A DNA stretch of 64,000 nt. Origin: Chloracidobacterium sp. N. Its GTDB lineage: Bacteria > Acidobacteriota > Blastocatellia > Chloracidobacteriales > Chloracidobacteriaceae. This document shows, in pieces, positions 1-64,000 of this stretch (position 1 is its first letter; each line of letters starts with the position of its first letter). Both the position numbers and the translations under genes were made by a program. The stretch covers positions 1,951,819 to 2,015,818 of the forward strand of contig NZ_CP072642.1 of the NCBI RefSeq assembly GCF_018304765.1, in the 5' to 3' direction. A model generated the notes under the pieces. It ran no database searches and was not told the origin of the DNA. It was given only the letters and a program-made list of their open reading frames with translations.

Positions 1-756
1 CCGGTCAACGCCTTCCTCGCGCAGGATGCGCTCGGCCTTGGCTTTGAAATCAGCTTTGAGCTGTTCGATTTCTTTTTCGGAGCGGCCATTACGTCGTTTG
101 GCAATCTCCGCCAGCTCATAGCGGATGTAATCAAGCCGTTCCGTATGATCCGGGTAGGGAACGCGGATGACCGTCAGCCGCGAATTCTCACGGAATCGCT
201 GGGCCACATCCGACAGGTTTTCTGTGATGAACAGGACGATGTTATCGGAATTGAGCAGACGGGAACTCGTCAGCCACCGCTGGAGCATCACGAGCAGGTT
301 CCGCTCGTCACTGCTGAGGTGGGTCATTTCACCGGCCGGCACAAGCGTCTCAAGGAAATTGATGATGACTGCCACCTGATCACCAGCGTAGAGAAACCGC
401 TCAATCAATCCCAGCGCCGGCACCGGATCACGCGGGAGCGTCGTCAGGGTCTTCGTATCGGCAAGTGGATTGGCAACCCGCAAGGTCGCCAGAAACTGGC
501 GCTCGGCTTCCTGCGAGCCAAAGGAAATCCCCTCGCTGCGGTTGTAGAGCACGATGTGCTTGTTCCCCAGCATTTCCTGCTGGAGAAAGGTCACCAATCC
601 CACATAACCGCGTTTGGCGCGTGCCAGGTCATAGACGTTGTGGTGAAGCAGGAAATGGCTCGCCTCGCCGGAAAAATACTTGCGCCCCATTTCAGCCGCC
701 CAATGTGGAAGCTGGCTGAGTTCATCAAGCGTCAGCAGGTGACGGGTGGCAGACAT
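1..756 (-). CDS. AAA-family ATPase, N-terminal part (cut by window edge)
   Basis: The first 252 codons are visible and the gene runs off the left edge. Residues about 120-225 look like the second half of an AAA module: a hydrophobic strand (VAVIINF), an ERNLLVMLQRW helix, a sensor-like strand (NIVLFITENLSD) and a VPYPDHTERLDYI stretch. No Walker A is visible, so this is probably a degenerate first AAA domain, with a canonical one possibly following outside the window. The start at 756 gives a clean N-terminus (MSATRHLL). The gene lies 26 bp after ispF and is probably last or late in the rfbA-asd-tdk-ispF transcript. Substrate and partners are unknown. Family assignment is by pattern only. Confidence 0.6.
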   Translation of the reverse strand, partial: MSATRHLLTLDELSQLPHWAAEMGRKYFSGEASHFLLHHNVYDLARAKRGYVGLVTFLQQEMLGNKHIVLYNRSEGISFGSQEAERQFLATLRVANPLADTKTLTTLPRDPVPALGLIERFLYAGDQVAVIINFLETLVPAGEMTHLSSDERNLLVMLQRWLTSSRLLNSDNIVLFITENLSDVAQRFRENSRLTVIRVPYPDHTERLDYIRYELAEIAKRRNGRSEKEIEQLKADFKAKAERILREEGVDR

Positions 757-782
757 GGTGTGTTTCCTTCAGACGGATGAGG

Positions 783-1301
783 TTATGCATGTGATTCGGC
801 TTCCCCGTCCCGGCGGCGTTGCGCCACCAGGACAACCGCGTGGACGGCAATGGCTTCCCGCCGGCCGACAGCATCCTGCCCTTCGTTGGTTTTTGCCTTG
901 ACGCTGACCGCGTCACAGGGCAGGTGCAAGATAGCTGCCAGACGCTCCCGCATGGCCTGGATGTAGGGTGCCAGCTTCGGGCGCTCGGCCAGAATGGAGG
1001 CGTCCACGTTGACCACTTCAAAACCACGGGCAGCCACGAGCCCCACCGCCTGTTGCAGCAGGGTCAGGCTGTCAGCACCAGCCCACTGCGGATCGGTGTC
1101 GGGGAAATGCGTGCCGATGTCACCCAGCGCCAGCGCCCCCAGCAGGGCATCGGTAAGGGCATGCGCCAGCGCATCGGCGTCCGAATGACCGAGCAGCCCG
1201 CGCTCATAGGGAATGTTCACACCGCCCAGAATCAACGGGCGCCCTTCCACCAGACGGTGGATGTCATACCCCATCCCGACCCGATATGCGCCGGACTGCA
1301 T
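783..1301 (-). CDS. ispF: 2-C-methyl-D-erythritol 2,4-cyclodiphosphate synthase IspF
   Basis: This enzyme converts CDP-methylerythritol 2-phosphate to the cyclic diphosphate, the fifth step of the MEP isoprenoid pathway, in the cytoplasm. The N-terminus carries the family signature GMGYDIHRL (metal-binding Asp and His), followed by [19 protein letters not shown] and [11 protein letters not shown]. The C-terminal region has [25 protein letters not shown]. At 172 aa it is slightly longer than the usual ~160 aa because of a basic tail. It starts 7 bp after the tdk stop, so the two are almost certainly co-transcribed. No ispD is fused or adjacent. Confidence 0.95.
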
Positions 1302-1308
1302 CGTGCCT

Positions 1309-1914
1309 TCAGCTTTCCTTTGCCATTTCCGAGGTTACAGTCTCCGAGGGCGGCACCGGATAGGGAACAAAACAGCGGCGACAGCGTGCCTCGTACAGCC
1401 CTTCCGCTCCGACAACCACCCGCCGCTCGTCGGCAATGAGCCGCTGGGAAAAGTTGGCCGGGTGTCCACAGACGACACAGATGGCCTGTGGCTTGCTCAC
1501 GTATTCCGCCATCGCCAGCAAATGGGGAATCGGCTCAAACGGTTCGCCACGGTAGTCCAGGTCCAGGGCCGCCACAATGACCCGCCGCCCTTCCTGGGCC
1601 AGTTGACGGCAGACGGTCACGAGCCCCGCCCCCAGAAACTGCCCCTCATCAATGCCCACAACCTGGGTTTCCGGCCGCAGACACTCCAGAATGTCCTCGG
1701 CGCTTTCGACGACCTGAGTTTCGATGCGCAGGCGGCTGTGCGACACGATGAAGTTGGCTTCATACCGGTCATCGAGCCGGGGCTTGAACGCCTGGACAGT
1801 CTGCCGCGCAATCAGCGCCCGCCGCAGACGTGTGATGAGCGCCTCGGTTTTCCCGGAAAACATGCCACCGGCGATGACTTCAATCCATCCGCGCGGACGC
1901 GCCGACCACTCCAT
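1309..1914 (-). CDS. tdk: Thymidine kinase (type II)
   Basis: This cytoplasmic salvage enzyme phosphorylates thymidine to dTMP with ATP. A P-loop GGMFSGKT lies near the N-terminus, followed by the DEGQF motif, the thymidine-binding lasso region and a structural zinc site formed by CVVCG and CRRC. The start at 1914 (MEWSARPRG, 201 aa) is preferred over an in-frame start at 1965. It has an AGGAAG ribosome site 8 nt upstream and puts the P-loop at the usual distance from the N-terminus. The gene sits between a small membrane protein and ispF in the same orientation. Confidence 0.94.
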
Positions 1915-1968
1915 TGACGCTGCTTCCTGCAAGTTCCGGTTGGCCTCCAAAAGTTGCCCTGCCAAAGC

Positions 1969-2334
1969 CTACCGGCGGATGGGGGGCATCGGGGGCTTGG
2001 GCGTCGGAGAAACAACCGCCACAATCACCACCGCCACCACCGACAGCAACAGGGTGACGACAAACCATACGACATACCTGCTGACGAACTGGCGCAGGCG
2101 CATCCGCCACCGGCGCGACAGCCTTGGAAACCCGGACGGCGTTGGAGGCGCAACCGGTTCAAACTCGAAGACCGGCGCCTCCGCTACCAGTGGAATCCGC
2201 GAGCGCACCTGGTTGTCCCGCGCCACGGCGTCCGGGAACATGAGCTGTCGCTTGGCCGTCACACCAGTCGCAGGTTGGGAAGGGGGTTGGTCGCGTGGGT
2301 CTTCGTGTTCAGAAGAGGCCGGCCGGTCAGGCAT
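1969..2334 (-). CDS. Hypothetical single-pass membrane protein
   Basis: This 121-aa protein was not recognised. The N-terminal two thirds is polar and proline-rich (EHEDPRDQPPSQPA). A basic patch (RLSRRWRMRLRQF) is followed by one strongly hydrophobic segment near residues 88-110, then a short proline-rich tail ending PPMPPIRR. This suggests a tail-anchored or single-span inner-membrane protein with the N-terminus inside. It lies 50 bp after asd and 54 bp before tdk, so it is probably read through in the same transcript. No function can be inferred. Confidence 0.6.
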   Translation of the reverse strand: MPDRPASSEHEDPRDQPPSQPATGVTAKRQLMFPDAVARDNQVRSRIPLVAEAPVFEFEPVAPPTPSGFPRLSRRWRMRLRQFVSRYVVWFVVTLLLSVVAVVIVAVVSPTPKPPMPPIRR

Positions 2335-2384
2335 AGGTTTATCGCCAGTTCGGTCAAAGATACAGCCCGTGCCGTCTGCCTACT

Positions 2385-3437
2385 CTAGGTGAAGCAGCCC
2401 GTTGCGGCCAAGAACTCTGCGTTGAGTACCGCAGCGCCGGCCGCACCGCGTACGGTATTGTGTCCAAGAATCGTCAGTTTGATGTCCAGCAGCGGGTCAG
2501 GACGCACCCGTCCCACGATGCTGGCCATGCCCCGTTCCAGATCGCGGTCCAGGCGGGGCTGTGGACGGTCCGGCTCACGCCGCAGCACGATGGGACGCGC
2601 CGGTGCGCTGGGCAGTGCTGCAACTTCCGCCGGGCCGCGAAAAGCTTCGAGAGCAGCACCGACTTCATCCACGGTTGCCGGCTGCCGGAGCCGGATGGAG
2701 GCAGCGCAGAGATGTCCGTCGGTCACGGCCACGCGGTGGCAATGGGCGCTGAGCCGCAGCGCCGCCGGCTCAATCCGGTCGCCGACAAGCTGCCCCAGGA
2801 TTTTGCGCGGCTCCGTCTCCACCTTGTCTTCTTCACCGGCGATGTAGGGAATGACGTTGTCCACGATGTCCAGCGACGCCACCCCTGGGTAGCCGGCCCC
2901 GGAAATGGCCTGCATCGTTGACACCATAACCATGTCCACACCGAAAGCCCGTTCCAGCGCCGCCAACGGAAGCACCAGCGCCAGCGTCGTGCAGTTGGGA
3001 TTGGTGACAAGAAAACCGCGCGTCCAATCACGGCGCTGCTGCTGAAGCGGGATGAGGCGCACGTGTTCGGGGTTGATTTCCGGCACGAGCAGCGGCACAT
3101 CGGGGGCCATGCGGTGGGCGCTCGAATTGCTGATGACCGGGTAGCTGGCGGCGGCAAAAGCCGCTTCCGTTTCCGCGGCCATATCGCCCGGCAGGCTGGA
3201 GAACACCAGGTCGCAGTCCAGCGGCGGCCGGCACGGCGCCAGGGTCAGTTCCGCAATCCGCGCTGGCAGGGGCGTCGGAAGCTTCCAGGCAACGGCATCG
3301 CCATACCGCTTGCCTTCGGAGCGGTCCGAAGCCGCAACAGCCGTGATGGTAAACCACGGATGCTGCTCCAGAAGTTGAACGAAACGCTGCCCAACCGTGC
3401 CGGTCGCGCCCAGAATGCCTACCCGCCAGTGTTTCAT
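2385..3437 (-). CDS. asd: Aspartate-semialdehyde dehydrogenase
   Basis: The enzyme reduces aspartyl phosphate to aspartate semialdehyde with NADPH, the branch point to lysine/diaminopimelate, threonine and methionine. It opens with a Rossmann motif GILGATGTVGQRF. The catalytic cysteine is in TNPNCTT, and the substrate loop includes SGAGYPGV. At 350 aa it belongs to the archaeal/fungal-like Asd class that keeps NPNCTT, rather than the enterobacterial one (inference from motif context). The start at 3437 has a GGGGAG ribosome site and overlaps the wecG stop as ATGA, so translation is probably coupled. A longer in-frame extension to 3722 lies inside wecG and is a shadow. Confidence 0.93.
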   Translation of the reverse strand: MKHWRVGILGATGTVGQRFVQLLEQHPWFTITAVAASDRSEGKRYGDAVAWKLPTPLPARIAELTLAPCRPPLDCDLVFSSLPGDMAAETEAAFAAASYPVISNSSAHRMAPDVPLLVPEINPEHVRLIPLQQQRRDWTRGFLVTNPNCTTLALVLPLAALERAFGVDMVMVSTMQAISGAGYPGVASLDIVDNVIPYIAGEEDKVETEPRKILGQLVGDRIEPAALRLSAHCHRVAVTDGHLCAASIRLRQPATVDEVGAALEAFRGPAEVAALPSAPARPIVLRREPDRPQPRLDRDLERGMASIVGRVRPDPLLDIKLTILGHNTVRGAAGAAVLNAEFLAATGCFT

Positions 3438-4243
3438 GGTGTTTTCTCCCCTGATGGCTTGCTTACGGATAACCGGTTGGCCAATCGCCGGTCTGCTGCC
3501 CGTCGCTGCTCGCGCCGGAGAAATCCCAGAAAGGCCAGATTGCCGATGAGATACCGCCGCCACAGCCGGCGCGGTTCCTGTACCAGCCGAAAGCTCCACT
3601 CCAGGCCCCAGGACTGCATCCAGCGTGGCGCGCGCTTGCGTTTTCCGGCCAGAATATCGAAGTAACCACCGACGCCAAGTGCAAACCGTACCCCGGTCTG
3701 TGGGCCATAACGGGCCAGCCACAGCTCTTGTCTGGGCGAACCCATGGCGACAAAGAGCACGTCAGCGCGGGCACTGCGGATAGCTGCCGCGACGGTAGCC
3801 GAAGCAGCTTCCGGGAAGTAGCCATCCTGCGCGCCGGCAATGGGCAGGGTGGGAAAACGCTGCTGCAACCGCTCACAGACGGCCGTGACGACTTCCCCCG
3901 TGGCACCGAGCAGGTAGATGCGCTGTCCATGGTGCGCACACCAGGCGAGAACCCCCTCCATGACCTCGGGCGCCGCCACCCGCGCCACCAGCCGCCCGCC
4001 CAAAAAAGGCAACCACCGCGTGGCCCATACAACCGACATGCCATCGGCCGTCACCAGATCAGCCGTGGCGAGGGCCGTCTGAAACCCGGCATCGCGCTCG
4101 ACATCCAGCAGAATCGCGGCATTGACCACTGCCATGCGGCGAAAATCCGGCTCCTGCAGCCAGGTGGCAACCTGGGCCAAGGTTTCATCCAGCGTGAGGT
4201 TGGCCACCGGCACACCGGCAAACACTGGCGTCGGACGCTTCAT
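3434..4243 (-). CDS. WecG/TagA/CpsF-family glycosyltransferase
   Basis: This family transfers N-acetylmannosamine or related sugars onto lipid-linked glycans during surface polysaccharide synthesis, at the cytoplasmic face of the inner membrane. Signature motifs are [22 protein letters not shown], the LLGATGEVV strand and [12 protein letters not shown]. The protein is 269 aa, a normal length. The C-terminal segment is basic and aromatic ([19 protein letters not shown]), which fits peripheral membrane association. It overlaps rfbC upstream and asd downstream by ATGA junctions, which ties it to dTDP-rhamnose supply. The exact sugar is not determinable here. Confidence 0.9.
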
Positions 4244-4800
4244 ACGCTGTCCGGTGCTTGTTGCAACCGCTGCACGAGCGCGCGCAAGGTTGGCAGCCGC
4301 CGGTCCTTTTCCGACAACAACGGCGATTCAATCCCCCAGTCAATGCCAATTTCGGGATCATTCCAGATGACGCCAATCTCATCACCGGGGTCATAGAGCG
4401 CCGTGCACTTGTAAAGGACTTCCGCCATGTCACTCACCACGCAAAACCCATGGACAAAGCCCGGTGGAACATAGAGCTGGCGAAAGTTTTCAGCCGACAG
4501 GCGCACGCCCAGCCACCGTCCAAAGGTCGGCGAATCCAGACGGATGTCCACCACGACATCGAAAATTTCCCCCGCAATGACCCGGACGAGCTTGCCCTGC
4601 GGCCGCCGCCACTGGGCATGAAGACCGCGCAGCGTGCCCTGCACCGAACGCGAGTGATTGTCCTGGACAAAGGCCACATCCAGTCCGGCCTGGGCAAACT
4701 TGGCCGCATGGTAGGTTTCCAGGAAAAAACCACGTTCGTCCCGGAAGACCTGTGGCTCAATCAGGATGACACCCGGTAGTTCCGTCGGAATGAAGTTCAT
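4240..4800 (-). CDS. rfbC: dTDP-4-dehydrorhamnose 3,5-epimerase
   Basis: The enzyme epimerises C3 and C5 of dTDP-4-keto-6-deoxyglucose, third in the dTDP-L-rhamnose pathway. Visible motifs are [13 protein letters not shown] at the N-terminus, the active-site His region GTLRGLHAQ, and [11 protein letters not shown] with the cupin strand. It is 186 aa, the usual length, with the start at 4800 ([10 protein letters not shown]). An in-frame extension to 4887 overlaps rfbA and is not needed. It lies 2 bp after rfbA and overlaps wecG by ATGA. The partner genes rfbB and rfbD are not in this window. Confidence 0.94.
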
Positions 4801-4802
4801 GA

Positions 4803-5537
4803 TCAGTGTGGGGCGGCGGTCAGGCGCATCGCCGCGACGAGATTGGAGGCGAGATGCAGGCTCTCGAAAGTTCCGGCATCGGTCCACCAGCCATCGAGGA
4901 CTTCCCAGGTGAGTTCACCGCGCGCGATGTAGGCGTTGTTGACATCCGTGATTTCGAGTTCCCCCCGCTGGCTTGGCTCAAGCGTGCGGATGATGTCAAA
5001 GACGGTGGCATCATACATGTAAATGCCGGTCACGGCGTAGGGCGATGCCGGTTGCGCCGGTTTTTCATCAATGCGCACGACCTGCGATCCCTTCAGGGTG
5101 GGCACGCCAAAACGCTGCGGATCGGGAACTTCCTTGAGCAGAATCCGGGCCCCGCGCCCCTGCTCCTGAAACCGCGCGACCGGGCCGGCGATGCTTTTCT
5201 CAATCACATTGTCGCCCAATATGACGACGATGGGGCCGCCATCGGCAAAATCTTCCGCCAGCGCCAGGGCATCGGCAATGCCGCCTTCGCCCTGCTGGTA
5301 GGTGTAGCTCAACCGCTTGAGACCATGGTCCTTGCCGTTGCCCAGCAGTTGCAGAAAGTCGCCGGCCTTGTTGCCGCCCGTCACCAGCAGGACATCATCC
5401 ACACCGGCTTCAACCAGTGTCTGGATCGGGTAGTAAATCATCGGCCGGTCATAGACCGGCAGCAGGTGCTTGTTCGTCACCTTGGTCAGCGGATACAGCC
5501 GCGTCCCAAGTCCACCGGCCAGGATTACGCCCTTCAT
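4803..5537 (-). CDS. rfbA: Glucose-1-phosphate thymidylyltransferase, short form
   Basis: This makes dTDP-glucose from glucose 1-phosphate and dTTP, entry to dTDP-rhamnose. The nucleotide-binding motif [11 protein letters not shown] is at the N-terminus. [21 protein letters not shown] and the Mg/substrate motif TWWTDAGTF-like end ([12 protein letters not shown]) are all present. At 244 aa it is about 50 residues shorter than enterobacterial RmlA, so it belongs to the short class without the C-terminal regulatory extension. The ribosome site GGGGGA precedes the start. It is probably the first gene of the rfbA-rfbC-wecG-asd block. The 113 bp upstream shows no clear promoter. Confidence 0.93.
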
Positions 5538-5650
5538 GGCAAAACTTTCCCCCTGTTCAAAAAACGCTTGTATTCAAAAATGCGTGTCACAGACGGCGGA
5601 TCATGCCGCAAATACCCGGCGAAAGGAATGCCCCGAAAAACCAACCCGGA

Positions 5651-7096
5651 TTAGCCAGGTGATGCGGAGCGGTGCGGGAGCGTTACCGTGAAGGTTGTCC
5701 CCTGCCCTGGCGTGCTTTCGACGGTAATCGTGCCGCCGTGATCCAGGATGATCTGGCGCGTTACGGCCAAACCCAACCCGATGCCGGTGTCTTTGGTGGA
5801 GAAGTACGGGTCAAAGATGTGGCCCAGATCATCGGGCGCAATCCCCAACCCGCTGTCCCGCACCTGAACGGCTTGCCCGGTGGCCGTGGGTGTAATGCTC
5901 AGATGCAGTTCGCCACCGTGGGGCATGGCCTCGATGGCGTTGATGACAAGGTTCGAGAAGCACGATTTGAGCGAGTCGGCATCCGCTTCGATGGGCATCC
6001 CGCCGGTTTCATCCACACAGATCAGGGAGACCTGCTGGGCCTCGGCTTTGGAGCGAACCACGTCGAGTACGGCCGCAATCAATTCACCCAGCCGGACCGG
6101 ACGCAGTGAAAGCGTAGCCGGACGGCCAATGCGCAGCACATTCGTCACCAGCGTGTTGAGGCGCGCAATCTCGTCCTTGACGGCTGCGGTCAGCCGCTCG
6201 AAGGTGGCGTGTTCGGCCGCATCGGAAGGCGCATAGCGGGTGCGAATGTGATCCATGGTGAGGTTGATGAAGTTGAGCGGGTTGCGGATTTCGTGGGCAA
6301 TGCCGGAAGCCAGCCGGCCGACGACGGCCGCCCGTTCGGCCTGATTGAGACGTTCTTCCAGTTCCCGGACTTCGCGCAGGCGCACCACCATGGCATTGAA
6401 GCGCGCTGCCAGCAGGCCGATTTCGTCCCGTCGGTTGAGCCGCAGTTGCACCGTCAGGTCGCCAGCTTCAATCCGGCGCGTGGCTGTCACAAGATCGCCA
6501 ATCGGCTGCGTGAAGCGCCACACCAAGGCAACCGCGACAACCAACGCGACCAGGAGCGCCGCACCGGTGGCCAGCAGCCGCTGGCGCGAAGTCGTGGCAA
6601 TGGTCTCCGCCAACGTCTGGGCTGAAATCGTCACCACCACGTAGTTGCGCTCCGGCGCGCCGTCTTTGCCCAGGGCCTGAAAAGGAATGAACACCGTTCT
6701 GGCCAGACTGTTTTCTGTGGTGTTCGCCGCCAGCGGGTCGCCTTCCTGTACCAGGCTTTCATCGGTCGGGAGTGCTAGCCGCTGTCCGCGCTCCGCCCGC
6801 AGGGTGCTGTCTGTCACCAGGCCATTCGCGTCCACGATGGCAATCCGCCGGATACGCTGGAGCTGGCTGGGCGTCAGGCGGCGTGACCGGATGAAGTCGT
6901 CCAGGTAGTCGCTCGTGCTGATGCTCTGCAGGCCGACTTCCAGCGCCGTCGTCAGTTGTGCGGTCTGAACTTCGACCTGGGCCAGAATCTGGCGTTCAGC
7001 ACGGCGGTTGAGTTCATACAACACCGCCACCATGCCAATGATGACAATGGAAAGCAGGGCAGCCAGCCGAAAGCGAAGATCGAGATAACGCGGCAT
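5651..7096 (-). CDS. Sensor histidine kinase with HAMP domain
   Basis: This is a membrane sensor kinase of 481 aa. A first transmembrane segment at residues 11-27 and a second at about 176-193 bracket a ~145-aa periplasmic domain. HAMP follows at about 194-248, then HisKA with the phospho-acceptor His268 in GIAHEIRNPLN. The HATPase domain has the N box NLVINAIEAMP, G1 DSGLGIAPDD, F box FDPYFSTK and G2 GIGLGLAV. The HEIRNPL-type box resembles NtrB/ZraS-class kinases. No response regulator is adjacent: it lies 48 bp after nuoH and 113 bp before rfbA, all on the same strand. The ligand is unknown. Confidence 0.92.
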   Translation of the reverse strand: MPRYLDLRFRLAALLSIVIIGMVAVLYELNRRAERQILAQVEVQTAQLTTALEVGLQSISTSDYLDDFIRSRRLTPSQLQRIRRIAIVDANGLVTDSTLRAERGQRLALPTDESLVQEGDPLAANTTENSLARTVFIPFQALGKDGAPERNYVVVTISAQTLAETIATTSRQRLLATGAALLVALVVAVALVWRFTQPIGDLVTATRRIEAGDLTVQLRLNRRDEIGLLAARFNAMVVRLREVRELEERLNQAERAAVVGRLASGIAHEIRNPLNFINLTMDHIRTRYAPSDAAEHATFERLTAAVKDEIARLNTLVTNVLRIGRPATLSLRPVRLGELIAAVLDVVRSKAEAQQVSLICVDETGGMPIEADADSLKSCFSNLVINAIEAMPHGGELHLSITPTATGQAVQVRDSGLGIAPDDLGHIFDPYFSTKDTGIGLGLAVTRQIILDHGGTITVESTPGQGTTFTVTLPHRSASPG

Positions 7097-7144
7097 CCGT
7101 GGAGACCTGCCAGGCCGGGCACCTGAACACCAGTGTGGAGACGA

Positions 7145-8167
7145 CTAGAACCACAGCCCCAGCGTGGCCGACAGGACGACGTTGACCAGGGCCAGCGGGA
7201 GCAAAAACTTCCAGCCAAAATTCATCAACTGGTCATACCGCAGGCGCGGCGACGAAGCCCGCAGCCAGACATAGAGAAACAAAAACAGGGCCATTTTCAG
7301 AATGAAGTACACCGGCCCCAACCACGGTATCTGCGCCACGCCCGGACCCTGCCAGCCCCCCAGGAACAGGGTCGTGGCCATGGCCGCTGCCGTGACCATG
7401 TTGGCGTACTCCGCAATGAAGAACATGGCAAACTTCATGGAGCTGTATTCGGTGTGAAAGCCCGCCACGAGTTCACTTTCGGCTTCGGGCAAGTCAAAGG
7501 GGGCGCGGTTGGTCTCCGCAATCATGCTGATGAGGAACACGAAAAAGCCGATCGGTTGAAACCAGAAGACGTGCCAGCCCAGCCCCCACGCGCCGCCCTG
7601 CCGTTCCACAATGGTGACGAGATCGAGCGAACCGGCCTGAATCAGCACCCCGATGATGGACAGGGACATCGCCAGCTCATAGCTCACGAGTTGCGCCGAG
7701 GAACGCAGCCCGCCGAGCAGGCTGTACTTGTTGTTTGAGGCATAGCCGGCCATGACGATGCCATAGACCCCCATGCCCGTCATCGCCAGCACGGCCAGCA
7801 AGCCTACATTGACACTCGTGACGTAGAGCGTTATGGGCCGGTCCAGAAAGGGCACGGTCACTTCCCCCCCAACTGGAATCAGCACGAAGGTCATCAGCGC
7901 CGGCACCAGCGACAGCGCCGGAGCCATGACGTAGAGGAACTTGTCAGCATCCAGGGGCACGAGGTCTTCCTTGAAGATGAACTTCAGCCCGTCAGCGATG
8001 GGCTGAAACAGCCCGAACGGCCCGACCCGATTGGGGCCATAGCGCATCTGAATGAAGGCCAGCAGCCGACGCTCGATGAGCGACAGATAGGCCACCGTCG
8101 TCATGAGAAGGACGAAGCCGGTGGCGATCTTTACACTCCAGGCAAGCAGTTGCTCGAAAGGCAGCAT
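7145..8167 (-). CDS. nuoH: NADH-quinone oxidoreductase subunit H
   Basis: NuoH is the quinone-site membrane subunit of respiratory complex I. The 340-aa protein has about eight hydrophobic segments. It keeps the signature loops ERRLLAFIQMRYGPNRVGP, ADGLKFIFKED, AETNRAPFDLPEAESELVAG and the YSSMKFAMFF helix, followed by a final RASSPRLRYDQLM loop. Length is typical. No other nuo gene is present anywhere in the window, which is unusual because nuoH normally sits inside a large nuo operon. A histidine kinase follows 48 bp downstream. No good ribosome site is visible, but the start fits the family N-terminus. Confidence 0.95.
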   Translation of the reverse strand: MLPFEQLLAWSVKIATGFVLLMTTVAYLSLIERRLLAFIQMRYGPNRVGPFGLFQPIADGLKFIFKEDLVPLDADKFLYVMAPALSLVPALMTFVLIPVGGEVTVPFLDRPITLYVTSVNVGLLAVLAMTGMGVYGIVMAGYASNNKYSLLGGLRSSAQLVSYELAMSLSIIGVLIQAGSLDLVTIVERQGGAWGLGWHVFWFQPIGFFVFLISMIAETNRAPFDLPEAESELVAGFHTEYSSMKFAMFFIAEYANMVTAAAMATTLFLGGWQGPGVAQIPWLGPVYFILKMALFLFLYVWLRASSPRLRYDQLMNFGWKFLLPLALVNVVLSATLGLWF

Positions 8168-8322
8168 GTGGATTTGACCAGTGACCAGCGTTTCCGTACC
8201 AGATACGGCAGCTTATGTATGCTGACGTACCCTATCATTGCCAGTCAGCCCTGCAAACCCTTCCCAAACCAGCGACCGATTCGGCACACTTCAGGCAACT
8301 TTCCTGTGGAGTGACGTGGGTG

Positions 8323-8751
8323 ATGCCGCATTCCAACTTTTGCCCGGCCTGTGGTGAGGCGTTGCCGCTGCCGCAGCAGGCCATGCCTGACGGGCGTCCG
8401 CACGTGCGAGGGTGGATACAACTGACCGGACAACGCTGTGCCACCTGTGGCCACCGCATCGGTGTTTTTCACTGGAAAACCTTTGGGTTGGGCGTCAGTC
8501 TGGGGCTGGCCCTGGGTATCGGACATGCGGTTTGGCAGGCCGTTCAACCGCCACCGCCCCTGCCACCACTCACCACGGCGCAGGCGCTTGCCGGCAGGAC
8601 TTCGGGTGGCCCGGAAACTGTCAACGAAGCGGCCGCGACAACCCTTTCCCGTGAGCGTCACCGCTGTGGCGCTCCGACCAAAAAAGGCACCCCTTGCCAG
8701 CGGTGGGTCAGTGGTGCCACGGGCTACTGCTGGCAACACCGGAAAGACTGA
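8323..8751 (+). CDS. Double zinc-ribbon membrane protein with C-terminal Cys/His motif
   Basis: This 142-aa protein has three parts. An N-terminal zinc ribbon (CPACGEA and CATCGHRIG) is followed by one transmembrane helix at about residues 54-72. After a proline-rich linker comes a C-terminal motif of the form CGAPTKKGTPC...YCWQH, which resembles short Cys-Cys-Cys-His modules seen in some restriction or phage proteins. The start at 8323 is the first ATG that keeps the CPAC pair close to the N-terminus. Its stop is one base before rnhB, so the two are co-translated. The function is unknown, and the rnhB link may only be operonic. Confidence 0.65.
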   Translation: MPHSNFCPACGEALPLPQQAMPDGRPHVRGWIQLTGQRCATCGHRIGVFHWKTFGLGVSLGLALGIGHAVWQAVQPPPPLPPLTTAQALAGRTSGGPETVNEAAATTLSRERHRCGAPTKKGTPCQRWVSGATGYCWQHRKD

Positions 8752-8752
8752 A

Positions 8753-9385
8753 ATGGCACACCGGGCGTACCCGACCACTGAGTTTGAAGCGCCCTACTGG
8801 GCCAGGGGACTGAACTATATCGCCGGTGTGGACGAAGCCGGGCGGGGTGCCTGGGCCGGCCCCGTCGTGGCCGCAGCCGTGATGCTCAACCCGGAGGCCA
8901 TTCCGGCCGGGCTTCAGGACTCCAAGCAACTGACGCCGGCGCAACGGGAACGGCTTGTCCCCCGGATTGAAGCCGCAGCTTACGGGATCGGCATTGGCAT
9001 TGTGGAAGCAGCGGTCATTGACCGCATCAACATCCTGGAAGCCACCCGGCAGGCCATGCAGGAGGCGCTGGCAGCGCTGTCTCCCCGGCCGGACGTTCTG
9101 CTCCTTGACGCCCTCTCCCTTCCGGTCGTACCCATCCCACAGCAGTCGGTCGTGCATGGAGACGCCCGCTCCGTCTCGATTGCCGCGGCTTCCATCATCG
9201 CCAAGGTGTATCGTGACCGGCTCATGGAGAAGCTCGATGCCCAATACCCGGCGTATGGTTTCTCACGTCACAAAGGGTACGGAACGGCCTACCATCAGCA
9301 GCAGCTTCGCCGTTGTGGACCCAGCCCCATTCACCGGCTGACCTTTCGGGGCGTCGTCCCCGCCTCCCCTGAAACCAATCCTTAA
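8753..9385 (+). CDS. rnhB: Ribonuclease HII
   Basis: RNase HII cleaves the RNA strand of RNA-DNA hybrids and removes single misincorporated ribonucleotides. The catalytic motif VDEAGRGAWAGPVVAA lies at residues 26-41 (Asp and Glu metal ligands). DSKQLTPAQRERL, a central strand carrying the next Asp (LLLDALSL) and SIIAKVYRDRLM follow, with HKGYGT near the end. It is 210 aa, the normal length. The start at 8753 follows one base after the preceding stop; a long 5' extension in frame overlaps that gene and is rejected. Confidence 0.95.
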   Translation: MAHRAYPTTEFEAPYWARGLNYIAGVDEAGRGAWAGPVVAAAVMLNPEAIPAGLQDSKQLTPAQRERLVPRIEAAAYGIGIGIVEAAVIDRINILEATRQAMQEALAALSPRPDVLLLDALSLPVVPIPQQSVVHGDARSVSIAAASIIAKVYRDRLMEKLDAQYPAYGFSRHKGYGTAYHQQQLRRCGPSPIHRLTFRGVVPASPETNP

Positions 9386-9434
9386 CTTTTTGATTCCAGA
9401 CAAGTTAGAATAGATCACCCCAACTTTCCGGCGT

Positions 9435-9463
9435 TTGACACGGTATATTCTTTGTGATACCGT
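9435..9463 (+). promoter_or_regulatory. TTGACA box with inverted repeat upstream of the TPR gene
   Basis: A consensus -35-like TTGACA (9435-9440) overlaps a 7-bp inverted repeat, ACGGTAT (9440-9446) and ATACCGT (9457-9463), about 75 bp before the TPR gene. No good -10 hexamer sits 17 bp downstream. The site may be an operator or a weak promoter. Only the sequence symmetry is seen. Confidence 0.3.
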
Positions 9464-9537
9464 CACCCACCTATCAGCCTTGAGCTTCTATCGTCGCAAT
9501 ATCTTTCAGCGGCGTTTACCGCGACGGGAGCCACGCC

Positions 9538-12500
9538 ATGTCCTATACAAAAGCCAACGATTTACGAAAAGCCGAGAAGCTCGTTCAACAAGGCAAAATC
9601 AAGCCTGCGATCAAGGAGTATGAAAACCTGGTCGCATCGAATCCGGGCGACACCAACCTGCTCAACATTCTCGGCGATTTGTATGTCCGGGACGGGCGCA
9701 ATGATGACGCCATCATCACTTTTGTCAAGTTGGCTGAAGCAACGCTGCGCGATGGGCACACACCGCGGGCAATTGCGGTGTACAAGAAAATCTACAAACT
9801 GGCCCCCGGCAATGCCGATGTTGCGCTGAAGCTGGCTGAGCTTTACCTTCGCCAGAATCTGATTGTCGAAGCGCGCAAACAGTACCTCGAACTGGCGGAC
9901 TACTACACCAAAAATGGCCGCAGTCAGCAGGCGCTTGAACTCTTGCAGCGCGTTGCCGACCTCGATCCCGAAAATGTTCCCGCGCGGTTGCGTCTTGCCG
10001 AGAATTACCAGCGGGAAGGCATGACGGAGAAGGCCATTGAAGCCTACATTGCCGCCGGCTCACAGCTCATTCGCAAGTCCAGCCTGGTCGAAGCCCAACA
10101 GGTTTTTCAGCGTGTCCTTGAACTGAATCCGACGAGCACCCCTGCCCTCAACTCCCTGGCCACGATTTACATCAAGCAGGGCGACTCCGGCCGGGCGGTT
10201 GCCCTGCTCGATAATGTAGCGCGGCAACGCCCGGATGACACTGACCTGCTCATCCTCAGCGGACGCATCTACCTTCAGGCCGAGCTGCTGGACGAGGCTG
10301 AAAAAGCCCTGCTCAAGCTGCTCAAAGTGGACAAAACCCGCTTTGAATACCTTCTGACACTGGCCCAGAAGTTTGCCGAACAAGGTTACTTTGACCGGGC
10401 CGTGAGTCTGGTCGAGCAGTGTGTCGAGCCGATGGTCACCCGGCGGCAGGAAACGCGCGGGGTGGAGCTGCTCAAATCCATCCTTGAAAGCGAGCCGTAT
10501 CACGTTGCAGCCCATCAGTGCCGGGCGACGCTCTACAAGCGACTCGGCGAAAGCAATGAGTTACCGGAGGCGCTCAAGTCCCTGGCCCAGGCGGCCATGC
10601 ACCACAACAAGCGCGACATCGCCGAACAGGCACTCAAAGAACTCATCGAACTTGAGCCGAATGAGCCGGCCCATCTGGAACTGATGCGGGCCTGGGGCTT
10701 CACGAGCACCGTCAGCCCGACCATCGCCGAACGTGACCGTTTGATCAACGCTCCGGTGTACGCCGGTGGCGTTGGACAGCGCGTGGAGTTCGTTGATATT
10801 CCGACGGCCAATCCACCCCTCACACCAACCACCGGACCCGCAGGCGACTTCGGCTTCACCTCCGGGTCGGGTTTTCAGCCCCAGATGACGATGCCCTACC
10901 AGCCACCTGGAACGCCCGGTTTGGGCTTTGGCGGGACGACTGGCGGTTGGACAGACTTTACTTCGCCACATTCGGGAAACTTTTCCCCACAGGCTCCGGG
11001 AACCGGCTTTGAAGGTGGGTCCAACGGCACGCAAAGCGGCAGTTTTGGCGTGCAGAGCAGCAGCAGCAGCATAGAGGCTCCAAGCGGCAGCTTCGGGCCA
11101 TTTGGCGCACCTCCACCGCTGGTCGGCGGTTATATCCCACCCACAACTGAGGTGCTCCCGGAAGATGCGCGGCGGCTCAAAGCTGATGCCGAGCGTTTTG
11201 CCAACCTGGGTATGCCGGATCAGGCTATCCACCTGCTTCACGAAGCCGTCCGGCAGGCACCACACAGCATTGAGCTGCGGCTGCTTCTCAAACAGCTTTA
11301 CACCGACATCGGACAGCCACAGGAAGCTGCCCAACAGGCGACAGTCCTCGCCTCACTGTATGCCCAACAGGGGGATTACGCCCAAAGCCAACGTTTCCAG
11401 CAGGAAGCCCAGCAGGCAGCCGGCTCCATCCCAGCCGGAGGGAGCTTTGACCTGTCATCCGCAACTGTCAGTTCACCACCGCCATCAGGTGGGGATGAAG
11501 TCGAGATAGACATCAGCGGCGAGGTACAGGCCCCGGCACCGGCCCCCTTCGCCGCCTCAGCCCCGTCCAGCACCAGCAGTCCGGCCGGCAGTGATTTTGG
11601 CTACACGAGCGGCGGCGGTTTTGTCGTTCCGACCGACGACGCCATTTACTCGGGCCCAGCCCATTTCCCGGCGACGCAGCCACCGGCAGAGCCGTTTGCA
11701 GTTCAAACTTCCACTTTTGACCTGCGCAAGGATCAACCCGGCGAAGTTTCTGTCTCCATGACAGAAGAAAAGCTGCGTGAGCAGTTGGAGGGCGTGAACT
11801 TCTACATTGCGCAAGGGTTTCACGATATTGCCCGCGACAATCTGGCCAAGCTCAGTCTTGACTTCCCCAACCATCCCGAAATTCTTGCCCTTCTCGCCAA
11901 AGTTCAGACCCCTGTGCCGCCAAGGGTGACGGAGCCAAGCCTGACGAGCCTGGCCATTCCGACGGATGCCCCCGCCGAAGTTCCCGTCTCCAAACCGGAA
12001 TCCATGGGGTCACTGATGAACGGCCTGGTGAGCGAGCTCGAAAAGGCTCTCGAAGAACTCGAAATGGGTCACTTCGATGCACCCGCCGTCACCAACCTGT
12101 CCCCCAAACCCGAAGCGGCAACCGACAAGACGCCGACCGGGCCGCTCTTTTTGGGCGAGTCCGGGCTTCAGGATGTCTTTGACGAATTCAAGCAAAGTGT
12201 GGAAGTGGATACCGAGGCCACGCCAGACTTTGAAACCCACTACAACCTCGGTTTGGCTTACAAGGACATGGACCTCTTTGATGAGGCTATCGAGGAGTTC
12301 CAGACCGCTTTTCGCGGCACCGATCCCAACGCGCCGAATCCACACTACTTCCAAGTCTGCAACATGCTGGGGCTGTGCTTTATGGCCAAAAACGAGCCGC
12401 AACTGGCCACGGTGTGGTTCAAGCGTGGCGTCGAAGCCCCCGGACGGACGGAAGATGAATACCAGGCGATGCGGTATGATCTGGGACTGGCCTACGAGCA

Positions 12501-12615
12501 GATGGGACGCTACGACCAGGCCCTCGAAGTCTTTGAAATGGTCTATGCCGTGGACATCAACTACCGCGAAGTCGCCGAGAAACTCGCCGAACTCCGGCAA
12601 CGTGTCCAACACTGA
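9538..12615 (+). CDS. Large TPR-repeat protein with Gly/Ser/Pro-rich linkers
   Basis: This 1025-aa protein has TPR units over about residues 1-400 (KPAIKEYENLVASNPGDTNLL-type repeats). A low-complexity Gly/Ser/Pro/Phe segment covers about 420-535, a short TPR block about 540-630, and another low-complexity stretch about 640-730. Further TPR-like helices follow, including FETHYNLGLAYKDMDLFDEA near 900. No signal peptide or membrane segment is seen, so a cytoplasmic scaffold is likely. Several Pro/Ser-rich spacers separate TPR blocks like beads. Similar proteins are common in Acidobacteriota and Myxococcota (general knowledge). A small membrane protein follows 27 bp downstream. The partner is unknown. 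Confidence 0.8.
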   Translation: MSYTKANDLRKAEKLVQQGKIKPAIKEYENLVASNPGDTNLLNILGDLYVRDGRNDDAIITFVKLAEATLRDGHTPRAIAVYKKIYKLAPGNADVALKLAELYLRQNLIVEARKQYLELADYYTKNGRSQQALELLQRVADLDPENVPARLRLAENYQREGMTEKAIEAYIAAGSQLIRKSSLVEAQQVFQRVLELNPTSTPALNSLATIYIKQGDSGRAVALLDNVARQRPDDTDLLILSGRIYLQAELLDEAEKALLKLLKVDKTRFEYLLTLAQKFAEQGYFDRAVSLVEQCVEPMVTRRQETRGVELLKSILESEPYHVAAHQCRATLYKRLGESNELPEALKSLAQAAMHHNKRDIAEQALKELIELEPNEPAHLELMRAWGFTSTVSPTIAERDRLINAPVYAGGVGQRVEFVDIPTANPPLTPTTGPAGDFGFTSGSGFQPQMTMPYQPPGTPGLGFGGTTGGWTDFTSPHSGNFSPQAPGTGFEGGSNGTQSGSFGVQSSSSSIEAPSGSFGPFGAPPPLVGGYIPPTTEVLPEDARRLKADAERFANLGMPDQAIHLLHEAVRQAPHSIELRLLLKQLYTDIGQPQEAAQQATVLASLYAQQGDYAQSQRFQQEAQQAAGSIPAGGSFDLSSATVSSPPPSGGDEVEIDISGEVQAPAPAPFAASAPSSTSSPAGSDFGYTSGGGFVVPTDDAIYSGPAHFPATQPPAEPFAVQTSTFDLRKDQPGEVSVSMTEEKLREQLEGVNFYIAQGFHDIARDNLAKLSLDFPNHPEILALLAKVQTPVPPRVTEPSLTSLAIPTDAPAEVPVSKPESMGSLMNGLVSELEKALEELEMGHFDAPAVTNLSPKPEAATDKTPTGPLFLGESGLQDVFDEFKQSVEVDTEATPDFETHYNLGLAYKDMDLFDEAIEEFQTAFRGTDPNAPNPHYFQVCNMLGLCFMAKNEPQLATVWFKRGVEAPGRTEDEYQAMRYDLGLAYEQMGRYDQALEVFEMVYAVDINYREVAEKLAELRQRVQH

Positions 12616-12642
12616 TTCACACGTGCCTGACGCTTTCGCCCC

Positions 12643-12903
12643 GTGTCCGTCAAGCTGACCGCCATTCTCTTCATTGCCCTGTGTTTCGAGGTTGGGCTGC
12701 TGCTGGCCATCATCCCGTGGACGAACTACTGGGAAAACAACTTCTTTCTGTTCTGGCTGACAGCCCGTTTCCCCGGCAGTCAGCTTGCGGCCATCGTGCA
12801 GAGCGGTTACGTGCGCGGCGCGGTCACCGGCATCGGGCTGGTCAACCTCGCCCTTGGCTTCCTCGAAATCACAGGTTTTCGTCGGCTTCCCACCGAGGCA
12901 TAG
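12643..12903 (+). CDS. Small two-span membrane protein
   Basis: This 86-aa protein starts at GTG. It has a hydrophobic segment at about residues 5-26 (LTAILFIALCFEVGLLLAII), a polar aromatic loop (WTNYWENNFFLFW), and a second hydrophobic stretch at about 55-78. This is a two-helix inner-membrane topology. It lies 27 bp after the large TPR gene and is probably co-transcribed. It converges with the cytochrome gene, whose stop is 12 bp away. No family was recognised. Confidence 0.7.
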   Translation: MSVKLTAILFIALCFEVGLLLAIIPWTNYWENNFFLFWLTARFPGSQLAAIVQSGYVRGAVTGIGLVNLALGFLEITGFRRLPTEA

Positions 12904-12915
12904 CCAGCCCAATGC

Positions 12916-14730
12916 CTACTCGCCAATGTCAATGGCCTCGGTTTTGCCCAGCTCAGCGCGGAAAGCGGTGAGTCGGGCGGCTGGAATCTGCCAGTTGGCA
13001 TCGAGGGGCACACTGGCCGGGCGGACCCAGTCAGCTCCCTTGGGCAAGTCGCGCCACCACGCCGCGTACCGCGCGATGACGGCCTCCCGGTCACGCTCAT
13101 CGGCCAGGTAAAAGAACCCGAAGTCTTCACCGGAAACACTGCGCAGGGCGTCATAGGCGAAGTACCGGACGGCCGGATAGCGGTCGCGCAGCGCCTCGAT
13201 GAGAAAAGGAATCGCCCACTGGCGCTCACGGGCACGCCCATCGGCGCCACTCGTGCCCAAAGCCCACGCGGCCGTGATCCGCGCCGATGGATCAGGGCTG
13301 AAGAGTTCCCGTACGATTTCCGCAATCCTGGCTTCCGGGCGCGCCGCATTCGCGGCAGAGAGCGCGTAGCGGGGCCCGTACCACTGCGTCATGTAGCGCG
13401 CCGCCCAGTCGGCACTTTCACCCGGATGACACATGTTGCACCCGTTCGGCATGTTGGTCGAAAGGCTCTTGTCCGGCTCAGGATTGAGAATGCGGTGCGT
13501 CCGCTTGGCGGTGAGCAACCCAAAAGAAATACGCGGCCGGTGGCATTCGTAGCAGGCGCTGCCACTGCTGTCGGCCCGGTGATGCGTGTGGGCTTCGAGG
13601 TTGGCGGCAATGCTGGCGTGGCACTGGGTACAGGACTTGTTCCCCCGCATTTCATCCTGCATCAGGGATTGCTGGCGACCCTTGTGGACATCGTGGCAAC
13701 TCACGCAGGTCATGTTGCCTTCCGTGTGGCACTTGCTCATCAGCAGCCCCTGATACTCGTAAGCCGTCAGGCGCGGCGTGCCGTCGGGGTAGAAACGTGG
13801 TGCAAAACTGTAGTCGCCGACTTTGGCCGTGATGTCCAGCGGACGGTAGTATTTCGACAAATCTTCGCCGGGCGTGTAGGGATCGCCTTTGGCCATGATT
13901 TCCCGGATGTTGTTGATTTCGACGGGCAGCCGTTGCCCATGGCAGTGACCGCACACCTGGGTGTTGGTACGTTTGTCCCGCTTCGCCTGGTTGACAATCG
14001 TCGGGTCATCCACCCGCACCTGCCGGCGCAGCCAGGTCCAGCCGAAAGCCTGATTTTTTTCGACGTGCAGCTTTCCGGGGCCATGGCACGCTTCGCAGCC
14101 AATCCCCAGTTCTTCAACCCTGGTGTTGGTGAACTGTCCGGTTTTCACATCCATGCCGGGCCTGCCCTTGACGTTGTGGCAAAAGATGCAGTTGTTGTTC
14201 CACACACTGGTGTGGTGGCTGAAATCGGGCAAATCCGGGTGCAAAAACAGCCCCTGCAGGTTGAACCAGTATTTTTTCTCGATGTTCCAGGCAATGGGCA
14301 GGCGGTAAAAGGTTGTCCCGACTTGGGTGACATACTGCTGGAAACGGCGTGACCCGATAGTGCGGACGATTTTCGCCACGCCCAGGCGGCCGTTTAGGTC
14401 CAGCGTTTCCATGAAAAACTCATCCCCCTGCCGGAACATCCGCGAGGTAACGCCCTGGTAGGTGTAGGTGGCGTTGTTGAAGTCGCCCACCACGGTCTCC
14501 GGGTTTGCCGGCTGCGTCATTTTGTGGTGATGCGATTGTGACCAGTGCGTAAACTGGTCCTGGTGACAGGCCCGGCAACTTTCCGACCCCACATAAGCCA
14601 CCTGCGACAGGTCAGGGGCGTAGGTGCGCAGCTCATCCACCTGCCGTTGCCAGACCCACCACCCCAACCCGGACAGCAGACCACAGCCGAGCAGAACGCC
14701 GATTTTGAGTGCAGCCGATTTCGAGACCAT
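12916..14730 (-). CDS. Octaheme c-type cytochrome with C-terminal HEAT-like region
   Basis: Eight CxxCH heme-binding motifs are present in 604 aa: CRACH (residue 52), CIFCH, CEACH, CGHCH, CVSCH, CTQCH, CYECH and CNMCH. A hydrophobic N-terminal anchor (residues 9-27) with no cleavage site places it in the periplasm, tethered to the membrane. After the last heme, residues about 440-560 hold Ala-rich helical pairs resembling HEAT repeats (AAWALGTSG, VRYFAYDALRSV). Extra His residues (HHHKMT, THHRADS) may be distal heme ligands. It is last in a ubiD, M1-like, cytochrome run, 26 bp after the previous stop. Electron partner unknown; an octaheme nitrite or hydroxylamine enzyme is possible but no special active-site motif is seen. 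Confidence 0.9.
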   Translation of the reverse strand: MVSKSAALKIGVLLGCGLLSGLGWWVWQRQVDELRTYAPDLSQVAYVGSESCRACHQDQFTHWSQSHHHKMTQPANPETVVGDFNNATYTYQGVTSRMFRQGDEFFMETLDLNGRLGVAKIVRTIGSRRFQQYVTQVGTTFYRLPIAWNIEKKYWFNLQGLFLHPDLPDFSHHTSVWNNNCIFCHNVKGRPGMDVKTGQFTNTRVEELGIGCEACHGPGKLHVEKNQAFGWTWLRRQVRVDDPTIVNQAKRDKRTNTQVCGHCHGQRLPVEINNIREIMAKGDPYTPGEDLSKYYRPLDITAKVGDYSFAPRFYPDGTPRLTAYEYQGLLMSKCHTEGNMTCVSCHDVHKGRQQSLMQDEMRGNKSCTQCHASIAANLEAHTHHRADSSGSACYECHRPRISFGLLTAKRTHRILNPEPDKSLSTNMPNGCNMCHPGESADWAARYMTQWYGPRYALSAANAARPEARIAEIVRELFSPDPSARITAAWALGTSGADGRARERQWAIPFLIEALRDRYPAVRYFAYDALRSVSGEDFGFFYLADERDREAVIARYAAWWRDLPKGADWVRPASVPLDANWQIPAARLTAFRAELGKTEAIDIGE

Positions 14731-14756
14731 GGGGACTTCAGAACAAACGGGAGTTT

Positions 14757-16937
14757 CTATGGTTCGGGACGGAATGGACGTTCGAGATACTGCTGGGCCT
14801 GTTGAAGAGCGGCCGCGTCATCACCGGCCTCGATGACTTTTTTGTACTCGGCCACGGCGCGGTCGCGCTGTCCCAGCGCATCATACGCATTGCCTTTCTT
14901 GAGTGCCGACCAGGATTCAACCCACCGTGGGCGCAAATCGCCATCAAGCGCCTCATCAAAGGCATCGCGGGCTTTTTCGTAGTTTCGCTGGCTTAGGTAC
15001 AGCAGGCCGAGATTGTACCATGCCCAACTGCTGCGGCGATTGACGCGAATTGCCGCCTCGAACTGCTGCTGGGCTTCGGCCAGCTCGCCATCTTCGATGT
15101 GCTGGATGCCACGCCGCACGACGACTGCAACGCGCAGTTCATCGGAAATGCGGAGAATTTTGGCATCCGGGTCAATCAACAGGTCACGCGGCTCGGAGGT
15201 GGAGGTCAGGCTGAAACTGGCTTCCCGTCCGTCAAACTGGAGCGTGGCCCGTTCCGCACTGCCCTTGGTCTCCAGCGTCACTTCGACCGGCATGCGGAAG
15301 CCTTCCAGCTTTTGTTCGAGCGTACCGCGCATGCGGTAGGTGCCGCCCGGAATCCGCAGAATCTTGTAATCGGGGACGAATTCGGGAACACCCGTCGAGT
15401 CTACCCACAGGGCAAAGAACCAGCGCAGGTCCTGCCCGGCCGTCTGCGTGGCAAGGTTTTCAAAATCGCTCAGGCTGATGTTCCGGCCGAGATACTGGGT
15501 GTAACAGGTTGCCAGTAACCGGAAGAACGTTTCATCACCCAACAGGACGCGCAGCATCCGAAAGACGAACGCCCCCTTGTAAAACATAATCGAGCGGTAA
15601 GCCGCCGATTGGTCATCGAGTTCCGCCGGAGCGCGCCGCAGCGACGACTGTGATTCAAACGCCAGCGCCCGTTCCAGAACATCGCGGACCAGTTCACGGA
15701 ATTCCGCATCGTTGCGCCGGGCTTCCTCAACCAGCAGGTAGGCGTAGGTGGCCAATCCCTGGGAAAGCCAGACATCATCAAACGATTTGAGCACGACGCC
15801 CTGCCCCCACCACTGGAACGCCACTTCGCGGCAGAGCAGTTCACGGGGCAGCTCACGGGTCCGAAACAGCCGCGAAGCGAGCAGGGTCACGCCGGCGCTG
15901 GTGGAACTCTCCAGACTTTCGTCGTCAATTTCCGCCATCGCCAGTGTAGGCCCGAAAGCATAGGGGCCGAAGCTCCGTTCGTAACGCTCAAGCGCCTGCA
16001 CAGCGATGTCGGCATACTCGGCGGCGCGGGCTTCATTACCGGGACGGACATACACCCGGATTTCCGTCTCTCCCTGCTGCCGGGTCTGCACCTGGTAGCG
16101 ACCGACGGCCAGATTCCCGAACAGGACACTTTTGGCCGAAGCAAACGACCAGCGGGTGCGCGGCCCCGTCCCGGCGGGCAATGTCGGTGCGGCTTGTGGC
16201 ACATCGGCTCCGCGCATGGCAACCGGAAGGGACGGCAAAAAGGCATTTGACGGCCGCCGTGGGCGCGGCCGCGGTGATGGGCGCGGGGACGGACGCGGCG
16301 TGGCCGGCGCCGGAGCGGGACGCCGCTCCGGTTCCAGGGACGGCACTCCCGGCCCTGTCACCGGCTGTTTCGCCTGAAATCCGTAACCCACTACCGTCAA
16401 TCCATCGGGAACGGTCAGGTTCAGCGTAAAGGTTGCCGTATCGGCCGCATAGCCGTGGAAGGGGAACCAGCGTCCGCCGTAGAGCAGATAACTCCCACCG
16501 TCCTGACCAACGTAGGCCAGGCGCTTGTTGGTCAGCACGCCACCTTCGGCCGACAGAAGCTGCCCGGCATACTCGACAATGACGACGAAGGGTGTACCGG
16601 GCGTGGTCGCCCGTGGCAGTGCAATCCGCAGATCGAGATCGCGGAGCCGGTCCTGGGTAAACTGAAGCGGCTGAAGGTTCTCATCCAGAACGCGCCGGAC
16701 TTCCAGCGCCCCATTGAATTCAAACACGACCGACTGCACAGGTCGCCGGGCATCCATCCTGACTTTGGCGCGGGCGACAAAGGTTTGCGTGGCGGGAATG
16801 ATCTCGGCATCAATCTGGTAGTCGAGAACATCCAGCGGGTCATCGGCCGGAGCCGCCCAAGTTGTCAGGCAACTCACCAGAACGGCAAGCAGCCACGGCA
16901 CCGGACGCCGGGCTACTTCCCAAAAAGCGTGCGCCAT
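14757..16937 (-). CDS. M1 aminopeptidase-like protein lacking zinc ligands, with TPR tail
   Basis: The 726-aa protein has a signal peptide (residues 1-29), a beta-rich M1 N-terminal domain, a Pro/Arg-rich insert at about 203-232, and an M1 catalytic-domain fold. The zinc motif HExxH reads REVAF (370-374), and the WLxEG ligand segment reads WLSQGLATY with Gln393 in place of Glu. All three metal ligands are therefore lost while Glu371 remains. The GAMEN substrate motif is also altered (MAEIDDES). The C-terminal ~110 residues are TPR repeats (AWYNLGLLYLSQRNYEKA). It overlaps ubiD by 25 bp and precedes the octaheme cytochrome. It is likely a periplasmic binding or scaffold protein rather than a protease (inference). 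Confidence 0.85.
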   Translation of the reverse strand: MAHAFWEVARRPVPWLLAVLVSCLTTWAAPADDPLDVLDYQIDAEIIPATQTFVARAKVRMDARRPVQSVVFEFNGALEVRRVLDENLQPLQFTQDRLRDLDLRIALPRATTPGTPFVVIVEYAGQLLSAEGGVLTNKRLAYVGQDGGSYLLYGGRWFPFHGYAADTATFTLNLTVPDGLTVVGYGFQAKQPVTGPGVPSLEPERRPAPAPATPRPSPRPSPRPRPRRPSNAFLPSLPVAMRGADVPQAAPTLPAGTGPRTRWSFASAKSVLFGNLAVGRYQVQTRQQGETEIRVYVRPGNEARAAEYADIAVQALERYERSFGPYAFGPTLAMAEIDDESLESSTSAGVTLLASRLFRTRELPRELLCREVAFQWWGQGVVLKSFDDVWLSQGLATYAYLLVEEARRNDAEFRELVRDVLERALAFESQSSLRRAPAELDDQSAAYRSIMFYKGAFVFRMLRVLLGDETFFRLLATCYTQYLGRNISLSDFENLATQTAGQDLRWFFALWVDSTGVPEFVPDYKILRIPGGTYRMRGTLEQKLEGFRMPVEVTLETKGSAERATLQFDGREASFSLTSTSEPRDLLIDPDAKILRISDELRVAVVVRRGIQHIEDGELAEAQQQFEAAIRVNRRSSWAWYNLGLLYLSQRNYEKARDAFDEALDGDLRPRWVESWSALKKGNAYDALGQRDRAVAEYKKVIEAGDDAAALQQAQQYLERPFRPEP

Positions 16938-18361
16938 TTTTCATCCACCTTGCGCTGAATCTCGGCCGTCATACGGTTTTCCCGCGGCCAGGGGCGGGAA
17001 AAGCCCTCACTCGGCCACTTGCGTGTGGCGTCAATGCCCATCTTCGAGCCGTAGGCCGGCAACCGGGAAGCATGGTCGAGGGCGTCCACCGGGCCGAGAG
17101 TGAACTGAATGTCGCGCTCCGGGTCAATGTTGTTGAGGACGTACCAGGCCACATAGCCTGGGTCCTGAACGGGCACATCGTCGTCCACCACGATGACAAC
17201 CTTCGTAAACATAAGCTGCCCGGTTCCCCACAGGGCATTCATGATTTTGCGGGCGTGCCCCGGATAGGCCTTCCTGATGGAAACAATTGCCAGGTTGTGA
17301 AACACGCCCTCAAAGGGCAGGTGCATGTCCACGATTTCCGGGAACTGCCGACGCAGCACCGGCTTGGCAATCTCGCCGACGGCTTCCCCCATCCAGCAGT
17401 CTTCCATCGGCGGCCGTCCGACAATCGTCGTCTGGTAAATCGGACTGCGGCGGTGGGTGACACAGGTGACGTGAAAGACCGGATAGTTGTCCGCCTCCGT
17501 GTAAAAGCCAGTGTGATCGCCAAAGGGACCTTCGGTACGGAGTTCCTGCGGGTCAACGTAGCCTTCCAGAACGATTTCCGCCGTGGCCGGGACTTCCAGA
17601 TCATTTGTCAGGCACTTGACCATCGGCACCGGCTTTCCGCGCAGGAAACCGGCCAGCAGCATTTCATCCACGTCATCCGGCAACGGGAAAATGGCAGCAA
17701 AGGTCAGAATGGGGTCGCCGCCAATGGCCACAGCCACGGGCATGCGTTCACCCCGTTCCAGCGCCGTGCGCCAGTGCGAAGCGCCATGTTTGTGGATCTG
17801 CCAGTGCATGCCGGTCGTACAGGCGTCGTACAGTTGCATGCGGTACATCCCGACGTTGCGCCGTCCTGTGACGGGGTGGGCTGTAAAGACCAGCGGGAAG
17901 GTGATGAAGCGGCCGCCGTCTTCGGGCCAGCACTGGAGCACGGGCAGGCGGCGCAGGTCGAACTCGCCTTCCTGCAACACGATTTCCTGACATGGCCCAC
18001 GCTTCACCCGTTTTGGAAAAACCGCCCCCAGTTCAGCAAACTTCGGCAACAGCTTGACCTTTTCCAGAATGCCCTGTGGCGATTTGAAATCCAGAATCTC
18101 GTTGAGGCGTCCGGCAATGTCGGCGTAGCTCTCGACTCCCAAAGCCATAAGCATCCGCCGCCGGCTGCCCAAGGCATTGATGAGCACCGGAATGGGTGAC
18201 TCCTCGACGTTCTCGAACAGCAGCGCCGGCCCACCGGCCTTCGATATGCGGTCCGTGATTTCGGTAATTTCGAGGTGGCAGGACACTGGTGTTTTGATGC
18301 GCTTGAGTTCCCCGGCCTGCTCCAAATCCCGGATAAACTCGCGCAGGTCTTCATAGGGCAT
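16913..18361 (-). CDS. ubiD: UbiD-family decarboxylase
   Basis: UbiD enzymes use prenylated FMN to decarboxylate aromatic acids in quinone synthesis (4-hydroxybenzoate) or, for homologues, futalosine-route menaquinone synthesis. Length (482 aa) and layout are typical: N-terminal LREFIRDLEQAGELKRI, ITEITDRISKAGGPALLFENV, a central YRMQLYD region and EGPFGDHTGFYTEADNYPVF. It ends with a GIDATRKWP motif that is highly characteristic. The gene's 3' end overlaps the M1-like gene by 25 bp. The cofactor-making UbiX partner is about 42 kb away (60203-60838). Which quinone it serves cannot be read from the sequence. Confidence 0.93.
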   Translation of the reverse strand: MPYEDLREFIRDLEQAGELKRIKTPVSCHLEITEITDRISKAGGPALLFENVEESPIPVLINALGSRRRMLMALGVESYADIAGRLNEILDFKSPQGILEKVKLLPKFAELGAVFPKRVKRGPCQEIVLQEGEFDLRRLPVLQCWPEDGGRFITFPLVFTAHPVTGRRNVGMYRMQLYDACTTGMHWQIHKHGASHWRTALERGERMPVAVAIGGDPILTFAAIFPLPDDVDEMLLAGFLRGKPVPMVKCLTNDLEVPATAEIVLEGYVDPQELRTEGPFGDHTGFYTEADNYPVFHVTCVTHRRSPIYQTTIVGRPPMEDCWMGEAVGEIAKPVLRRQFPEIVDMHLPFEGVFHNLAIVSIRKAYPGHARKIMNALWGTGQLMFTKVVIVVDDDVPVQDPGYVAWYVLNNIDPERDIQFTLGPVDALDHASRLPAYGSKMGIDATRKWPSEGFSRPWPRENRMTAEIQRKVDEKWRTLFGK

Positions 18362-18520
18362 GGTGAGATAACAACCCAGTCCGTCACGCTGAGAAAATGA
18401 TGCCGCGCCACATGGATGTTCTCCAGGGCCGCGCGGCCCGGCGTGAAACTACTGCATGTCCGTCCACAACCAGAAATGGTTTTGGACCGAACCGCTTTGA
18501 TGCAGCAAAGATTCGGGCAC

Positions 18521-18555
18521 GAAAAAAGGCAAGTGAGCAATCAACTCACTTGCCT
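18521..18555 (-). terminator. Intrinsic terminator after tRNA-Ala
   Basis: A perfect 11-bp stem, AGGCAAGTGAG and CTCACTTGCCT (18527-18555), has a 7-nt loop. On the minus strand it is followed by six T residues (18522-18527). It lies 8 bp after the tRNA 3' end, so it should terminate the tRNA transcript. Confidence 0.9.
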
Positions 18556-18562
18556 CTCTTGA

Positions 18563-18638
18563 TGGTGGAGGTAAGCGGGTTCGAACCGCTGACCTCTGCA
18601 ATGCCATTGCAGCGCTCTCCCAGCTGAGCTATACCCCC
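18563..18638 (-). tRNA. tRNA-Ala (anticodon GGC)
   Basis: A 76-nt cloverleaf is read on the minus strand. The acceptor stem GGGGGTA pairs with TACCTCC with one G-T pair. The D arm contains AGCTCAGCTGGGAGAGC, the anticodon stem CTGCA/TGCAG encloses ATGGCAT, and the T arm holds GGTTCGAACC. The 3' CCA is encoded. The loop places GGC at the anticodon, giving alanine. Confidence 0.97.
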
Positions 18639-18701
18639 ACAAGTCCGAACCAACACAAAGTTGGCTCGCAACGTGCAAATTATCCAAGCCGCGTCCTGCC
18701 G

Positions 18702-19577
18702 TCAAGCCCCCTCCTGCGATGTGCTGGCAGGCGGCAGCCTTGCCGCCAACCCCTGCGCCATACGCACGAATGCTTCGACAGAAAGCGTTTCCGGGCGTCT
18801 CTCCGGCGCAATGCCGGCCCGGGCAAGCCCTTCCAGCAAGTCCGCACGTGAGAGACCAAGCCGCATCAAACTTCCACCCAGCATTTTGCGCCGCTGCTCA
18901 AAGGCGACACTGACGACCCGGCAGAAATACGGCATCAACTCCGGCGGCACGATGGCCACCGGGCGTGGCGTCAGGCGGACAACCGACGACATCACCTTTG
19001 GCGGCGGGTGAAAAGCGCCCGGCGGAACGTCAAACAACCGCGTCACTTCACAGGCCGCCTGCACCACGACGGAAAAATAACCATAGTCTTTTGTGCCAGG
19101 CGCAGCCGCCAGCCGCCACACGACTTCCCGCTGGAGCATGAGCACGATGTCCGTCCAGAGGTGACGCGCGGCCAGCAGCTTCTCCACGATTGGCGTTGAA
19201 AGGTTGTAAGGCACATTGGCCACGACCTTGACGGGTGCTGAAGTGAGACCCCACGCTGCACCGGCTTCGGCCACACAGTCCGCCAGGTCAGCCTCCAGAA
19301 CATCGCCGACGTGCAGACGCCAGCGCCGGTCGGCAAACCGCACAGACAGCCAGGCCGCCAGATCGCGATCAAGTTCAAAGGCGATGACGCCAGCCGCCCG
19401 CTCCAGCAGCACTTCCGTCAGGGCCCCGCGTCCGGGTCCGATTTCCACCACCAGGTCATCCGGGCCGACTTCCGCTGCCGCGACGATGCGGGCCAGAAGG
19501 TGTCTGTCACGCAGAAAATGCTGACCGAACCGCTTGCGCGGCGGCGGCAGCGGGGGCAGGACGTCAGGGACGGTCAT
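18702..19577 (-). CDS. rsmA: 16S rRNA (adenine1518/1519-N6) dimethyltransferase RsmA (KsgA)
   Basis: RsmA dimethylates two adjacent adenosines in the 3' hairpin of 16S rRNA during 30S maturation. The N-terminus has RKRFGQHFLRD. Motif I follows (VVEIGPGRGALTEVLL), then the acidic loop (AFELDRDLAAWL) and the catalytic motif IV NVPYNLSTP in place of the usual NLPYN. The C-terminal helical domain includes AFEQRRKMLGGSL. At 291 aa it is slightly long. The start at 19577 overlaps the nuclease stop by 14 bp. The tRNA-Ala gene is the next feature downstream on the same strand. Confidence 0.95.
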   Translation of the reverse strand: MTVPDVLPPLPPPRKRFGQHFLRDRHLLARIVAAAEVGPDDLVVEIGPGRGALTEVLLERAAGVIAFELDRDLAAWLSVRFADRRWRLHVGDVLEADLADCVAEAGAAWGLTSAPVKVVANVPYNLSTPIVEKLLAARHLWTDIVLMLQREVVWRLAAAPGTKDYGYFSVVVQAACEVTRLFDVPPGAFHPPPKVMSSVVRLTPRPVAIVPPELMPYFCRVVSVAFEQRRKMLGGSLMRLGLSRADLLEGLARAGIAPERRPETLSVEAFVRMAQGLAARLPPASTSQEGA

Positions 19578-20547
19578 AGAGCTGGTTGAGCCGAGCCGCC
19601 AGCCGAAAACCGGCCAGGCGTACCCGTTCCCGGGCCGCAGCGTGCGCTCTGGCCTTGTAGGCGTGGGAAAGCACCGGCGGCTCCGGGGTGTTGTCCTGTC
19701 CGGCTTGATAGACAAGGTCCCGCGCCAGTTGGGTACTTTCATCCAGCCAGCGGACCGGCGGCGCAGCGATCCGCTGCCGTGACGGACGCTTCCGGCTGAG
19801 TTCCTGCGCCAGTGCCTGGATTGCCGGGAGGGAAAAGGTGTCGAGGGCGGCATTGTCCCAGAACGCATGCAGGTTGGGCTTGCGCGGCCCATCCAGCGGC
19901 GTCCCGGCCGTGGGACGCACGATGAACAGGTTGCCCCCCTGGTCTCCCTGGGGATTGTTTTTTGAGCAACGCGCCACCGTATGGAGTGGCTGATGGACAT
20001 CCCCCACCAGGTGAATCAGCCAGGCCAGATAGTAGGCTTGCCGGGGGCTGTCAGGGGGGCTATGCCGCAGGATGTCTTCGATTTCGACGATTTTCCCCAG
20101 TGCGCCGCCATCCGGGGCGACGATCTGAAAGTCGGGCGGAATGGCGACACCCGGCGCTGCCAGCGGACGGTTGACATAGTGCCAAGTCCCGTGAACCCGC
20201 ATGTCCGGGTATGCCGGATGGGTGCTCGGCGGCGGCTCACGGTCGGAAAAGCCCTGCCGCCGGTCAAATTTGATGTCATCCACCCAGTAGGAAGCACTCA
20301 GGAAGGCAATGAAGGAGGACTGTTCGGGCGGTACGTCCCGCGTCCACTCGGCATATTCCGGGTGTTGCCTGAGAATCGCCGCCACCCGCACCCGGGCGCG
20401 GGGCTGCAACTGTCCATAAGCAATTGCAGCGACAGTGGCATGCCCGGCCTGGTTCCAGGCGAGTACAGGCGTTGTCCCCAAGGCAAACCAACACACCCCG
20501 ACCCACAGCCACCACCCACCCCGACACACTTTCTGACAAATGAACAT
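19564..20547 (-). CDS. S1/P1-type nuclease, secreted
   Basis: This is a zinc-dependent single-strand nuclease/3'-nucleotidase family member, 327 aa. A signal peptide ends in PVLA, leaving Trp at the mature N-terminus (WNQAGH), exactly as P1 uses Trp1 and His for zinc binding. Other zinc ligands are visible as VDDIK, TWHYVN, HLVGDVHQPLH and NLHAFWDN, so all three zinc sites look complete. The start at 20547 gives a proper signal peptide. Export to the periplasm or outside suggests nucleic-acid scavenging. Its coupling to rsmA is probably only by position. Confidence 0.92.
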   Translation of the reverse strand: MFICQKVCRGGWWLWVGVCWFALGTTPVLAWNQAGHATVAAIAYGQLQPRARVRVAAILRQHPEYAEWTRDVPPEQSSFIAFLSASYWVDDIKFDRRQGFSDREPPPSTHPAYPDMRVHGTWHYVNRPLAAPGVAIPPDFQIVAPDGGALGKIVEIEDILRHSPPDSPRQAYYLAWLIHLVGDVHQPLHTVARCSKNNPQGDQGGNLFIVRPTAGTPLDGPRKPNLHAFWDNAALDTFSLPAIQALAQELSRKRPSRQRIAAPPVRWLDESTQLARDLVYQAGQDNTPEPPVLSHAYKARAHAAARERVRLAGFRLAARLNQLYDRP

Positions 20548-20706
20548 GACAGCCTGTACCCGGCTATGAAGTTTCCCCCCGGCACTTCCCTGGCAGGCAG
20601 CCGGGCCTGGCAGGCAGCCGGGGCCGCACGTCAAAACGATAGCCCAATCAAACGGCCGGCCCCAAACGCCACCCAAAAGCCAACGCTCAGGCAAAAGCCC
20701 ACCAAG

Positions 20707-20736
20707 CAAAAAGCACCGACCGGTTAGGTCGGTGCT
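20707..20736 (-). terminator. Intrinsic terminator after the 119-aa Cys/His protein
   Basis: AGCACCGACC (20712-20721) and GGTCGGTGCT (20727-20736) form a perfect 10-bp stem with a GGTTA loop. On the minus strand a TTTTT run (complement of 20708-20712) follows directly. It lies 37 bp past the stop at 20773. Confidence 0.9.
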
Positions 20737-20772
20737 CAGTGGTTTGCCACCTGGTGGCGGCAAGCTGTTGTT

Positions 20773-21132
20773 TCAGGCCGCGCGCCGCAGATGACGGCGA
20801 CCGGCAGGTAGCTGATCGACTGTTGTCACGGCTGGCGATCTGACCGGTGCCAACGTCGGACGGTAGATGGCTTTGGTGGAAGGACGCTGGACGTAGTAGG
20901 GTCCAACCATCTTCCACTGCTGGGTGTCGAAGGCCCGGTGTGCGCCACAGTTGAGACACATCCGGTAAGTCTGTTGGTCAATCGTGAAGGGGCGGCTCAT
21001 ATCGGTGTGCCAGCACCCAAAAATACGGTGATAAGTGTTTTCAATAAACTCGATGGCACGCTGGAAGGCTTCCTTCGGCCACGTGATCTCAGGCAGTTGC
21101 GGAAATGTGAATGTCAGCGACTTGACTTGCAT
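20773..21132 (-). CDS. Conserved-looking small Cys/His protein, unknown function
   Basis: This 119-aa protein has a compact central block: GCWHTDMSRPFTID, then YRMCLNCGAHRAFD, then WKMVGPYYVQRP. The C-W-H, C-x2-C and H residues could form one zinc site, and aromatic residues flank it. The N-terminus (SLTFTFPQLPEITWP) and the basic Pro-rich C-terminus look less ordered. No signal peptide is seen. It has its own terminator and lies divergent from an SDR gene, so it is probably a single-gene transcript. Function unknown. Confidence 0.75.
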   Translation of the reverse strand: MQVKSLTFTFPQLPEITWPKEAFQRAIEFIENTYHRIFGCWHTDMSRPFTIDQQTYRMCLNCGAHRAFDTQQWKMVGPYYVQRPSTKAIYRPTLAPVRSPAVTTVDQLPAGRRHLRRAA

Positions 21133-21346
21133 GGCGGATTCCCCCTTTCATCAACAACCTGGAAGCCCACCACCCATAGGTGCTGACCGTGGGTGCTGGT
21201 TAGAACCTGCCCTGCGCAGAAACGCCGGCATCTTTTCAGGACGCCGGAAGACACCAAAAGGTTCGCCCGTTTTGCCGGGTCATTGCCGAATCACAAGCTT
21301 CTGAAAATCAACCTGCGGTTATCCACCTCCAGACCAATCTCCCACG

Positions 21347-22105
21347 ATGATGCAGACATTTTACAACACCTCTGTTCTCGTTACAGGCGGGGCATCCGGC
21401 ATCGGGCGGGCCACGGCCCTGGCTTTTGCGGCGGCTGGCGCTAAGGTGCTTGTGGCTGACCGGCAGGCCGAAGGCAGCGCCGAAACGGTGTCCCGGATTG
21501 AAGCCGCCGGCGGGCAGGCCATGTCTGCCGTCGTGGATGTCACCGATGCCAACGCCGTCGCCGATCTGGTCAAAACCGCCGTACACGCCTTCGGCAGCCT
21601 GGATGTTGCCGTCAACAATGCCGGCATTCTGGGCGCACCGGCCCCGCTGCACGACACCGACGAAGACCGCTTCGACCAGGTGCTGAACGTCAACCTGCGC
21701 GGTGTCTTTTTGTGTATGAAGTATGAAATCCGCCAGATGCTCAAACAGGGTGGCGGGCGGATCGTCAATGTCGCTTCACTGGCGGGACTCGTGGGCTTTT
21801 CGGGCTTTGCCCCCTATGCCACCAGCAAGCATGCCGTACTCGGTCTGACCAAGACGGCGGCGCTGGAGTATGCCAAGTCCAACATCCGCATCAATGCCGT
21901 GTGCCCGTCCATCATTGAAACGCCCATGACGACTGGCGAGCACATTCCACCTGAACTGCTGGCCAAGTACCTCCGCGCCCACCCCATGGGCCGGGCCGGC
22001 AAACCGGAAGAAGTCGCCAACGCCATCCTGTGGCTCGCTTCCGAAGGCGCATCCTTCATCAATGGCGTCGGCCTCACCGTGGACGGCGGCGCATTCGTCC
22101 AGTAA
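21347..22105 (+). CDS. Short-chain dehydrogenase/reductase
   Basis: This is a classical SDR of 252 aa. The NAD(P)-binding motif TGGASGIGRA lies at residues 13-22, followed by NNAGIL. The catalytic triad region has a Ser (NVASLAGLVG) and Tyr/Lys in YATSKHA. INAVCPSIIETPM and an SDR-typical end (GVGLTVDGGAFVQ) close it. An Asp at the end of the second strand (VLVADRQ) suggests NAD preference. It looks like the glucose 1-dehydrogenase/3-oxoacyl reductase type; the substrate cannot be assigned. Divergent from the Cys/His protein across 214 bp. Confidence 0.9.
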   Translation: MMQTFYNTSVLVTGGASGIGRATALAFAAAGAKVLVADRQAEGSAETVSRIEAAGGQAMSAVVDVTDANAVADLVKTAVHAFGSLDVAVNNAGILGAPAPLHDTDEDRFDQVLNVNLRGVFLCMKYEIRQMLKQGGGRIVNVASLAGLVGFSGFAPYATSKHAVLGLTKTAALEYAKSNIRINAVCPSIIETPMTTGEHIPPELLAKYLRAHPMGRAGKPEEVANAILWLASEGASFINGVGLTVDGGAFVQ

Positions 22106-22148
22106 GGCCTGCGGGTTCGCCCGGCGTGAACGTCCCGCCTGGCCTTAC
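22102..22148. terminator. Bidirectional hairpin between convergent genes
   Basis: GTAAGGCC (22102-22109) and GGCCTTAC (22141-22148) are perfect inverted repeats, with an inner GCGGG/CCCGC stem. The hairpin begins at the SDR stop and ends 12 bp before the VIT-VWA stop. No T-run follows on either strand, so termination may need Rho or be inefficient. Confidence 0.5.
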
Positions 22149-22160
22149 AAACGGATTGGG

Positions 22161-24581
22161 CTAGTTGCCCATGACATCGAGTGGGACTTCCCGGCTGGCG
22201 ACATTGTGGGCAAAGTCTTCCGCCGTCACGAGCAGGACGTACCGCCCAGCAGGCAGCCCCGGCGGCAGCCGTAACACCCCGACGTTTGTCTTGCGCTGGG
22301 CGTCCCACCTGACCGGTACGGGCAACCCACCGGCCAACCGCGCGGCAATGCGCCGGGTATCGGCATCGGCCGCCACCAGAACCTCGATGTCCTCACCGGC
22401 GCGGGCCGGCGTCGGCTTGGTCGTCACCTGCAACTGCGGCGGACGGCTGTCAATCGTAAAACCTTTTTCCTCCTGGAAGACCTGTCCGCGGGCATCGGTC
22501 AGCACCAGCCGACAGCGGTAACGCCCATCCTGCATCGTCTTCGGGGCAAGAAAACGGGTTTCCCACACATCTTCTGAAGCGAGATAGGTCAGCGGTTTGA
22601 CCAAGCCAAAGGGAAAGACGGCGACCACCGAGCGAATCGAAGCGTCTGTCCGTACGCGCAGCACCGGATCACCCGGCTTGATGACCCGTGGGCGCAGCAA
22701 AGCCCGTGGCGCGGCCAGAAAAGCCGTGTACGGTGTGACGATGTTGTACTTCTTCGAGAGCGCAATGACCTCGGCAACGAGTGCCTCGTCTTCGCCATCG
22801 AGCGCCATCCGGCGCAGCAGGGCGCTGATACGTTCCTGCGCCCACAGCCGGGGCAAGTGGCTGTGTGTGGCATCGCGTTCCGGCAAGGCCCCGGTTGCCG
22901 TCGCCATGACTGACCGGCCGGCCTGGGTGCCGCTGACCGTACATTCCACCTGCGCCACCGGCCGCCGATAGCGCCCTATGAAGCTGACCCGCGAGCCGTC
23001 GTAACCGGTTGTTTCCTCAGCAGGGTACACAGCATAAGCGTTGTCCGGGTCACTCAGGCGCAGCTTGAGACCCTCAACCGGGCGCTGCCCGACCTTGGCA
23101 AAGAAGGCATCCAGCCGGAAGGTCAGATCGTCCGTTTCACGCCCGAACTCACTGACGCCCCGGCTGACCCGCGCCAGTTCACTGAGAAATTCCCGGTTGG
23201 CGTCCGCGCCCACGCCAAAGGCAAAAACCCGCACCGGCGCGCCCCCCTTGGCATTGGCTTCGGCAAAGTCCCGGATGAGCCGGTTGCCGCGCGTGGTCGT
23301 CAGTGTCGGATTGCCGTCTGTAATCAGGATGAGGGTGCGCTCATCCCCCGGCAGAGCCTTCGCCAGCGCCAGTCCGCGCTGGAGCGCTTTGGCAAAGTCC
23401 GTCCCACCGCTCAGGTAACTGCGCCGGATGAAATCCAGCGCCCGCGCCGTGTTTTCTGCCGTTCCGGTCTGGGGTGTCTCGGAAAAGGCCTGTACGTCGT
23501 CGTTGAACAGCACGAGATTGAAGCGGTCTTCGGGGCGCAGCGACTTCAAAAAGAGACTACAGGCTTCATACGCCCGGTCGAGCTTTTCAAAGTTCATCGA
23601 AAGCGACGTATCCAGCATCAACACGACCGACCGTGGCGGCGCTGGCGTGCGCCCGAAGTCACTGACCGGTTGCCCCCGCTCGTTGAACAGGGCCGACACT
23701 TCAAAGTAGCCATCCTCATCCGGCTTCGTCCGATTGGGATCACGCAGGTCATAGGCCAGCAGTGGCTCCGGCGAACGATACGCAATCAGACTCGCACTGG
23801 TGCGGGACACATCGAGTCCGTAGTCAAAGGCCAGGTCCTGGGTCAGCGCCACGCCTGCGCCCTGATATTCGGCCACCACACGGTTGACGCCCATCGGCGT
23901 GACCTGAAGCGGGTAAGCCGTATCGCGCTGCCGGAATCCCACCAGTGGGAAACCGCTGGTGATGTCCACACGAATGGACAGGCTGCCGACTACCTGCTGG
24001 CCGTACTGGGAAGGTTTGAAGGGCAGCGAAAAGAACGACCGCAACCCGGCAACCGGCACGGCCTCGACATATTCCAGCTCAACGCGCTTGGTGCCGTAAG
24101 CCGGAATGGGCACGAGGCGGACGGTAAAGGCCGTGGCCCCGCCGGCTTCGTCTTCCTGGGTGACCAGCCCCGGGTCAATGGCCTGCCGTTTGAGTTCGGC
24201 GTAAACTTCCTGGGCACGCGGCAGTTCGAGCATCACGCCCGGAATCCGTACGTCGCCATCCCAAACAGCAAAATCGGCAATGGCGCCACTCGTCGGCAGC
24301 CGGAAGATGTACTTCCCTTCCAACGGCTGACTTGTCCGGTTGGCATAAATCTGGACAATGCGTACCCGTGCGAACTGCTGGTCAACGCGGATGTCCACCC
24401 GCATGTCATCCAAGGCGATGCGGGTGGGATCGGGCCTGGCTTCATCACCGGGCAGAACAACACCCGACTGGGCCGCCGCCGGAAGCCCTCCACCGGCAAT
24501 GACCAACCACAGGGCAGGCAAAACCCAACGGACCCAGCCGAGCAGCCGGGCCCAGTGCAGATGGCAAACGTGTGGGAGCAT
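22161..24581 (-). CDS. VIT and von Willebrand A domain protein, exported
   Basis: This 806-aa protein has a signal peptide ending at about AAAQ. A VIT domain follows (MRVDIRVDQQFARVRIVQIYANRT, then LPTSGAIADF and ELKRQAIDPGLV), then a VWA domain with a MIDAS site DTSLSMN. The C-terminal part is Ig-like beta-strand material (PPQLQVTTKPTPARAGEDI). The organisation matches inter-alpha-trypsin inhibitor heavy-chain-like proteins of bacteria. An intact MIDAS suggests metal-dependent protein binding at the cell surface. A GTG start at 24638 is also possible; ATG at 24581 gives the better signal peptide. No sortase gene lies nearby. Confidence 0.88.
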   Translation of the reverse strand: MLPHVCHLHWARLLGWVRWVLPALWLVIAGGGLPAAAQSGVVLPGDEARPDPTRIALDDMRVDIRVDQQFARVRIVQIYANRTSQPLEGKYIFRLPTSGAIADFAVWDGDVRIPGVMLELPRAQEVYAELKRQAIDPGLVTQEDEAGGATAFTVRLVPIPAYGTKRVELEYVEAVPVAGLRSFFSLPFKPSQYGQQVVGSLSIRVDITSGFPLVGFRQRDTAYPLQVTPMGVNRVVAEYQGAGVALTQDLAFDYGLDVSRTSASLIAYRSPEPLLAYDLRDPNRTKPDEDGYFEVSALFNERGQPVSDFGRTPAPPRSVVLMLDTSLSMNFEKLDRAYEACSLFLKSLRPEDRFNLVLFNDDVQAFSETPQTGTAENTARALDFIRRSYLSGGTDFAKALQRGLALAKALPGDERTLILITDGNPTLTTTRGNRLIRDFAEANAKGGAPVRVFAFGVGADANREFLSELARVSRGVSEFGRETDDLTFRLDAFFAKVGQRPVEGLKLRLSDPDNAYAVYPAEETTGYDGSRVSFIGRYRRPVAQVECTVSGTQAGRSVMATATGALPERDATHSHLPRLWAQERISALLRRMALDGEDEALVAEVIALSKKYNIVTPYTAFLAAPRALLRPRVIKPGDPVLRVRTDASIRSVVAVFPFGLVKPLTYLASEDVWETRFLAPKTMQDGRYRCRLVLTDARGQVFQEEKGFTIDSRPPQLQVTTKPTPARAGEDIEVLVAADADTRRIAARLAGGLPVPVRWDAQRKTNVGVLRLPPGLPAGRYVLLVTAEDFAHNVASREVPLDVMGN

Positions 24582-24693
24582 GGTCTTGAACGGCCGGAGC
24601 AGGATTTCCGAATGCGGCGCTACATTACACCTTCGCACCCGTGGCCGGCTACGTTCAAAATGAAAAGTTTTTCTTGAATCCGTTTCGCCTTGC

Positions 24694-25389
24694 TTAGCGC
24701 GTTACGCCGGGCTGATGATCGCCAAACTCGACGACTTCGACGGACGGCTCGGCTGGCGGGGCAAAGTCATCCCACCCGGCAACAACCACCCCCAACCCAC
24801 CGTCGGGAAAACGCTCCATCATCCGGGCAATGTCAGGCATCGGTTCGGCCGAAGCTTCCGTGACGGCGCTGGCCAGCAGGTTTCCGGTGGTTTCCACCCA
24901 CACGTGCTCCCAGGTTTCGCCGAACTTCATACGCCCAAGGTAGGCATAGGGAGAATGTACCGTGTACTCACGGCTGCGCCACATCCGGGCCGGTGTGCCG
25001 TCTGCCGTCGCCACATAGCCGGCAAACGCATACTGCACATGCTCGGTTGTCGCTGTTGGCGCTTCGCCGGCGAGGTGAACCACAGCCGGGGCGGTTGTGG
25101 CTTTCGGCGTTGCCACGGCAAAGCTCACCGGGGTTTTGCCGGACCGGATTCGGGCAACCGGCTGTGAACCGAAGGTGGCCTTTCGTACGGCTTTCCGCCC
25201 ACCGTTGCGCATCATCCGGCGGCGGACCTTTTTCCGTACCGTTTTCTTGCCGGAGACTTTCCCGGAAGTCTTCTTCACCGTTCCGGTTGGAAGGACAGAA
25301 CCGGAACCGGTCTGCGCCAGGGCATCCACGCTCAGAACAGCCAGCAGGACAAGCAGGATGAGGAAGGTACGGCGAAACAGCGCAATCAC
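24694..25389 (-). CDS. Basic exported protein, unknown function
   Basis: This 231-aa product, using a GTG start at 25389, begins IALFRRTFLILLVLLAVLSVDALAQ, a good signal peptide cleaved after LAQ. A highly basic stretch follows (KKTSGKVSGKKTVRKKVRRRMMRN), then a Thr/Ala/Val-rich linker and a more ordered C-terminal half (EYTVHSPYAYLGRMKFGETWEHVW). A GAGG ribosome-like box lies 11 nt upstream. An in-frame open extension reaches 25569 but has no good signal peptide. The basic tract could bind nucleic acid or anionic polysaccharide outside the membrane (speculative). Confidence 0.55.
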   Translation of the reverse strand: MIALFRRTFLILLVLLAVLSVDALAQTGSGSVLPTGTVKKTSGKVSGKKTVRKKVRRRMMRNGGRKAVRKATFGSQPVARIRSGKTPVSFAVATPKATTAPAVVHLAGEAPTATTEHVQYAFAGYVATADGTPARMWRSREYTVHSPYAYLGRMKFGETWEHVWVETTGNLLASAVTEASAEPMPDIARMMERFPDGGLGVVVAGWDDFAPPAEPSVEVVEFGDHQPGVTR

Positions 25390-25711
25390 GGGAAGTACAG
25401 CCTCGCGGTGGGTGATGACGTTTCTGCCCCTGGGTTTAGGCAAGTGGCGTACCAGACCTGCGGAAGCTTCGCATGAACAAGCCAAATTCTTGAAAAGACA
25501 AGACTTGGGAGCACTGTAAGACCAACTGACACCAGCCCTCGCCCGGTCTCCGGCGTCCAGCCCCCACACAGCCGATGTGTAAGCTGACAGTGCCGAAGGG
25601 TGACGCCAGCGCCGGCGCTGGCAATTTTCGGGAACCTTTTGCGCCCAAAGGTGTCAACGCCATTGCATTGCACCCAAGGCTGGCGGCCAGCACTTCATTT
25701 GGAGCGCTTCC
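25390..25711. other. Intergenic region between divergent genes
   Basis: This is the only stretch near 320 bp without a confident gene. It holds the ECF-type promoter at 25631-25657 and an open but unconvincing minus-strand N-terminal extension of the neighbouring exported protein. A CGCCAGCGCCGGCGCTGGC palindrome lies at about 25604-25622. Confidence 0.6.
25631..25657 (+). promoter_or_regulatory. ECF-sigma-type promoter before the sigma factor gene
   Basis: GGAACC (25631-25636) is followed, 17 nt after GGAAC, by GTCAA (25653-25657). This matches the general ECF (RpoE-like) pattern of GGAAC and GTC with 16-17 nt spacing. It lies about 55 bp before the ECF sigma start, the usual arrangement for autoregulation. 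Confidence 0.65.
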
Positions 25712-26374
25712 ATGTCATCGGCTTCCGAACTTCCGCTCCCACTTTCACTGCCAGCAGACACGGTGGCCACAGGGTCATCGGAAACCGCCCGGCCGCTTTC
25801 CACGGCGGAAGGTGAGTTGCTGGATGGAATTCGCGCCGGCTCACACGCCGCGTTTGAAGTGCTGGTGACGGCGCACCAGAAGCCCCTTTACAACCTGCTC
25901 CTGCGGGTGCTGGGCAACCCCGATGACGCGGCCGATGTCCTGCAGGAAACCTTCCTCAGCGCCTATCGCGGCGCTGGCAGCTTTCGCGGAGACTGCGACA
26001 TCCGCACCTGGCTTTATCGGATTGCCATCCGCCGCGCTGCCAACCATCGCCGGTGGTGGCGGGCCCGGCGACAGACAGCCACGGTTTCGCTCGATGCCGA
26101 AACCGAAGCTTCGACGCCGTCACTGTCTGAAACCCTTGTTGCCCCCAATGCCGACCCGGAACAGCAGGCCCTGTGGCGGGAGCGTCAGGCGCAGGTGCTG
26201 GCGGCGTTGGCCCGGCTCAAGTTTGACTTCCGGGTGGCGGTGGTCATGCGGGACATCCGTGGCATGAGCTACGAAGACATTGCCGCAGCGTTGGAAATCT
26301 CCGTCGGCACGGTCAAATCACGCATCGCCCGGGGCCGCGCCATGCTCCGCGCGGCGCTCAACCTTCCAGCTTGA
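25712..26374 (+). CDS. ECF-family RNA polymerase sigma factor
   Basis: The 220-aa protein has sigma region 2 (DVLQETFLSAYRGAGSFRGDCDIRTWLYRIAIRRAANHRR) after a ~40-aa unstructured N-terminus. A polar linker (TVSLDAETEASTPSLSETL) joins it to region 4 (FRVAVVMRDIRGMSYEDIAAALEISVGTVKSRIARGRAMLRAAL). This is the ECF layout (regions 2 and 4 only). A putative ECF promoter lies upstream, suggesting autoregulation. The next gene encodes a membrane protein that is the likely anti-sigma factor. The stress or signal sensed is unknown. Confidence 0.93.
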   Translation: MSSASELPLPLSLPADTVATGSSETARPLSTAEGELLDGIRAGSHAAFEVLVTAHQKPLYNLLLRVLGNPDDAADVLQETFLSAYRGAGSFRGDCDIRTWLYRIAIRRAANHRRWWRARRQTATVSLDAETEASTPSLSETLVAPNADPEQQALWRERQAQVLAALARLKFDFRVAVVMRDIRGMSYEDIAAALEISVGTVKSRIARGRAMLRAALNLPA

Positions 26375-26391
26375 AGGAAAACGGCAAGCAC

Positions 26392-26997
26392 ATGACGAAC
26401 GATACACCCACCGATCTCGATACCCTTCTGTCTGCCTTGCCCGAAGTGACGCCCCCGGCGCGCCTTCACCGGCGCATGGTGACGGCGCTTGACCTGGAAG
26501 CCGCCCGCCGCCGGCAGCCGGGCATGTGGCCGCAGTGGCTGACCGAACACCCCAGGCTCGTCGGCTACGGACTGGGGCTGGCCGTGGCCACGTTTCTGTT
26601 CAGCAGCCTGTCCATCCGGGTCTGGCAGCCGCTCCACGACCTCATGGCTGAACCGGACTACGCCCTCGTGTATGTCCCCCACGACGCCAACCACCGCTTC
26701 ATTGGCGGCCTCACCCCAACCGCCACGCGCCCCTACCTCACCAGTGGCAAGGGATTTGACACTCTGCCGGTCCGTCTGGCCGGCCAACCGGAGGGCATGC
26801 TCGTCATTGCCGAAATCTCCCCTTCCGGCGAAGCCCGCTGCGTGGATGTCGTTGAACCCGAAGCCGATGCGTCACTGGTGGCGGCCGTCAATCAGGCCCT
26901 GCGCGGCATGACGTTCCGCCCGGCGACCCGGGCCGACGGCCGTCCGGTTGCCGCCCGCATTGCCTTCTACATGGAGCACATGGCTGTCCGGGGTTAG
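26392..26997 (+). CDS. Membrane anti-sigma candidate with TonB-C-like domain
   Basis: The 201-aa protein has a cytoplasmic N-terminal helix region (DLDTLLSALPEVTPPARLHRRMV). One transmembrane segment follows at about residues 60-80 (YGLGLAVATFLFSSLSI). The periplasmic C-terminal ~65 residues (EISPSGEARCVDVVEP, then NQALRGMTFRPATRADGRPVAARI) have the TonB C-terminal pattern. It lies 17 bp after the ECF sigma gene, so by position it is the likely anti-sigma factor, though no ZAS zinc motif (HxxxCxxC) is seen. A TTG start overlapping the sigma stop is also possible. Confidence 0.75.
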   Translation: MTNDTPTDLDTLLSALPEVTPPARLHRRMVTALDLEAARRRQPGMWPQWLTEHPRLVGYGLGLAVATFLFSSLSIRVWQPLHDLMAEPDYALVYVPHDANHRFIGGLTPTATRPYLTSGKGFDTLPVRLAGQPEGMLVIAEISPSGEARCVDVVEPEADASLVAAVNQALRGMTFRPATRADGRPVAARIAFYMEHMAVRG

Positions 26998-27000
26998 GAG

Positions 27001-27048
27001 TGGCGAGTGGTAGGGGCAGTTCCGGGAACTGCCCGTACTGGCGAGTGG
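27001..27048. repeat. Palindrome flanked by TGGCGAGTGG direct repeats
   Basis: GGGCAGTTC and GAACTGCCC (27014-27034) form a 9-bp hairpin with a 3-nt loop. It is flanked by exact 10-bp direct repeats TGGCGAGTGG at 27001-27010 and 27039-27048. The heptamer TGGCGAG belongs to the tandem repeat family at 45721-45790. It lies between convergent genes, so it may also act as a terminator. Confidence 0.75.
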
Positions 27049-27060
27049 GGCGGCTGACGC

Positions 27061-27513
27061 CTACGGCAGCGATGGGCGGACGCCTTCCACCCACACGTCG
27101 CCATCCTCAAAGTGTTCGTGCTTCCAGATGGGCACGGTAGCCTTGATGCGATCAATACCAAAACGGCAGGCGTCAAACGCCACGGCCCGGTGCGCAGCGG
27201 TCACCACCACCAGCACGCTCGTCTCCGAAACATGCAGTCGCCCGATGCGGTGGATGAGTGCCACACGGTCAATGTCAGGAAACTTGACATGCGCTTCCGC
27301 CGCCACCCAGCGCAGCATCTTCACCGCCATCGGGATGTAGGCTTCATAGTCAAGGTGGCGCGTCCGCCGTCCGTGCAGGTTGTCCCGCACAACGCCTTCA
27401 AACGTCACCACCGCGCCAGCACATTCGCGCACCAACTGCCGGACGACCGCCTGGGTTTCGATGGGTTCCGTCACAATTCCGACGAGATCGCCGCTGTCCA
27501 GATGTTCGATCAT
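27061..27513 (-). CDS. moaE: Molybdopterin synthase catalytic subunit MoaE
   Basis: MoaE transfers sulfur from the MoaD thiocarboxylate to precursor Z (cPMP), making molybdopterin. Family motifs are GAVVTFEGVVRDN, YEAYIPMAVKML, HRIGRLHVSE, VVVTAAHRAVAFDACRFGIDRIKATVPIWKHEHFEDG, with the lysine and Arg residues of the active site preserved. It is 150 aa with ATG at 27513 and a GGAGG site 12 nt upstream. The gene lies directly after moaD in the same run, as expected for a synthase pair. Confidence 0.95.
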   Translation of the reverse strand: MIEHLDSGDLVGIVTEPIETQAVVRQLVRECAGAVVTFEGVVRDNLHGRRTRHLDYEAYIPMAVKMLRWVAAEAHVKFPDIDRVALIHRIGRLHVSETSVLVVVTAAHRAVAFDACRFGIDRIKATVPIWKHEHFEDGDVWVEGVRPSLP

Positions 27514-27521
27514 CCCGGCTT

Positions 27522-27779
27522 TCAACCTCCGGCAATAGGTGGGAAAACGGCCACGTCATCCCCGGCGCGAATGGGAGTGTCGGGCCGCGCATACTCCTCA
27601 TTGACGGCGACGAGCAAACTGCCCTCAAACGGCGCAAGCTGCGGATACTGCCGGCAGACCGCAGCGAGGACTGCGGCGGCTGTCGTGGGTACGCGGACCT
27701 GTACCGACGCCGTAGGCTGACCAATCAGCGCCCGACACTGGCCAAACACGGCGATGTCAAGCCTTGTGGAGTCTGTCAT
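27522..27779 (-). CDS. moaD: Molybdopterin synthase sulfur-carrier subunit MoaD
   Basis: MoaD is a small ubiquitin-like protein whose C-terminal Gly-Gly is activated by MoeB and sulfurated. It is 85 aa, with beta-grasp-like strands (VQVRVPTTAAAVLAAVCRQYPQLAPFEGSLLVAVNEEYA) and the AGDDVAVFPPIAGG ending that carries the essential di-glycine. It overlaps rsmE by ATGA and is followed 8 bp later by the moaE ATG. Confidence 0.93.
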   Translation of the reverse strand: MTDSTRLDIAVFGQCRALIGQPTASVQVRVPTTAAAVLAAVCRQYPQLAPFEGSLLVAVNEEYARPDTPIRAGDDVAVFPPIAGG

Positions 27780-28522
27780 AGCGGCTGACCTGTGAAATCA
27801 CCGAAGGTTGCCTGAAGCAGGCCCACGGCCAGTATAGCAGCCGTTTCAGCCCGCAGGATGCGCGGCCCCAGCGTGACGCCATGCGCCCCCTGCGCTGCGG
27901 CCAGTTGGCGCTCGGCTTCGCTCCAGCCACCTTCCGGGCCCACCAGGGCCACAACCGTTGGCAGATGACCCGGAAACCGGCTGACGATAGCGGCCCAGCC
28001 ATTTCCCTGCCGTTCGGTGAAAAAGAATTTGACACCTCCCAACGAAAGCACCTCCGCAACCGGCTGCGGCGGCAGAACGGGCGTCAGGTAGCCCCGTCCG
28101 CACTGCTTTGTGGCTTCACGACTGATGCGTGACCAACGCTCAAGTTTTTCTGAAGCGCCACGAATCAAACCCGGTTCAACATGGCGCGTCACCAGCGGAA
28201 CAATACGGGTGACGCCAAGTTCAACCGCCTTTTGGATGACCCACTCAAACTTGTCCGCCTTGAGCAGCGCCACCCCCAAGGTCAGATCAAGCGGGGATTC
28301 GCCAAGCGTTGGTAGTGGCGCATCCAGCACCAGCCGTACGCCACGCTTTGAAGCCTCGGTCACTGTCGCCTGAAACACCTGCCCCTGCCCATCAAAGACC
28401 GTCACCACCTCGCCCACTCTGATGCGCAGAACATGGACGGCATGGTGCGCTTCATCCTCCGGCAACTGGACGGAAGTCGCCGTAAAGTTTTCTGACGGTG
28501 CATAGAAGCGATGTCCCGGCAC
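27776..28522 (-). CDS. rsmE: 16S rRNA (uracil1498-N3)-methyltransferase RsmE
   Basis: RsmE methylates U1498 of 16S rRNA with SAM. The N-terminal PUA-like part begins RFYAPSENFTATSVQLPEDEAHHAVHVLRIRVGE. The SPOUT knot carries ALLKADKFEWVIQKAVELGVTRIVPL, VGPEGGWSEAERQLAAAQGAHGVTLGPRILRAETA and the final helix. The length of 248 aa is normal. The start is GTG at 28522, 21 bp after the permease stop, and it overlaps moaD by ATGA. Unlinked functions share this run. Confidence 0.95.
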   Translation of the reverse strand: MPGHRFYAPSENFTATSVQLPEDEAHHAVHVLRIRVGEVVTVFDGQGQVFQATVTEASKRGVRLVLDAPLPTLGESPLDLTLGVALLKADKFEWVIQKAVELGVTRIVPLVTRHVEPGLIRGASEKLERWSRISREATKQCGRGYLTPVLPPQPVAEVLSLGGVKFFFTERQGNGWAAIVSRFPGHLPTVVALVGPEGGWSEAERQLAAAQGAHGVTLGPRILRAETAAILAVGLLQATFGDFTGQPL

Positions 28523-28543
28523 AGTCCAGCTCCACTGAAGACG

Positions 28544-29557
28544 CTAGGCGGCAACGTCACGCCGTCCGGCGAGAATGACGGCCAGCATGACCAATGCCTC
28601 GATGACGCCGGCCAACCCGGCCGACACCCCAACGGCCCGTTGCAAACCAGCAGCGCCGACTTCCAGCGCCCCAAAGGCCACAGCAGCCGGAATCACCCCC
28701 AGCGGATGCTGGCGGGCCAGCAGGGCCACAGCTACGGCCATGTAGCCATACCCCGGCGAAAACTGTTCATAGAGACGGTGACTGACGCCGAGCACTTCCA
28801 CCCCGCCGGCCAACCCGGCGCACCCGCCGCCCACAGCCAACGCCAGCCAGGTCATCCGGTGCAGCGCAATGCCTGCCGTCGCAGCGGCCACCGGGCTGCT
28901 TCCGGCCACCTGCAAGCGCAAGCCGGTTGGAGTGTAAAAAAGCCAGACATAACCGACCACGGCCAAAACCAGCGCCCACAGCGTACCGCTGTGCAGACGG
29001 GTCGGGGGCAACCAGCGCGTCAGCCACAGGGCTTCGGACACCAACTCTGTCTGCGGATACCCTTTCGAGGCTTCCTGGAGCGGCCCGTGAACCAACCAAC
29101 TCACCAGCCAGAAGGCGATGAAGTTGAGCATCAGCGTTGAAATGACTTCATTGACGCCGCGCGTGGTCTTGAGCCAGGCCGCCACGAGCGCCCACGCGCT
29201 TCCGGCCAGGATGGAGGCTGCCAGCACCAGTCCGACCGCCCACGGCGTTTCCAACCGCACGCCCAGAAACACTGCTGCCAACGCACCGAGCAACATCTGC
29301 CCCTCGGCACCAATGTTGAACTGCCCGCCCCGAAAGGACAGTGCGACCCCCAGCCCGCACAGAGCCAGCGGTGTGGCTTTGACCAGCGTATCGGCCACGG
29401 CAAACGGACTCCCGAACGCCGACTGGAACATCACCTGCAGGGCCGGCAACGGCGCGTAGCCGGCCACCCGCAGCACAAGCATCCCGGCGGCCAGAGCCGC
29501 CAGCAGCGCCAGAACCGTCCGCCCCACCGGATGCCACTTCTCAATCCCGGCGGCCAT
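28544..29557 (-). CDS. ABC transporter permease, BMP/nucleoside type
   Basis: This 337-aa integral membrane protein has about ten hydrophobic segments and the branched-chain-permease-like motif seen in YufP/NupP-type transporters (SFRGGQFNIGAEGQMLLGALAAVFLG, then GVNEVISTLMLNFIAFWL). It follows the ATPase, whose stop it overlaps by 17 bp. BMP-type transporters normally have two permeases; only one is present, so the second may lie elsewhere or the transporter may be a homodimer (inference). The start at 29557 (MAAGIEKWHP) is chosen because 29620 lies deep inside the ATPase gene. Confidence 0.9.
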   Translation of the reverse strand: MAAGIEKWHPVGRTVLALLAALAAGMLVLRVAGYAPLPALQVMFQSAFGSPFAVADTLVKATPLALCGLGVALSFRGGQFNIGAEGQMLLGALAAVFLGVRLETPWAVGLVLAASILAGSAWALVAAWLKTTRGVNEVISTLMLNFIAFWLVSWLVHGPLQEASKGYPQTELVSEALWLTRWLPPTRLHSGTLWALVLAVVGYVWLFYTPTGLRLQVAGSSPVAAATAGIALHRMTWLALAVGGGCAGLAGGVEVLGVSHRLYEQFSPGYGYMAVAVALLARQHPLGVIPAAVAFGALEVGAAGLQRAVGVSAGLAGVIEALVMLAVILAGRRDVAA

Positions 29558-31049
29558 AGCGTTCCCAAGTCGGACCGTCGCCGGCCATGAGCCGGCCCAG
29601 ATCAGCCGGTGGGATGTCAAATGTCAAAGAGGTTGACAACCGCCCTCGGTAAAGCACGGCAAACCGCTGACAGAGCGCCTGAATTTCATCGAGTTCGTTC
29701 GACATCAGAACCAGCCCCAGCCCCTGCCGGCAGGCCCCGCGCAGGGCCCGGTGAATCGTGGCCACCGAGGCCACGTCAACCCCCCAGGTGGGATTGACGG
29801 CCACCAGAACCCGTGGCTGCGGAGCCAGCTCCCGCGCCACAAGCAGCTTCTGCTGGTTGCCGCCGGAAAGTGCCCCCGCCGGAGCGTCGGCATGTGGGGT
29901 GCGGATGTCGAAGTCACGGATGAGCGTCCCGGCATACTGCCGCAGGGCGGCTCGGTCGAGCAGCACGCCCCACCGGCGCCAGTCCGGTGCGAGTTCGTCT
30001 CCCAGAATGACGTTTTCGGCCACCGACAGCTCAAGCGCCAGACCAGCCTGCCGCCGGTCAGGCGGGATGTACCGCAACCCGGCCGCCAGGCGCGCCCGGC
30101 GTCCGGCCGGTAGCGGACGACCATCCAGCCACAGGTTTCCCTGCATCGGGCGCAAACCTACCAGGGCTTCGGCAAGCTCGGTCTGCCCATTGCCATCCAC
30201 ACCCGCGATGCCGAAGATTTCGCCCTCCCGTACCTCGAACGAAATCCGGTGCAGGGCTGTCCGGCTGCCGTCAGCCGGTACGGTCAGGTTTTCGACGCGC
30301 AAGCGCACCGTTTCTGCCGGTGGCGCTGTGGCGCTATGACCCAGGGCGGCTGAAGCCAGGTGCTCGCCCACCATGGCGGCTGCCAGCACATCGGCTGTCA
30401 CCTGGGATGCCGGATATTCGGCCACTACCCGCCCCTGCCGCAGCACGGTGATGGTATCGCACAGCTCCAGCGCCTCACGGAGCTTGTGGGTAATGAAAAC
30501 GACGCCAGCGCCGGCCGCGCGCAACTCGCGCAGCAGGTCAAACAGCGTCTCCACTTCCGGCGGCGTCAGGACGGCCGTCGGTTCATCGAGCAGCAACAGT
30601 GTGGCCTGGCGATAGAGCGCCTTGAGAATTTCGACGCGCTGCCGCACGCCCACCGGCAGCCCGCCGACGGCGACATCAAGCACCTCCCACAGCCCCAGCC
30701 GTGCTGCCAACCGGTCCAGGCGCGGACGGTCCGGCGTCCGTTCACCGAGCAGGACGTTTTCACGCACCGTAAAGCTGTCAACCAGGTGGAAGTGCTGGTG
30801 CACCAGACCAATCCCGGCGGCAATCGCCAGCCGGGGCGAAGTCAGCCGGAGCGGACGGCCATCCCGCTCAATCCGCCCCCGGTCCGGCTGAACCGCCCCG
30901 AACAGGATGTTCAGAAGCGTGGATTTTCCAGCGCCGTTTTCGCCCAGAATGCCGTGAATCTGTCCTGGCCGGAGCGTCAGGGAAACCCCATCCAGCGCCG
31001 GCACGGTTCCGTACCGCTTGGAGATGTCGTGAAGCGCAAAGGCGGCCAA
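29541..31049 (-). CDS. ABC transporter ATPase, tandem-domain nucleoside/sugar type
   Basis: This 502-aa protein holds two ATPase domains in one chain. The first has Walker [10 protein letters not shown], an ABC signature-like PVGVRQRVEILKAL and Walker [12 protein letters not shown]. The second is more degenerate: the P-loop region reads GVDGNGQTELA, with [13 protein letters not shown] as signature. This matches the YufO/NupO class. The start is TTG at 31049 with an AAGGAG site 12 nt upstream. It lies 3 bp after the BMP stop and overlaps the permease. A second, larger paralogue is at 47734-49275. Confidence 0.93.
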   Translation of the reverse strand: MAAFALHDISKRYGTVPALDGVSLTLRPGQIHGILGENGAGKSTLLNILFGAVQPDRGRIERDGRPLRLTSPRLAIAAGIGLVHQHFHLVDSFTVRENVLLGERTPDRPRLDRLAARLGLWEVLDVAVGGLPVGVRQRVEILKALYRQATLLLLDEPTAVLTPPEVETLFDLLRELRAAGAGVVFITHKLREALELCDTITVLRQGRVVAEYPASQVTADVLAAAMVGEHLASAALGHSATAPPAETVRLRVENLTVPADGSRTALHRISFEVREGEIFGIAGVDGNGQTELAEALVGLRPMQGNLWLDGRPLPAGRRARLAAGLRYIPPDRRQAGLALELSVAENVILGDELAPDWRRWGVLLDRAALRQYAGTLIRDFDIRTPHADAPAGALSGGNQQKLLVARELAPQPRVLVAVNPTWGVDVASVATIHRALRGACRQGLGLVLMSNELDEIQALCQRFAVLYRGRLSTSLTFDIPPADLGRLMAGDGPTWERYGRRD

Positions 31050-31052
31050 CGG

Positions 31053-32114
31053 CTACGGCTGCTCCTTGAAAACGTCAATCTCGCCTTTCTGAATCGCCAG
31101 GGTCAGACCGTTGAGCCTGCCTTCAATCTCCTTTGGAATGAAGCCTTTCTTGATGGCAAAGCCAACGGCGTTGTCCCGAATGCCCAGATGGACGACTTCA
31201 CCCTTCTGTTCCTTTTGCAGGATGCGGCGGACGATTTCGGCCAGCCCCTGCGGATTGCTGGTTGGGCTTCCCACGATGTGCTCAGGGGCCAGATGGGACT
31301 GGTCTTTCTGCATCCCAAAGGCGCGGATGTTGCGCTCCTTGACGGCCTGAAAGACGCCGGCCGCGGCGGCATCGCAGTCGTGAATGAGAAAATCCGCCCC
31401 TTTGTCAATCATCGCCAACGCCTGCTGGCGCGCGGCGGCAGTATCCGTCCAGCTTCCGATGAAGGCGATCATCACGTCCATCTTTGGGTTGATGGCCCGC
31501 GCTCCATTGCGGAAGGCATAGAGGTTGCGCGCCGAAGCCGGAATGTTCTGTCCGCCGATGGCCCCGGCGCGGCCCGTTTTGGACATCATTGCGGCAATGG
31601 CTCCGGCCAGATAGGAAGCCTGTCCGGTGTCGAACACGACGCTCACGACGTTCGGCGCGGCTTTGTCGCCGGCCGTCACCACGAAGGTCGTCTGTGGGAA
31701 GTCTTTAGCCACAGCCAGAGCCTGATCGGTGAACTCGCCGCCGTGGCCGATCACCACGTCAAAGCCTTCCTGGGCAAAGGCCCGGAAGCCCTGCTCGCGG
31801 TCGGCTGGACTGTCATTGACCTGCTGCTGGCGCACTTCACAACCCAGCTCTTTCTCGATGATCTTGAGGGCGTCGTACCCAAAGGCATTCCACCCGTCAT
31901 CGCTGATGGGGCCGGGACTCAGAAGCGCCACACGCGGTTTCTTCTCACCGGAAGCCGTCGGCGCAGCCGGTTGGGATGCAGGAGTTGAAGCTGGTGTATC
32001 CGGCGCTTTGCCGCCACAAGCGGCACCCACGATGAGCCAGAGGAAACCGGCGACACCAAACAGCCAGGAACGTCGCCGATGGTGAAAAACAACGAAAGGG
32101 GTTGAGACACTCAC
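31053..32114 (-). CDS. BMP-family substrate-binding lipoprotein
   Basis: This is a 353-aa basic-membrane-protein family (PnrA-like) periplasmic binding protein. A signal sequence leads to a lipobox VGAAC at residues about 29-33, so it should be a lipoprotein. The body has VALLSPGPISDDGWNAFGYDALK, GHGGEFTDQALAVAKDFP, YLAGAIAAMMSKTGRAGAIGG and IGSWTDTAAARQQAL, typical of purine-nucleoside-binding BMP proteins. The start is GTG at 32114, overlapping the DedA stop by four bases. It is the first component of the ABC system that continues with ATPase and permease. Confidence 0.93.
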   Translation of the reverse strand: MSVSTPFVVFHHRRRSWLFGVAGFLWLIVGAACGGKAPDTPASTPASQPAAPTASGEKKPRVALLSPGPISDDGWNAFGYDALKIIEKELGCEVRQQQVNDSPADREQGFRAFAQEGFDVVIGHGGEFTDQALAVAKDFPQTTFVVTAGDKAAPNVVSVVFDTGQASYLAGAIAAMMSKTGRAGAIGGQNIPASARNLYAFRNGARAINPKMDVMIAFIGSWTDTAAARQQALAMIDKGADFLIHDCDAAAAGVFQAVKERNIRAFGMQKDQSHLAPEHIVGSPTSNPQGLAEIVRRILQKEQKGEVVHLGIRDNAVGFAIKKGFIPKEIEGRLNGLTLAIQKGEIDVFKEQP

Positions 32115-32818
32115 GGTACTCTTTCAGAAGAAGCCAGCGGGGTGGTCGTCGGGGGGGCTTCGGCTGCCGGGCGCGGTCTCCATCGCTCGCGCAGCACTTC
32201 AATGACAGCCGGCAGCACCGATACGACGATAATCCCCAGAATGACGAGTGAAAAGTTCTTCCTGACGAACGGGATGTTGCCAAAGGCATAGCCAGCGTAG
32301 GTCAGCGAGGCAATCCACAACACACCGCCGATGACGTTGTAGATGAGAAACCGCGGATAGTGCATGGCGCCAATGCCGGCGACGAAGGGGGCAAACGTCC
32401 GTACGATGGGGACGAAACGGGCGATGATGATGGTCTTCCCGCCGTATTTGGCATAGAAGCGCGCCGTACGGTCAAGATGCCGCCGGTCAAAAAGGCGTGA
32501 CGTGTCGCTGCGGAAAACGGCCGGCCCAACCCGTTTGCCAATCCAGTAGTTGACCGTATCCCCCAGCACGGCGGCGACACTCAGGGCCACCACCACGAGG
32601 TGAACATCGAGCACGCTGCCGGGTGTCGCGGCCAGGGCGCCGATGGCAAACAGTAACGAATCGCCGGGCAGAAAGGGCGTCACCACGAGGCCGGTTTCGC
32701 AGAAAATCACCAGAAACAACAGGACGTACAACCAACCGCCAAGCTGACCGCCCAGGGCGTTGAGGTGTTTGTCGAGGTGCAGGACGAGATCGAGGAGGTA
32801 TTTGAGCAGTTCCATCAT
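32111..32818 (-). CDS. DedA-family membrane protein
   Basis: DedA proteins are inner-membrane transporters, some of which flip lipid carriers such as undecaprenyl phosphate. This one is 235 aa with the family signature FLVIFCETGLVVTPFLPGDSLLF near the N-terminus, a GYTVNYWIGKRVG-like region (GDTVNYWIGKRVGPAVF), and FVPIVRTFAPFVAGIGAMHYPRF, which contains the conserved Arg. Four to six membrane segments are seen, and the C-terminus is polar. It overlaps the BMP gene by GTGA, although no functional link is known. Confidence 0.92.
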   Translation of the reverse strand: MMELLKYLLDLVLHLDKHLNALGGQLGGWLYVLLFLVIFCETGLVVTPFLPGDSLLFAIGALAATPGSVLDVHLVVVALSVAAVLGDTVNYWIGKRVGPAVFRSDTSRLFDRRHLDRTARFYAKYGGKTIIIARFVPIVRTFAPFVAGIGAMHYPRFLIYNVIGGVLWIASLTYAGYAFGNIPFVRKNFSLVILGIIVVSVLPAVIEVLRERWRPRPAAEAPPTTTPLASSERVP

Positions 32819-32836
32819 CGGGTCTGGTGCGCGGGT

Positions 32837-34606
32837 TCAGCGTTGCCGGTTCGGCGCAGTGGGCGTGGCAGTTGCCGGTTTGGTCTCGGCTTCGCCCGAC
32901 GGGGTAAGCGTTCCCTGGATGAAAACAGCCGGGACTTCTTTCATGTCCTTACCGTCGCCGGTCACGATCCGTTTAAGCGACGACTGGCGATATTCCGCAT
33001 CAGCAACCGTCAGGGTGTAGCGCCCTTCCTGCTGGGGTTCAAGCCGGTTGGGGACAAGGTAGATGGTGCGGCGTTCCGGGGGTGCGCCTTCCGGCTGACG
33101 GGGATACAGCTCAATCTCGGCCCGCAGTTCATAGAGCGTCTCGTTGGTGATGTTTTTGACGAGACCGGCAATCGTGACCATACGGACGACTTTTCCACCG
33201 GCTCCCTTCGGCGCGGAAGAATAGGCGTTGGCATACTGGCGCACTTCCACCTGCTTGACCGGAAGCGGCGGCGGAGGCGGCGACTCAAGCCCCAGGGCGC
33301 GTGGAATGGCGGCCACGCGCTCCGCCCAGGCCGGGGGCAGCAGCCAATGGCGCACGGTGGGGAAAAAGACGACAACCAACCCGCCCAGCACGACGGCATA
33401 CACCACCAGACTCACCCCAAGCCAGGCTGCCTCGCGCCGAATCCCGGTCGGGCGATCATCGGCCAGAAAGCGCGGTGGCGCAACTGAAGACGCGGACGGC
33501 GACCCGGCCGGTGGCAACGTCCCGGCCGGTGGTTGCGGGCGTACGGCCGGCACCTGCTGCACGGGCAGCGGTAGCGGCGGTGCAGGCGGTGCCACCGCCG
33601 GAGCAGAAGCATCAGGGCGGGGCTGGTCCGTGACGGCGGCATCCCTGGCTTCCCAGCTCAGGGCCAAAGTTTCCGCGGCCGTAATGACGGCCGTGGTCGC
33701 GGCCGAGGTCGCTGGCGTCACAGGTGCCGGCTTCGGGGGGGCTGCCGCGTCTGGCGTTGCCTTCGGTGCCGCTGCCGGTGGGCGCAGGGACTTCCGCTGG
33801 ACGGGAAGCCGCTCGGTCAAACCGGCACGCGGCGCAGGGGGCACGTTTTCCGGCTCAGACAGCGGCGGCGGGGGCGATGGAGGCAACGGACCTGTCGGGC
33901 GGCCGCCCAGTGGACCCGTTGTCTTCGGGGGAGCCGGAGGTGGCGCGGCTGACTGGGCGAGTTGCGCCCGGATGTCATCGGCAAGCAAACCCGGCGGGGT
34001 GGAGGAAGGTTCAGCGGTGGAAGCCCCGGCCACCGGTGCGGGCATCAGGGGCGTTGTGGCTGCGTCCGGGTCAGGCAGGGCCGCCGCTTCGGAGTGGAGG
34101 CCGACTTCAGGCGCTGGGGCCGGTGGGTGCACAGGCTGATCACTCGTGACCATGGGGCGGATTTCAACCGGGAGCACCGGCGCGGCGTGAGGCGCCGGCG
34201 AGGGCGTTGCCGGGGCAGACGGAGCGTTTTCTGATTCTGACCAGTAGGCGGCGATGTCTTCGGCCACGGCTCCCGACGGCGCTGACGCCGGGGTAGCGCG
34301 CAGGGCGGGTGGTGGTTCTGCCGGAGCGGTCGGGACAGGCGGAGCCGGCAGCGGGGCCTCCACGGACATTTCAGCAGCAAGCGCCGGGGCCGCCGCCGGG
34401 GGTGTCTCACCGGAGACCAATCCGAGCAGGCCGTCGTCGCCAACCTCCCGTTGGTCAGGAGTCGCCCGCAGGCTTTGCCAGGCCACCCACAACAGCACCA
34501 GGGCCAGCAGGACGAAAAACACCACCAGCGTCACGCCGGCAATAAACCACCACTCGGCGGCCGGCATGAGCAAACCGGGGCTAACAAGGGTTTTGAGTAC
34601 AAGCAT
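32837..34606 (-). CDS. Pro/Ala-rich membrane protein with C-terminal FxLYD-like domain
   Basis: The 589-aa protein has a transmembrane helix at residues 20-43, a very Pro/Ala-rich central tract (residues 55-370) and a second helix at about 398-415. The C-terminal extracytoplasmic ~160 residues contain VTIAGLVKNITNETLYELRAEIELYP, a pattern resembling FxLYD or similar beta domains. The tract probably spans or approaches the envelope as a disordered spacer, but with both ends anchored this orientation is inferred. It overlaps the upstream gene by one base (TGATG) and lies 18 bp before DedA. No specific function identified. Confidence 0.7.
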   Translation of the reverse strand: MLVLKTLVSPGLLMPAAEWWFIAGVTLVVFFVLLALVLLWVAWQSLRATPDQREVGDDGLLGLVSGETPPAAAPALAAEMSVEAPLPAPPVPTAPAEPPPALRATPASAPSGAVAEDIAAYWSESENAPSAPATPSPAPHAAPVLPVEIRPMVTSDQPVHPPAPAPEVGLHSEAAALPDPDAATTPLMPAPVAGASTAEPSSTPPGLLADDIRAQLAQSAAPPPAPPKTTGPLGGRPTGPLPPSPPPPLSEPENVPPAPRAGLTERLPVQRKSLRPPAAAPKATPDAAAPPKPAPVTPATSAATTAVITAAETLALSWEARDAAVTDQPRPDASAPAVAPPAPPLPLPVQQVPAVRPQPPAGTLPPAGSPSASSVAPPRFLADDRPTGIRREAAWLGVSLVVYAVVLGGLVVVFFPTVRHWLLPPAWAERVAAIPRALGLESPPPPPLPVKQVEVRQYANAYSSAPKGAGGKVVRMVTIAGLVKNITNETLYELRAEIELYPRQPEGAPPERRTIYLVPNRLEPQQEGRYTLTVADAEYRQSSLKRIVTGDGKDMKEVPAVFIQGTLTPSGEAETKPATATPTAPNRQR

Positions 34607-35151
34607 CAGGATTCGCCGTTGAGGTGTTTGATGATGGCTTCAAGGATTTCATTTTCCTTGACGCCCTTGGACGGACATTCAACCCAGACGCCGCCGGTTT
34701 CGGTCTGGTATTCGCCTTCGATACGGGCATAGACCGTCAACTGGGTGCGCTGGGGATCAAGCGGCAAGGCTTCCAACTGCAAGGCATAGCGTCCGCGCAC
34801 CCAGGTGAAGTTCCCGCCGCCGGGACGGCGCGCGATGAACTCCAGGTTGGCGCCGGAAGTCAACGCGCCACGGGTGAAAATGACCGGTTTGGTCACGAGG
34901 CGTCCGGGCTTTTCGGCGCTCAGCTTTTCATCCAGGACAAGTTCGCGGTCACTGAGCACCTGCCGGATGGCGTCAAGCAGTGTGTCGCGCGGCACGTTGA
35001 AGGTGTAAGGGTTGGGCAGCATGGGCTTTCTTTCCTTGCCCCGCCCCCAACTGATCTGCCCGGTGGCCGGGGCGAACCACCCACCGGCGAGCACCCCCAG
35101 CAGCAGTCCCACGAGGAGCATCCATCCCTGAAAGTTTGTCGTCCTGGTCAT
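34606..35151 (-). CDS. Membrane-anchored hypothetical protein
   Basis: The 181-aa product (start 35151, MTRTTNF; 35178 is also in frame) has one hydrophobic N-terminal segment at about residues 10-27, which is either a signal peptide or an anchor. The remaining ~150 residues have alternating polar/hydrophobic strands: YTFNVPRDTLLDAIRQVLSDRELVLDEK, VTKPVIFTRGALTSGANL, LDPQRTQLTVYARIEGE. The pattern suggests a periplasmic beta domain such as BamC-like helix-grip folds (speculative). It is the first gene of a nine-gene minus-strand run with DedA, the BMP transporter, rsmE and moaDE. Confidence 0.65.
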   Translation of the reverse strand: MTRTTNFQGWMLLVGLLLGVLAGGWFAPATGQISWGRGKERKPMLPNPYTFNVPRDTLLDAIRQVLSDRELVLDEKLSAEKPGRLVTKPVIFTRGALTSGANLEFIARRPGGGNFTWVRGRYALQLEALPLDPQRTQLTVYARIEGEYQTETGGVWVECPSKGVKENEILEAIIKHLNGES

Positions 35152-35325
35152 CCGAAACCCCTTTGTGCGCGGCGGCACGGTAGATGTCTGGCTGGCATTA
35201 CCTCAAATCCAGCCCCCAGCATAGGGTGGCACCAAACACTATGGTAGCATTTCACGGCGGACTGCGGCCTCACGTTCCAGCGGATGTTCCCGCGCCGTGA
35301 AACGTTTTCCCAACGATGGAGAACC

Positions 35326-35751
35326 ATGACTGACCATTTTTCTGTTGCCGATTTTCAGCGTGCGGCCGACATCGCCTGGATTCTGGAACACTGCCGCCGG
35401 ATTGCGGTCGTCGGGCTGTCATCCAAACCGGACCGCGCCAGTCATGGCGTGAGCCGGTTCATGCTCGAATGGGGCTACGACATCACCCCGGTCAACCCCA
35501 TGGAAGTCACGGTTTTCGGGCGTCCGAGCTACCCCGATTTGGCTTCCATCCCCGGTGAGGTGGATTTGGTCAACGTTTTCCGGCGCCCGGAAGATGTGCC
35601 ACCGATTGTCGAGGCGGCCATTGACAAGGGCGCCAAAGCCCTGTGGCTCCAGCTTGGGGTTGTTCACCCCAGCGTCCAGCGGGCGCGGGAGGCCGGTCTG
35701 CGCGTGGTTGTGGATCGCTGCCTGATGATTGAACGGCAGCACCTGGGCTGA
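35326..35751 (+). CDS. CoA-binding domain protein (YccU-like)
   Basis: This 141-aa single-domain protein has a Rossmann-like CoA-binding fold: RRIAVVGLSSKPDRASHGVSRFMLEWGYDITPVNP, then VDLVNVFRRPEDVPPIVEAAIDKGAKALWLQLGV, ending VVVDRCLMIERQ. It belongs to the YccU/YneT group. The precise role is unsettled in the family. ATG at 35326 follows a GGAG site 4-6 nt upstream. It converges with, and is overlapped on the other strand by, the ORF at 35419-36321. Confidence 0.9.
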   Translation: MTDHFSVADFQRAADIAWILEHCRRIAVVGLSSKPDRASHGVSRFMLEWGYDITPVNPMEVTVFGRPSYPDLASIPGEVDLVNVFRRPEDVPPIVEAAIDKGAKALWLQLGVVHPSVQRAREAGLRVVVDRCLMIERQHLG

Positions 35752-36321
35752 CCCCGGTGGTTCGAGCAGGGTGAAGGTTTCAAAGAACCGCTGCACGTCG
35801 TCCCGGTCCAGCTCGATGGGAAAGGTTGTGATGACGGCCAGTTGGTAGAGGCGTGGCGCAGCAAAGATGAAGTCCACGCGGCCAAAGATGGCCTTGTCAT
35901 CGCGCATACCACCGAAGAAAACGGCGCGCGCCGGATGGCCCTGAACGATGTAGCGGTCTTCCTGCTCGATGGCTCCCTTGTACGGGCGCAGCAACGCATC
36001 CCGCGCCGCATCCATGACCTGATCCGGCGTGGCGTCTTTCAGTTCCAGGCGGGTAAAGGTTCTGACGGCCACGCTGCACAGGGTTTCATTGGCCGACAGG
36101 CTGGTGAATGCAATGACGGAGCCGTTGGCGCTGTCCTCACGCCTGGGCTGCTCGAAGCCGCGCGGCAGACGGACGCGGAAACCGCCGTCGGTTGAAACGA
36201 GTTCAAAACCGGTGCGGGGCTTGTCATCCGGGCGTTCCCGCTGCCGTCCGCTCTGGGCTGGCACAGCCCCGACCGCGGCCATCAACCAGTACACCGTCAG
36301 GAATACAACACACCACCTCAT
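35419..36321 (-). CDS. Exported hypothetical protein reading antisense into its neighbour
   Basis: The 300-aa protein has a signal peptide ending AVPAQ at about residue 21. An ordered domain follows over about residues 35-185 (GFRVRLPRGFEQP, GSVIAFTSL, YIVQGHPARAVFFGG, LYQLAVITTFPIELDRDDVQRFFETFTLLEPP). That domain ends almost exactly where the convergent CoA-binding gene stops (35751). The last ~110 codons run antisense through that gene to a stop at 35419. The tail has no recognisable fold. The start at 36321 has a GAGG site 8 nt upstream. Stop loss or a sequencing frameshift could both explain the tail. Confidence 0.65.
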   Translation of the reverse strand: MRWCVVFLTVYWLMAAVGAVPAQSGRQRERPDDKPRTGFELVSTDGGFRVRLPRGFEQPRREDSANGSVIAFTSLSANETLCSVAVRTFTRLELKDATPDQVMDAARDALLRPYKGAIEQEDRYIVQGHPARAVFFGGMRDDKAIFGRVDFIFAAPRLYQLAVITTFPIELDRDDVQRFFETFTLLEPPGSAQVLPFNHQAAIHNHAQTGLPRPLDAGVNNPKLEPQGFGALVNGRLDNRWHIFRAPENVDQIHLTGDGSQIGVARTPENRDFHGVDRGDVVAPFEHEPAHAMTGAVRFG

Positions 36322-36394
36322 CGCCATAACCTCGCCTGATGGACTCTTCGCCACGGCAGCCGCTCTACCCCGGCCCGGCATCCCTGGCACCCCG

Positions 36395-39121
36395 TCACCA
36401 GACACCCGTGCGGCCAGCGTAGGTTTCAACGCGCAGGATGTCGCCATTCGTTTCAAACGTCACCGCACCGTCCCGTCCGGTATGCCACTGCGCGGCCCGG
36501 GGCAGAAGCGCCGCATAGCGATTCACCACCTCCGGGTGGGGATGCCCGAAGGGGGACTGTCGCGGTGCGCTGAAGACCACGTGTGCCGCCCGCGTGGCCC
36601 CGATGAAGTCAACCGAACTCGAACTGCGGCTGCCATGATGGGGTGCTTTCACGACATCGCAGGTGAGGTTGGCTGGTTGGGCCACAAGCTGGCGTTCCGC
36701 CGCAGCTTCGATGTCGCCCGTGAGAAGGAAGGTGCGCCGGCCGTACTCGACCCGCAGAACGAGGGAATCCTCGTTGGTGCCGGTCGGGACCGCTCCGGCC
36801 GGCGGCCAGAGAAAAGTCAGGGTGACATTGCCAAGCTGAAGGCGCTGACCAGTGCCAACGGCCTGGCGTGGAATAGCCCGGCGATCAAGTGCCTGCACCA
36901 ACCGCCGAAATACCGGGTCATCCAGGCGCGCTGGCCCGTGCCAGACTTGGCCCCATTCAAAACCGTCCACCAGCGGGATGAGTCCCCCGACGTGGTCGGT
37001 ATCGGGGTGTGTGGCCACCACGGCGTCAAGCCGTCTGATACCACGCGCCCACAGGCAGCGGGCAACGACGCGCTCGCCGATGTCCGGGCGGTCTTCACGG
37101 AAGCCATCCAGCCGGGAGCGGCCGCGGTCGGACTGGCCGCCGCCATCCACGAGGATGGTTTCACCGGTTGGGAACTCCAGCAGGATGCTGTCTCCCTGCC
37201 CGACATCCAGGAACGTCACCCGCAGCCAGCCGGCCGGCGGCATGCGCCAGGCGCGCGGCGGAGCCACACTCAGCCAACCGAAAACGACACACAGCGCAGC
37301 CCCCAGCATGACCGGGGCAACCCGGTGTCGGCGGCCGGAAGGCGGTGCCAGCGGTTGCCACCGCTCAAGCGCCACAACCAGCAGGAGACACCCCAGGGCA
37401 AAGCCGCCATACAGCGCAAGCCCCCACCCTTCCCAGTGCGGCACCCGCCAGCTTCCCCACCGGCTTCCTACTTCGGCCACCCGGACAAGCCAGTGAACAC
37501 TCCCGGCGACCAGCCATTTGACAAGCACGGCACCCGGCGGGAAGACCGCCAGCAGGGCGAAGTACGCCAGCGTGGACAACAACACGACACTCATCATGAG
37601 TTCCGCCACCAGTGTCGCCACCCCGCCGCCCGGCGTGAGACGGTTGAAGTAGAAGAGGTTGAGGGGCAACAGGACGATTTGCACACAGGTGCTCACCAGC
37701 AGCAGCCCAAAAGCCCACCGCAACCCGGTTTGAAGGTTCCAGTCGCCAAAGCCAAGGCGTTCAAGCCGCGCCGCCCAGGGGGATTTCTCCAGACGGTACG
37801 TCACCGGTTCACCCCGCATCCGGGCCTGAAACGCCGAAGGTCGCCAAAAGAGGGCCTCGGCCAGACGGCGGATGAAACGCGGCGCATGGGGCGGATAGGG
37901 ACTGGTACGTTTCGGCTGCCAGGCACCAATGGCCCGCAAACGGGCATGGATGGGCGCGGCCACGCCGACGAGCGCCAGGACTGCGCCGAATGTCAACTGA
38001 AAACTCGCGGCAAAAAGGTTCGAGGGCTGCGTCACCAGCAGCACACAGGCGCAGGCCCCCAGAATATTCAACCAGTGCGGCCGGCGATACCACAGACCGA
38101 CGAACTGCCAGATGGAAACCGCCACCACGGCCCGCCAGACCGGCGGATCGAGGCCGACCAACAGGGCGTAGCTCCACGCCGCAGCCAGCACAACTAGCGC
38201 CACGGCCCAGCGGTGGATGCCAAAACGGGTCAGTATCCAGGCTATGAGTCCGGCGACCAGGGCAAAATGCGAACCCGAAATGACAAGCAGGTGAAACGTC
38301 CCGCTTTGACGGAATGCATCAGACCAGGTGGCATCCAGAAAGCGCTCACTCCCCAGCACGACTCCCGCCAGCAACCCGGCAGTGCGGGCGTCAAAATCCC
38401 GCTGCAACTGGCAGGTGGCATGCAGCCGCAGTTTTTTCAGCCACGAGCCAGCCGGTGAAGCCGTGGGGCGCAGGCGTGTCAGGGCGATGACCTGCCCCTG
38501 GGCATCGTAGCCACGCCAGTCGAGATAGTCACCGACCGCGTAGCTTCCCGGATTGGCGTGGCGTCCCCGGCGACCAAGCGTAGCCGTGACGGCAAGCAGG
38601 TCGCCTGGCGTCAGGTTTGCCTGCTCCCATTCGTGGACCTGCTCCGGGCGGGTCAGCGGCAGCACCAGGCGCACCCGTCCACGCGCTGGGACGGGGGCGG
38701 CCGACGGTGTTGACTGGAGGGTGGCGACATCCACATCGAAGGACAAACGTCCAACCGCCGGTTCTGGCCAGTCAACAAGACAGCCTGTCAGTTGAAGGGA
38801 GGCATCCGGCGGCAGCATCCGCAGCCGGACGCGCACCCGGTCAGGGGCTTCCCGCGCCGCCTGTTCCAGGGCAGCACACCAGGCCCCACCCAGCACTGTA
38901 CACAGGACCGCCAGGCGCAACCCGGACTCCGGTGCAAAGGAAGGCTGCCGTCGCCGGCTGGCCCACAGCAGCCAGACACTGAAACATCCCAGTCCCCACC
39001 ACCAGGGCGAGGTTTCAGGCAGCCAGGAGGCCAGCCAGATGCCGACACTCAACCCGACCGCCGCCCAAAACAACGGGCTGTGACGACAGGCACTCGGCCG
39101 TCTGAGGCTCTGGCTTGACAT
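36395..39121 (-). CDS. comEC: ComEC/Rec2-type DNA internalisation protein
   Basis: ComEC forms the inner-membrane channel for transforming DNA. The 908-aa protein has an N-terminal OB-like DUF4131 part (residues to ~200). Its Competence domain has many hydrophobic helices (GVVLGSERFLDATWSDAFRQSGTFHLLVISGSHFALVAG). The C-terminal metallo-beta-lactamase-like domain has DVGQGDSILLEFPTGETILVDGGG, THPDTDHVGG and KAPHHGSRSSS. The THPDTDHVGG motif keeps the metal ligands. It is divergent from pilB across ~130 bp, which links it to the pilus operon. Confidence 0.93.
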   Translation of the reverse strand: MSSQSLRRPSACRHSPLFWAAVGLSVGIWLASWLPETSPWWWGLGCFSVWLLWASRRRQPSFAPESGLRLAVLCTVLGGAWCAALEQAAREAPDRVRVRLRMLPPDASLQLTGCLVDWPEPAVGRLSFDVDVATLQSTPSAAPVPARGRVRLVLPLTRPEQVHEWEQANLTPGDLLAVTATLGRRGRHANPGSYAVGDYLDWRGYDAQGQVIALTRLRPTASPAGSWLKKLRLHATCQLQRDFDARTAGLLAGVVLGSERFLDATWSDAFRQSGTFHLLVISGSHFALVAGLIAWILTRFGIHRWAVALVVLAAAWSYALLVGLDPPVWRAVVAVSIWQFVGLWYRRPHWLNILGACACVLLVTQPSNLFAASFQLTFGAVLALVGVAAPIHARLRAIGAWQPKRTSPYPPHAPRFIRRLAEALFWRPSAFQARMRGEPVTYRLEKSPWAARLERLGFGDWNLQTGLRWAFGLLLVSTCVQIVLLPLNLFYFNRLTPGGGVATLVAELMMSVVLLSTLAYFALLAVFPPGAVLVKWLVAGSVHWLVRVAEVGSRWGSWRVPHWEGWGLALYGGFALGCLLLVVALERWQPLAPPSGRRHRVAPVMLGAALCVVFGWLSVAPPRAWRMPPAGWLRVTFLDVGQGDSILLEFPTGETILVDGGGQSDRGRSRLDGFREDRPDIGERVVARCLWARGIRRLDAVVATHPDTDHVGGLIPLVDGFEWGQVWHGPARLDDPVFRRLVQALDRRAIPRQAVGTGQRLQLGNVTLTFLWPPAGAVPTGTNEDSLVLRVEYGRRTFLLTGDIEAAAERQLVAQPANLTCDVVKAPHHGSRSSSSVDFIGATRAAHVVFSAPRQSPFGHPHPEVVNRYAALLPRAAQWHTGRDGAVTFETNGDILRVETYAGRTGVW

Positions 39122-39143
39122 GTTCGCAACCATTCACTTAGTT
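39115..39143 (+). promoter_or_regulatory. Possible promoter for pilB
   Basis: TTGACA (39115-39120) and TTAGTT (39138-39143) are separated by exactly 17 bp on the plus strand, about 110 bp before pilB. The -10 box is a poor match. The -35 overlaps the comEC start region. Weak evidence only. Confidence 0.3.
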
Positions 39144-39251
39144 TCCATGCCAAATTAGAGAAAAGCCAACCCCGTACGGCTCCTGCAAGCTGAGCTTTAC
39201 ACTTGAGCGTTTCTGGTCGGTTTTGACCGCTTACCGCAGGGTATTCGCAAA

Positions 39252-41096
39252 ATGTCAGCAAAACTTGGTGAAGTCCTCCTCAAGGAGGGACTGATCACGC
39301 CCCAGCAGTTGAAGGAAGCGCTTGACTACCAGCGGGCTCATGGTGGTCGGCTTGGTTCCATTTTCGTCTCGCTGGGGATAGTGCAGGACGAGGCCATCAC
39401 GGCCGTTCTGAGCCGGCAATACGGTGTTCCGGCTGTCAACCTCGATCTGTTTGATGTTGACCCAAATGCCGTCCGGCTTTTGCCCGAAGAAACCGCCCGC
39501 AAGTACATGGTCATGCCGTTGGCGCGCAACGGTTCGACGATGACGCTGGCGATGGTGGACCCGGCCAATGTCTTCGCCATTGACGACATCAAGTTCATGA
39601 CGGGTCTCAACATCGAGCAGGTCGTCGTTTCAGAGCTTTCACTCGAACGCGCCCTGGCGCGCTACTACGCCCCGGAAAAGGGACTCGTTCTGGCAGAGAA
39701 GATGAGCGAGTTCTCGGCCGGACTCAACGACCAGTTCAGCCTCAGCAGCCTCGCCGGCGGAGCCAATGTCCCCGCCACAGCGCCCGTCAACCTTGATGAG
39801 GCCATGAGCGAACTCAACGAGGCGCTGGGCGACACCGATCTCGAAGTCAGTGAATCCAATGAGGATGTCCTCGACCTCAGCGCCGCCTCGGCCGATGAAG
39901 CACCGGTCGTCAAGCTGGTCAACATGATTTTGGTCAGCTCGCTGGAATACGGGGCAAGTGACATCCACATTGAGCCGTACGAGAAAGAGTTTCGCGTCCG
40001 CTTCCGGGTGGACGGACTGTTGCGGGAAGTCATGCGTCCGCCCATGAAAATGCGCGCCGGGCTGACCTCGCGCATCAAGATCATGGCCAAACTGGACATT
40101 GCCGAGACGCGCCTTCCCCAGGACGGACGTATCAAAATCAAACTCAAACGCGACACCGGCGTGCGCGACCTGGATTTCCGGGTCTCGACGCTCCCCACCC
40201 TCTGGGGTGAAAAAATCGTGCTTCGGCTGCTCGACAAGGAAAAGCTGATGCTCGATATGACCAAGCTGGGGTTCGAGCCGGAAAGCCTTGAAAAATTCAA
40301 GCGCCAAATTGCCAAACCCTACGGCATGGTGCTGGTGACAGGTCCCACCGGATCGGGGAAAACCAACACGCTCTACTCGGCACTGGCCAGCCTCAACACA
40401 CCGGATACCAACATCATGACGGCGGAAGACCCGGTTGAGTTCAACCTGACCGGCATCAACCAGGTACAGATGAAAGAACAAATCGGGTTGAACTTCGCGG
40501 CGGCGCTGCGTTCCTTCCTCCGCCAGGACCCCAACATCGTCCTTGTCGGCGAGATTCGGGACTTCGAGACGGCAGAAATTGCGGTCAAAGCCTCGCTCAC
40601 CGGACACCTGGTGCTTTCCACCCTGCACACCAACGATGCGCCCTCCACCGTCAGCCGCCTGATGAACATGGGAATTGAGCCGTTTCTGGTTGCCACGTCC
40701 GTCAACCTCATTCAGGCACAACGGCTCATCCGGCGCATCTGTACCGAGTGCAAGGCCCCGGCCAAAATCCAGCCGCCGGCTCAAACGCTGATCGAGCTGG
40801 GCTTTACTCCGGAAGAGGCCTCGAAAGTCGTCATCTACGAAGGGACTGGCAAAACCAAGGACGGGCGGGAGTGTCCGAAGTGCAAGGGTTCGGGTTACAA
40901 GGGCCGGGTTGGTCTTTACGAGGTGATGGAAATGAACGATGAGTTGCGTGAACTCATCCTCATCGGCGCCTCGGCCTTGGAGCTGCGCAAAAAGGCCATT
41001 GAGCACGGGATGCTCACACTGCGGCGCAGCGGATTGCGAAAAATTATGGAGGGGATCACCACCATCGAAGAAGTGGTGCGGGAGACCGTCCTCTGA
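39252..41096 (+). CDS. pilB: Type IV pilus assembly ATPase PilB
   Basis: PilB is the hexameric extension ATPase of type IV pili. The 614-aa protein has the N-terminal T2SSE_N (MshEN-like) domain (KLGEVLLKEGLITPQQLKEAL), two N2 domains, Walker A GPTGSGKT at residues 364-371, Asp box, Walker B ILVGEIRD around 433 and a His box. The tetracysteine zinc site is C497, C500, C541 and C544. The length is normal. A CAGGG site precedes the ATG. pilT and pilC follow on the same strand, and comEC is divergent upstream. Confidence 0.96.
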   Translation: MSAKLGEVLLKEGLITPQQLKEALDYQRAHGGRLGSIFVSLGIVQDEAITAVLSRQYGVPAVNLDLFDVDPNAVRLLPEETARKYMVMPLARNGSTMTLAMVDPANVFAIDDIKFMTGLNIEQVVVSELSLERALARYYAPEKGLVLAEKMSEFSAGLNDQFSLSSLAGGANVPATAPVNLDEAMSELNEALGDTDLEVSESNEDVLDLSAASADEAPVVKLVNMILVSSLEYGASDIHIEPYEKEFRVRFRVDGLLREVMRPPMKMRAGLTSRIKIMAKLDIAETRLPQDGRIKIKLKRDTGVRDLDFRVSTLPTLWGEKIVLRLLDKEKLMLDMTKLGFEPESLEKFKRQIAKPYGMVLVTGPTGSGKTNTLYSALASLNTPDTNIMTAEDPVEFNLTGINQVQMKEQIGLNFAAALRSFLRQDPNIVLVGEIRDFETAEIAVKASLTGHLVLSTLHTNDAPSTVSRLMNMGIEPFLVATSVNLIQAQRLIRRICTECKAPAKIQPPAQTLIELGFTPEEASKVVIYEGTGKTKDGRECPKCKGSGYKGRVGLYEVMEMNDELRELILIGASALELRKKAIEHGMLTLRRSGLRKIMEGITTIEEVVRETVL

Positions 41097-41271
41097 CCCA
41101 TGTCCCGGTTCATCAGCAACCAGCCCTGCCCTGGAGGCTGATGCAGAAGCGATAGCGTCAAGGCTGGTGACACAAACCGAGTTGCTCTACCGACGCGCAG
41201 ACCACCGCGTCTGAACTCCAGACACGCGGGCGACAAGCCTGCCATGAGCGCCACCCAGGGAGGGACCTGCC

Positions 41272-42441
41272 ATGTCGTCAAACTTTGTGCTGAGCGACCT
41301 GCTTCGGAAAATGATCGAACTGGGCGGCTCAGACCTCCACATCACAACCAATTCACCACCCCAGGTTCGGGTTCACGGACATCTTCGTCCACTCGACTAC
41401 CCCGAAATGACGCCGGCGGATACCAAGCAACTGGCCTACTCCGTGCTGACCGACGCCCAGAAGCACCGTTTCGAGGAGACCCTGGAACTCGACTTCTCGT
41501 TCGGTATCAAAGGCATGTCCCGCTTCCGGGCCAACCTCTTCAACCAGCGCGGCGCTGTGGCAGCGGTCTTCCGGGCCATTCCCTACGAAATCCGCACCTT
41601 TGAAGACTTGGGACTGCCACCGGTAGTCAGAAAGCTGTGTGAAAAGCCGCGTGGTCTCATTCTGGTCACCGGGCCGACGGGTTCCGGCAAGTCCACCACC
41701 CTGGCTTCGATGATCAACAAAATCAACGAAGACCGGCACGAGCACATCATCACCATCGAAGACCCCATCGAGTTTCTCCATCCCCACAAGAACTGCCTCG
41801 TCAACCAGCGCGAAGTCCACGCCGACACACACAGTTTTGCCAACTCCCTGCGCGCTGCCCTGCGTCAGGACCCTGATGTGGTGCTCATCGGGGAGATGCG
41901 CGACCTGGAAACCGTCGAAACGGCGCTGCGGATCGCCGAAACCGGACACCTGACCTTCGGCACGCTGCACACGAACTCGGCTTACTCGACCATCAACCGT
42001 ATCATTGACATCTTTCCGTCCCACCAGCAGTCCCAGATTCGGACGCAGCTCAGCCTCGTTCTCGAAGGCGTGCTGTGCCAGTCGCTCCTCCCCAAAGCCA
42101 ATGGGCAGGGACGCTGCATGGCGCTTGAAATCCTCGTCCCGAACTCGGCCATCCGCAACCTCATCCGGGAAGACAAAATCCACCAGATTTACGGGATGAT
42201 GCAAACCGGGCAGGACAAGTTCGGGATGCAGACCTTCAATCAGTCGCTGCTCAGCTTGTACCTCAGCCGTCAGATTACGCTCGAAGTGGCCATGGCGCGG
42301 TCGCACAACCCCGACGAGTTACAGGACCTCATCAACCGTGCCACCAGCGGCGTCGGCGGCGGGGCGATGCCCCCTGGCGGGCGGCCCATGCCCCCGGGTG
42401 GCCCGGCGCGCCCCGGCATGCCCCCTCCGGTTCGCCGTTAG
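41272..42441 (+). CDS. pilT: Type IV pilus retraction ATPase PilT
   Basis: PilT drives pilus retraction and is needed for twitching and DNA uptake. The 389-aa protein has the N-terminal PAS-like domain with GSDLHITTNSPPQVRVHG, Walker A GPTGSGKST at residues 134-142, the Asp box TIEDPIEF, Walker B VVLIGEMRD and AETGHLTFGTLHT. The conserved AIRNLIREDK segment near the end is present, followed by an unusual tail of about 28 residues rich in Gly, Pro and Met. The gap of 175 bp from pilB has no obvious terminator. Confidence 0.96.
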   Translation: MSSNFVLSDLLRKMIELGGSDLHITTNSPPQVRVHGHLRPLDYPEMTPADTKQLAYSVLTDAQKHRFEETLELDFSFGIKGMSRFRANLFNQRGAVAAVFRAIPYEIRTFEDLGLPPVVRKLCEKPRGLILVTGPTGSGKSTTLASMINKINEDRHEHIITIEDPIEFLHPHKNCLVNQREVHADTHSFANSLRAALRQDPDVVLIGEMRDLETVETALRIAETGHLTFGTLHTNSAYSTINRIIDIFPSHQQSQIRTQLSLVLEGVLCQSLLPKANGQGRCMALEILVPNSAIRNLIREDKIHQIYGMMQTGQDKFGMQTFNQSLLSLYLSRQITLEVAMARSHNPDELQDLINRATSGVGGGAMPPGGRPMPPGGPARPGMPPPVRR

Positions 42442-42467
42442 TCGGGCCTGACCGGATGGACGAATCC

Positions 42468-42502
42468 TGCAAAGTCACGGAGTTTTCACTTCGTGACTTG
42501 CG
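42468..42502 (+). terminator. Hairpin between pilT and pilC
   Basis: AAGTCACG (42472-42479) and CGTGACTT (42492-42499) form an 8-bp stem, extendable by GC on both sides with a bulged A, and a 12-nt loop. No T-run follows. It may be an attenuator or a processing site in the 268-bp pilT-pilC gap. Otherwise that gap holds nothing recognisable. Confidence 0.45.
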
Positions 42503-42709
42503 TTCGGCGTTCATATCGCCAACAATATGCACACGCTTTTCATAGGACACATCGAACCTGGGAAAATCAGCCGCAGCGGTGCGGTGTCATCGGATGTTGC
42601 CCCGTAAGCCGCAGCAACCGGGTGAGGCAGTGGCACCAAACAGTGGGTTGGAGGCAGGGGCCTCGTCCGAAGCCGTTGCAGATGCATCCGTGCAAGGAGT
42701 GATTCGGTC

Positions 42710-43933
42710 ATGCCGACGTATGTTTTCGTAGGACGCAACCAGCTCAATCAGCAGGTGCGTGGAGAGCGCACGGCTGCCAGTCGTGAACAGCTCGAAAGCC
42801 TGCTCCGCCGCGAACAGGTCACACTGCTCAGTGTCCAGGAAAAAAGCCGGGACATTGCCCTTCCCAAACTGGTCGGTGGAAGCGTCAGCTCGAAGGAGCT
42901 GGCCATCTTCACACGTCAGTTTTCCGTGATGATTGATGCCGGCTTGCCGCTTGTCCAGTGCCTTGAAATCCTGGCGAGCCAACAGGACAAAAACAAATAC
43001 TTCAAGCAGGTTCTCACACAGGTGCGCACGGATGTCGAAAGCGGCTCAACCCTTTCAGACGCCATGGCCAAACACCCGAAGGTCTTTGACAACCTCTACA
43101 CGAACATGGTGGCTGCAGGGGAAACCGGCGGTATTCTCGACACCATTCTGCAACGCCTCGCCACCTTCATCGAAAAAATCGTCAAACTCCGCTCGGATGT
43201 CATCTCGGCCCTGATTTACCCGTCGGCGGTCATTGTGCTGGCCATTGCGGTCATCAGCGTGATCATGATCGTGGTCATTCCGGCCTTCCGCAACATCTTT
43301 GAAGGGCTGCTCGGTCCGGGTGAACGGCTTCCCCTCCCGACGGAAATCGTCATTGCGGTCAGCGCCTTCATGGCCAGCTACTGGTGGCTGCTGCTCATCA
43401 TCATCGGGGCCATTGTCTGGGTGATCCGCGCTTACTACAAAACGCCCGGCGGGCGGCTTGTCATTGACCGCCTGATGCTCAAGATTCCTGTCATCGGGGA
43501 CATCCTGCTGAAGATTGCCGTCGCCCGTTTTTCACGTACGCTGGCTACCCTCCTGTCAAGCGGCGTCCCGATTCTCGAATCGCTCGACATCACCGCCCGT
43601 ACGGCCGGAAACGTCGTGGTCAGCAATGCCATCAACCGTGTGCGTGACTCGATTGAACAGGGACAGACCATCGTCGAGCCGCTCAAGGCCAGCGGGGTCT
43701 TTCCCTCGATGGTGTGTCAGATGATCGGCGTCGGGGAACAGACGGGTGCTCTCGATGCCATGCTCTCCAAGATCGCTGACTTCTATGAACTCGAAGTTGA
43801 CGCCGCCATTGCCAACCTTCTGACACTCATTGAACCCATCATGATTGGCTTCCTCGGTGTCACCATCGGCGGCATCGTCATCGCCATGTACCTTCCGCTT
43901 TTTGCCCTCGTCGGCAAACTGGCAGGACGCTGA
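42710..43933 (+). CDS. pilC: Type IV pilus inner-membrane platform protein PilC
   Basis: PilC is the platform protein on which PilB and PilT act. The 407-aa protein has two T2SSF repeats: first LAIFTRQFSVMIDAGLPLVQCLEIL and LYTNMVAAGETGGILDTIL, second VARFSRTLATLLSSGVPILESLDIT and MICQMIGVGEQTGALDAML-like (MVCQMIGVGEQTGALDAML). Three transmembrane segments lie at about 171-192, 220-243 and near the C-terminus. The length matches the family. The gene ends the pilB-pilT-pilC run and is followed by a strong terminator. Confidence 0.96.
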   Translation: MPTYVFVGRNQLNQQVRGERTAASREQLESLLRREQVTLLSVQEKSRDIALPKLVGGSVSSKELAIFTRQFSVMIDAGLPLVQCLEILASQQDKNKYFKQVLTQVRTDVESGSTLSDAMAKHPKVFDNLYTNMVAAGETGGILDTILQRLATFIEKIVKLRSDVISALIYPSAVIVLAIAVISVIMIVVIPAFRNIFEGLLGPGERLPLPTEIVIAVSAFMASYWWLLLIIIGAIVWVIRAYYKTPGGRLVIDRLMLKIPVIGDILLKIAVARFSRTLATLLSSGVPILESLDITARTAGNVVVSNAINRVRDSIEQGQTIVEPLKASGVFPSMVCQMIGVGEQTGALDAMLSKIADFYELEVDAAIANLLTLIEPIMIGFLGVTIGGIVIAMYLPLFALVGKLAGR

Positions 43934-43965
43934 TCCGGGCTCAAACACCTCACTGCACGGCTATT

Positions 43966-44021
43966 CGTGGGGCATCGCCGCTGGCGCGTTGACCAGCCTG
44001 GCGATGCCCCACGCGCTTTTT
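43966..44021 (+). terminator. Strong intrinsic terminator after pilC
   Basis: CGTGGGGCATCGCC (43966-43979) and GGCGATGCCCCACG (44000-44013) are a perfect 14-bp inverted repeat with an inner GCTGG/CCAGC stem. A CGCTTTTTGCT tail with five T residues follows. It sits 33 bp after the pilC stop. Confidence 0.93.
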
Positions 44022-44064
44022 GCTCTCCACGCTTTTTGTCCCGACCGGCTTTCCTGGCCCCGAC

Positions 44065-44946
44065 TCAATCGCGCAGTGGGCGTCGGGTCGTTGCCCAGGA
44101 GGGCATTGTCAGCACCGGCCGGTAGTTGCCTTCCTCGAAGCTGAACTTGAAATAGCCATCAAAGCGCGACACATCCGACAGCCCTTCACCGCGTGCCAGC
44201 GTCGGCATGCGGAACCGGTCATTGAACTGTGAGTAGTCCACCGTCGCCGAAATGGACCGGATGTTTTTGAGGTTCTTGTCGAGAATCTCTAGGTTGTACA
44301 TACCATCTATCGTGAGGGTCAGCATTTCGCCCTGCTCGCTGAGGTAAACCACCCCGGAAGCCAGCGGTACCGTCCGCGAGCGCGTCCGGGGACGGAACCG
44401 GAAGGCCAGTTCCCCCTCACGGGGTGAAGTCGTCGGCTCAAACTCGTAGTAGGCGACCCGCTCAGGCGTCAGCGGGAAAAAAATCAGGTCGAAAAAGCCT
44501 TGGGCCGAGAGGATGGTCAGCGCCTTCGGGTCAACCCGACTCCTGGGGCGTCCATTGTCATCGGTGTCGCTCACGATGCGCGTCAGCACCGGATACTGCC
44601 CGGTCTCGTCGGGACGGGTGGACGGTTCAACGATGACTTCGGTCTCACGATTCTGGCGCTGGCGGCCCGGCGCATCACCGGGCCGGCGCGGCTTCTCGTA
44701 CCGTTCAATCACCAACCGTTGCCGATAGGTACAGCGGTCACGCACGACGGCCGATTGAAACTGGTTACAGATCGTTCGACAGATGACGGGGGGAATCCCG
44801 CTACAGTCATAGCTTGGACTGCCGGGGCATTCCGGGCTGGGAACGGGTGCCGGAACCGGCGCGCCAACCGTCGTGGGCATACCGCTGAAACCAAGCAGGC
44901 CACCAGCCAGCGCCACGGCCAACCAGGGTCTGAGTGCATACGTCAT
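44065..44946 (-). CDS. Exported hypothetical protein
   Basis: The 293-aa protein begins with a signal peptide (TYALRPWLAVALAGGLLGFSG). A Cys-rich Pro-rich segment follows (CPGSPSYDCSGIPPVICRTICNQF), which has four or more Cys and could form disulfides. The remainder is charged with beta-strand patterns (RTVPLASGVVYLSEQGEMLTLTIDGMYNLEILDKNL). The start at 44946 has GAGGTGA about 12 nt upstream; a GTG at 44961 is also in frame. No family was recognised. It converges with pilC. Confidence 0.7.
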   Translation of the reverse strand: MTYALRPWLAVALAGGLLGFSGMPTTVGAPVPAPVPSPECPGSPSYDCSGIPPVICRTICNQFQSAVVRDRCTYRQRLVIERYEKPRRPGDAPGRQRQNRETEVIVEPSTRPDETGQYPVLTRIVSDTDDNGRPRSRVDPKALTILSAQGFFDLIFFPLTPERVAYYEFEPTTSPREGELAFRFRPRTRSRTVPLASGVVYLSEQGEMLTLTIDGMYNLEILDKNLKNIRSISATVDYSQFNDRFRMPTLARGEGLSDVSRFDGYFKFSFEEGNYRPVLTMPSWATTRRPLRD

Positions 44947-45065
44947 GGCTTTGTTTTTCACCTCAATCGTGGTTGCGTTATACAGCCTGGCGTTCTACAA
45001 GCAAGGCTGGCATCGGCCAGTAAGGTAGTCCGAACCCCACTGTCATCCAAGTCTGGAGTGCTCCC

Positions 45066-45707
45066 ATGCAAGACCGCACCTATCGTCTTCCCGCAGGATT
45101 CAACCTCACGGCGCTGGCCAACGACATTCGGCACTTTTTCCTGATGCGGGACCATCGCGTACAGGTTGTGCCGGTCGGTGAAGCCACGGTCATCCAGGCC
45201 GTTCGGGACTCAACGCTGACGACCCTGCTGGGACAGTCTTCTGCCCTGACGGTACGGCTTCAGGTTGTAGGTGACCGCCTGCTCGTCGAGATTGGCACGA
45301 GCAAGTGGCTGGAGAAAGCCGCTCTGGGTGTGGTCGGCTACGTTTTGCTGGGGCCGCTTGTCGTCCTTCCCATCGTCGGCGCTTTCAATCAACTCAAGCT
45401 GGTCGAGGACTTGTGGACCCATATTGACAGCCGTCTGGCGCAGCCCTTCGAGGCGTATGCACCGGTGGCGCCACCCGAACCGTCGTACCGGGGCTATCAG
45501 CCTCCCCCGCCGGCTGAACAACGCTGTCTTGCCTGTCAGTCCCCGATGCCAGCCAATGCCATTTTCTGTTCACGGTGCGGAGCCAAAGCCTCCGTCGTGC
45601 CCCACACCGCAGAAGCGGCGTCCGGGATGCCGTCCTGTCCCCAGTGTGGACTCGTCAACCAGATGGGCGCGCGTTTCTGCTCCGGCTGCGGCTACCGTTT
45701 TCCATAG
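45066..45707 (+). CDS. Zinc-ribbon protein with N-terminal membrane-associated domain
   Basis: This 213-aa protein has an N-terminal domain of about 110 residues with a hydrophobic helix at about 86-105 (AALGVVGYVLLGPLVVLPIVGAFNQL). A Pro-rich linker follows, then two zinc ribbons: CLACQSP...CSRCGA and CPQCGL...CSGCGY. A single-span membrane protein with C-terminal zinc ribbons is the likely topology. It has the same flavour as the neighbouring zinc-ribbon/TM2 cluster at 45809-47732 but is on the opposite strand. No specific function identified. Confidence 0.75.
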   Translation: MQDRTYRLPAGFNLTALANDIRHFFLMRDHRVQVVPVGEATVIQAVRDSTLTTLLGQSSALTVRLQVVGDRLLVEIGTSKWLEKAALGVVGYVLLGPLVVLPIVGAFNQLKLVEDLWTHIDSRLAQPFEAYAPVAPPEPSYRGYQPPPPAEQRCLACQSPMPANAIFCSRCGAKASVVPHTAEAASGMPSCPQCGLVNQMGARFCSGCGYRFP

Positions 45708-45720
45708 GGTTTCACGGGAA

Positions 45721-45790
45721 TGGTGAGTGGTGAGTGGCGAATGGTGAGTGGCGAATGGCGAATGGCAAGTGGCGGGTAGTGAATAGTGAA
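45721..45790 (+). repeat. Ten tandem heptanucleotide repeats (TGGYGAR)
   Basis: Ten 7-bp units run without gaps: TGGTGAG, TGGTGAG, TGGCGAA, TGGTGAG, TGGCGAA, TGGCGAA, TGGCAAG, TGGCGGG, TAGTGAA, TAGTGAA. The units are diverged toward the 3' end. The array lies between two convergent genes. The same heptamer flanks the palindrome at 27001-27048. Confidence 0.92.
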
Positions 45791-45808
45791 TGCACTCCAA
45801 AGCCGGGC

Positions 45809-46153
45809 TCAGGTTGACGAAAGGTAAAGCCACAGGAACCGGATCAGGCTCACGAGGAAGAAAACCGTCCCGACTACACCGAGCACCAGACTCCAGCGTG
45901 CACGGCGTTGAAGCCTGACCAGTCGCTCCCGGACGGCCGCCGGCAACGGGTCATGGTCTTCGAGGCGAAGGATGGCGGCCTCAGACTGAATCGCCAGAAA
46001 AAGCGCAAAGATGCCCAGCGGGAGGGTACAGAGCCAGCCGATCAGCGCCGACGTGAGGCCGAGCGCCAGCGCCAACATGGTACGCCCTTCCAACCGCGCC
46101 ACTTCATCAAGCGGCAACTTCACGGCTGGCGGGGCATCAGCAGGTTCCAGCAC
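45809..46153 (-). CDS. Small four-helix-like membrane protein
   Basis: The 114-aa protein has two pairs of hydrophobic segments. Residues 26-52 form the first (LALALGLTSALIGWLCTLPLGIFALFLAIQ), and residues 86-110 the second (WSLVLGVVGTVFFLVSLIRFLWLYL). They are separated by a charged loop (LRLEDHDPLPAAVRERLVRLQRRAR). The layout resembles DUF4190-type small membrane proteins. It lies 6 bp after the TM2 protein stop boundary on the same strand, so it is probably the last gene of that cluster. Function unknown. Confidence 0.7.
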   Translation of the reverse strand: MLEPADAPPAVKLPLDEVARLEGRTMLALALGLTSALIGWLCTLPLGIFALFLAIQSEAAILRLEDHDPLPAAVRERLVRLQRRARWSLVLGVVGTVFFLVSLIRFLWLYLSST

Positions 46154-46159
46154 AGTCCC

Positions 46160-46546
46160 TCAAAACCAGCCGCGGCGTCCCTGAATATAGGTCGCCACGA
46201 ACTCCTGATCGGATTTGGTGAGATACATAATCCCTTCCACCAGTCCGATGATGCCGGAGATCAGGCTGCCAAGGCCACAGGTCAGCACGGTAATCCCCAG
46301 CATGATGAGACCTTCCACCGTGTACCCCAGGATGAATTTGTGAACGCCAAACCCACCCAACAGGATACCGCAGATGGCCGCCGGGATTTTCTTTTCAGCG
46401 CCGGGGATGGGCCCACCCACCGGCGGCGGATAGGGCGCGGGTTGATACGACGGAGGGGTTGACCCACCGTAGGGGCTGGAAAAAAGGTTCAAATCAAGGG
46501 CCAGTCTGGGTCCATTCGGGGTTGCCAGGCGCATCTGTCGGAGCAT
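46160..46546 (-). CDS. TM2-domain protein (first copy)
   Basis: This 128-aa protein (start 46546) has a Pro/Gly/Tyr-rich N-terminal tail (YGGSTPPSYQPAPYPPPVGG), then a TM2 domain: EKKIPAAICGILLGGFGVHKFILGY, a short loop, and TVLTCGLGSLISGIIGLVEGIMYL. It ends TKSDQEFVATYIQGRRGWF. TM2 domains are two-helix membrane modules of unknown function. An alternative ATG at 46621 would add about 25 residues. It is a close paralogue of the protein at 46667-47083 (shared HKFxLGY and EFVxTYxQGRR). Confidence 0.85.
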   Translation of the reverse strand: MLRQMRLATPNGPRLALDLNLFSSPYGGSTPPSYQPAPYPPPVGGPIPGAEKKIPAAICGILLGGFGVHKFILGYTVEGLIMLGITVLTCGLGSLISGIIGLVEGIMYLTKSDQEFVATYIQGRRGWF

Positions 46547-46666
46547 AGGTGTTCTCTTGGGGTGATGGGAAAAAGCCGACACAGCATGGCTGGAGTGTTT
46601 CCCAAAGTCAGTAGAATTCACTTCAAGTTCAGCCTGCCAGCCTTGGATGAATGCGGGCAGGGATTT

Positions 46667-47083
46667 TCAAAACCAGGGGCGCCGCCCCTGAACATACGTC
46701 CGCACAAACTCTTCATCACTTTTGTTCAGGTACATCACACCTTCAATCAGCCCGATGACAGAAACCGCAAAGGGGATGATGAACAGAATAAACCCAACGC
46801 CACAGGTCACAAGGCCGATGACAACGGCCAGGATAAAGCCGCCGATAGTACCAGCGGCCATGATGAGCCCTTCCTGCTGGTAGCCGAGCAGGAATTTGTG
46901 TGCGCCGAAACCACCGAGAAGGATCGCCAGCAAGGCCGCCGACATTCGCTTTTCTGCACCTGGCACTTGCCCCCCTGGTGGAGGAGACATCATAGGTGGC
47001 GGATAAGAGGGCTGCTGGTAAGGTGACTGGGAGGGCTGCCCGTAAGGAGTTGTCAGAATGATGGAAACAGGTAGTGCCGCCAA
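46667..47083 (-). CDS. TM2-domain protein (second copy)
   Basis: This 138-aa paralogue of the preceding protein shows a Pro/Tyr/Gln-rich N-terminal tail and EKRMSAALLAILLGGFGAHKFLLGY, followed by a longer hydrophobic region and SVIGLIEGVMYLNKSDEEFVRTYVQGRRPWF. The extra middle helix (IGGFILAVVIGLVTCGVGFILFIIP) makes it longer than its copy. The start is TTG at 47083 with an AGGAG site 9 nt upstream; no ATG is available in this frame. It lies 58 bp after the zinc-ribbon protein gene. Confidence 0.85.
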   Translation of the reverse strand: MAALPVSIILTTPYGQPSQSPYQQPSYPPPMMSPPPGGQVPGAEKRMSAALLAILLGGFGAHKFLLGYQQEGLIMAAGTIGGFILAVVIGLVTCGVGFILFIIPFAVSVIGLIEGVMYLNKSDEEFVRTYVQGRRPWF

Positions 47084-47141
47084 TATCGTTTTCTCCTCTC
47101 ACCAACTGGTGGTCAAACCACCTTGGAGTCCCTCATAGGTG

Positions 47142-47732
47142 TCACTTGAGAAAGAGGACCAACAGGGCCAGCAGCCCGATGGCAATGTCCAAACCACCGA
47201 AAATCATACCAATGAGGGCCATGGCTTGACCTTCAGCGACACCCAGGCGCTGCAGGCTGCTTTTTGATTGGATACCGAGCGCCAAGGCAACTGTACCTAA
47301 CACCGTACCCAGTAATGCACCCGGCGACATACAACAGAGCATCCCCGGAACTCCCAGAACTCCCAGGATCAGTGCCGTCCGTGCCTGCCCCTGCCAGCGC
47401 TGTGCCTCGACCGAAAATGCCGGGTCCTGATACCCAACCGGTCCGTAGAGTGGCGGCCCATACGCCGGAGTGACATCAGGAGTCACATAAGGCTGTTGAT
47501 AGGGTGCTGGCGGCATTCCGTAAGGCGAGGGCGTCACCGGCGGCGGATAGGGAGGATAGGACGGCGCCTGATAGGGGGATTGCGGTTGGGTCGGCGCCTC
47601 GAACGGATTGGTCGCGGCCGGCGGTGTGGCGTCCGTGGTCTGCGCCGTCGGGTTCGGTGCTCCACAGTTGTAGCAGGCCGCCGCCGAATCGGGATTGGAA
47701 GCACCACAGTTCGGGCAGTAATAAAAAGGCAT
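47142..47732 (-). CDS. Zinc-ribbon protein with DUF4190-like membrane domain
   Basis: This 196-aa protein begins with a zinc ribbon CPNCGASNPDS...CYNCGAP at residues 7-25. A Pro/Tyr/Gln-rich spacer of ~75 residues follows, then two hydrophobic segments in the DUF4190 pattern (TALILGVLGVPGMLCCMSPGALLGTVLGTVALALG and AEGQAMALIGMIFGGLDIAIGLLALLVLFL). It belongs with the TM2 proteins downstream in one small cluster of ribbon-spacer-membrane proteins. It starts one base past the ABC ATPase stop, so translation may be coupled. Confidence 0.82.
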   Translation of the reverse strand: MPFYYCPNCGASNPDSAAACYNCGAPNPTAQTTDATPPAATNPFEAPTQPQSPYQAPSYPPYPPPVTPSPYGMPPAPYQQPYVTPDVTPAYGPPLYGPVGYQDPAFSVEAQRWQGQARTALILGVLGVPGMLCCMSPGALLGTVLGTVALALGIQSKSSLQRLGVAEGQAMALIGMIFGGLDIAIGLLALLVLFLK

Positions 47733-47733
47733 G

Positions 47734-49275
47734 TCAGCGATGCTCCACAGCCGCGTCAGAATGGACAGCGCCGGTCATCATCAGTCCCAGCTCGGACTGG
47801 GAAACCTGGTCCGGCTCAACGTTACCGACGATGCGCCCATCATACATGACCAGAAGGCGGTCGCTAAGGGACAAAACTTCCTCCAGTTCCGCCGATACCA
47901 GCAGGATGCCCACCCCGGCATCGCGCAGCTTCAGCAGCTTGCGGTGAATGAACTCGATGGCACCGATGTCCACCCCACGGGTCGGCTGGGACACGAGCAG
48001 AAGTTTTGGTGGCAGCTCAAACTCCCGTCCGACGACAAGCTTCTGCTGATTCCCTCCTGACAATGAGCGGGAAAGCGCCCGGCGATTGGGTGGGCGGACA
48101 TCAAAGGCCTGCAGGAGCGCCTCCGTTCGCTCGTTGATGCGCGGGCGGTCAAGAAATCCCAAACGGGCTGCCGGAGGATGGTAATGGTCTCCCAAGATAA
48201 CGTTGTCCGACAGGTCGAAATCCAGCAGCAGGGCGCGTTTGTGGCGGTCTTCCGGGATGTGCGCCACGCCCAGCGCCCGGATGGCGCGGGGTGATTTCCC
48301 CACCAGCGACTGGCCAAGCAACAGCATTTCCCCACCGGTTGGCTTCAGAAGCCCGGCCAGACATTCAATGAGTTCCGACTGTCCATTCCCTTCCACCCCG
48401 GCAATCCCGACGATTTCTCCGGCGCGAACCTGCAGCGATACGCCCTGGAGTGCCGGCGTCCCATTGGACTTCAGAGCCGTGAGTTGCCTGACCTCAAGCA
48501 GCACGTCCTGGGGGCGGGCCGGCGTTTTTTCAACGCGCAGCAGCACCTCGCGCCCAACCATCAACCGGGCCAGAGCTTCCGCCGAGGTGTCATGGGTTTC
48601 GACTTCCCCCACCACGCGCCCATCGCGCATCACGGTCACACGGTCGGAAATCGCCAGCACCTCGGCCAGCTTGTGGGTGATGAGGATGATGGTTTTGCCC
48701 TGCTGGCGGAGCGTCCGCAGCACTGCAAAGAGTTCCTCGACTTCCGGCGGCGTCAGAACGGCCGTCGGCTCATCGAGAATCAGAATGTCCGCGCCACGGT
48801 AGAGGGTCTTGAGGATTTCGACGCGCTGCTGCTCGCCAACCGACAACTCCCCGATGAGGGCATCCGGGTTGGCGCGCAGCCTGTAGCGCTCGCACAAATC
48901 GAGCACCCGGCGCCGGGCACCGGACTTATCCACCATCCACCCCGCCCGCGGTTCCGCGCCAAGGATGATGTTTTCGAGCACGGTCAGCGTCGGCACGAGC
49001 ATGAAGTGCTGGTGAACCATGCCCAGGCCGGCGGCAATGGCGTCGCGTGGCGAAGTGAAGTGGACCGGCTGACCGCGCAGCCGGATGTCCCCGGCATCCG
49101 GCGTGTACAGGCCATAGAGGATGTTCATGGCCGTGGACTTGCCAGCGCCGTTTTCCCCGATGAGGGCGTGAACCGTCTGCGGGGCAATGGTGAGCGTCAC
49201 CGCGTCATTGGCCACCAGAGACCCAAAACGCTTCGTGACCCCGCGCATCTCGACGGCAGCAGTGTGAGTTTCCAT
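47734..49275 (-). CDS. Orphan ABC ATPase, tandem-domain nucleoside/sugar type
   Basis: The 513-aa paralogue of the protein at 29541-31049 has two ATPase domains. The first has GENGAGKST (Walker A), [16 protein letters not shown] (signature) and [12 protein letters not shown] (Walker B). The second has [24 protein letters not shown] and [14 protein letters not shown]. No permease or BMP binding protein lies beside it, and the next gene (47142) is unrelated. ATG at 49275 is preferred; an in-frame start at 49314 reaches the end of the tRNA. Partner and substrate unknown. Confidence 0.92.
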
Positions 49276-49316
49276 GGCAGGAGGGCGGCGGACCGGCGCG
49301 CAGGGGAAAAGCAAAG

Positions 49317-49393
<77 letters not shown>

Positions 49394-49463
49394 AGCCGTG
49401 AAATGCGGAACGTGAAACTAGCGCGTTCATCCCCGAAAAGCAAGTGACCTTCTCAGCCGCGGC

Positions 49464-49964
49464 TCAACCGGCCGGAACCTCCTCCACCCGCGCCGACTCG
49501 ATGATCACCGGCTTGAGGGGTCGGTCCTGGGCATTTGTCGGCGTCTCGGCAATGGCGTCCACAACCTCCTGCCCGGCGATGACCCGCCCAAAAATCGTGT
49601 AGTTGGGCGGCAGGGCGCTTTTCTTGTGCATGATGAAAAACTGGCTGCCGTTCGTGTTCGGCCCCCGGTTGGCCATGGCCACAATGCCCGGCACATAACC
49701 CGTCCGGTACAGCGGCGAGGCGGGATTGATTTCATCTTCAAACTCCCGCCCGAAAGCCGACGTTCCACCCGCACCGGTGCCGGTTGGATCGCCGCCCTGA
49801 ATCATGAAGCCGCGAATGACACGGTGAAAGGTCACGTTGGTGTAATAGCCACGGTTCGCCAGCAGCGTGAAGTTTTCCACCGTCCGGGGAGCCTCCCCGG
49901 ACAGCAGTTCAAACTGAATCGTGCCGTGATTGGTGACGAGCGTTGCAATGCGCCGGGTGGACAT
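49464..49964 (-). CDS. Cyclophilin-type peptidyl-prolyl isomerase (cytoplasmic)
   Basis: This 166-aa cyclophilin catalyses cis-trans prolyl isomerisation. Motifs include LLSGEAPRTVENF, YYTNVTFHRVIRGFMIQGGDP, the AMANRGPNTNGSQFFIM block and TIFGRVIAGQEVVDAI. The start at 49964 (MSTRRIATLV) has no signal peptide, so the enzyme should be cytoplasmic. A second cyclophilin, this one a lipoprotein, lies 75 bp upstream on the same strand. Length and catalytic Arg/Phe residues match the family. Confidence 0.94.
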   Translation of the reverse strand: MSTRRIATLVTNHGTIQFELLSGEAPRTVENFTLLANRGYYTNVTFHRVIRGFMIQGGDPTGTGAGGTSAFGREFEDEINPASPLYRTGYVPGIVAMANRGPNTNGSQFFIMHKKSALPPNYTIFGRVIAGQEVVDAIAETPTNAQDRPLKPVIIESARVEEVPAG

Positions 49965-50038
49965 ATCACATATCCTTTCCAAGGTGAGTTGCACGTCCAG
50001 AATAGTCCAGAAGGCTTCCCTTCGTCATGGCGCACAGG

Positions 50039-50719
50039 TCAAAATTCGCTGACCGTCGCCGAAATGATGCGGATGGGCGTCAGGGGGCGGTCCCGCATCA
50101 GCATTTCCGGGCCCTGGTAGGTTGGCGTCTCGGCAATGGCATCCACCACGTCCTGACCTTCAAACACCCGCCCGAAAATCGTGTAGGACGGCGGAAGCTG
50201 GTAATCCCGGTGCATGATGAAAAACTGGCTGCCGTTGGTGTTCGGACCGCGATTGGCCATGGCCACGATACCGGCTTTGTACCCGGCCAGATACAGCGGC
50301 GATTTGGGGTCAATTTCATCGGCAAATTCACCGCCAAAGGCAGATTCGCCGCCCGTCCCGTCACCTTTGGGATCGCCGGTCTGAATCATGAAGCCCTTGA
50401 TGACACGGTGAAACGTTATGCCATTGAAATACTTTCGCTCGGCCAGCAGACGGAAGTTTTCACAGGTTTTGGGCGCGTCCTGCGTCAGCAGTTCAAAGCG
50501 AATCCGGCCCTTGGTCGTTTCCAGGGTTGCCACCAGACGCTTGGCGGGGGTCGTCGCCGGAGGTGATGCTGGCGCAGATGGCGGCGGTGGAGGCGGAAGG
50601 GAGGGCGGTTGCGCCGGGGGCGGAGAGGTGCAGCCAGAGGCCAGAAGCACGGTCAGCACCAGTGAGAGCAGCGCCATCCGGCATTGCGCCGTGCGCTTTT
50701 GAGTGTCAGGGAATGTCAT
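50039..50719 (-). CDS. Cyclophilin-type peptidyl-prolyl isomerase (lipoprotein)
   Basis: This 226-aa cyclophilin starts at 50719. A signal sequence leads to a lipobox LASGC at about residue 30, followed by a Pro/Ser-rich linker of ~30 residues (TSPPPAQPPSLPPPPPP). The cyclophilin domain then shows YFNGITFHRVIKGFMIQTGDP, AMANRGPNTNGSQFFIM and TIFGRVFEGQDVVDAI. It is therefore a membrane-tethered periplasmic foldase candidate. It is divergent from the CHAT gene across 136 bp. Confidence 0.93.
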   Translation of the reverse strand: MTFPDTQKRTAQCRMALLSLVLTVLLASGCTSPPPAQPPSLPPPPPPSAPASPPATTPAKRLVATLETTKGRIRFELLTQDAPKTCENFRLLAERKYFNGITFHRVIKGFMIQTGDPKGDGTGGESAFGGEFADEIDPKSPLYLAGYKAGIVAMANRGPNTNGSQFFIMHRDYQLPPSYTIFGRVFEGQDVVDAIAETPTYQGPEMLMRDRPLTPIRIISATVSEF

Positions 50720-50855
50720 GGGTCGCAAAGGATGTCCTCTTTGTAAAAGGTCTGGAACGTTTCGGTGAAGCAGGTTCACCAGCCATGTATTGGCACGCTG
50801 AGTGTACCGATGCAACATGCTCTGACTCGCAGAGGGGAAAAGCCACGGAGACGGA

Positions 50856-53800
50856 ATGGCCATGACCAGCCGGCAACGTGCCAGTATCGTGACGACACCG
50901 TGGCGCTCTGTCCGGCGGGGAACCTGGCTGCTGGCCTTCGTTGTCGCCGGACTGCTGGCCTGCCGGCAACCATCTCTCACCAGCCAACCTGATGTATGGC
51001 AGAGCCTTCGGCAGTGGCCGGTGACTTCACCCCACGGATTTCGTCTTTCCGGGGCGCCAGCACCTCCCAGCGGGACGACGGCCCGCCTCGATCTGGACCA
51101 AACCACAAGGCTGACGGCCGCTGTCGCCACCGCAACGACCCTTGAACCCGCAGCCTGTACCCATGCCCTGCTCTGGCGCGACCTGGCCGCCGGAGAGATT
51201 CATCTGGCCCGTCGTCGTCTGACGTCCCCACATCCCGCCCCACACCCTGCTACGGCGGACTGGTCCAACGACGCCGCCATTGTGCAGTCCGAATGGGGAC
51301 TCCGGCACGGACGACCGGAAGACTTCGAGGCGGCGCTCAAAGCTCTCAACCATGCGCCTGCCACCCGTGACCACGCCCGGACCGCCCACTTCAACCGGGC
51401 ACTTCTGTTTCAGCACCTTGGTCTGGCACGCCGCGCGGAAGCCGAGTGGCGACACTACCTTGACGAAGAACACGACGGGGCCTGGGCCGCCGTCGCCCGG
51501 CAGCATCTGGATGACCTGACGCGGCAGCCGCCCGACCTCTCACATCTTCAGGACACACTGGCCGGACTGGTCGACAACCCGGAGACGCCCGAAGCACAGA
51601 GCTTTTTCACCCACCACCTGGGCGCATTGCTCGATGGGACAGGCGCACTGGCCGAAGCCTTTGTGACTTCCGGTGCGTCAACACGTCTCAAGCAGCTTCA
51701 CTGTCTGGCTCAGCAAACCCGGCAACGGGCCGGTGATCTGTGGGCAACCGACCTCGCCCAGGTTATTGCCAGACTCCGGGACACAGAGCAGGCGGCCCCG
51801 TGGCTGGCGGCCCGGCAGGACCTGCGCCAGGCCCGCCAACGCTATCCCATCGAGGGCCAACCCACCGCCGCCGAGCCGCTCTACGCGCGCGCGCGCCAGA
51901 CCTTTCTCGCGGTCGGTGACCTGGCCAGCGCGGCCGAAGCCGAACTGGGACTTGTTTATTGCGCCGTACAACGCCCCGAAACCGCCCCGCTTGACCGGCT
52001 AAGCGCGGCGCTGCTGTCCACGGCGCGCAGCCGGCACTATGCCCGCCTGGAAGGGCAAACCCTGCGGGTGCGCGCCCAGCTTGCCCTCCGCCAGTCCCGG
52101 CCGGCACTGGCCGTCACCCACTGCCAGTCGGCGCTGGCGACATTTCAGATGCTTTCCGACTGGGAGGAAACCCAACGCACCCTGCTCATTCTCAGTGACG
52201 CCCACGAACACCAGGGCAATGCGCCCGCCGCACTGCTGACGCTGCGACAACTGCTCCAGACCGGCCGCCAGCGGGGGACGAATCCCCGGCGGTATTCCCA
52301 GGCCTGCGCCTTTGCGGCCCGAACCTGCGCGGCAGCCGGGGCTTTTGAACTGGGCCTCGCCTTTGCTGAAGAAGCCCGCGCGGCCGCCGCCGGACAAACC
52401 TTCCCGGCCTTCCAGCTCGATGCCGAAACCCTGTTGGCGGTGTTGAACATCAAGTCCGGCCGGCTGGCAGCGGCTGCGGCTGCGCTCGACCGGGCCGCCG
52501 GGGTTCTGGAGCGGGTTGACGACCCGCGTGTGCGGCGTGTTCTTGCCCTCGACTACCTGCCGACGGCGGCCTGGTGTCGCATGGCGCTGGGAGAACCCGT
52601 GGCCGCTCTTCAGCTCTGTACGGCGGCCGCTGAAAACCTGCGCACCGGGCAGCACGATGCCTACTGGCCGCTTGTGGAATCCGTACGGAGCGCCGCCCAC
52701 CTTGCCCTTGGCAATGCCCGGTCCGCCGAAGCCGCCCTGGAAGCCGGTATCCGCTGGCTGGAAACAACGCGCCTCCGCCTGACCCAAACTCCTGACCGCC
52801 AACGCTTTTTCCACCGGCAGGCCGAGCTGTACGAACGTCTGGCCGCCCTGCGGCTGAAACGCGGCCAGGTCACGGAAGCCTTCGCATGTCTTGAACAGGC
52901 ACGGGCGCGCACCCTGCTCGACCGCCGCCGCCAGGCGACCGGAAACCCCGGCGCGTCCTCCCCGCTTCCAGCCACCGGGGCGGCTTTCATCCGGGCGTTA
53001 CAGGTGCGTTTGCCGGAGCAGGTCATCGTTCTGGCCTACGCGGTCGGGGATGAGCAGACCGAAAGTTTCGTGCTCACCCGGCGCGACCTGCGGCACACAA
53101 CGCTGGCCACCGGCGGCGCGCAACTCGCCCGCGACATCCACAGCCTGAACGGTCTTCTGACCGATGTGACGAGTGACATCTCCCACATCCGCCACATCGG
53201 ACAACAACTGTACGCCACGCTCATCGCTCCGCTGAAATGCTCATGGACGGCTTCCACGCGCCTGGTCATCATCCCGGACGGCCCACTTTACAGCCTGCCG
53301 TGGGCGGCGATCTGTGATGCTGAAGGACGGTGGCTCGCCCAGCAGGTGCCGTTCTCGATGTGCCCAAGCGTGGCAACGCTCGTCCAGGCACTGGAACAGG
53401 CACGCGAAAAGGACGCGCCGCCTGCCCGCGAGCCACCGACCGGAACGGCTCTCGTGGCGGCTGACCCGGACCTGTCCGCTGCCGCTGAAGCCCACGACCT
53501 GCCTCCGCTTTCCGGCGCACGGGATGAGCTCCTCTGCCTGCAATCCATTCTGGGGCCGGGGGTGACACTGACTGGCAGCGAGGTCACAAAAGCGCGCCTT
53601 ATGGCGGCGCTGCCCCAAACCCACCTGGCGCACCTGGCCGTTCACGGACGGGCTGAACCGGATGCACCGCTGCGGTCGGCGCTCCACCTCACGGCCACAG
53701 CAGAAGATGACGGGCAACTCACGGCCGCCGAAGTGTACGAATGTTCCTTCCCACAGCTCCGGCTGGTGGTGCTGTCGGCCTGCGAGTCGGCGCTTGGGGC

Positions 53801-54041
53801 GGCGCTGCGGGGTGAAGGCGCGACGGGCCTCGGACAGGCCTTTCTGGCGGCCGGCGCTTCGAGCGTCGTCGCCACGCTGGCCCGTACGGATGATCACTTC
53901 ATGCGTGACCTGATGTGCGCGTTTCATCGGGCGCGGCAGGCGGGAGCCAGTCCGGCCGTGGCGCTCCAGCAAGCCTGGCGCGCGGCCCCGGCCCACCATC
54001 CGGCACGGTGGGCAAATGTGGTTCTGCTTGGCGCACCGTAA
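50856..54041 (+). CDS. TPR-CHAT domain lipoprotein (caspase-like)
   Basis: This 1061-aa protein has an N-terminal signal with a likely lipobox (GLLAC), so it is probably a lipoprotein. Residues about 90-660 are TPR-like helical repeats (ALRQLLQTGRQRGTNPRRYSQACAFAARTC). The C-terminal CHAT domain has the cysteine-protease dyad His930 in HLAVHG and Cys976 in LSACESALG, followed by GEGATGLGQAFLAAGASSVVATL. All key features look intact, so proteolytic activity is plausible. A second ATG at 50862 gives almost the same protein. Exported CHAT proteins are not common (inference). Substrate unknown. Confidence 0.9.
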   Translation: MAMTSRQRASIVTTPWRSVRRGTWLLAFVVAGLLACRQPSLTSQPDVWQSLRQWPVTSPHGFRLSGAPAPPSGTTARLDLDQTTRLTAAVATATTLEPAACTHALLWRDLAAGEIHLARRRLTSPHPAPHPATADWSNDAAIVQSEWGLRHGRPEDFEAALKALNHAPATRDHARTAHFNRALLFQHLGLARRAEAEWRHYLDEEHDGAWAAVARQHLDDLTRQPPDLSHLQDTLAGLVDNPETPEAQSFFTHHLGALLDGTGALAEAFVTSGASTRLKQLHCLAQQTRQRAGDLWATDLAQVIARLRDTEQAAPWLAARQDLRQARQRYPIEGQPTAAEPLYARARQTFLAVGDLASAAEAELGLVYCAVQRPETAPLDRLSAALLSTARSRHYARLEGQTLRVRAQLALRQSRPALAVTHCQSALATFQMLSDWEETQRTLLILSDAHEHQGNAPAALLTLRQLLQTGRQRGTNPRRYSQACAFAARTCAAAGAFELGLAFAEEARAAAAGQTFPAFQLDAETLLAVLNIKSGRLAAAAAALDRAAGVLERVDDPRVRRVLALDYLPTAAWCRMALGEPVAALQLCTAAAENLRTGQHDAYWPLVESVRSAAHLALGNARSAEAALEAGIRWLETTRLRLTQTPDRQRFFHRQAELYERLAALRLKRGQVTEAFACLEQARARTLLDRRRQATGNPGASSPLPATGAAFIRALQVRLPEQVIVLAYAVGDEQTESFVLTRRDLRHTTLATGGAQLARDIHSLNGLLTDVTSDISHIRHIGQQLYATLIAPLKCSWTASTRLVIIPDGPLYSLPWAAICDAEGRWLAQQVPFSMCPSVATLVQALEQAREKDAPPAREPPTGTALVAADPDLSAAAEAHDLPPLSGARDELLCLQSILGPGVTLTGSEVTKARLMAALPQTHLAHLAVHGRAEPDAPLRSALHLTATAEDDGQLTAAEVYECSFPQLRLVVLSACESALGAALRGEGATGLGQAFLAAGASSVVATLARTDDHFMRDLMCAFHRARQAGASPAVALQQAWRAAPAHHPARWANVVLLGAP

Positions 54042-54145
54042 TTTTTCGGACTTACCAAGCCACGGCAGCGCAATGTAGCTTGGAAGCGGGTTCCTCCTCC
54101 GAACGGCGTCCCTGCCATTTCTCATCTTTTGCAGGTGAGGCGAGT

Positions 54146-54514
54146 ATGTCCTTTCCCATCAATGTTCAGGTCGAAAATCCTGTCAACGATCCCCTCCGCA
54201 TTGAAACCTGTACGGCTGAAGTGGCCGACAATGGCGACATCACGATCAGCGGCGAGGTCGTCCACACCGGCGATGACGGCGTGCGGCGCTACAATCCGTC
54301 GCTTCTGTTTACGGTTCTGGACAAGTACAACGTGCCTATCGGCAGCGGCCGCACCATGGCCGGCGGTGAGTTTCTTGTGCCGGGGCAGCGGGCCTACTTT
54401 GTCGGGACGGTGCCACGGATTGGCCAGTCGGCGCGGTTTGGCAAGGTTGTCGTCAGTGCCATTCCCAACAGCGGCTTCCGGGAAAACAAAAAGCGGGGCA
54501 AGGCGGCCAGCTAA
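54146..54514 (+). CDS. Small hypothetical protein
   Basis: This 122-aa protein starts at ATG 54146, with GAGG 6 nt upstream. It has alternating beta-strand patterns (FPINVQVENPVNDPLRIETC, ITISGEVVHTGDD, SLLFTVLDKYNVPIGS, KVVVSAIPNSGF) and ends with a basic tail. It is compatible with an Ig-like or cupredoxin-like fold, but nothing decisive is seen. It follows the CHAT gene by 104 bp and converges with gyrB. Confidence 0.65.
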   Translation: MSFPINVQVENPVNDPLRIETCTAEVADNGDITISGEVVHTGDDGVRRYNPSLLFTVLDKYNVPIGSGRTMAGGEFLVPGQRAYFVGTVPRIGQSARFGKVVVSAIPNSGFRENKKRGKAAS

Positions 54515-54532
54515 GCTTGCGCCCTGCCCATT

Positions 54533-54580
54533 CCCGGCAAAACTGTCCCGGCAAAACTGTCCCGGCAAAACTGTCCCGGA
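54533..54580 (+). repeat. 14-bp tandem repeat, 3.4 copies
   Basis: CCCGGCAAAACTGT is repeated exactly three times (54533-54546, 54547-54560, 54561-54574), followed by a partial CCCGG copy. It lies in the 97-bp gap between two convergent genes (small hypothetical and gyrB). Confidence 0.93.
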
Positions 54581-54611
54581 CGGACGGCGGCCGGCCCCGT
54601 CGCGCAACCGG

Positions 54612-57167
<2,556 letters not shown>

Positions 57168-57180
57168 TCAGTCCTGACAC

Positions 57181-58140
57181 TCAGGCGGGGCGGGCAATAA
57201 AAAAGAGACTTCGGGCAAAACAGGTAAACTGGCGGTCATTGTCCACGTATTCGGTCATTTCCGCCGATACCTTCCCGATTCCGGCCCGCTTGAAGGGCTG
57301 CCGGCTGCTGGTTTTCGTCAGCCCCCAAACGGGTTCGATGGCACGCGCTACGGTGCGAAAGTCCCGGTTGACCACGGTCGGGGCAGAAACCGAAGCCAAC
57401 AGCCAGTCGCCGAGGCGCGCATGGTTTTCCGCCGCCAGCAGCCCCCGGCGCGGGCCGAGACACGAGTAGTCAAACCCATCGGCGCGAATCCGTATGTGGG
57501 TGGCCAGGGTTGGACCAAACAGATCAATGACGGGCACTTCTTCGTCGTTGGTGTAAATCTCCTCCCGTTCGGCCTTGGTACGGCGTGTGGCCGTGGATTC
57601 CCGCGCCAGCACCTGACGGAAACGCAGCATCCCAAAGACCAGCAGGGAGATGTCTTTCCAGGGCAGGCGGAGGGGGGTCGCGGGTTCACTGCTCCACACT
57701 TCGAGGTATTCCCCCACGGCCACCAACGCCCGGGCGCGCCGTGGCGGATGGAGCGGCGACAACTGGGTATCGGACAGGATCAGGGTACGCAGCCCGGACT
57801 GCGCCAGGCGCTGGGTCAGCAGCACGGCATCGTGGGAGGTGGCCGCGCGCGCAATCGGCACCGGCGAGGGGGAGGCCAGCAGGTGCGCCGCCTGCTCCGG
57901 CGTGAGGCGTCCGACCGTGGCCACTTCCTCGATGGCTTCGGCGGTCGGCGGCAGCGAAGGCAGGAAGATGACATTGTAGCCCGGCTCAATATCGGCGGCG
58001 TCCCGCAGGCTGGGAAGCACCTGGCTTTCCTGCCCCGGCACGAGCAGGGGTTGGCCGCAAAACAGGCAGGTGGTGCGGTGGAGTCCGTTCAGGCGGCCGC
58101 ACTTGGGACAGGCTACGGTCGAGATTTTGGCTGTCGTCAT
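57181..58140 (-). CDS. Zinc-ribbon protein, unknown function
   Basis: This 319-aa protein has an N-terminal zinc ribbon (CPKCGRLNG and CLFCGQP). The body has a hydrophobic core: HDAVLLTQRLAQSGLRTLILSD, RARALVAVGEYLEVW and LPWKDISLLVFGMLRFRQVL. The IGKVSAEMTEYVDNDRQF region follows near the end. No membrane segment is seen. The start at 58140 gives MTTAKISTV; longer in-frame starts (58182, 58206) are possible and 58206 lies inside the IS element's hairpin. No family was recognised. It sits next to the IS607-type element, whose insertion may have removed its original promoter (inference). Confidence 0.65.
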   Translation of the reverse strand: MTTAKISTVACPKCGRLNGLHRTTCLFCGQPLLVPGQESQVLPSLRDAADIEPGYNVIFLPSLPPTAEAIEEVATVGRLTPEQAAHLLASPSPVPIARAATSHDAVLLTQRLAQSGLRTLILSDTQLSPLHPPRRARALVAVGEYLEVWSSEPATPLRLPWKDISLLVFGMLRFRQVLARESTATRRTKAEREEIYTNDEEVPVIDLFGPTLATHIRIRADGFDYSCLGPRRGLLAAENHARLGDWLLASVSAPTVVNRDFRTVARAIEPVWGLTKTSSRQPFKRAGIGKVSAEMTEYVDNDRQFTCFARSLFFIARPA

Positions 58141-58205
58141 GTCGTTACCACGCACCCGCCAGAGAGCACGACTACCGTTCATCACCGTTCTGTCAGACTT
58201 ACTCA

Positions 58206-58241
58206 TTCCTGCTCAAGCAGGAACAAAGCTGACTTCCTGCT
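58206..58241 (-). ncRNA. omegaRNA-like 3' structure overlapping the tnpB end
   Basis: On the minus strand AGCAGGAA (58241-58234), TTCCTGCT (58223-58216) and AGCAGGAA (58213-58206) follow one another. The middle block can pair with either outer copy in 8-bp stems, so the hairpins are mutually exclusive. TnpB-associated omegaRNAs are known to overlap the 3' end of tnpB, and the position fits. Expression is not shown. Confidence 0.5.
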
Positions 58242-59406
58242 TCGTTGAGGCCGGTTTCACGACCGCCTTGCGGCTGCCGCCAGAGCCTTCCTCTCCACAG
58301 GCTGACACCGTGGAACTCACGGCGTATCGGGCAAGATTCCGCGCCGCATTCACATCCCGGTCGTGCGAAGCGCCACAAGCCGGACACAGCCACCGGCGTA
58401 CAGCCATTGGCAGTACCTCCAGCTTATGTCCGCAAGCCGAACACGTCCGGCTGCTCGCAAAGAAGCGGTCGGCAGCCACCACCAGCCCGCCACGCCTTGC
58501 CGCCTTGTACTCCAGTTGCCGCCGGAACTCACCCCACCCCATGTCGGCAATGGAGCGGGCCAGTCGCCGGTTGGCCAGCATGCCGCGCACATTCAGGTCT
58601 TCAATGACAATGGTATGAAACCGGCGTGGAAGCTCGCTCGTGAGCTTGTGCAGGGCATCCTGCCGGATGTTGGCTATCCGCGCATGCAGCCGTGCCAGCT
58701 TCCGGCGGGCCCGGACGCGGTTGCGCGATCCCTTCTGCTTTCTGGACAGACTTCGCGACAGCCGGCGCAGGCGCCTGAGCAGGGCAGTGTGTGGTTTGGG
58801 CCCGGCAATTGTTTCTCCCGTCGAGAGCGTCGCCAGCGCCGTCACACCCACATCCACCCCCACCACGCCTTGGTTCTCGGCGGGGCGTCTGGGCGGATCG
58901 TCGGTGTCAACGGTGATGCTGACAAACCAGCGGTCGGCTGTGCGGGAGACCGTGGCTGACATGACCTTGCCGGAAAAGCGCAACGGCTCGCGCATCCGCA
59001 CCCAGCCCAACTTCGGAATGCGAATGCGTAAGCCCCTGACGTTCACCTGGTCATTCGTAATCGTGAAACGATCATCCACGCCCTTTCTGCGAAACTTCGG
59101 ATACCGGGCGCGACCATCAAAGAAATTCTCGAACGCCTGCCCCAACTGGATGATGGCCATCTGCGGGGCACACTTGGTGACCTTCAGCATCCAGGGGAAC
59201 TGTTCGCGCTTGATGGCGTTGAGTTGGCGGCGCAGGGCCGCCTCGGACGGCCTGGGCCGGCGGTTGTCAGCCTTCCATGCCGCATACTGCTGTTGCCACT
59301 GGTCCAGCGCCCAGTTCCAGGCAAAGCGGGCCGTGCCGGCCGCGCGGGCCAGCCAGGTGGCCTGCCGGTTGTTCGGATCAAGCGCAATCCGATGGGCCGT
59401 CAACAT
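58213..59406 (-). CDS. tnpB: TnpB RNA-guided endonuclease (IS607 type)
   Basis: TnpB is the ancestor-type RNA-guided nuclease of IS200/605 and IS607 elements. The 397-aa protein has the N-terminal REC/wedge region (AWNWALDQWQQQYAAW), then a RuvC fold with the catalytic triad Asp185 (GVDVGVTALA), Glu269 (VIEDLNVRG) and Asp351 (HDRDVNAARN). A zinc ribbon is formed by C322, C325, C341 and C344. All active-site residues are present, so it should be catalytically competent. Its start overlaps the tnpA stop by 7 bp. It lies 72 bp before the zinc-ribbon protein at 57181. Confidence 0.94.
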   Translation of the reverse strand: MLTAHRIALDPNNRQATWLARAAGTARFAWNWALDQWQQQYAAWKADNRRPRPSEAALRRQLNAIKREQFPWMLKVTKCAPQMAIIQLGQAFENFFDGRARYPKFRRKGVDDRFTITNDQVNVRGLRIRIPKLGWVRMREPLRFSGKVMSATVSRTADRWFVSITVDTDDPPRRPAENQGVVGVDVGVTALATLSTGETIAGPKPHTALLRRLRRLSRSLSRKQKGSRNRVRARRKLARLHARIANIRQDALHKLTSELPRRFHTIVIEDLNVRGMLANRRLARSIADMGWGEFRRQLEYKAARRGGLVVAADRFFASSRTCSACGHKLEVLPMAVRRWLCPACGASHDRDVNAARNLARYAVSSTVSACGEEGSGGSRKAVVKPASTKQEVSFVPA

Positions 59407-60032
59407 ACCTGTGCCTCGGCGACGTCCTGCTTCACGCCGTCAACAAGTTTCCGGTTCCGGTGTGACCGGCTGCCATAAAGCCGGGCACTGAAGATGGTGC
59501 TGATCTTCAGCACGTCTTTCGCCAGGTCTTCCTCAAACGTCGTGTCCTCGCCCTGGTTGAGCATCACCACTTCAACGTTTTTGGCCTCGCCAATGGCAAA
59601 CACCAGTTCGGCACCGAAACGGAGCAGCCGGTCCTTGTGCGTGATGACCAGCCGCCCGGCTTCTCCGGCCAGGATGGACTCCAGCCAACACCTCAGTCCT
59701 TTCTTGTGGTCGTTCATGCCGGAACCAGGGCCGGCAATGATCCCGAACGTCCAGCCCGGTTGGGCGCAGTACAGTTCAGGAACCTGCTTTTGCCGCTCCA
59801 GCTCGTCTTTCTGGTCATGACTGGAAACACGGGCGTCAGCGATGGTGCGCCGCGCCGTTTCCCGGCCGCGGAACGACGCGGGACACAGCCGGGTCAGGTC
59901 ATACCGCCGGTGCCCACCCGGCGTGCGTTCGTCGGGCAAAAGCCACCCCTCGCGTTCCCAGCGGCGCAGGGTCTGAGCTGAAACACCCAGGAACCCGGCC
60001 GCTTTGTGGATACTGACCATCCGGCGTGACAT
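59400..60032 (-). CDS. tnpA: IS607-type serine transposase TnpA
   Basis: This 210-aa serine-recombinase transposase has an N-terminal MerR-like helix-turn-helix (MVSIHKAAGFLGVSAQTLRRWEREGWLLPDERTPGGHRRY), typical of IS607. The catalytic domain follows: TIADARVSSHDQKDELERQKQ with the nucleophilic Ser, then LVITHKDRLLRFG and IFSARLYGSRSHRNRKL. Start at 60032 (MSRRMVSI) is chosen by protein context; no strong ribosome site is seen, and 60020 is also possible. It is divergent from ubiX. Confidence 0.93.
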   Translation of the reverse strand: MSRRMVSIHKAAGFLGVSAQTLRRWEREGWLLPDERTPGGHRRYDLTRLCPASFRGRETARRTIADARVSSHDQKDELERQKQVPELYCAQPGWTFGIIAGPGSGMNDHKKGLRCWLESILAGEAGRLVITHKDRLLRFGAELVFAIGEAKNVEVVMLNQGEDTTFEEDLAKDVLKISTIFSARLYGSRSHRNRKLVDGVKQDVAEAQVC

Positions 60033-60202
60033 ATCAAATTGTAGATAAATAAGCATAAATGTGCAACTACTGCGTCGGCAGTAAAAGCCCTTGCAGTTTA
60101 CCACTTCCACAGCAATGATGGCGCTGGAGTTACCTGTCCGGCCCGGACCGTGTCTGCCCCGGAAACCCGGACAACTTTACGGCTCCGTGAGTCGCAGTTT
60201 TC

Positions 60203-60838
60203 GTGAAACACCTGACCGTTGCCATCACCGGTGCGAGCGGCGCCATCTATGCCCAGCGTCTGCTGCACTATCTCGATGCCAGCCCCGATGTGGCCCGCAT
60301 CAGCCTGGTCATCAGTGCGCTGGGCGTGACGGTCATCCGGGAAGAACTTGAACTGCCTGTCACCGGCACCCGGCAAAGTGATGCCGAGTTGCTGCTGGGC
60401 CGGCCGACGACCAAGATCACCCTTTTGCCCGCCAGGGATGTCGGCGCGACGATTGCCAGCGGCTCCCACCCGTGCGACGGCATGGCCGTTGTGCCGTGCA
60501 GCATGGGCAGCCTGGGCTACATTGCCTCCGGCATTGCCCGCGACCTGGTTCACCGCGCCGCAGACGTGATGCTCAAGGAACGCCGGCGGCTGGTGCTGGT
60601 GCCCCGCGAAACGCCCTTCAATGCCATCCACCTGGAAAACATGCTGCGCGTCGAGCGGGCCGGAGCGTTGATCCTGCCGGCCTGTCCGAGCTTCTACCAC
60701 CGCCCGCAATCCATTCTGGAGCTGGTTGACCATCTCGTTTTTCGTATTCTGGCCCACCTTGACGTGCCACATCCGACCGAAACCACCTGGCAGGGACGGC
60801 GGACACCCACCGGGGAAGCCACTTCAGGCCAGATGTAG
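60203..60838 (+). CDS. ubiX: Flavin prenyltransferase UbiX
   Basis: UbiX attaches a dimethylallyl group to FMN, making the cofactor of UbiD. The 211-aa protein begins with the flavodoxin-like GASGAIYAQRLLHYL motif. It contains the conserved VVPCSMGSLGYIASGIARDLVHRAADVMLKERRRLVLVPRETP block and PACPSFYHRPQSILELVDHLVFRILAHL. A GTG start at 60203 fits the family N-terminus (MKHLTVAITGASG). The matching UbiD is at 16913-18361. Its 3' end overlaps the convergent gene at 60824 by 15 bp. The IS607 element inserted just upstream may influence its promoter. Confidence 0.95.
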   Translation: MKHLTVAITGASGAIYAQRLLHYLDASPDVARISLVISALGVTVIREELELPVTGTRQSDAELLLGRPTTKITLLPARDVGATIASGSHPCDGMAVVPCSMGSLGYIASGIARDLVHRAADVMLKERRRLVLVPRETPFNAIHLENMLRVERAGALILPACPSFYHRPQSILELVDHLVFRILAHLDVPHPTETTWQGRRTPTGEATSGQM

Positions 60839-61030
60839 GTCTTCGAGAATCTCACGCCGCCCGTACCCGCGCTGCCGCAGGTCACGTCCCCACCGCACAT
60901 CGGCGGCAATGAGCCGGATGTCGAGCAGTGGAAACCTGGCACGCAGGGCCAGGATGGCTTCTTCGGGAGACTCAAGGCGAATGGCCTCCAGCAGGGCGTC
61001 GAGGTATTCCTGGGTCGTGGACGCGGGCAT
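60824..61030 (-). CDS. Small helical hypothetical protein
   Basis: This 68-aa protein has ATG at 61030 with GAGGG a few nt upstream. It has a charged helical N-terminus (TQEYLDALLEAIRLESPEEAILALRARFPLLDIRL) and a short end with VRWGRDLRQRGYGRREI. No membrane segment. It overlaps the 3' end of ubiX by 15 bp convergently. Longer in-frame extension to 61168 lacks a good start. Function unknown; recognisable mainly by composition and a clear ribosome site. Confidence 0.55.
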   Translation of the reverse strand: MPASTTQEYLDALLEAIRLESPEEAILALRARFPLLDIRLIAADVRWGRDLRQRGYGRREILEDLHLA

Positions 61031-61241
61031 AGGTCCCTCTTTTGCAGGTGTCTCTGATTGCACCTGGCATCCCTCGTCGCCATCTCGTCGGCGTCGCAGC
61101 GACGTGGACAGGCACGACATCTTGCCAAGTGTGCGCTGAATACTACACCTTCTGCCACACAGCTTCAATTTTACCGGCTATCCGAACAGCATCCCCATCC
61201 GGTTTTGCCGCCCGAAAGCACCAGGTCCGCAGGAGCAGGTC

Positions 61242-62642
61242 ATGAAACGTGATGACTACCGCCGTGAGTTCGCGGCCTTTCAGGCGGCACGCGCCAGTGC
61301 GCGGCAGGCGGGCTGGCGGCAGACTTCCCCCTTCGAGCCGCTTCCACCCCCGCTGCATGACCGCTTCAGTGACCTGTGGTCATCCACGACGGTGGAAGCC
61401 CTGCGCCGGGCATGCCAGGACGACACCTCCCGCCCGGCGGTCGAACAGCGCGGCGGACAGGTTCTTCAGACTTTTGCCGAAAACTGGTTCATCCGCGCCG
61501 CCACCCGGGAACTCGACGCCGAACTCCACCGGGCGCTGACGACACCGTTCATCACCTGGCAGGGGCAACGCCATGCCGCCACGACGGTCGCCGGTTGGCT
61601 GGGACCGGAGACCGACCGGGCCACCCGCCAGGAACTGACCCGCCGGCTGGAGGCGCACTACGCCAGTCTGGTGGACCTTCAGGCGCAACGCTGGGAGCTC
61701 GCAGCACAGGCAGCCCGGCAACTCGGCTATGACAGCCTTGCCGCCCAGGCCGCGGCACACACCCAACGGCTCTGTGGCGAAGACCTGGCCGCCTGGACGA
61801 CCGCTTGTGAGCGGTTTCTGGCTGAAACTGACACCGCCTATCGCCGCGCCGTGGCTGCCGCCAGGGACACCTACCCAACCGACCCCTTCGCCCACCGCCG
61901 GCAACGGTATCTGGCCGAGGAACTGCTACGCGGCTTTGGCATCCGCCCATGGCAGCAAACCAGCCTCACCACGACCTGGCACACCACCGGCATCACCGGG
62001 GTCTTCCGGGTACGCATACCCGAAGACATCCGCTGGGCCGTCGCGCCACCGCGCGGCTGGCAAAGCTGGCGTGGTTTTCTGGGTGAACTGGCGCGCGTCC
62101 AACAGGCCGCCTGGACTTCTCCGAACCTGCCCGTCGAACTCCGCAGCCATGGCGACCCTGCCGTTGCCGCAACCTGGGACTGGCTTTTTGCCGGGTTGTT
62201 GACCGACCACCGCTGGCTGGCCGGGATGCTCGACCTTCAGCTTCCCCCGGCCGTGCAGCGCGCGATGGACGCCTGGCGCTGGCACGTTGTACGGCAGGCG
62301 GCCTGGCGCTGTATCGCATGGTATGGGCGTGCCACGGCTGACTGGCCGCTGGAGCGCCTCCGCACCGGGTTTGAACAGCACCTGGGTGAAACGCTTTCCG
62401 ACTGGGAGCTTTACCGGGAGCTCGATCTGGCGGCCCACGCTTTCGGGCAACTCCGCGGGGCCTGGCTGGCGGCCGCCCTCGATGACTGGTTGCGCACCCG
62501 GTACGGCCTCTGGCCCACCAGTCGGCGTGCCGGAGATGACCTCGTTGACCTGTGGAATACCGGCTTCCGCTACCCGGCTGGCAAGTTGGCCAAACTCGTT
62601 GGCGTCGGGCCGCTGACGATGGAGGCTTTCCTTGCCCACTGA
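61242..62642 (+). CDS. M3-peptidase-like protein lacking HExxH
   Basis: The 466-aa protein aligns by eye with the C-terminal catalytic half of M3 oligopeptidases: the segment ...FLGELARVQQAAWTS...LPVELRSHGDPAVAATWDWLF corresponds to the family's HEMGHAxH...LPxEFRxLGDNSVTExxAFLL. The zinc motif HExxH reads GELAR, and the downstream Glu ligand position is Ala. The metal site is therefore lost. The C-terminal end LWNTGFRYPAGKLAKLVGVGPLTMEAFL matches the family end. No signal peptide. Likely a non-catalytic binding protein (inference). Confidence 0.6.
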   Translation: MKRDDYRREFAAFQAARASARQAGWRQTSPFEPLPPPLHDRFSDLWSSTTVEALRRACQDDTSRPAVEQRGGQVLQTFAENWFIRAATRELDAELHRALTTPFITWQGQRHAATTVAGWLGPETDRATRQELTRRLEAHYASLVDLQAQRWELAAQAARQLGYDSLAAQAAAHTQRLCGEDLAAWTTACERFLAETDTAYRRAVAAARDTYPTDPFAHRRQRYLAEELLRGFGIRPWQQTSLTTTWHTTGITGVFRVRIPEDIRWAVAPPRGWQSWRGFLGELARVQQAAWTSPNLPVELRSHGDPAVAATWDWLFAGLLTDHRWLAGMLDLQLPPAVQRAMDAWRWHVVRQAAWRCIAWYGRATADWPLERLRTGFEQHLGETLSDWELYRELDLAAHAFGQLRGAWLAAALDDWLRTRYGLWPTSRRAGDDLVDLWNTGFRYPAGKLAKLVGVGPLTMEAFLAH

Positions 62643-62757
62643 GCGGTGAAGTTGCCGCCGCTTTGACCGCATGGTAGTGTTGGATACATGGTGGCTTTTC
62701 TCACATTTCCTGATGCGCCAGCCACCATCGCATCCCCAAGGTGGAGGACTTTTCGCC

Positions 62758-63156
62758 ATGTCTGAAAGCTCGAACAAAATCACCTACTTTCTTGCCGGTG
62801 CCAGCATCGGCGCGCTGGTGGCCCTGCTCTTTGCTCCCAAGTCGGGACGCGAGCTGCGCAGCGACATCAGCGATGCCACCCGGCGCGGCATTGACTACAC
62901 GACGGAAAGCGCCAAGTCGCTGGGTGAGAAGGCCTCGCATCTCTACACCAGCGGGCGGGAAAAAACGTCGGAGCTGTACAGCCTGGGCAAGGAAAAAGCT
63001 TCCCATCTGCTGGAATCCGGGAAGGGCCTGCTCGACGAACAGCGTGACCGGGTGGCAGCCGCTATCGAAGCCGGCAAGCAGGCGTACCGGGACAAGAAAG
63101 CCGAGGTGCTGGCTCTGAACCCGAAAGAAACGACCGATAGCGAACCGGCCCTGTAG
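62758..63156 (+). CDS. YtxH-domain protein
   Basis: This 132-aa protein has an N-terminal membrane segment (YFLAGASIGALVALLFAPKSGRELR) typical of YtxH proteins. Long amphipathic repeats follow (ESAKSLGEKASHLYTSGREKTSELYSLGKEKASHLLESGKGLL). They repeat in an 11-residue-like rhythm reminiscent of LEA-type stress proteins. The start ATG at 62758 has GGAGG 10 nt upstream. It is probably a membrane-anchored stress protein (family knowledge: general stress association). It lies 105 bp before the DUF948-like gene. Confidence 0.9.
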   Translation: MSESSNKITYFLAGASIGALVALLFAPKSGRELRSDISDATRRGIDYTTESAKSLGEKASHLYTSGREKTSELYSLGKEKASHLLESGKGLLDEQRDRVAAAIEAGKQAYRDKKAEVLALNPKETTDSEPAL

Positions 63157-63261
63157 GGCACTGTCAGTCCAGCGCGGCTGGCGCCGGTGTGAACCCTCTC
63201 AACCTGTTGGTGGCGGTGCCCTGCGGGCCGCGCCAAGGCTCCATCCTGTGGGTCACGAGTC

Positions 63262-63900
63262 GTGATTACAAACGAAATCTTCCAGATCGTCATCAGCGTT
63301 TCGCTGGTCGTTGTCTTTATCGTTCAGTTGGCGCTGCTCATTGTTCTCTACCGGCTCGTCACCAGAGTGATCAGCCTGGTCGAGCAGGTGCGCGTCAAAA
63401 CTGACCCGGTTGTTGAGCAGACACGCCAGCTTCTGACCTCGGCCAAGCCGATCATCGAGAAGGCACAGGCCACGGCCGAGGCCATCAACCCGATTCTCGT
63501 GCGCACCAACGAACTGCTGGGAGTCGCGCGCGAAACGACGGTGCTGGTACGGGACACGACGGCGACGATCAAAACCGAAACCCAGGCCTGTCTGGCCGCC
63601 GTCACGGCGACGACCAGGGAACTTTCCCGCCTCACGACGGAAAGCGCCCAGGAAGTCTCGGCGCTTGTCAAGGACACCTCCGAACAACTCCGCACCCAGG
63701 TGGACACCTACGCCCACGTCGCCTCACGGACGGCGCTGCGCATTGACGACACCGCCTCCATCATCCAGCAGGATGTGTTGCGCCCCGTACACGAAATTTC
63801 CGCCATGCTGACCGCGGTCAAGACGTTCCTCAGCGTTTTGCTGACACCGGAGCGGAAAACCATTGACCGCGCCTATCAGGACGAAGAAATGTTCATCTAG
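63262..63900 (+). CDS. DUF948-like membrane protein with coiled coil
   Basis: The 212-aa protein starts at GTG. One N-terminal transmembrane segment (VISVSLVVVFIVQLALLIVLY) precedes a long helical coiled-coil-like region with Thr/Ala/Glu-rich repeats (VRVKTDPVVEQTRQLLTSAKPIIEKAQATAEAINPIL; then TTRELSRLTTESAQEVSALVKDTSEQL). The layout matches DUF948-type proteins often beside YtxH genes. It lies 105 bp after the YtxH gene on the same strand. Function unknown. Confidence 0.82.
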   Translation: MITNEIFQIVISVSLVVVFIVQLALLIVLYRLVTRVISLVEQVRVKTDPVVEQTRQLLTSAKPIIEKAQATAEAINPILVRTNELLGVARETTVLVRDTTATIKTETQACLAAVTATTRELSRLTTESAQEVSALVKDTSEQLRTQVDTYAHVASRTALRIDDTASIIQQDVLRPVHEISAMLTAVKTFLSVLLTPERKTIDRAYQDEEMFI

Positions 63901-64000
63901 CGCCGACGCTGGGAGCCAAAGGCGGAAGCCAGGCTGGAAAAAGCCGGCCGACATCGAAAAACACTTGGTGCCGCAATGTCCTTTCGCTAGGTTTTGACAG

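Follow-up and report, generated by a model that had tools for sequence, protein, structure and literature searches.

DdvA of Myxococcus xanthus combines an anti-sigma factor with a periplasmic domain that, in a 2024 Science Advances paper, is reportedly separase/craspase-like and carries an incomplete active site facing the dimer interface. The same paper is said to propose that DdvA undergoes autoproteolysis in trans before RseP. The titles of PDB entries 8rot and 8rw5 name their protein as the transmembrane anti-sigma factor DdvA. DdvS becomes active once DdvA is inactivated (PMC4374960), and it has under its control a defence island in which CBASS-type systems and a type III-B CRISPR are found (PMC12288465).

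The locus compared here lies in a 64,000-nucleotide stretch of Chloracidobacterium sp. N (contig NZ_CP072642.1, positions 1,951,819 to 2,015,818), which we refer to as the window. Chloracidobacterium is a hot-spring-type bacterium, and the genome comprises two contigs (3.7 Mb). The window encodes a protein with TPR and CHAT domains that we predict to be a lipoprotein, and we propose that it is a free-standing version of the DdvA-type periplasmic module.

Results

A core gene with an intact CHAT dyad

The open reading frame at 50856-54041 (+) was verified at exactly the coordinates given in an earlier note on this DNA, and encodes 1061 residues from M1. Translation probably starts at M3 (ATG at 50862) rather than M1, because M3 is conserved in the nearest relative, where the M1 codon is ATA. 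An orthologue was found at the same locus in 7/7 genus genomes, covering every species examined, making this a core gene.

Pfam assigns residues 781-1059 (53196-54032, +) to the CHAT caspase-like domain PF12770 with E 2.8e-56 and a score of 191.6 bits (cut-off 24). Upstream, weak Pfam TPR matches and AlphaFold2 helical repeats (pLDDT mostly 70-94) delimit an approximate TPR superhelix at 51093-52940 (+) with a fold like that of LGN and DdvA. The predicted catalytic residues are His930 (HLAVHG; 53643-53645, +) and Cys976 (LSACES; 53781-53783, +), numbered from M1 as in the earlier note and equivalent to H928/C974 from M3. Both stand in canonical CHAT context and are invariant in all 17 aligned sequences (seven genus orthologues and ten class relatives), bearing out the original description of an intact dyad. 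Eight further cysteines (A1 columns 367, 482, 489, 572, 586, 834, 892 and 1019) are also invariant within the genus and may form disulfides.

A diverged leader with an invariant lipobox cysteine

The N-terminus has the features of a type II signal peptide (50862-50960, +), with an n-region, a hydrophobic stretch and the lipobox GLLA, followed by Cys36 (50961-50963, +), the predicted +1 residue of the mature lipoprotein. Leaders in the genus have diverged extensively: only ~3 of ~36 positions are invariant, and across the first 38 columns the two nearest species differ by 12 non-synonymous versus 6 synonymous codon changes. Nonetheless, Cys36 and a hydrophobic run before it are retained in 7/7 genomes. 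Cys36 is followed by R, Q or P in the orthologues, and in no case by D.

An old lipobox pattern of the PROSITE style matched at the conserved cysteine in five orthologues (G000, G002, G003, G004 and G006), with a chance of 0.4-1.0% each as estimated from shuffled leaders. The leaders of G006 (MASRWLAAVFLLMATVTAC) and G004 (MDGFRLLLAPMLLLTLAAC) are textbook lipoprotein starts. The first match in G005 falls on the earlier cysteine of a FLACFLAC repeat (7% chance), and G001 has LPAC, which fails the pattern because of the proline at -2. No start codon downstream of the lipobox cysteine is common to all orthologues in the seven genus genomes. The G005 orthologue (L007, ~1261-1500) lacks an in-frame ATG, GTG or TTG near the leader, and the conserved ATGCAA start lies there in another frame; this is possibly due to an indel or an unusual start.

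Invariance of the lipobox cysteine in an otherwise diverging leader gives good sequence support for a location outside the cytoplasm with a lipid anchor, in agreement with the initial proposal of an exported protein with a lipobox-like LLAC. Hydropathy analysis of the window protein detected no transmembrane helix (no 19-residue segment with a value of at least 1.6). Neither was a cytoplasmic anti-sigma domain present in any of the seven genus proteins (0/7), as the mature protein would start at the lipobox.

Similarity to DdvA

A search of the PDB with profile A2 matched 8rot ("CHAT domain-containing protein") with E 7.9e-27 over three collinear stretches, namely anchor plus linker, TPR, and CHAT with the His and Cys. 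AlphaFold models of the full-length protein and of the CHAT domain alone were built from four sequences. The full-length model has a mean pLDDT of 66.6, with a good TPR part and a poor CHAT part (largely below pLDDT 50); active-site geometry was therefore not taken from the models. DdvA was the top match of the full-length model in both Foldseek (E 1.3e-9) and VIA-align (Z 22.4, 567 residues, rmsd 7.1), and the next VIA-align rows were LGN TPRs at Z ~20 that cover the TPR part only. By profile and VIA-align together, the window protein has a TPR-CHAT module laid out like the periplasmic module of DdvA.

For the CHAT-only model, which is of low confidence, the first eleven structural matches were Csx29, and a profile also pointed to this protein. 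A phmmer search of the PDB with the C-terminal 346 residues returned no match. Assignment to Csx29 itself was rejected, as NCBIfam NF041237 scored 17.1 bits against a cut-off of 300 and there is no CRISPR at the locus.

Relatives with a different anchor

Searching the genome contigs with profile A1 gave matches within the genus only, and profile A2, that of the relatives, contained no segment of sufficient conservation for such a scan. The best full-length matches outside the genus are Blastocatellia proteins of the TM-TPR-CHAT or ASD-TM-TPR-CHAT type (ASD, anti-sigma-like domain; TM, transmembrane helix), with 21-26% identity in alignment A2. Some have a single N-terminal membrane helix (L012, L014, L017), and others carry an additional domain of ~100 residues before the helix (L013, L015, L016, L018, L019, L020, L023). 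These helices take up the alignment columns of the lipobox region, and a post-helix segment found in many relatives, R-x-x-E-x-R-[IL]-[ST]-G, aligns with SPHGFRLSG of the window protein. The Pfam family zf-HC2, the usual zinc anti-sigma domain, falls just below the cut-off in the N-termini of two relatives and is clear in a CHAT-less neighbour at L052. There (4809-6612), three genes encode a sigma factor, a zf-HC2-TM-TPR protein without CHAT and a TM-TPR-CHAT protein, as if the anti-sigma and CHAT parts had been split. At a further locus (L050, 4393-5661), a C39-like peptidase gene lies near an anti-sigma-TM-TPR-CHAT gene, with a gene for an unknown protein of ~290 aa between them.

A maximum-likelihood tree of 84 CHAT domains grouped the lipoprotein and TM/ASD types apart from CHAT proteins with Sec signal peptides (support 96/85). 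As the branch leading to the lipoprotein clade is long (1.83), the placement of this clade is to be read with caution.

The earlier note had regarded export as unusual on the grounds that known CHAT proteases are cytoplasmic. This premise does not hold in Blastocatellia, where export is the rule. In this genome a signal peptide or membrane anchor is present on each of the four CHAT proteins, the three besides the window protein having Sec-type signal peptides. Four further genomes of the genus and five of the class supplied 69 related CHAT genes, of which 64 encode a signal peptide or membrane anchor by hydropathy and manual reading of the N-termini rather than SignalP, and five do not (L113, L120, L124, L131, L132). 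One protein, L116, has a possible lipobox. With periplasmic TPR-CHAT proteins common in the class and one such structure solved, that of DdvA (8rot/8rw5), the surprise is weakened.

A sigma-factor family linked to CHAT genes in the class

Several of the CHAT relatives are adjoined by a gene of ~200 aa with weak matches to sigma-70 regions; its NCBIfam sigma-70 ECF matches are below cut-off. These genes form a divergent Blastocatellia sigma family (L043-L052; alignment A3), and 20 of its 26 members in five class genomes have a same-strand CHAT gene no more than 5 kb away, where ~0.5 would be expected. Members of this family often stand beside an anti-sigma-TM-TPR-CHAT gene, and NCBIfam gave one weak match, to the sigma factor of type III-E CRISPR.

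The family is absent from the genus, in which only generic ECF matches were obtained (E 2e-5 or weaker), and no sigma or anti-sigma gene is linked to the TPR-CHAT locus. The genome does keep a separate, ordinary ECF gene at a site not linked to the TPR-CHAT gene (G000:C2, ~45.2-46.5 kb); the gene after it encodes a zf-HC2 protein that has a single hydrophobic helix. This pair of ECF factor and zf-HC2-TM anti-sigma protein could be a target of the TPR-CHAT protein.

A syntenic locus with a divergent lipoprotein cyclophilin

Gene order is kept in the genus wherever contigs reach: ABC transporter, cyclophilin, lipoprotein cyclophilin, the divergent CHAT gene, a small protein and gyrB. The window additionally has a tRNA-Arg, placed between the transporter and the cyclophilin. 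The neighbour reported previously as a lipoprotein cyclophilin was confirmed as such: the divergent gene at 50039-50719 (-) matches PF00160 and has the lipobox LASGC, which, like the synteny, is kept across the genus, although it is less canonical in L041. The small protein (54144-54514, +) follows the CHAT gene in 7/7 genomes and has no Pfam or NCBIfam match.

Between the two divergent lipoprotein genes lies a conserved element, TGTATTGGCACG-N12-ATGCAA (50786-50815, +). All seven genus genomes have its core, TATTGGCACG, whatever the reading frame, and six have the ATGCAA part; this genome has a single exact copy. We regard the element as a putative regulatory site, either a promoter or an operator. 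It resembles a sigma-54 -24 element, but this assignment was rejected because the -12 GC is at the wrong distance, as was a coding uORF because the frame of the box differs among genomes. Farther downstream, at 58213-60110, TnpB-like and MerR/serine-resolvase-like ORFs (IS607-type by eye) are absent between the corresponding neighbours in G001, and this is a recent insertion.

Discussion

We propose that the window protein is a TPR-CHAT protein held by lipid outside the cytoplasm, in effect the DdvA-type periplasmic module in free-standing form, and put the probability of this reading at roughly 60%. It probably serves envelope signalling, as a caspase-like protease or as a sensor. Because the anti-sigma domain, the helix and the sigma gene were each looked for and found absent, we class it as a DdvA-type TPR-CHAT protein and not as a DdvA-type anti-sigma factor. 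The eight additional invariant cysteines would need explaining in the periplasm and count against this reading, as do the LPAC of G001, the lack of an ordinary start codon in G005, the long branch of the lipoprotein clade, the absence of a linked sigma or anti-sigma gene and the reportedly incomplete site of DdvA.

Following Sec export and lipidation at Cys36, the protein would be placed at the periplasmic face of a membrane. The TPR superhelix may bind a signal or a partner and thereby order the His930/Cys976 site, upon which the CHAT domain would relay an envelope signal by cleaving a partner; this could be an anti-sigma factor of the transmembrane type or some other envelope protein. Since it lacks the anti-sigma part, and the corresponding sigma factor is missing too, the protein would have to act in trans. 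In a specific form of this model, the lipid-anchored caspase-like protein is a site-1-type protease whose substrate in trans is a transmembrane anti-sigma factor, such that the sensor is split into separate protease and anti-sigma proteins; we offer this form tentatively and regard it as rather unlikely.

Several other explanations were weighed against this proposal. That the protein is cytoplasmic, with an N-terminus that merely resembles a signal peptide, appears extremely improbable: the LPAC of G001 and the lack of an ordinary start codon in G005 speak for it, but the cysteine and hydrophobic stretch are retained in all seven genomes despite diverged leaders, two orthologues have textbook lipoprotein starts, and the membrane helices of the relatives occupy the corresponding position. 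It is more conceivable, if doubtful, that the protein is a catalytically silent sensor or scaffold, its CHAT fold being kept for signal binding and dimer contacts rather than for cleavage. DdvA, to which it is structurally closest, is an anti-sigma factor of the sensor type, and the reportedly incomplete active site of DdvA would favour such a role; against this, neither the His nor the Cys varies across widely diverged sequences, while the surrounding CHAT sequence changes freely.

The role suggested in the earlier note was envelope quality control or defence. An envelope quality-control protease working with the lipoprotein cyclophilin is possible, given that the two lipoproteins are divergent neighbours across the genus and share the conserved intergenic element. 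However, the link between them is one of neighbourhood, the genes are transcribed divergently, linkage may be passive because synteny extends over the entire locus, gyrB included, and no such cyclophilin pairing was seen near the relatives examined; we consider it unlikely. The defence part of the suggestion was not borne out. A component of anti-phage defence, acting as the extracytoplasmic trigger of a defence programme in the manner in which DdvA and DdvS control the CBASS and type III-B CRISPR island of Myxococcus, would be in keeping with the association of DdvS with that island (PMC12288465) and with the two cas1 loci of this genome. Yet a PADLOC profile search of the window protein gave no match at 0.01, no sigma factor is linked, and the gene lies in a housekeeping locus that is core and syntenic, whereas both cas1 genes are on the other replicon, making this reading very unlikely. 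The statement that no CRISPR lies nearby was right for the window, with no arrays at 40-64 kb, and on these grounds a defence island at the locus was rejected.

Taken together, the free-standing DdvA-type module that we favour implies that the anchor has been exchanged, a helix with or without an anti-sigma domain in the relatives and a lipid here, with the TPR-CHAT module and its dyad retained. Exchange of the anchor with the dyad kept suggests that the role of the CHAT domain is separable from that of the anti-sigma domain. More broadly, Blastocatellia are rich in extracytoplasmic CHAT proteins, which are linked there to a single family of sigma factors, so that the question of CHAT cleavage in the periplasm becomes directly testable.

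Among described systems, separase resembles the window protein in having a helical superhelix followed by a caspase-like domain and is found among the fold matches of the full-length model, although it is eukaryotic and intracellular and its overall superposition is poor. Csx29, the TPR-CHAT protein of Craspase in type III-E CRISPR, provides the best match to the CHAT-only model and a weak sequence match over the catalytic part, but is cytoplasmic and bound to Cas7-11, whereas the window protein has no CRISPR near it. Closer are the Blastocatellia TM-TPR-CHAT and ASD-TM-TPR-CHAT proteins (L012-L020, L023), which share full-length homology (21-26% identity), the invariant dyad and a group in the tree, and differ in their helix anchor and, often, an N-terminal anti-sigma-like domain and an adjacent sigma-like gene. 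Finally, DdvA has the same parts in the same order: a membrane anchor, a linker region with "RxLEARxxx", a TPR superhelix and a CHAT domain with His and Cys. In contrast to DdvA, the window protein has a lipobox in place of the cytoplasmic zinc-binding anti-sigma domain and transmembrane helix, and no linked sigma gene. It thus appears to be an anchor variant within a recently described signalling family rather than an isolated oddity.
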